Positions 1 to 8,813 of a stretch of DNA of 8,813 nucleotides are shown here, piece after piece. Below the pieces are notes generated by a model that saw only the letters and a program-made list of their open reading frames with translations, did no database searches and was not told the origin of the DNA. Position numbers and translations under genes: made by a program. Source of the DNA: an uncultured Bacteriovorax sp. (GTDB lineage: Bacteria; Bdellovibrionota; Bacteriovoracia; Bacteriovoracales; Bacteriovoracaceae); contig CAMLMH010000023.1 of the NCBI GenBank assembly GCA_946481315.1, positions 1 through 8,813 of the forward strand, read 5' to 3'. Within the stretch, counting starts at the first letter, position 1, and each line of letters starts with the position of its first letter.

Positions 1-53
1 TTTCTAAGAAAGCTCTTGAATCAATCAAGAACGCATCTGGAATGGTTAACTAG
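1..53 (+). CDS. rplO: 3' end of upstream gene, probably ribosomal protein L15
   Basis: The frame starting at base 3 reads SKKALESIKNASGMVN and stops at TAG 51-53. Only 16 residues are visible. A short alternating Lys/Ala/Glu helix followed by a Gly-containing tail fits the C-terminus of ribosomal protein L15 of the large subunit. L15 is also the gene normally found directly upstream of secY in the spc operon. The call rests mainly on position, because the visible protein is too short for independent recognition. The stop lies 16 bases before the secY ATG, which suggests one polycistronic transcript. Confidence 0.6.
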   Translation, partial: SKKALESIKNASGMVN

Positions 54-55
54 TT

Positions 56-61
56 AGGAAG
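56..61 (+). promoter_or_regulatory. Shine-Dalgarno that decides the secY start
   Basis: AGGAAG at 56-61 lies 8 bases before ATG 70 but only 2 bases before the in-frame TTG at 64. This makes ATG 70 the start and adds nothing to the protein upstream of MATSQGK. Confidence 0.8.
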
Positions 62-69
62 AATTGCCA

Positions 70-1380
70 ATGGCTACATCTCAGGGAAAGATAGAGGAAC
101 TCAAGAAGCGCATTTTTTATACATTCTTGTTGCTGCTAGTTTACAGACTAGCAGCTCAAGTGCCTGTGGCTGGCGTTAACGCATCAGCACTAAATTCATA
201 TTTCGCCGAAGGTGGCGGAGGAATTTTTGATCTCATCAACACTTTTAGTGGTGGTGCTTTCAAAAGATTCTCAGTTCTTGCCTTAGGTATCATGCCATAC
301 ATTACGACATCAATCATCTTCAGCTTGCTAGGTGAAGTTGTTCCACAAATCCAGGAAATGCAGGAAGACAGTGAAGGTCATAAAAAGATCCAGAGATGGA
401 CTCGATATGCATCAGTTCTTCTATGTTGTATTCAGGGATATGGTATGGCTGCGGCTTTTGAAGGCTTAAAGAGCAGTACTGGTATTCCTTTAATTAACGA
501 ACCAGGAATGATCTTTAGACTAACGACAATGATTACTCTGGCCGGCGGAACAATGTTCCTTCTTTGGCTGGGTGAAAGAATCACTGAATTTGGTCTGGAA
601 AATGGTGTTTCGCTTATTATCTTTACAGGTATCGCAGTAGAGCTTCCAGCTGAATTTTTCCAAAAGGTTACGCTATTTAGAAATGGTGAATTGTCTGGAT
701 GGAGTTTAGTGATCAGTATTGCGGTAATCGCACTTTCTCTATACATTGTTTCTTATATCGAGAGTGCCTTTAGAAACATTCCGGTTCAGTATGCTAAGCG
801 AGTTGTAAATAATCAAGTTTACGGTGGAAATCAAAACCTGCCACTTCGCCTTGATACGGGTGGTGTAATGCCTCCGATTTTAGCTTCTTCTCTTCTAGCA
901 GCGCCTGCGACCCTTGCGAACTTTGTTCCAGCAACAAGTCCGCTTAAACCTTACGTTGACACAATTCACCAGTCTTTATTGCCTGGGAACTTATTGTTCA
1001 ATCTGGTTTTTGCTTTCCTCATTTTTTATATGTCTTTTTTCTATGCACCTATTCAGTTTAAAACTAAAAAAGTTGCTGAGATGCTACAGAAAAACAACGC
1101 ATTCGTGCCGGGAATTCGCCCAGGACAAAAGACTCAGGAATATTTGGATTTTGTTCTCAATAGAGTGACGTTTTTTGGTGCCCTTTTCTTGATCGTGGTC
1201 TGTATTCTTCCGTCAGTTATAACAGGAAGTCACAGCCGCTTTGAAGGAACATCACTTCTGATCATGGTGAGTGTTGCTATGCGGGTTATGTTGAATGTTC
1301 AAACTTTTATGTATTCAGATAAGTACGAGACCGCCTTCAAGAGTAAGGGTAAATATAACGGTCCAAATAGAAGGTTTTAA
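70..1380 (+). CDS. secY: Preprotein translocase subunit SecY
   Basis: SecY is the central channel of the Sec translocon in the inner membrane. It moves unfolded preproteins with SecA and SecE/G and inserts membrane proteins. The 436-residue length and about ten hydrophobic segments fit the family. Family signatures are visible: the TM2 motif ALGIMPYITTSII (about 71-83), GERITEFGLENGVSLIIFTGI (about 168-188, close to the usual [21 protein letters not shown]), IPVQYAKRVV (237-246), and the C5 loop FVPGIRPGQKT (345-355) with the conserved Arg350 used in SecA contact. The C-terminus is of the E. coli type (VQTFMYSDKYETAFK). One oddity is Arg405 in TM10, where E. coli has Asp and B. subtilis has Glu. 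The Arg of ITERG is also replaced by Phe. The start is ATG 70, chosen by its SD. The gene sits between rplO and adk as in the classic spc order. Confidence 0.97.
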   Translation: MATSQGKIEELKKRIFYTFLLLLVYRLAAQVPVAGVNASALNSYFAEGGGGIFDLINTFSGGAFKRFSVLALGIMPYITTSIIFSLLGEVVPQIQEMQEDSEGHKKIQRWTRYASVLLCCIQGYGMAAAFEGLKSSTGIPLINEPGMIFRLTTMITLAGGTMFLLWLGERITEFGLENGVSLIIFTGIAVELPAEFFQKVTLFRNGELSGWSLVISIAVIALSLYIVSYIESAFRNIPVQYAKRVVNNQVYGGNQNLPLRLDTGGVMPPILASSLLAAPATLANFVPATSPLKPYVDTIHQSLLPGNLLFNLVFAFLIFYMSFFYAPIQFKTKKVAEMLQKNNAFVPGIRPGQKTQEYLDFVLNRVTFFGALFLIVVCILPSVITGSHSRFEGTSLLIMVSVAMRVMLNVQTFMYSDKYETAFKSKGKYNGPNRRF

Positions 1381-1383
1381 TTC

Positions 1384-2022
1384 ATGAAACCTCATTTGAT
1401 CATACTTGGAGCGCCTGGATCCGGAAAAGGCACACAGGCAGCGAAGTTGGTTGAAAAAGGCTTTAAGCACATTTCAACTGGCGATCTCTTGAGAAGTGAA
1501 ATTGCTAAAGGAACTGAATTAGGCCAGAAGGTTTCGGGAATTATTTCTCGAGGCGATCTGGTAGACGATAGTACTGTAATGGCCCTCCTAAAAGCTAATT
1601 GCGACGTAGACAAAATTAGCTATATTTTTGATGGGTTCCCTCGAAACATTGCCCAGGCAGAAATGCTGGAAGCAGAACTTCTCCAAGGAAGAAAAACCCT
1701 TGCGGTTTACTTCAACATTGACTTGGGAATTTTAGTTGATCGGGTTGTAAACAGAAGAACTTGCGGTAATTGCGGAGAAATCTACAACATGGCTACCAAG
1801 CCGCCAAGAGTTGAAAATGTTTGTGACAAGTGCGGAGCTAAGGATTCTTTAAAGCAGAGAAAGGATGACACTGAAGAGGTGGTCTCTAATCGCTTAAAGA
1901 TTTTCGCCGACACAGTTAATCCGATGCTGACTTTCTACAAATCAAAGGGCGCCTTGGTTGAGATTGATGCCTCTATGCAAGAATCGGCAGTCACTACAGC
2001 ACTAGAAAAAGTTATTGGTTAA
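1384..2022 (+). CDS. adk: Adenylate kinase, zinc-LID type
   Basis: This cytoplasmic enzyme interconverts ATP + AMP and 2 ADP. The 212-residue length fits the long, LID-containing bacterial form. The P-loop GAPGSGKGTQ is at 9-18. The AMP-binding region includes STGDLLRSEI (31-40) and FDGFPRN (82-88). The LID carries four cysteines as two CxxC pairs (C127/C130 and C147/C150), the structural zinc site of many Gram-positive and some Gram-negative enzymes; E. coli Adk has none of these cysteines. The catalytic Arg region QRKDDTEEVVSNRL follows at 158-171. AGAAGG at 1369-1374 lies 9 bases before the ATG and overlaps the end of secY, and the two genes are only 3 bases apart, so they are likely co-expressed. 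The map gene often found next is absent here. Confidence 0.97.
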   Translation: MKPHLIILGAPGSGKGTQAAKLVEKGFKHISTGDLLRSEIAKGTELGQKVSGIISRGDLVDDSTVMALLKANCDVDKISYIFDGFPRNIAQAEMLEAELLQGRKTLAVYFNIDLGILVDRVVNRRTCGNCGEIYNMATKPPRVENVCDKCGAKDSLKQRKDDTEEVVSNRLKIFADTVNPMLTFYKSKGALVEIDASMQESAVTTALEKVIG

Positions 2023-2047
2023 ACAAAAAATAAGGTCTAAATAGCAC

Positions 2048-2077
2048 TTGCTATATAGGTTTAAATCAGGATATACA
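2048..2077 (+). promoter_or_regulatory. Possible sigma-70-type promoter upstream of infA
   Basis: TTGCTA (2048-2053) and TATACA (2072-2077) are 18 bases apart in the 72-base adk-infA gap, the longest gap in the ribosomal block. Each hexamer matches the sigma-70 consensus at 4 of 6 positions. A start near 2084 would leave a leader of only about 10 bases and would remove part of the region before the SD. The -35 hexamer overlaps a small hairpin, ATAGC/GCTAT (2041-2045/2050-2054). Chance matches are common in AT-rich DNA, so this is tentative. The gap size is an independent reason to expect an internal promoter for infA-rpmJ-rpsM-rpsK-rpoA-rplQ. Confidence 0.3.
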
Positions 2078-2094
2078 ACCTGCTTTAGGGAATT

Positions 2095-2313
2095 ATGACT
2101 GACAAAGATATCATCGAAGTAGAAGGCGAAGTTACTGAGCTTTTACCGAATACAAAATTTCGTGTTAAGTTGCCGAATGGACACGTAATTATTGCTCATA
2201 TTAGTGGTAAAATGCGTATGCACTTCATTAAAATTCTTCCAGGGGACAAAGTCCTGGTTGAGATCAGTAAATACGATTTAACGAAAGGTAGAATCACTTA
2301 CAGAAGTAAGTAA
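2095..2313 (+). CDS. infA: Translation initiation factor IF-1
   Basis: IF-1 binds the A site of the 30S subunit during initiation and supports IF-2 and IF-3. The protein is 72 residues, the standard length, and is a single OB-fold (S1-like) domain. The family core is nearly unchanged: [19 protein letters not shown] (about 6-24), [26 protein letters not shown] (28-53) and [11 protein letters not shown] (60-70). AGGG at 2087-2090 lies 4 bases before ATG 2095, slightly short spacing for this window. It is followed after 20 bases by rpmJ, the usual infA-rpmJ pairing. There is no sign of duplication or truncation. Confidence 0.97.
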
Positions 2314-2333
2314 GTTGTTGTGGGGATAAAGTC

Positions 2334-2450
2334 ATGAAAGTAAGAGCTTCAGTAAAAGTAATCTGTAAAGATTGTAAAGTTATCAAGAGAAAAGGTGTTT
2401 TAAGAGTTGTTTGCAAAAGCAGTCCAAAACATAAACAGAGACAAGGGTAA
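2334..2450 (+). CDS. rpmJ: Ribosomal protein L36, zinc-binding (C+) form
   Basis: L36 is a small zinc-ribbon protein of the 50S subunit. The 38-residue product begins [15 protein letters not shown] and ends PKHKQRQG, both family signatures. All four zinc ligands are present: C11, C14, C27 and H33 (CxxC, then C-x5-H). This is therefore the zinc-containing C+ form, not the zinc-independent C- paralogue that many bacteria switch to under zinc limitation. The 38-residue length with C-x5-H matches E. coli rather than the 37-residue C-x4-H form. GGGGA at 2322-2326 lies 7 bases before the ATG. The gene is short and easily missed. It lies 20 bases after infA and 12 bases before rpsM, so it is clearly part of the operon. 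Confidence 0.96.
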
Positions 2451-2462
2451 TCAGGGGTATAT

Positions 2463-2846
2463 ATGGCACGTATTTTAGGTGTAGACATTCCAAGAAACAA
2501 AGCAATGAGAATCGCTCTTCAGTCACTTTATGGTGTTGGACCAAAAGTAGCAGCAGAAGTATTGGCAAAATCTGGAATTGATCCAGAAAAAAGCTCGAAT
2601 GATATTTCTGAAGAAGAAGTTCAGATGATCAGAAAGTATCTCGAAGAAGATTATGTCGTTGAAGGTGACCTTCGTCGTGAAATCGGTCTTAACATCAAGA
2701 GACTAAAAGATATGGCTTGTTACAGAGGTGTTCGTCATAGAAAATCACTTCCTGTAAGAGGACAAAGAACGCATACAAATGCAAGAACGAGAAAAGGTCC
2801 TGCAGTTGCTATCGCTGGTAAGAAATCAATCAAGTCGCTTAAATAA
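2463..2846 (+). CDS. rpsM: Ribosomal protein S13
   Basis: S13 sits in the head of the 30S subunit, contacts the P-site tRNA and forms an intersubunit bridge. The 127-residue length is normal to slightly long. Visible signatures: [30 protein letters not shown] at the N-terminus (helix-two-turn-helix fold), [43 protein letters not shown] (about 70-112), and a basic tail ending GKKSIKSLK that extends toward the tRNA. AGGGG at 2453-2457 lies 5 bases before the ATG. The gap from rpmJ is only 12 bases, so there is no room for the long rpsM leader pseudoknot that S4 binds in E. coli. This fits with rpsD not being in the operon. Confidence 0.97.
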
Positions 2847-2864
2847 TTAATTTAGGATAGTTAT

Positions 2865-3248
2865 ATGGTAAAAAAAGTTGTTAAGAAAAAAGTAAAAAAG
2901 AACGTATCGCACGGGATTTGTCATATCCAGGCTTCGTTCAATAATACAATCGTAACGTTCACTGATCCTCAAGGGAACGCTCTTGCTTGGGCAAGTGCCG
3001 GTCAATTAGGATTCAGAGGTTCAAAAAAATCGACTCCGTTCGCTGCTCAAACTGCTTCTCTAGAAGCTGCCAAAAGAGCTGTTGAACATGGATTAAGCTC
3101 AGTAGAAGTACGAGTAAAAGGTCCAGGAGCAGGTAGAGAGAACGCTATCAGAGCTCTTCTTGGAGCTGGAATCAGAATCATTTCTGTTTCTGATAGAAGC
3201 CCTATTCCGCATAATGGATGTAGAGCACCTAAGAGAAGAAGAGTCTAA
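2865..3248 (+). CDS. rpsK: Ribosomal protein S11
   Basis: S11 lies on the platform of the 30S subunit near the mRNA exit and the E site. The 127-residue protein has a Lys-rich N-terminus ([11 protein letters not shown]), then [46 protein letters not shown] (about 17-62), [15 protein letters not shown], and the conserved C-terminus [15 protein letters not shown]. The Asn-Gly in HNGC is where E. coli S11 carries an isoaspartate. AGGA at 2854-2857 lies 7 bases before the ATG. The next gene is rpoA after only 24 bases; rpsD (S4), which usually separates them, is not present. Confidence 0.97.
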
Positions 3249-3272
3249 TTACCTATTTAAGGAGTCGTTGAA

Positions 3273-4301
3273 ATGGATAATTTTACAGCTAAAAACTGGA
3301 ATAGCATGATTAGACCAGTAGCCCTAGAAGCTGAAAGCGAAAGCTTGAGAAATGATTACGGTAAATTCGTAGCTAAGCCACTTGAGAGAGGCTATGGCCA
3401 AACTCTTGGTAACTCTCTTCGTAGAGTTCTTCTTTCTTCTCTTCAGGGAGCAGGAATTGTAGCAATCAGAATTGAAGGTGTTGAACATGAGTTCGGTACA
3501 ATCAATAACGTAAAAGAAGAAGTTTCAGAAATCATTCTTAACTTAAAAGAAGTGCGTTTCAAAATTTCTGGAAAAGAAGACACTGTTCTAGTTCTTGAGA
3601 AATCAGGAGAGGGTCCAGTTAGAGCTTCAGATATCGTAACAAATGCTAACGTTGAAATTCTTAACCCAAATCACGTTATTGCAAACATCTCTTCTGGTGG
3701 ATCACTTAAGATCGAACTTAAGGTGGCTCGTGGAAAAGGTTATGTTACAGCTGTAGATAACAAAGACGAGTATGAACTACCTGTTGGATGGATCTACCTA
3801 GATACACTTTTCTCGCCAGTTTATCGTGTAAACTACTCAGTTACGAACACTCGTGTTGGTAAGAGAACAGACTTCGATAAATTAACGCTGGAAGTGTGGA
3901 CGAACTCTGGTATTAATCCTGCTGATTCAATTGCTTTTGCTGCAAAAATCTTAAGAGACCAGCTAGCTGTGTTCTTAACATTCGAAGATGAAGAGCAAGT
4001 TGTTAAGCATGATTCTAAACCAGTTGCTATCTCTTCACCGACAAACAATGCGCTTCTTAAGCCAGTATCTGAACTTGAACTATCTGTTCGTTCAGCTAAC
4101 TGTCTACAGAATGCTAACATTAAGTATATCTACGAACTCGTTTCGAAGACAGAAGGTGAAATGCTTAGAACTAAGAACTTCGGTAGAAAGTCTTTGAATG
4201 AAATCAAAGAAATCCTAACGAGCATGGGTCTTGGTCTAGGGATGAAAGTTGATAGCTTGATGAAAGACATTCAAGACGGAAAAGTAGTAGGCAAAAACTA
4301 A
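3273..4301 (+). CDS. rpoA: RNA polymerase alpha subunit
   Basis: Alpha dimerises to start RNA polymerase assembly, and its C-terminal domain contacts UP elements and activators. The 342 residues include the N-terminal domain with [43 protein letters not shown] (32-74) and the assembly domain through about 240. A variable linker (about 243-260) follows. The C-terminal domain (about 262-330) has [22 protein letters not shown] and [14 protein letters not shown]. The DNA-contact residues of E. coli (R265, N268, C269, G296, K298, S299) have counterparts at R273, N276, C277, G304, K306 and S307, so UP-element recognition is probably kept. A strong TAAGGAG at 3258-3264 lies 8 bases before the ATG. 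The gene follows rpsK directly, with no rpsD between. Confidence 0.98.
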
Positions 4302-4327
4302 GAATTTTTTAAAATTTAGGTGGAAGT

Positions 4328-4684
4328 ATGAGACACGGTAATCACAAATATACATTAGGCGTAAAGCCAGCTCACAGACAGGCAATCATCAGAAATCTTG
4401 CTGTGGAAGTATTCGAGCACGGGAAAATCAAAACAACTCATGCTCGCTGTATGGCCCTTAGAGGATATGTTGAAAAGCTAATCACTCTTGCGAAAGAAGA
4501 TTCTGTACACAATAGAAGAATTGCATATTCAAAATTGAACAATAAAGATGCAGTAACAAACCTATTTGTTAACGTAGCTCCAAAGTTCAAGACAAGAAAC
4601 GGCGGATACACGCGTGTGGTGAAAATTGCTGACGGAAGAGTTGGTGATAGCGCTAAAATGAGCTACTTCACGCTAGTAGATTAA
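4328..4684 (+). CDS. rplQ: Ribosomal protein L17, last gene of the ribosomal block
   Basis: L17 is a 50S protein near the peptide exit region. The 118-residue protein has the family landmarks: MRHGNHKYTLGVKPAHRQAIIRNLAVEVFEHGKIKTTHARC (1-41), VEKLITLAKED (48-58) and APKFKTRNGGYTRVVKIADGRVGDSAKMSYFTLV near the C-terminus. The N-terminus reads MRHGNHKYTLGVK where most relatives have MRHRKAGRKLGR, so it is less basic than usual. AGGTGG at 4318-4323 lies 4 bases before the ATG. It is separated from rpoA by 26 AT-rich bases. A strong intrinsic terminator follows 19 bases after the stop, so this gene closes the ribosomal transcription unit. Confidence 0.96.
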   Translation: MRHGNHKYTLGVKPAHRQAIIRNLAVEVFEHGKIKTTHARCMALRGYVEKLITLAKEDSVHNRRIAYSKLNNKDAVTNLFVNVAPKFKTRNGGYTRVVKIADGRVGDSAKMSYFTLVD

Positions 4685-4696
4685 TACAGACAAGAC

Positions 4697-4702
4697 TATA
4701 AT
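4697..4702 (+). promoter_or_regulatory. Consensus -10 hexamer for the thioredoxin gene
   Basis: TATAAT at 4697-4702 is a perfect sigma-70 -10 sequence. It sits just upstream of the terminator's 5' arm (4704-4710). No good -35 is found 17 bases upstream (TAGTAG 4674-4679, inside the end of rplQ). Transcription would be expected to start about 4709-4710, inside the 5' arm, so the resulting RNA could not form the terminator hairpin and would keep the GGAGG free. Promoter activity is inferred. Confidence 0.45.
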
Positions 4703-4703
4703 G

Positions 4704-4729
4704 AGCCTCCCTAGCGGAGGCTTTTTTTT
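4704..4729 (+). terminator. Intrinsic terminator of the ribosomal operon; its 3' arm is also the SD of the next gene
   Basis: AGCCTCC (4704-4710) pairs perfectly with GGAGGCT (4716-4722) around a 5-base loop, CTAGC, and runs into eight T residues (4722-4729). This is a textbook intrinsic terminator for the ribosomal operon. The next start codon, ATG 4730, follows the T run with no gap. GGAGG (4716-4720) lies 9 bases before it, in ideal position to act as SD. The terminator stem and the ribosome binding site are thus the same bases. Confidence 0.93.
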
Positions 4730-5323
4730 ATGCGCTTTAATATCTTTACAAAATTTCTGATCATATTCGCACTGTTGTTCCTAACATATTTATATGCAAA
4801 TTATGAACGCCAAAAATATTTCACTGATGACTCAGCGGAAAACATTCACGTTTTAAAAGAGTTGCCCAACTTATCAGTGGTGGCCGTGGGGTCCAATGAA
4901 AGAATTCAAGCTCATGAATTTGTAAAAGGAAGCAAGGGCGTTTTTGTTCACGTGTGGGGTACCTGGTGTGCACCTTGTGAAAAGGAAATGCCGGAATTTT
5001 TAGGATATGCTGAAAAGCTTAAAGATACAGGAATCAAATTTCTCTTAATTGCTGTTAATGACGACATGATGAAAATTAAGAAATTTTTGAGCCGCTTTCC
5101 TAACATTCCTTCTAATGTGACCTATGCCTTAGATCAGGAAAATAAAGTAATGGACCAATTAGGTACATTAAAGGTGCCGGAAACCTTTCTCTTTAATAAG
5201 GATGGAAAGCACATTAATAAATTCATCGGACCACAAGATTGGATGGCGGATTCATATGTTACCCGTCTAAACTTTTGGCTAAACGGCGAAATCCAGGTTC
5301 AGCAAAAGGTGGAATCCCACTAA
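4730..5323 (+). CDS. Membrane-anchored TlpA/ResA-like thioredoxin
   Basis: This is a predicted thiol-disulfide oxidoreductase that would work on the outer face of the cytoplasmic membrane, reducing or exchanging disulfides such as those of apocytochrome c or other envelope proteins. The 197 residues begin with a membrane anchor (about 7-25, FTKFLIIFALLFLTYLYA) with basic residues before it and no clear cleavage site. The thioredoxin fold follows. The active site is WCAPC (79-83; C80 and C83) in VFVHVWGTWCAPCEKEMPEF, typical of TlpA/ResA/CcmG. The cis-proline region is KVPETFLF (P150, followed by Glu), also typical of the TlpA group. A GPQDW segment near 167-171 matches the end of the fold. 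The exact partner cannot be told from sequence; no cytochrome maturation genes are nearby. Translation probably uses the GGAGG of the preceding terminator. Confidence 0.88.
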   Translation: MRFNIFTKFLIIFALLFLTYLYANYERQKYFTDDSAENIHVLKELPNLSVVAVGSNERIQAHEFVKGSKGVFVHVWGTWCAPCEKEMPEFLGYAEKLKDTGIKFLLIAVNDDMMKIKKFLSRFPNIPSNVTYALDQENKVMDQLGTLKVPETFLFNKDGKHINKFIGPQDWMADSYVTRLNFWLNGEIQVQQKVESH

Positions 5324-5353
5324 ATCTGTTAAATTTTTTTTCAATCTTGTTAA
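5323..5353 (+). repeat. Near-direct repeat flanking a T run, possible operator
   Basis: AATCTGTTAA (5323-5332) and AATCTTGTTAA (5343-5353) are near-identical, separated by AT-rich DNA containing eight T residues (5334-5341). The copies are offset by 20-21 bases, about two helical turns, so both would face the same side of the DNA. They lie between the thioredoxin stop and the activator gene. No protein is known to bind here. The T run has only a weak hairpin upstream (GTGG/CCAC, 5309-5320), so a terminator is not called. Confidence 0.3.
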
Positions 5354-5380
5354 GTTTCAACGGAAATTGCCGAAAAGTTT

Positions 5381-5424
5381 TACAACTGAGGGGCCTTTAG
5401 CCCCGTACTCTTGGGAGAGTTGTA
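5381..5424 (+). promoter_or_regulatory. Predicted structured leader around the activator start
   Basis: TACAACT (5381-5387) pairs perfectly with AGTTGTA (5418-5424), and the last A is the first base of the ATG start codon. Inside lies a GC hairpin, GGGGC (5390-5394) with GCCCC (5400-5404) and a 5-base loop. The SD GGGAG (5413-5417) falls on the 3' side between the two stems, next to the outer stem. If the outer stem forms, the start codon edge and SD are partly masked. No T run follows, so this is not a terminator. A translational control role is inferred. Confidence 0.45.
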
Positions 5425-6989
5425 TGATTAATTGGCAAGATATGGGTAAACTTCACGTTATTCAAAAGCTGGAAGGCATTTTGGGTAAATGGTTTGATGT
5501 TGAAATGTTCTACACAGATGCTCACGGCAAACTGTGGTCAGATCATGCTAATAAAAACTTCTCATTCAAAAGTCCTTTTATGAAGGTGCAGATGCAGTCA
5601 GCTTATGGCCATGACTTCTTAGCAGAAGATGTAGAGAAGATGGTGGAGATGCTGGCAACCGGAAAAGAAGAGCTGGTTGTTTACGAGTCTTATTTTAAAC
5701 ACGTTAAAGGTGTAGCTTTCCCGGTTAAAATTGAAGGGGAATTCGCTGGTGCGGTTTTTGTTTATCCATTTGTTTTGGATACAGCAACAAGCTCTGATAT
5801 TGAGATGCTCAAAAAGCAAATGATGGAATGTGGAACTCCTGAAGCAGATGCAGCGATGGCCTGTGAAAAAATTAAAAAGATGTGGCCGCGCGAGCTTGAA
5901 TACGTAAAAGAGCTTACAGGGCTAGTAGCTGAAGAAATGGTTTCATTTCACGATGAAATCACTAAGCGTGAAACTCAGATCCAGGCGTTGAGTTCGGAAG
6001 TGGGCGAGAAATATCGCTACCACTCGATGATTGGTAAATCGAAAAAGATGCAACAGATCTATGCTCTGCTTGAAAAAATCTCAAGCTCAGAATCAAGTGT
6101 TTTAATTCAAGGGGAAAACGGTACTGGTAAGGAGCTTGTAGCAAAAGCCATTCACTTCTACTCACCAAGAAAAGATAAAATGTTCCTGGCAGTAAACTGT
6201 TCAGCGTTCAACGATAACCTTCTTGATTCAGAATTATTCGGTCATGTGAAAGGATCGTTCACAGGAGCTGTGAAAGATAAAAAAGGTTTATTTGAAACGG
6301 CTAATGGTGGAACGCTTTTCCTGGACGAAATCGGGGACACAACACTTTCAATGCAGGTTAAGCTTCTGCGAGTCCTGCAGGAAGGAACGTACCTTCCGGT
6401 GGGGGCTACAACTCCTAAAAAAGTAGACGTGAGAATCGTTGCTGCCACAAATAAAAATCTAAAAGAAATGATGGCCAAAGGTGAATTCCGCGAAGACTTG
6501 TATTACAGAATTAACGTTATCAACGTGGCCCTGCCACCACTTCGTGAACGTCATGAAGATATCCCGGTCTTAATGGATTTCTTCCTGAAGAAGAGATGCG
6601 ATGAATCGGGGAAAGCTGTAAAAACTTTCGCTAAAAAATGTATGGAAAAGATGCTGGATTACCCGTGGCCTGGGAACGTGCGTGAGCTTGAAAACGAGGT
6701 TGAGCGCCTGGTAGTTCTGGCAGGTGATGATAAGGTCATCGATTCGTCAAACCTTTCAGCGCGTATTCTGGACTGGGGAGCTTCAGCTGAACCGGCCTTT
6801 AAAGGCGTAAACACTGAAGGGACATTACGAGACGCTCTTGAGCAGCTTGAAATTATGATGATCCGTGAAGGCTTGAAACGATGCAACTTTAATAAATCAA
6901 AACTAGCTAAGGAGCTTGATATTTCCCGTGCCAGTTTGATCATGAAAGTTGAAAAATACGGACTCGATAAAAGAGCTAAAGCAGCGTAA
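5424..6989 (+). CDS. Sigma-54-dependent transcriptional activator with PocR/GAF-like N-terminal domain
   Basis: This is a bacterial enhancer-binding protein that would use ATP to open sigma-54 RNA polymerase promoters. Residues 1 to about 190 form a sensory region. The stretch GVAFPVKIEGEFAGAVFVYPF (96-116) resembles the core of PocR/GAF-type ligand domains, and a helical, probably coiled linker lies at about 160-195. The AAA+ domain (about 200-440) has Walker A GENGTGKE (230-237), the sigma-54 contact loop GSFTGA (277-282; Ser in place of the commoner Ala), Walker B GGTLFLDE (295-302), and the arginine-finger region FREDLYYR (355-362). WPGNVRELEN is at 415-424. A Fis-type helix-turn-helix (about 487-514, SKLAKELDISRASLIMKVEKYGL) ends the protein. 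The start is ATG 5424, with GGGAG 6 bases upstream; an upstream in-frame TTG at 5367 lacks an SD. No REC domain is present, so it is not an ordinary two-component regulator. Its signal and targets are unknown. Confidence 0.93.
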   Translation: MINWQDMGKLHVIQKLEGILGKWFDVEMFYTDAHGKLWSDHANKNFSFKSPFMKVQMQSAYGHDFLAEDVEKMVEMLATGKEELVVYESYFKHVKGVAFPVKIEGEFAGAVFVYPFVLDTATSSDIEMLKKQMMECGTPEADAAMACEKIKKMWPRELEYVKELTGLVAEEMVSFHDEITKRETQIQALSSEVGEKYRYHSMIGKSKKMQQIYALLEKISSSESSVLIQGENGTGKELVAKAIHFYSPRKDKMFLAVNCSAFNDNLLDSELFGHVKGSFTGAVKDKKGLFETANGGTLFLDEIGDTTLSMQVKLLRVLQEGTYLPVGATTPKKVDVRIVAATNKNLKEMMAKGEFREDLYYRINVINVALPPLRERHEDIPVLMDFFLKKRCDESGKAVKTFAKKCMEKMLDYPWPGNVRELENEVERLVVLAGDDKVIDSSNLSARILDWGASAEPAFKGVNTEGTLRDALEQLEIMMIREGLKRCNFNKSKLAKELDISRASLIMKVEKYGLDKRAKAA

Positions 6990-7019
6990 TTTTTTAAATA
7001 TTTGACGCAGTATAAGTAG

Positions 7020-7071
7020 CCTCCTAAGGAATGACAGTATAAAATGCTGCCTTCTTTAGGAGGTTTTTTTT
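7020..7071 (+). terminator. Terminator-like hairpin whose 3' arm is the SD of the carboxyltransferase gene
   Basis: CCTCCTAAGGAA (7020-7031) pairs with TTCTTTAGGAGG (7052-7063) over 12 base pairs, one of them a G-U pair. The 20-base loop holds TATAAA, and a run of eight T residues (7064-7071) follows. ATG 7072 comes directly after the T run. AGGAGG (7058-7063) lies 8 bases before the ATG and is a perfect SD, so hairpin formation would hide it. The element probably terminates transcription of the activator gene (stop at 6989). The long loop makes it a less certain terminator than the one at 4704. Confidence 0.75.
7038..7043 (+). promoter_or_regulatory. Candidate -10 hexamer inside the hairpin loop
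   Basis: TATAAA (7038-7043) matches the -10 consensus at 5 of 6 positions and lies in the hairpin loop. A start about 7050-7051 would give a leader of about 21 bases with the AGGAGG but without the 5' arm. The -35 position (AGTAGC 7015-7020 at 17 bases) is poor, and TTGACG at 7002-7007 is too far away to pair with it. Confidence 0.35.
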
Positions 7072-8637
7072 ATGCATCAAACGCAAACGCTTGAAGGCAA
7101 ACGCGAGCTATTACTAAAACTCAGACATGAGTCAGAGCTCGGCGGCGGCGAAGCCCGAATTAAAAAACAACACGAGCAAGGTAAATATACAGCAAGAGAA
7201 AGAATCGAGCGTTTAGTTGATCCAGGATCATTCCTTGAATTCGATCGTTTTGTTATCCATAAAAATCAAAACTTAGGTTTAGATAATAAATTTCTTGGCG
7301 ATGGTGTTGTCACAGGTATCGCTTCAATTAACGGACAAAAAGTTGCTCTTTTCTCGCAGGACTTTACGTGTTGGGGTGGAGCGCTTGGTGCTGCTCACGC
7401 TAAGAAAATCTGCAAGATTATGGATTTTGCTCTTGAAAACAGAATTCCGATGATCGGTATTAATGATTCAGGTGGAGCTCGTATTCAAGAAGGTGTTGAA
7501 GGTCTTGCTGGTTACGGTGAAATTTTCTACCGCAACGTAAAGTGCTCTGGAGTGATTCCACAAATTTCATTGATCATGGGGCCGTGTGCAGGAGGAGCCG
7601 TTTATTCTCCAGCTCTAACCGACTTCATTTTCATGGTGGATAAAACATCATATATGTTCGTTACTGGTCCGGATGTTATCAAAACGGTCACTCACGAGGA
7701 AGTAACAAAAGAACAACTTGGCGGAGCAACGGCTCACGCAGAAAAATCGGGTGTTGCTCAATTCAGAGTAGCAACTGAAGATGAATGCTTTGAGCGCGTT
7801 CGCGAGCTTCTAAGCTATATTCCACCAGCGAACTTCACGAAAGCGACTCCAAAGTATACTTCGGACATCGTTTACCGAGATAACGTAAAAATTAAAGAAA
7901 CCGTTCCGGCTAATCCAAAGAAACCTTATGACATGAAAGAAATCATCTTCGACATCGTCGACGATGCTCAATTCTTAGAAGTGCATAAAGATTACGCGAA
8001 AAATATTATCGTTGGTTTTGCTTCAGTTGGTGGTATTAAAATTGGTATCGTAGCTAACCAGCCGGCTGTTCTGGCAGGAGTTCTGGATATCGATTCATCA
8101 GAAAAAGCAGCTCGCTTTGTACGCTTCTGTGATGCTTTTGATATTCCTCTTTTAACACTGATCGATGTTCCAGGCTTCCTGCCAGGAACTGTTCAGGAGT
8201 TCGGTGGAATTATTAAACACGGCTCCAAGCTTCTTTACGCTTACTCAGAAGCAACAGTTCCATTAATTTCACTTATTACTCGTAAGTCATATGGTGGAGC
8301 ATACCTCGTTATGGCTTCAAAGCACCTTCGTTCAGACGTGAACCTCGCTTATCCAACAGCAGAAATCGCGGTTATGGGAGCGGAAGGTGCCGTTAACATT
8401 ATTTACCGTGGAGAGCTGGAAGGTTTAACCGGAAAAGCTTTCGATGACAAAAAAGCGCAACTGATTGCTGATTACGAAGAAAAATTTGCTAATCCGTATC
8501 GTGCAGCTGAGCTGGGGTTCCTTGATGCTGTTATTCTGCCGGAAGAAACTCGTAAACGTGTTTACGAATATCTTGTAGCGCTGAAAAACAAGAAACAAGA
8601 AAAACCAAAACGTAAACACGGTAACATTCAACTTTAA
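7072..8637 (+). CDS. Acyl-CoA carboxylase beta subunit (carboxyltransferase; PccB/AccD family)
   Basis: This subunit would transfer CO2 from carboxybiotin to an acyl-CoA such as propionyl-CoA, making methylmalonyl-CoA. The 521 residues fit the PccB/MmdA-type single-chain carboxyltransferase with two crotonase-like halves. N-terminal landmarks are QGKYTARERIERLVDPGSF (36-54) and GINDSGGARIQEGVEGL (129-145). The first oxyanion site is GPCAGGAVYSPALTDF (170-185). C-terminal landmarks are LIDVPGFLPGTVQEFGGII (363-381), the second oxyanion site KSYGGAYLVM (405-414), and AYPTAEIAVMGAEGAVNI (426-443). Position 412 is Leu. Human PCCB and Streptomyces PccB have Asp there (GGAYDVM), while Streptomyces AccB has Ile, so strict propionyl-CoA preference should not be assumed. 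Methylcrotonyl-CoA or decarboxylase roles are less likely but not excluded. The biotin carboxylase gene begins 9 bases after the stop. Confidence 0.93.
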   Translation: MHQTQTLEGKRELLLKLRHESELGGGEARIKKQHEQGKYTARERIERLVDPGSFLEFDRFVIHKNQNLGLDNKFLGDGVVTGIASINGQKVALFSQDFTCWGGALGAAHAKKICKIMDFALENRIPMIGINDSGGARIQEGVEGLAGYGEIFYRNVKCSGVIPQISLIMGPCAGGAVYSPALTDFIFMVDKTSYMFVTGPDVIKTVTHEEVTKEQLGGATAHAEKSGVAQFRVATEDECFERVRELLSYIPPANFTKATPKYTSDIVYRDNVKIKETVPANPKKPYDMKEIIFDIVDDAQFLEVHKDYAKNIIVGFASVGGIKIGIVANQPAVLAGVLDIDSSEKAARFVRFCDAFDIPLLTLIDVPGFLPGTVQEFGGIIKHGSKLLYAYSEATVPLISLITRKSYGGAYLVMASKHLRSDVNLAYPTAEIAVMGAEGAVNIIYRGELEGLTGKAFDDKKAQLIADYEEKFANPYRAAELGFLDAVILPEETRKRVYEYLVALKNKKQEKPKRKHGNIQL

Positions 8638-8646
8638 GAGGCTGAT

Positions 8647-8813
8647 GTGAGTACACAAAAAAGAATTCTAATCATTAACCGTGGTGAGATCGCTGCTCGT
8701 ATTGCTAAAGCATGTCGTGAGCTTGGTCACACCGCAGTTGGTGTTTGGACAGATAATGAAGTTCAGGCAAAACACTTAGAAGTTTGTGATGAATGGGTAA
8801 GACTTCCTGGTTC
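8647..8813 (+). CDS. Biotin carboxylase subunit, 5' part only
   Basis: This subunit carboxylates biotin using ATP and bicarbonate and hands the carboxyl group to the preceding beta subunit. The first 55 codons are visible, starting at GTG 8647: VSTQKRILIINRGEIAARIAKACRELGHTAVGVWTDNEVQAKHLEVCDEWVRLPG. KRILIINRGEIAARI is the N-terminal signature of biotin carboxylases (usually KILIANRGEIA). The SD AGAGG at 8637-8641 overlaps the upstream stop TAA and lies 5 bases before the GTG. The ATG at 8645 runs straight into TGA, so it cannot be the start. The gene leaves the window, so whether it also carries biotinyl carrier domains (alpha-subunit fusion) cannot be seen. Tight spacing suggests coupled translation with the beta subunit. 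Confidence 0.92.
   Translation, partial: MSTQKRILIINRGEIAARIAKACRELGHTAVGVWTDNEVQAKHLEVCDEWVRLPG

Follow-up and report, generated by a model that had tools for sequence, protein, structure and literature searches.

A terminator-like hairpin with a promoter-like element in its loop and the Shine-Dalgarno sequence in its 3' arm is conserved before a carboxyltransferase gene in Bacteriovoracaceae

Immediately upstream of an acyl-CoA carboxylase carboxyltransferase gene in Bacteriovorax-type genomes lies a terminator-like hairpin, whose 3' arm contains the Shine-Dalgarno (SD) sequence of the gene and whose loop contains a -10-like element; comparison of the upstream regions supports the view that these are conserved together in relatives. 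The best explanation, and in our judgement a probable one, is a fused intergenic element combining terminator, promoter and SD sequence before the carboxyltransferase. It is conserved at one gene and does not appear to be a genome-wide rule.

Results

The window and its hairpin

The window is the whole stretch of DNA that was analysed, 8,813 nucleotides in length. It contains secY, adk, infA, rpsM, rpsK, rpoA, rplQ, a redoxin-like gene, a sigma-54 activator gene, the carboxyltransferase gene and the beginning of one further gene; the ribosomal genes are presumably those named, having been recognised from their translated open reading frames (ORFs). None of the genes identified in the window is of phage type. 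Its closest relatives are Bacteriovorax/Bacteriovoracaceae genomes, with carboxyltransferase identities of 91-94% (L001-L005), and the host is of a group of predatory-type bacteria, with a Bacteriovorax-type genome. In relatives the locus adjoins ribosomal-protein and rpoA genes. The activator reached no curated NCBIfam cut-off among the 25 families listed out of 27. The carboxyltransferase ORF has 521 codons, opened by the ATG at 7072-7074; the solved structure closest to its product is the propionyl-CoA carboxylase beta subunit (PDB search, E 1.9e-197), and no NCBIfam cut-off was reached among the matches listed. The intergenic space between activator and carboxyltransferase is 82 bp.

Table 1. 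Features at the carboxyltransferase locus and the rplQ terminator (positions in the window).
Feature	Position	Strand	Basis or remark
Element at 4704: rplQ terminator, T run abutting the redoxin ATG in the window	4703..4729	+	Outside the conserved element
Upstream gene: sigma-54-dependent activator	5424..6989	+	Pfam Sigma54_activat, HTH_8; PocR sensory domain barely above cut-off
TGACGCA block	7003..7009	+	7 bases upstream of the -35-like element; possible activator site
-35-like TAGCCT	7017..7022	+	Overlaps beginning of 5' arm; 17 nt ahead of the -10-like element
5' arm CCTCCTAAGGAA	7020..7031	+	Direct reading, RNA fold, covariation
-10-like TATAAAAT in loop (TATAAA at 7038-7043)	7038..7045	+	Match in 29/32 hairpin loci
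Predicted carboxyltransferase mRNA start	7049..7053	+	At or past beginning of 3' arm; placed from the -10 position
3' arm TTCTTTAGGAGG, containing SD AGGAGG at 7058-7063	7052..7063	+	Direct reading, RNA fold, covariation
Eight T: terminator U tract and spacer between SD and ATG	7064..7071	+	Direct reading
Downstream gene: acyl-CoA carboxylase carboxyltransferase subunit (PccB-like)	7072..8637	+	Pfam PF01039, E 2.7e-193

The arms of the 7020-7063 hairpin form 12 pairs, one being G.U, and the RNA from 7011 to 7080 folds at a predicted -27 kcal/mol (z -5.67), which was equalled by none of 200 shuffled sequences. With a stable GC-rich stem and U8 directly after it, the hairpin has the make-up of an intrinsic terminator. 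A sequence-only reading of the window had described a 12-pair hairpin with AGGAGG in its 3' arm, eight T, an ATG and TATAAA in the loop, and this description is exact to the base; its statement that the arms differ from those of a second element at 4704 is also correct. Its further statement, that the window has no other strong hairpin/T-run junction, is roughly correct: a terminator scan gave 10 terminator-like sites, mostly weak, where 6.4 (sd 2.3) were expected, and its loop limit of 8 left only a smaller stem (7049-7064) detectable at the hairpin locus. Rfam gave no match at its gathering threshold, and so no known aptamer.

Conservation and covariation of the stem

Upstream regions were drawn from the 23 nearest loci and from 81 carboxyltransferase matches in the family to which genome G001 belongs; 95 genomes were covered, 14 of them without a match at the threshold. 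Of the matches, 30 were present as loci, 40 were added and 11 were omitted (less than 70% identity or partial). Merging of 14 duplicate rows left 78 distinct upstream regions, the window counted; L011 was swapped for its better-started duplicate L172, and L018, which has no start by the rule used, is represented by L187. Start codons are uncertain in some rows (L175, L181, L186 and others below 79%). The hairpin, whose stem starts CCTC or CCTCC and has the SD as part of its 3' arm, is present in 32 of the 78 regions, chosen by eye with L021 (a 6-pair match) and L151 excluded. Five or more consecutive T follow it in 25 of these loci, and the T run is missing in the other seven.

In the 32-row alignment of a 13-pair stem, standard pairs make up 88.2% of cells, a figure inflated by the choice of loci by eye, against 80.0 after shuffling, and none of 500 shuffles was as high. 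Double-changed cells number 38 (shuffled mean 16.1; 38 reached by none of 500 shuffles) and the covariation score is 0.308 against 0.180 (sd 0.016; none of 500 as high), falling to 0.050-0.168 when the arms are slid by 1-3 columns; the shuffles ignore relatedness, these fractions are not probabilities and, since the rows are related, the pair cells are not independent. Pairs changed on both sides and further pair types were unremarkable in this alignment, with 57 and 73 of 500 shuffles as high, respectively. The inner seven pairs comprise 154 Watson-Crick, 37 G.U, 6 A.C and 26 other cells. As a G.U pair in the plus-strand RNA would be C.A in its complement, this excess of G.U over A.C suggests that the selected structure is most likely the plus-strand RNA transcribed from upstream. 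The sequence-only reading had made its proposal depend on conserved pairing of the 5' arm in relatives; the arms covary and the element is kept.

Promoter-like elements

In 29 of the 32 hairpin loci the loop holds a -10-like hexamer, matching at five or more of its six positions and starting between -39 and -27 from the ATG (shuffled mean 2.5, maximum 8); the flanking windows give 0-2 matches. The corresponding figure for hairpin-less loci is 17 of 46 (shuffled mean 4.7, maximum 14; flanking windows 2-8). Spacing of 17 nt between -35-like and -10-like elements is seen in 41 of 78 loci, 29 with the hairpin and 12 without (shuffled mean 1.3, maximum 6; other spacers 0-10), for a -35-like motif that was picked after inspection and matches TTGACA at 3 of 6 positions only. 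Five hairpin-less loci (L010, L156, L164, L168, L172) have TAGCNC or TAGTAC, 17 nt and TATGAT, and in L013 and L019-L022 TTTACC and TATAAC are separated by 17 nt. Since this geometry is present in hairpin-less relatives, the putative promoter would be independent of the hairpin. The internal plus-strand promoter, whose -35-like hexamer is a poor sigma-70 match, was not listed by a promoter scan of the window; the sole promoter-like site that the scan listed in the hairpin, CTGTCA-17-TATACT, is on the minus strand (window 7037-7009) and directed against the genes.

Of the 78 loci, 16 contain TGACGC, and the hairpin is present in 11 of the 16. In the same five hairpin-less loci TGACGCA or TGACGCG likewise precedes the -35-like element, at a distance of about 7 bases, and a reversed GCGTCA lies ahead of TTTACC in L013 and L020. 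The TGACGCA block may be a regulator site.

Accessibility of the Shine-Dalgarno sequence

The predicted cost of opening GGAGG, averaged over the 32 hairpin loci, is 14.0 kcal/mol in read-through RNA against 3.0 for RNA starting near -20; the values for the window are 17.6 and, for its own transcript, 4.3. In hairpin-less relatives with GGAGG the predicted cost in read-through RNA is 6.1 kcal/mol (n=26). The contrast is smaller when expressed as mean SD pairing probability (0.98 in read-through RNA against 0.59 in the predicted own transcript), and the SD is still partly paired in the latter. Furthermore, predicted SD pairing in a short upstream segment is at least about 0.8 in 13 of the 46 loci without the hairpin; by itself, therefore, SD pairing does not set the hairpin loci apart. 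It is the position of the SD in the 3' arm, the covariation and the predicted opening cost that together place it within a conserved stem needing an upstream transcript.

Relation to upstream terminators and to gene insertions

Loci in which the sigma-54 activator directly precedes the carboxyltransferase, with a gap of less than 320 bp, were compared for terminators separate from the hairpin; the scan ran up to position -55 from the start codon in hairpin loci and up to -30 in the others. A separate terminator was found in 1/24 loci with hairpin and T run, 1/5 with hairpin and no T run, and 21/30 without the hairpin, an inverse relation between the two; the scan found no terminator in the other 9 of the 30 hairpin-less adjacent loci. 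Of the 24 loci with hairpin and T run, 23 have an intergenic length of 72-125 bp; L157, with 165 bp, is also the one with a separate terminator. On a tree of the C-terminal part of the activator the hairpin state requires 7 changes by parsimony, and an independent-pairs test of hairpin against separate terminator was not significant, with only 2 pairs on well supported branches.

In four of the loci without a T run where the regulator is adjacent (L169, L170, L173, L174), the scan found no other terminator, so the hairpin there cannot be a classic intrinsic terminator. The arms of the SD hairpin in L169, L170 and L173 are changed yet pairing, and a run of T6-T7 precedes the 5' arm.

Two loci carry insertions. 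In L003 an ORF is inserted on the same strand, and the hairpin remains with the carboxyltransferase, its T7 kept and with 2 arm mismatches; the insert, at about 8012-9880, is a 623-codon ORF between activator and carboxyltransferase with, by eye, a thioredoxin-like start. The inserted ORF of L023 is on the opposite strand; there the T run of the element is broken, the inner stem has decayed, and the activator has a terminator-like hairpin of its own. At L188, L191, L198 and L017 the T run of the activator's separate terminator stops 10-11 bases before TATAAC/TATAAA and occupies the expected -35 place of the carboxyltransferase promoter.

The 4704 element and the question of a genome-wide rule

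The sequence-only reading had taken the elements at 4704 and 7011 as copies of one design. The 4704 element is the ordinary terminator of rplQ: a T-run hairpin follows this gene in 17 of 18 loci by eye, the window counted and L016 being the exception, and among these loci its T run directly abuts an ATG only in the window, L007 and L017, with two bases between in L006. As its T run meets the next ATG only in some relatives, it was rejected as a sibling of the carboxyltransferase element. TATAAT (4697-4702) immediately precedes it in the window; by eye, the relatives keep no strong TATAAT-like box ahead of the rplQ terminator. The start of the redoxin gene is preceded by a pyrimidine-rich stretch in L001 (973-1029), L002 (7467-7514) and L004 (7604-7648), and its sole SD in these loci is the GGAGG within the rplQ terminator, 18-24 bases off.

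In the genomes of nine relatives the motif GGAGG-N0-2-T5-N0-5-ATG was counted 60 times (between 2 and 14 per genome, with one site entered twice), and its reversed control 14 times. Of the 55 distinct sites examined, 5 are the carboxyltransferase locus and 50 lie elsewhere. A full CCTCC arm is present at 8 of these 50 (shuffled mean 1.26, maximum 5). Arms are thus enriched over shuffled sequence, but a real ORF begins at only three of the eight arm-bearing sites. At the remaining five the reading frame is just 2-10 codons long, which suggests that the enrichment is mostly ordinary terminators followed by a chance ATG. With arm and real ORF together at 3 of 50 other sites, a genome-wide design rule goes unsupported in the relatives' genomes. 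The reading of a terminator/promoter/SD composite is supported at the carboxyltransferase locus, where the parts are jointly conserved and the arms covary, and is not supported as a second copy or as a general rule.

A covariance model of the element, R1, gave 26 matches at E <1e-6 in the 95 genomes, one in each genome concerned, and by coordinates all are directly upstream of the carboxyltransferase; it scored 51 first-look candidates per genome under stricter filters, most of its strong matches are its training sequences and, having been built from this locus, it could be escaped by differently worded composites elsewhere. A hand count placed CCTCC/GGAGG terminators at 64 distinct places in 10 genomes, by a pattern whose gap limit of 33 is too short for a complete hairpin like that of the window, with 34 bases from CCTCC to GGAGG, and whose last-base condition drops some sites. 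An ATG lies at most 2 bases after the T run at 9 of the 64: 2 at the carboxyltransferase locus, 2 at long ORFs, 4 opening 2-4 codons and 1 on contig C7 of G099. The long ORFs are a redoxin in G006 and, in G007, one of at least 90 codons, by eye a MurQ/GckR-like candidate. A candidate composite, GGGCCCTCC-GTTT-GGAGGGC-T7-ATG, lies near base 518 of L138 (G007); it is preceded by TATAAA, the ORF that follows has 90 codons or more, and it was seen in one genome only.

Discussion

In the fused element proposed here, RNA polymerase arriving from the sigma-54 activator gene would transcribe both arms, and the hairpin with its U8 would stop most transcripts. Any read-through transcript would hold the carboxyltransferase SD locked in the stem and so would be poorly translated. 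The carboxyltransferase would have its own sigma-70-type promoter inside the hairpin, with the -35-like element overlapping the 5' arm and the -10-like element in the loop. Transcripts from this internal promoter would begin at about 7049-7053 and lack the 5' arm, leaving the SD much more accessible with U8 as spacer. Termination, SD masking and an internal promoter would together insulate the gene from upstream transcription and save space. A stronger version, in which promoter, terminator, translational lock and SD all operate in the same 60 bases and upstream transcription silences the gene by termination, SD masking and promoter occlusion, is rather unlikely and is offered tentatively; if it is true, carboxyltransferase expression would fall as transcription of the adjacent sigma-54 activator gene rises.

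It is quite possible, if somewhat doubtful, that the hairpin is simply an intrinsic terminator of the activator gene, overlapping the next SD for want of room in an intergenic space of just 82 bp, with translation control an unselected by-product. This is compatible with the fused element, which includes it as its first half, and it would account for the inverse relation to separate terminators and for the recurrence of CCTCC/GGAGG terminators in the relatives' genomes. It sits less well with the seven loci that retain the SD hairpin and have no T run, some with compensated arms, or with the hairpin going with the downstream gene upon gene insertion. Alternatively, the hairpin could be the regulated terminator or sequester of a conditional attenuator, in a leader from a promoter upstream of 7020. 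Attenuators typically combine a terminator with SD masking; both are present here, and the upstream TGACGCA block is conserved in part of the relatives. However, no Rfam match was found at the gathering threshold, only about 30 bases separate the regulator stop from the 5' arm, no conserved competing arm was seen by eye in the 32-row alignment and the conserved -10 is located in the loop, all of which make an attenuator improbable.

The inverted repeat could also act as DNA, as the operator of a dimeric regulator. Inverted-repeat operators flanking promoters are common, and the repeat does lie on both sides of the -10; the inner arm letters nevertheless vary with pairing kept, and G.U is far above A.C, both signs of single-stranded RNA pairing, so that we regard an operator as very improbable. 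Least credible, judged from the relatives' genomes, is that the composite is a design rule of the whole genome. The two cases in the window, the motif count (60 against 14 reversed in nine genomes) and the CCTCC arms at 8/50 other sites against 1.26 shuffled gave it some encouragement; against this, five of those 8 sites open 2-10 codons, arm and ORF coincide at 3/50, and the 26 R1 matches are confined to the carboxyltransferase locus.

The closest parallel to the fused element is in phage T4. According to PMC2988022, the SD of I-TevI, I-TevII, I-TevIII, segB and Aeh1 mobE is hidden by a hairpin in upstream transcripts, and the I-TevI-type promoter lies close before the gene, where it gives an RNA not long enough for the hairpin and leaves the SD free; SD masking is reported there also for soc, e, 39, 25 and 26, without the promoter detail. 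As in the I-TevI leaders so described, the putative carboxyltransferase promoter is placed so that its own RNA could not form the SD-masking hairpin. Unlike them, the carboxyltransferase element has a bacterial host and a metabolic gene, and no late sigma factor is implied; its hairpin would double as a terminator, with the U tract as the SD-ATG spacer. What appears new beyond leaders of the T4 type is that the same hairpin also looks like the terminator of the upstream gene. Membership of the T4 leaders by descent was ruled out, the locus lying beside ribosomal-protein and rpoA genes in relatives, with no phage gene among those identified in the window.

Among mobile elements, read-through RNA of IS10 and IS200 forms a stem that covers the transposase SD, and the transposase's own transcript lacks this stem; the carboxyltransferase, unlike the transposase, is not a mobile gene. 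The GC-rich stem and U8 are those of intrinsic (Rho-independent) terminators, from which the element differs in containing promoter-like sequences and the SD of the next gene. In terminator/SD-sequester attenuators and riboswitches one hairpin may halt transcription and mask the SD; the carboxyltransferase element differs from these in having no known aptamer or visible competing arm, and in the promoter-like sequence inside it. An arrangement like that proposed for the carboxyltransferase was, for a bacterial housekeeping gene, unreported in the titles and abstract starts surveyed, a shallow survey with subscription journals mostly outside its reach, so that this silence is weak evidence of novelty.

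With strong support from the comparison of relatives, the element is a natural candidate, in a cellular organism, for the mechanism described in T4. Relatives keep the element in fused, in unfused and in half-decayed form, so that the way in which overlaps of this kind arise is open to study. For annotation it is a caution that promoter, terminator and ribosome binding site may coincide in compact intergenic regions.
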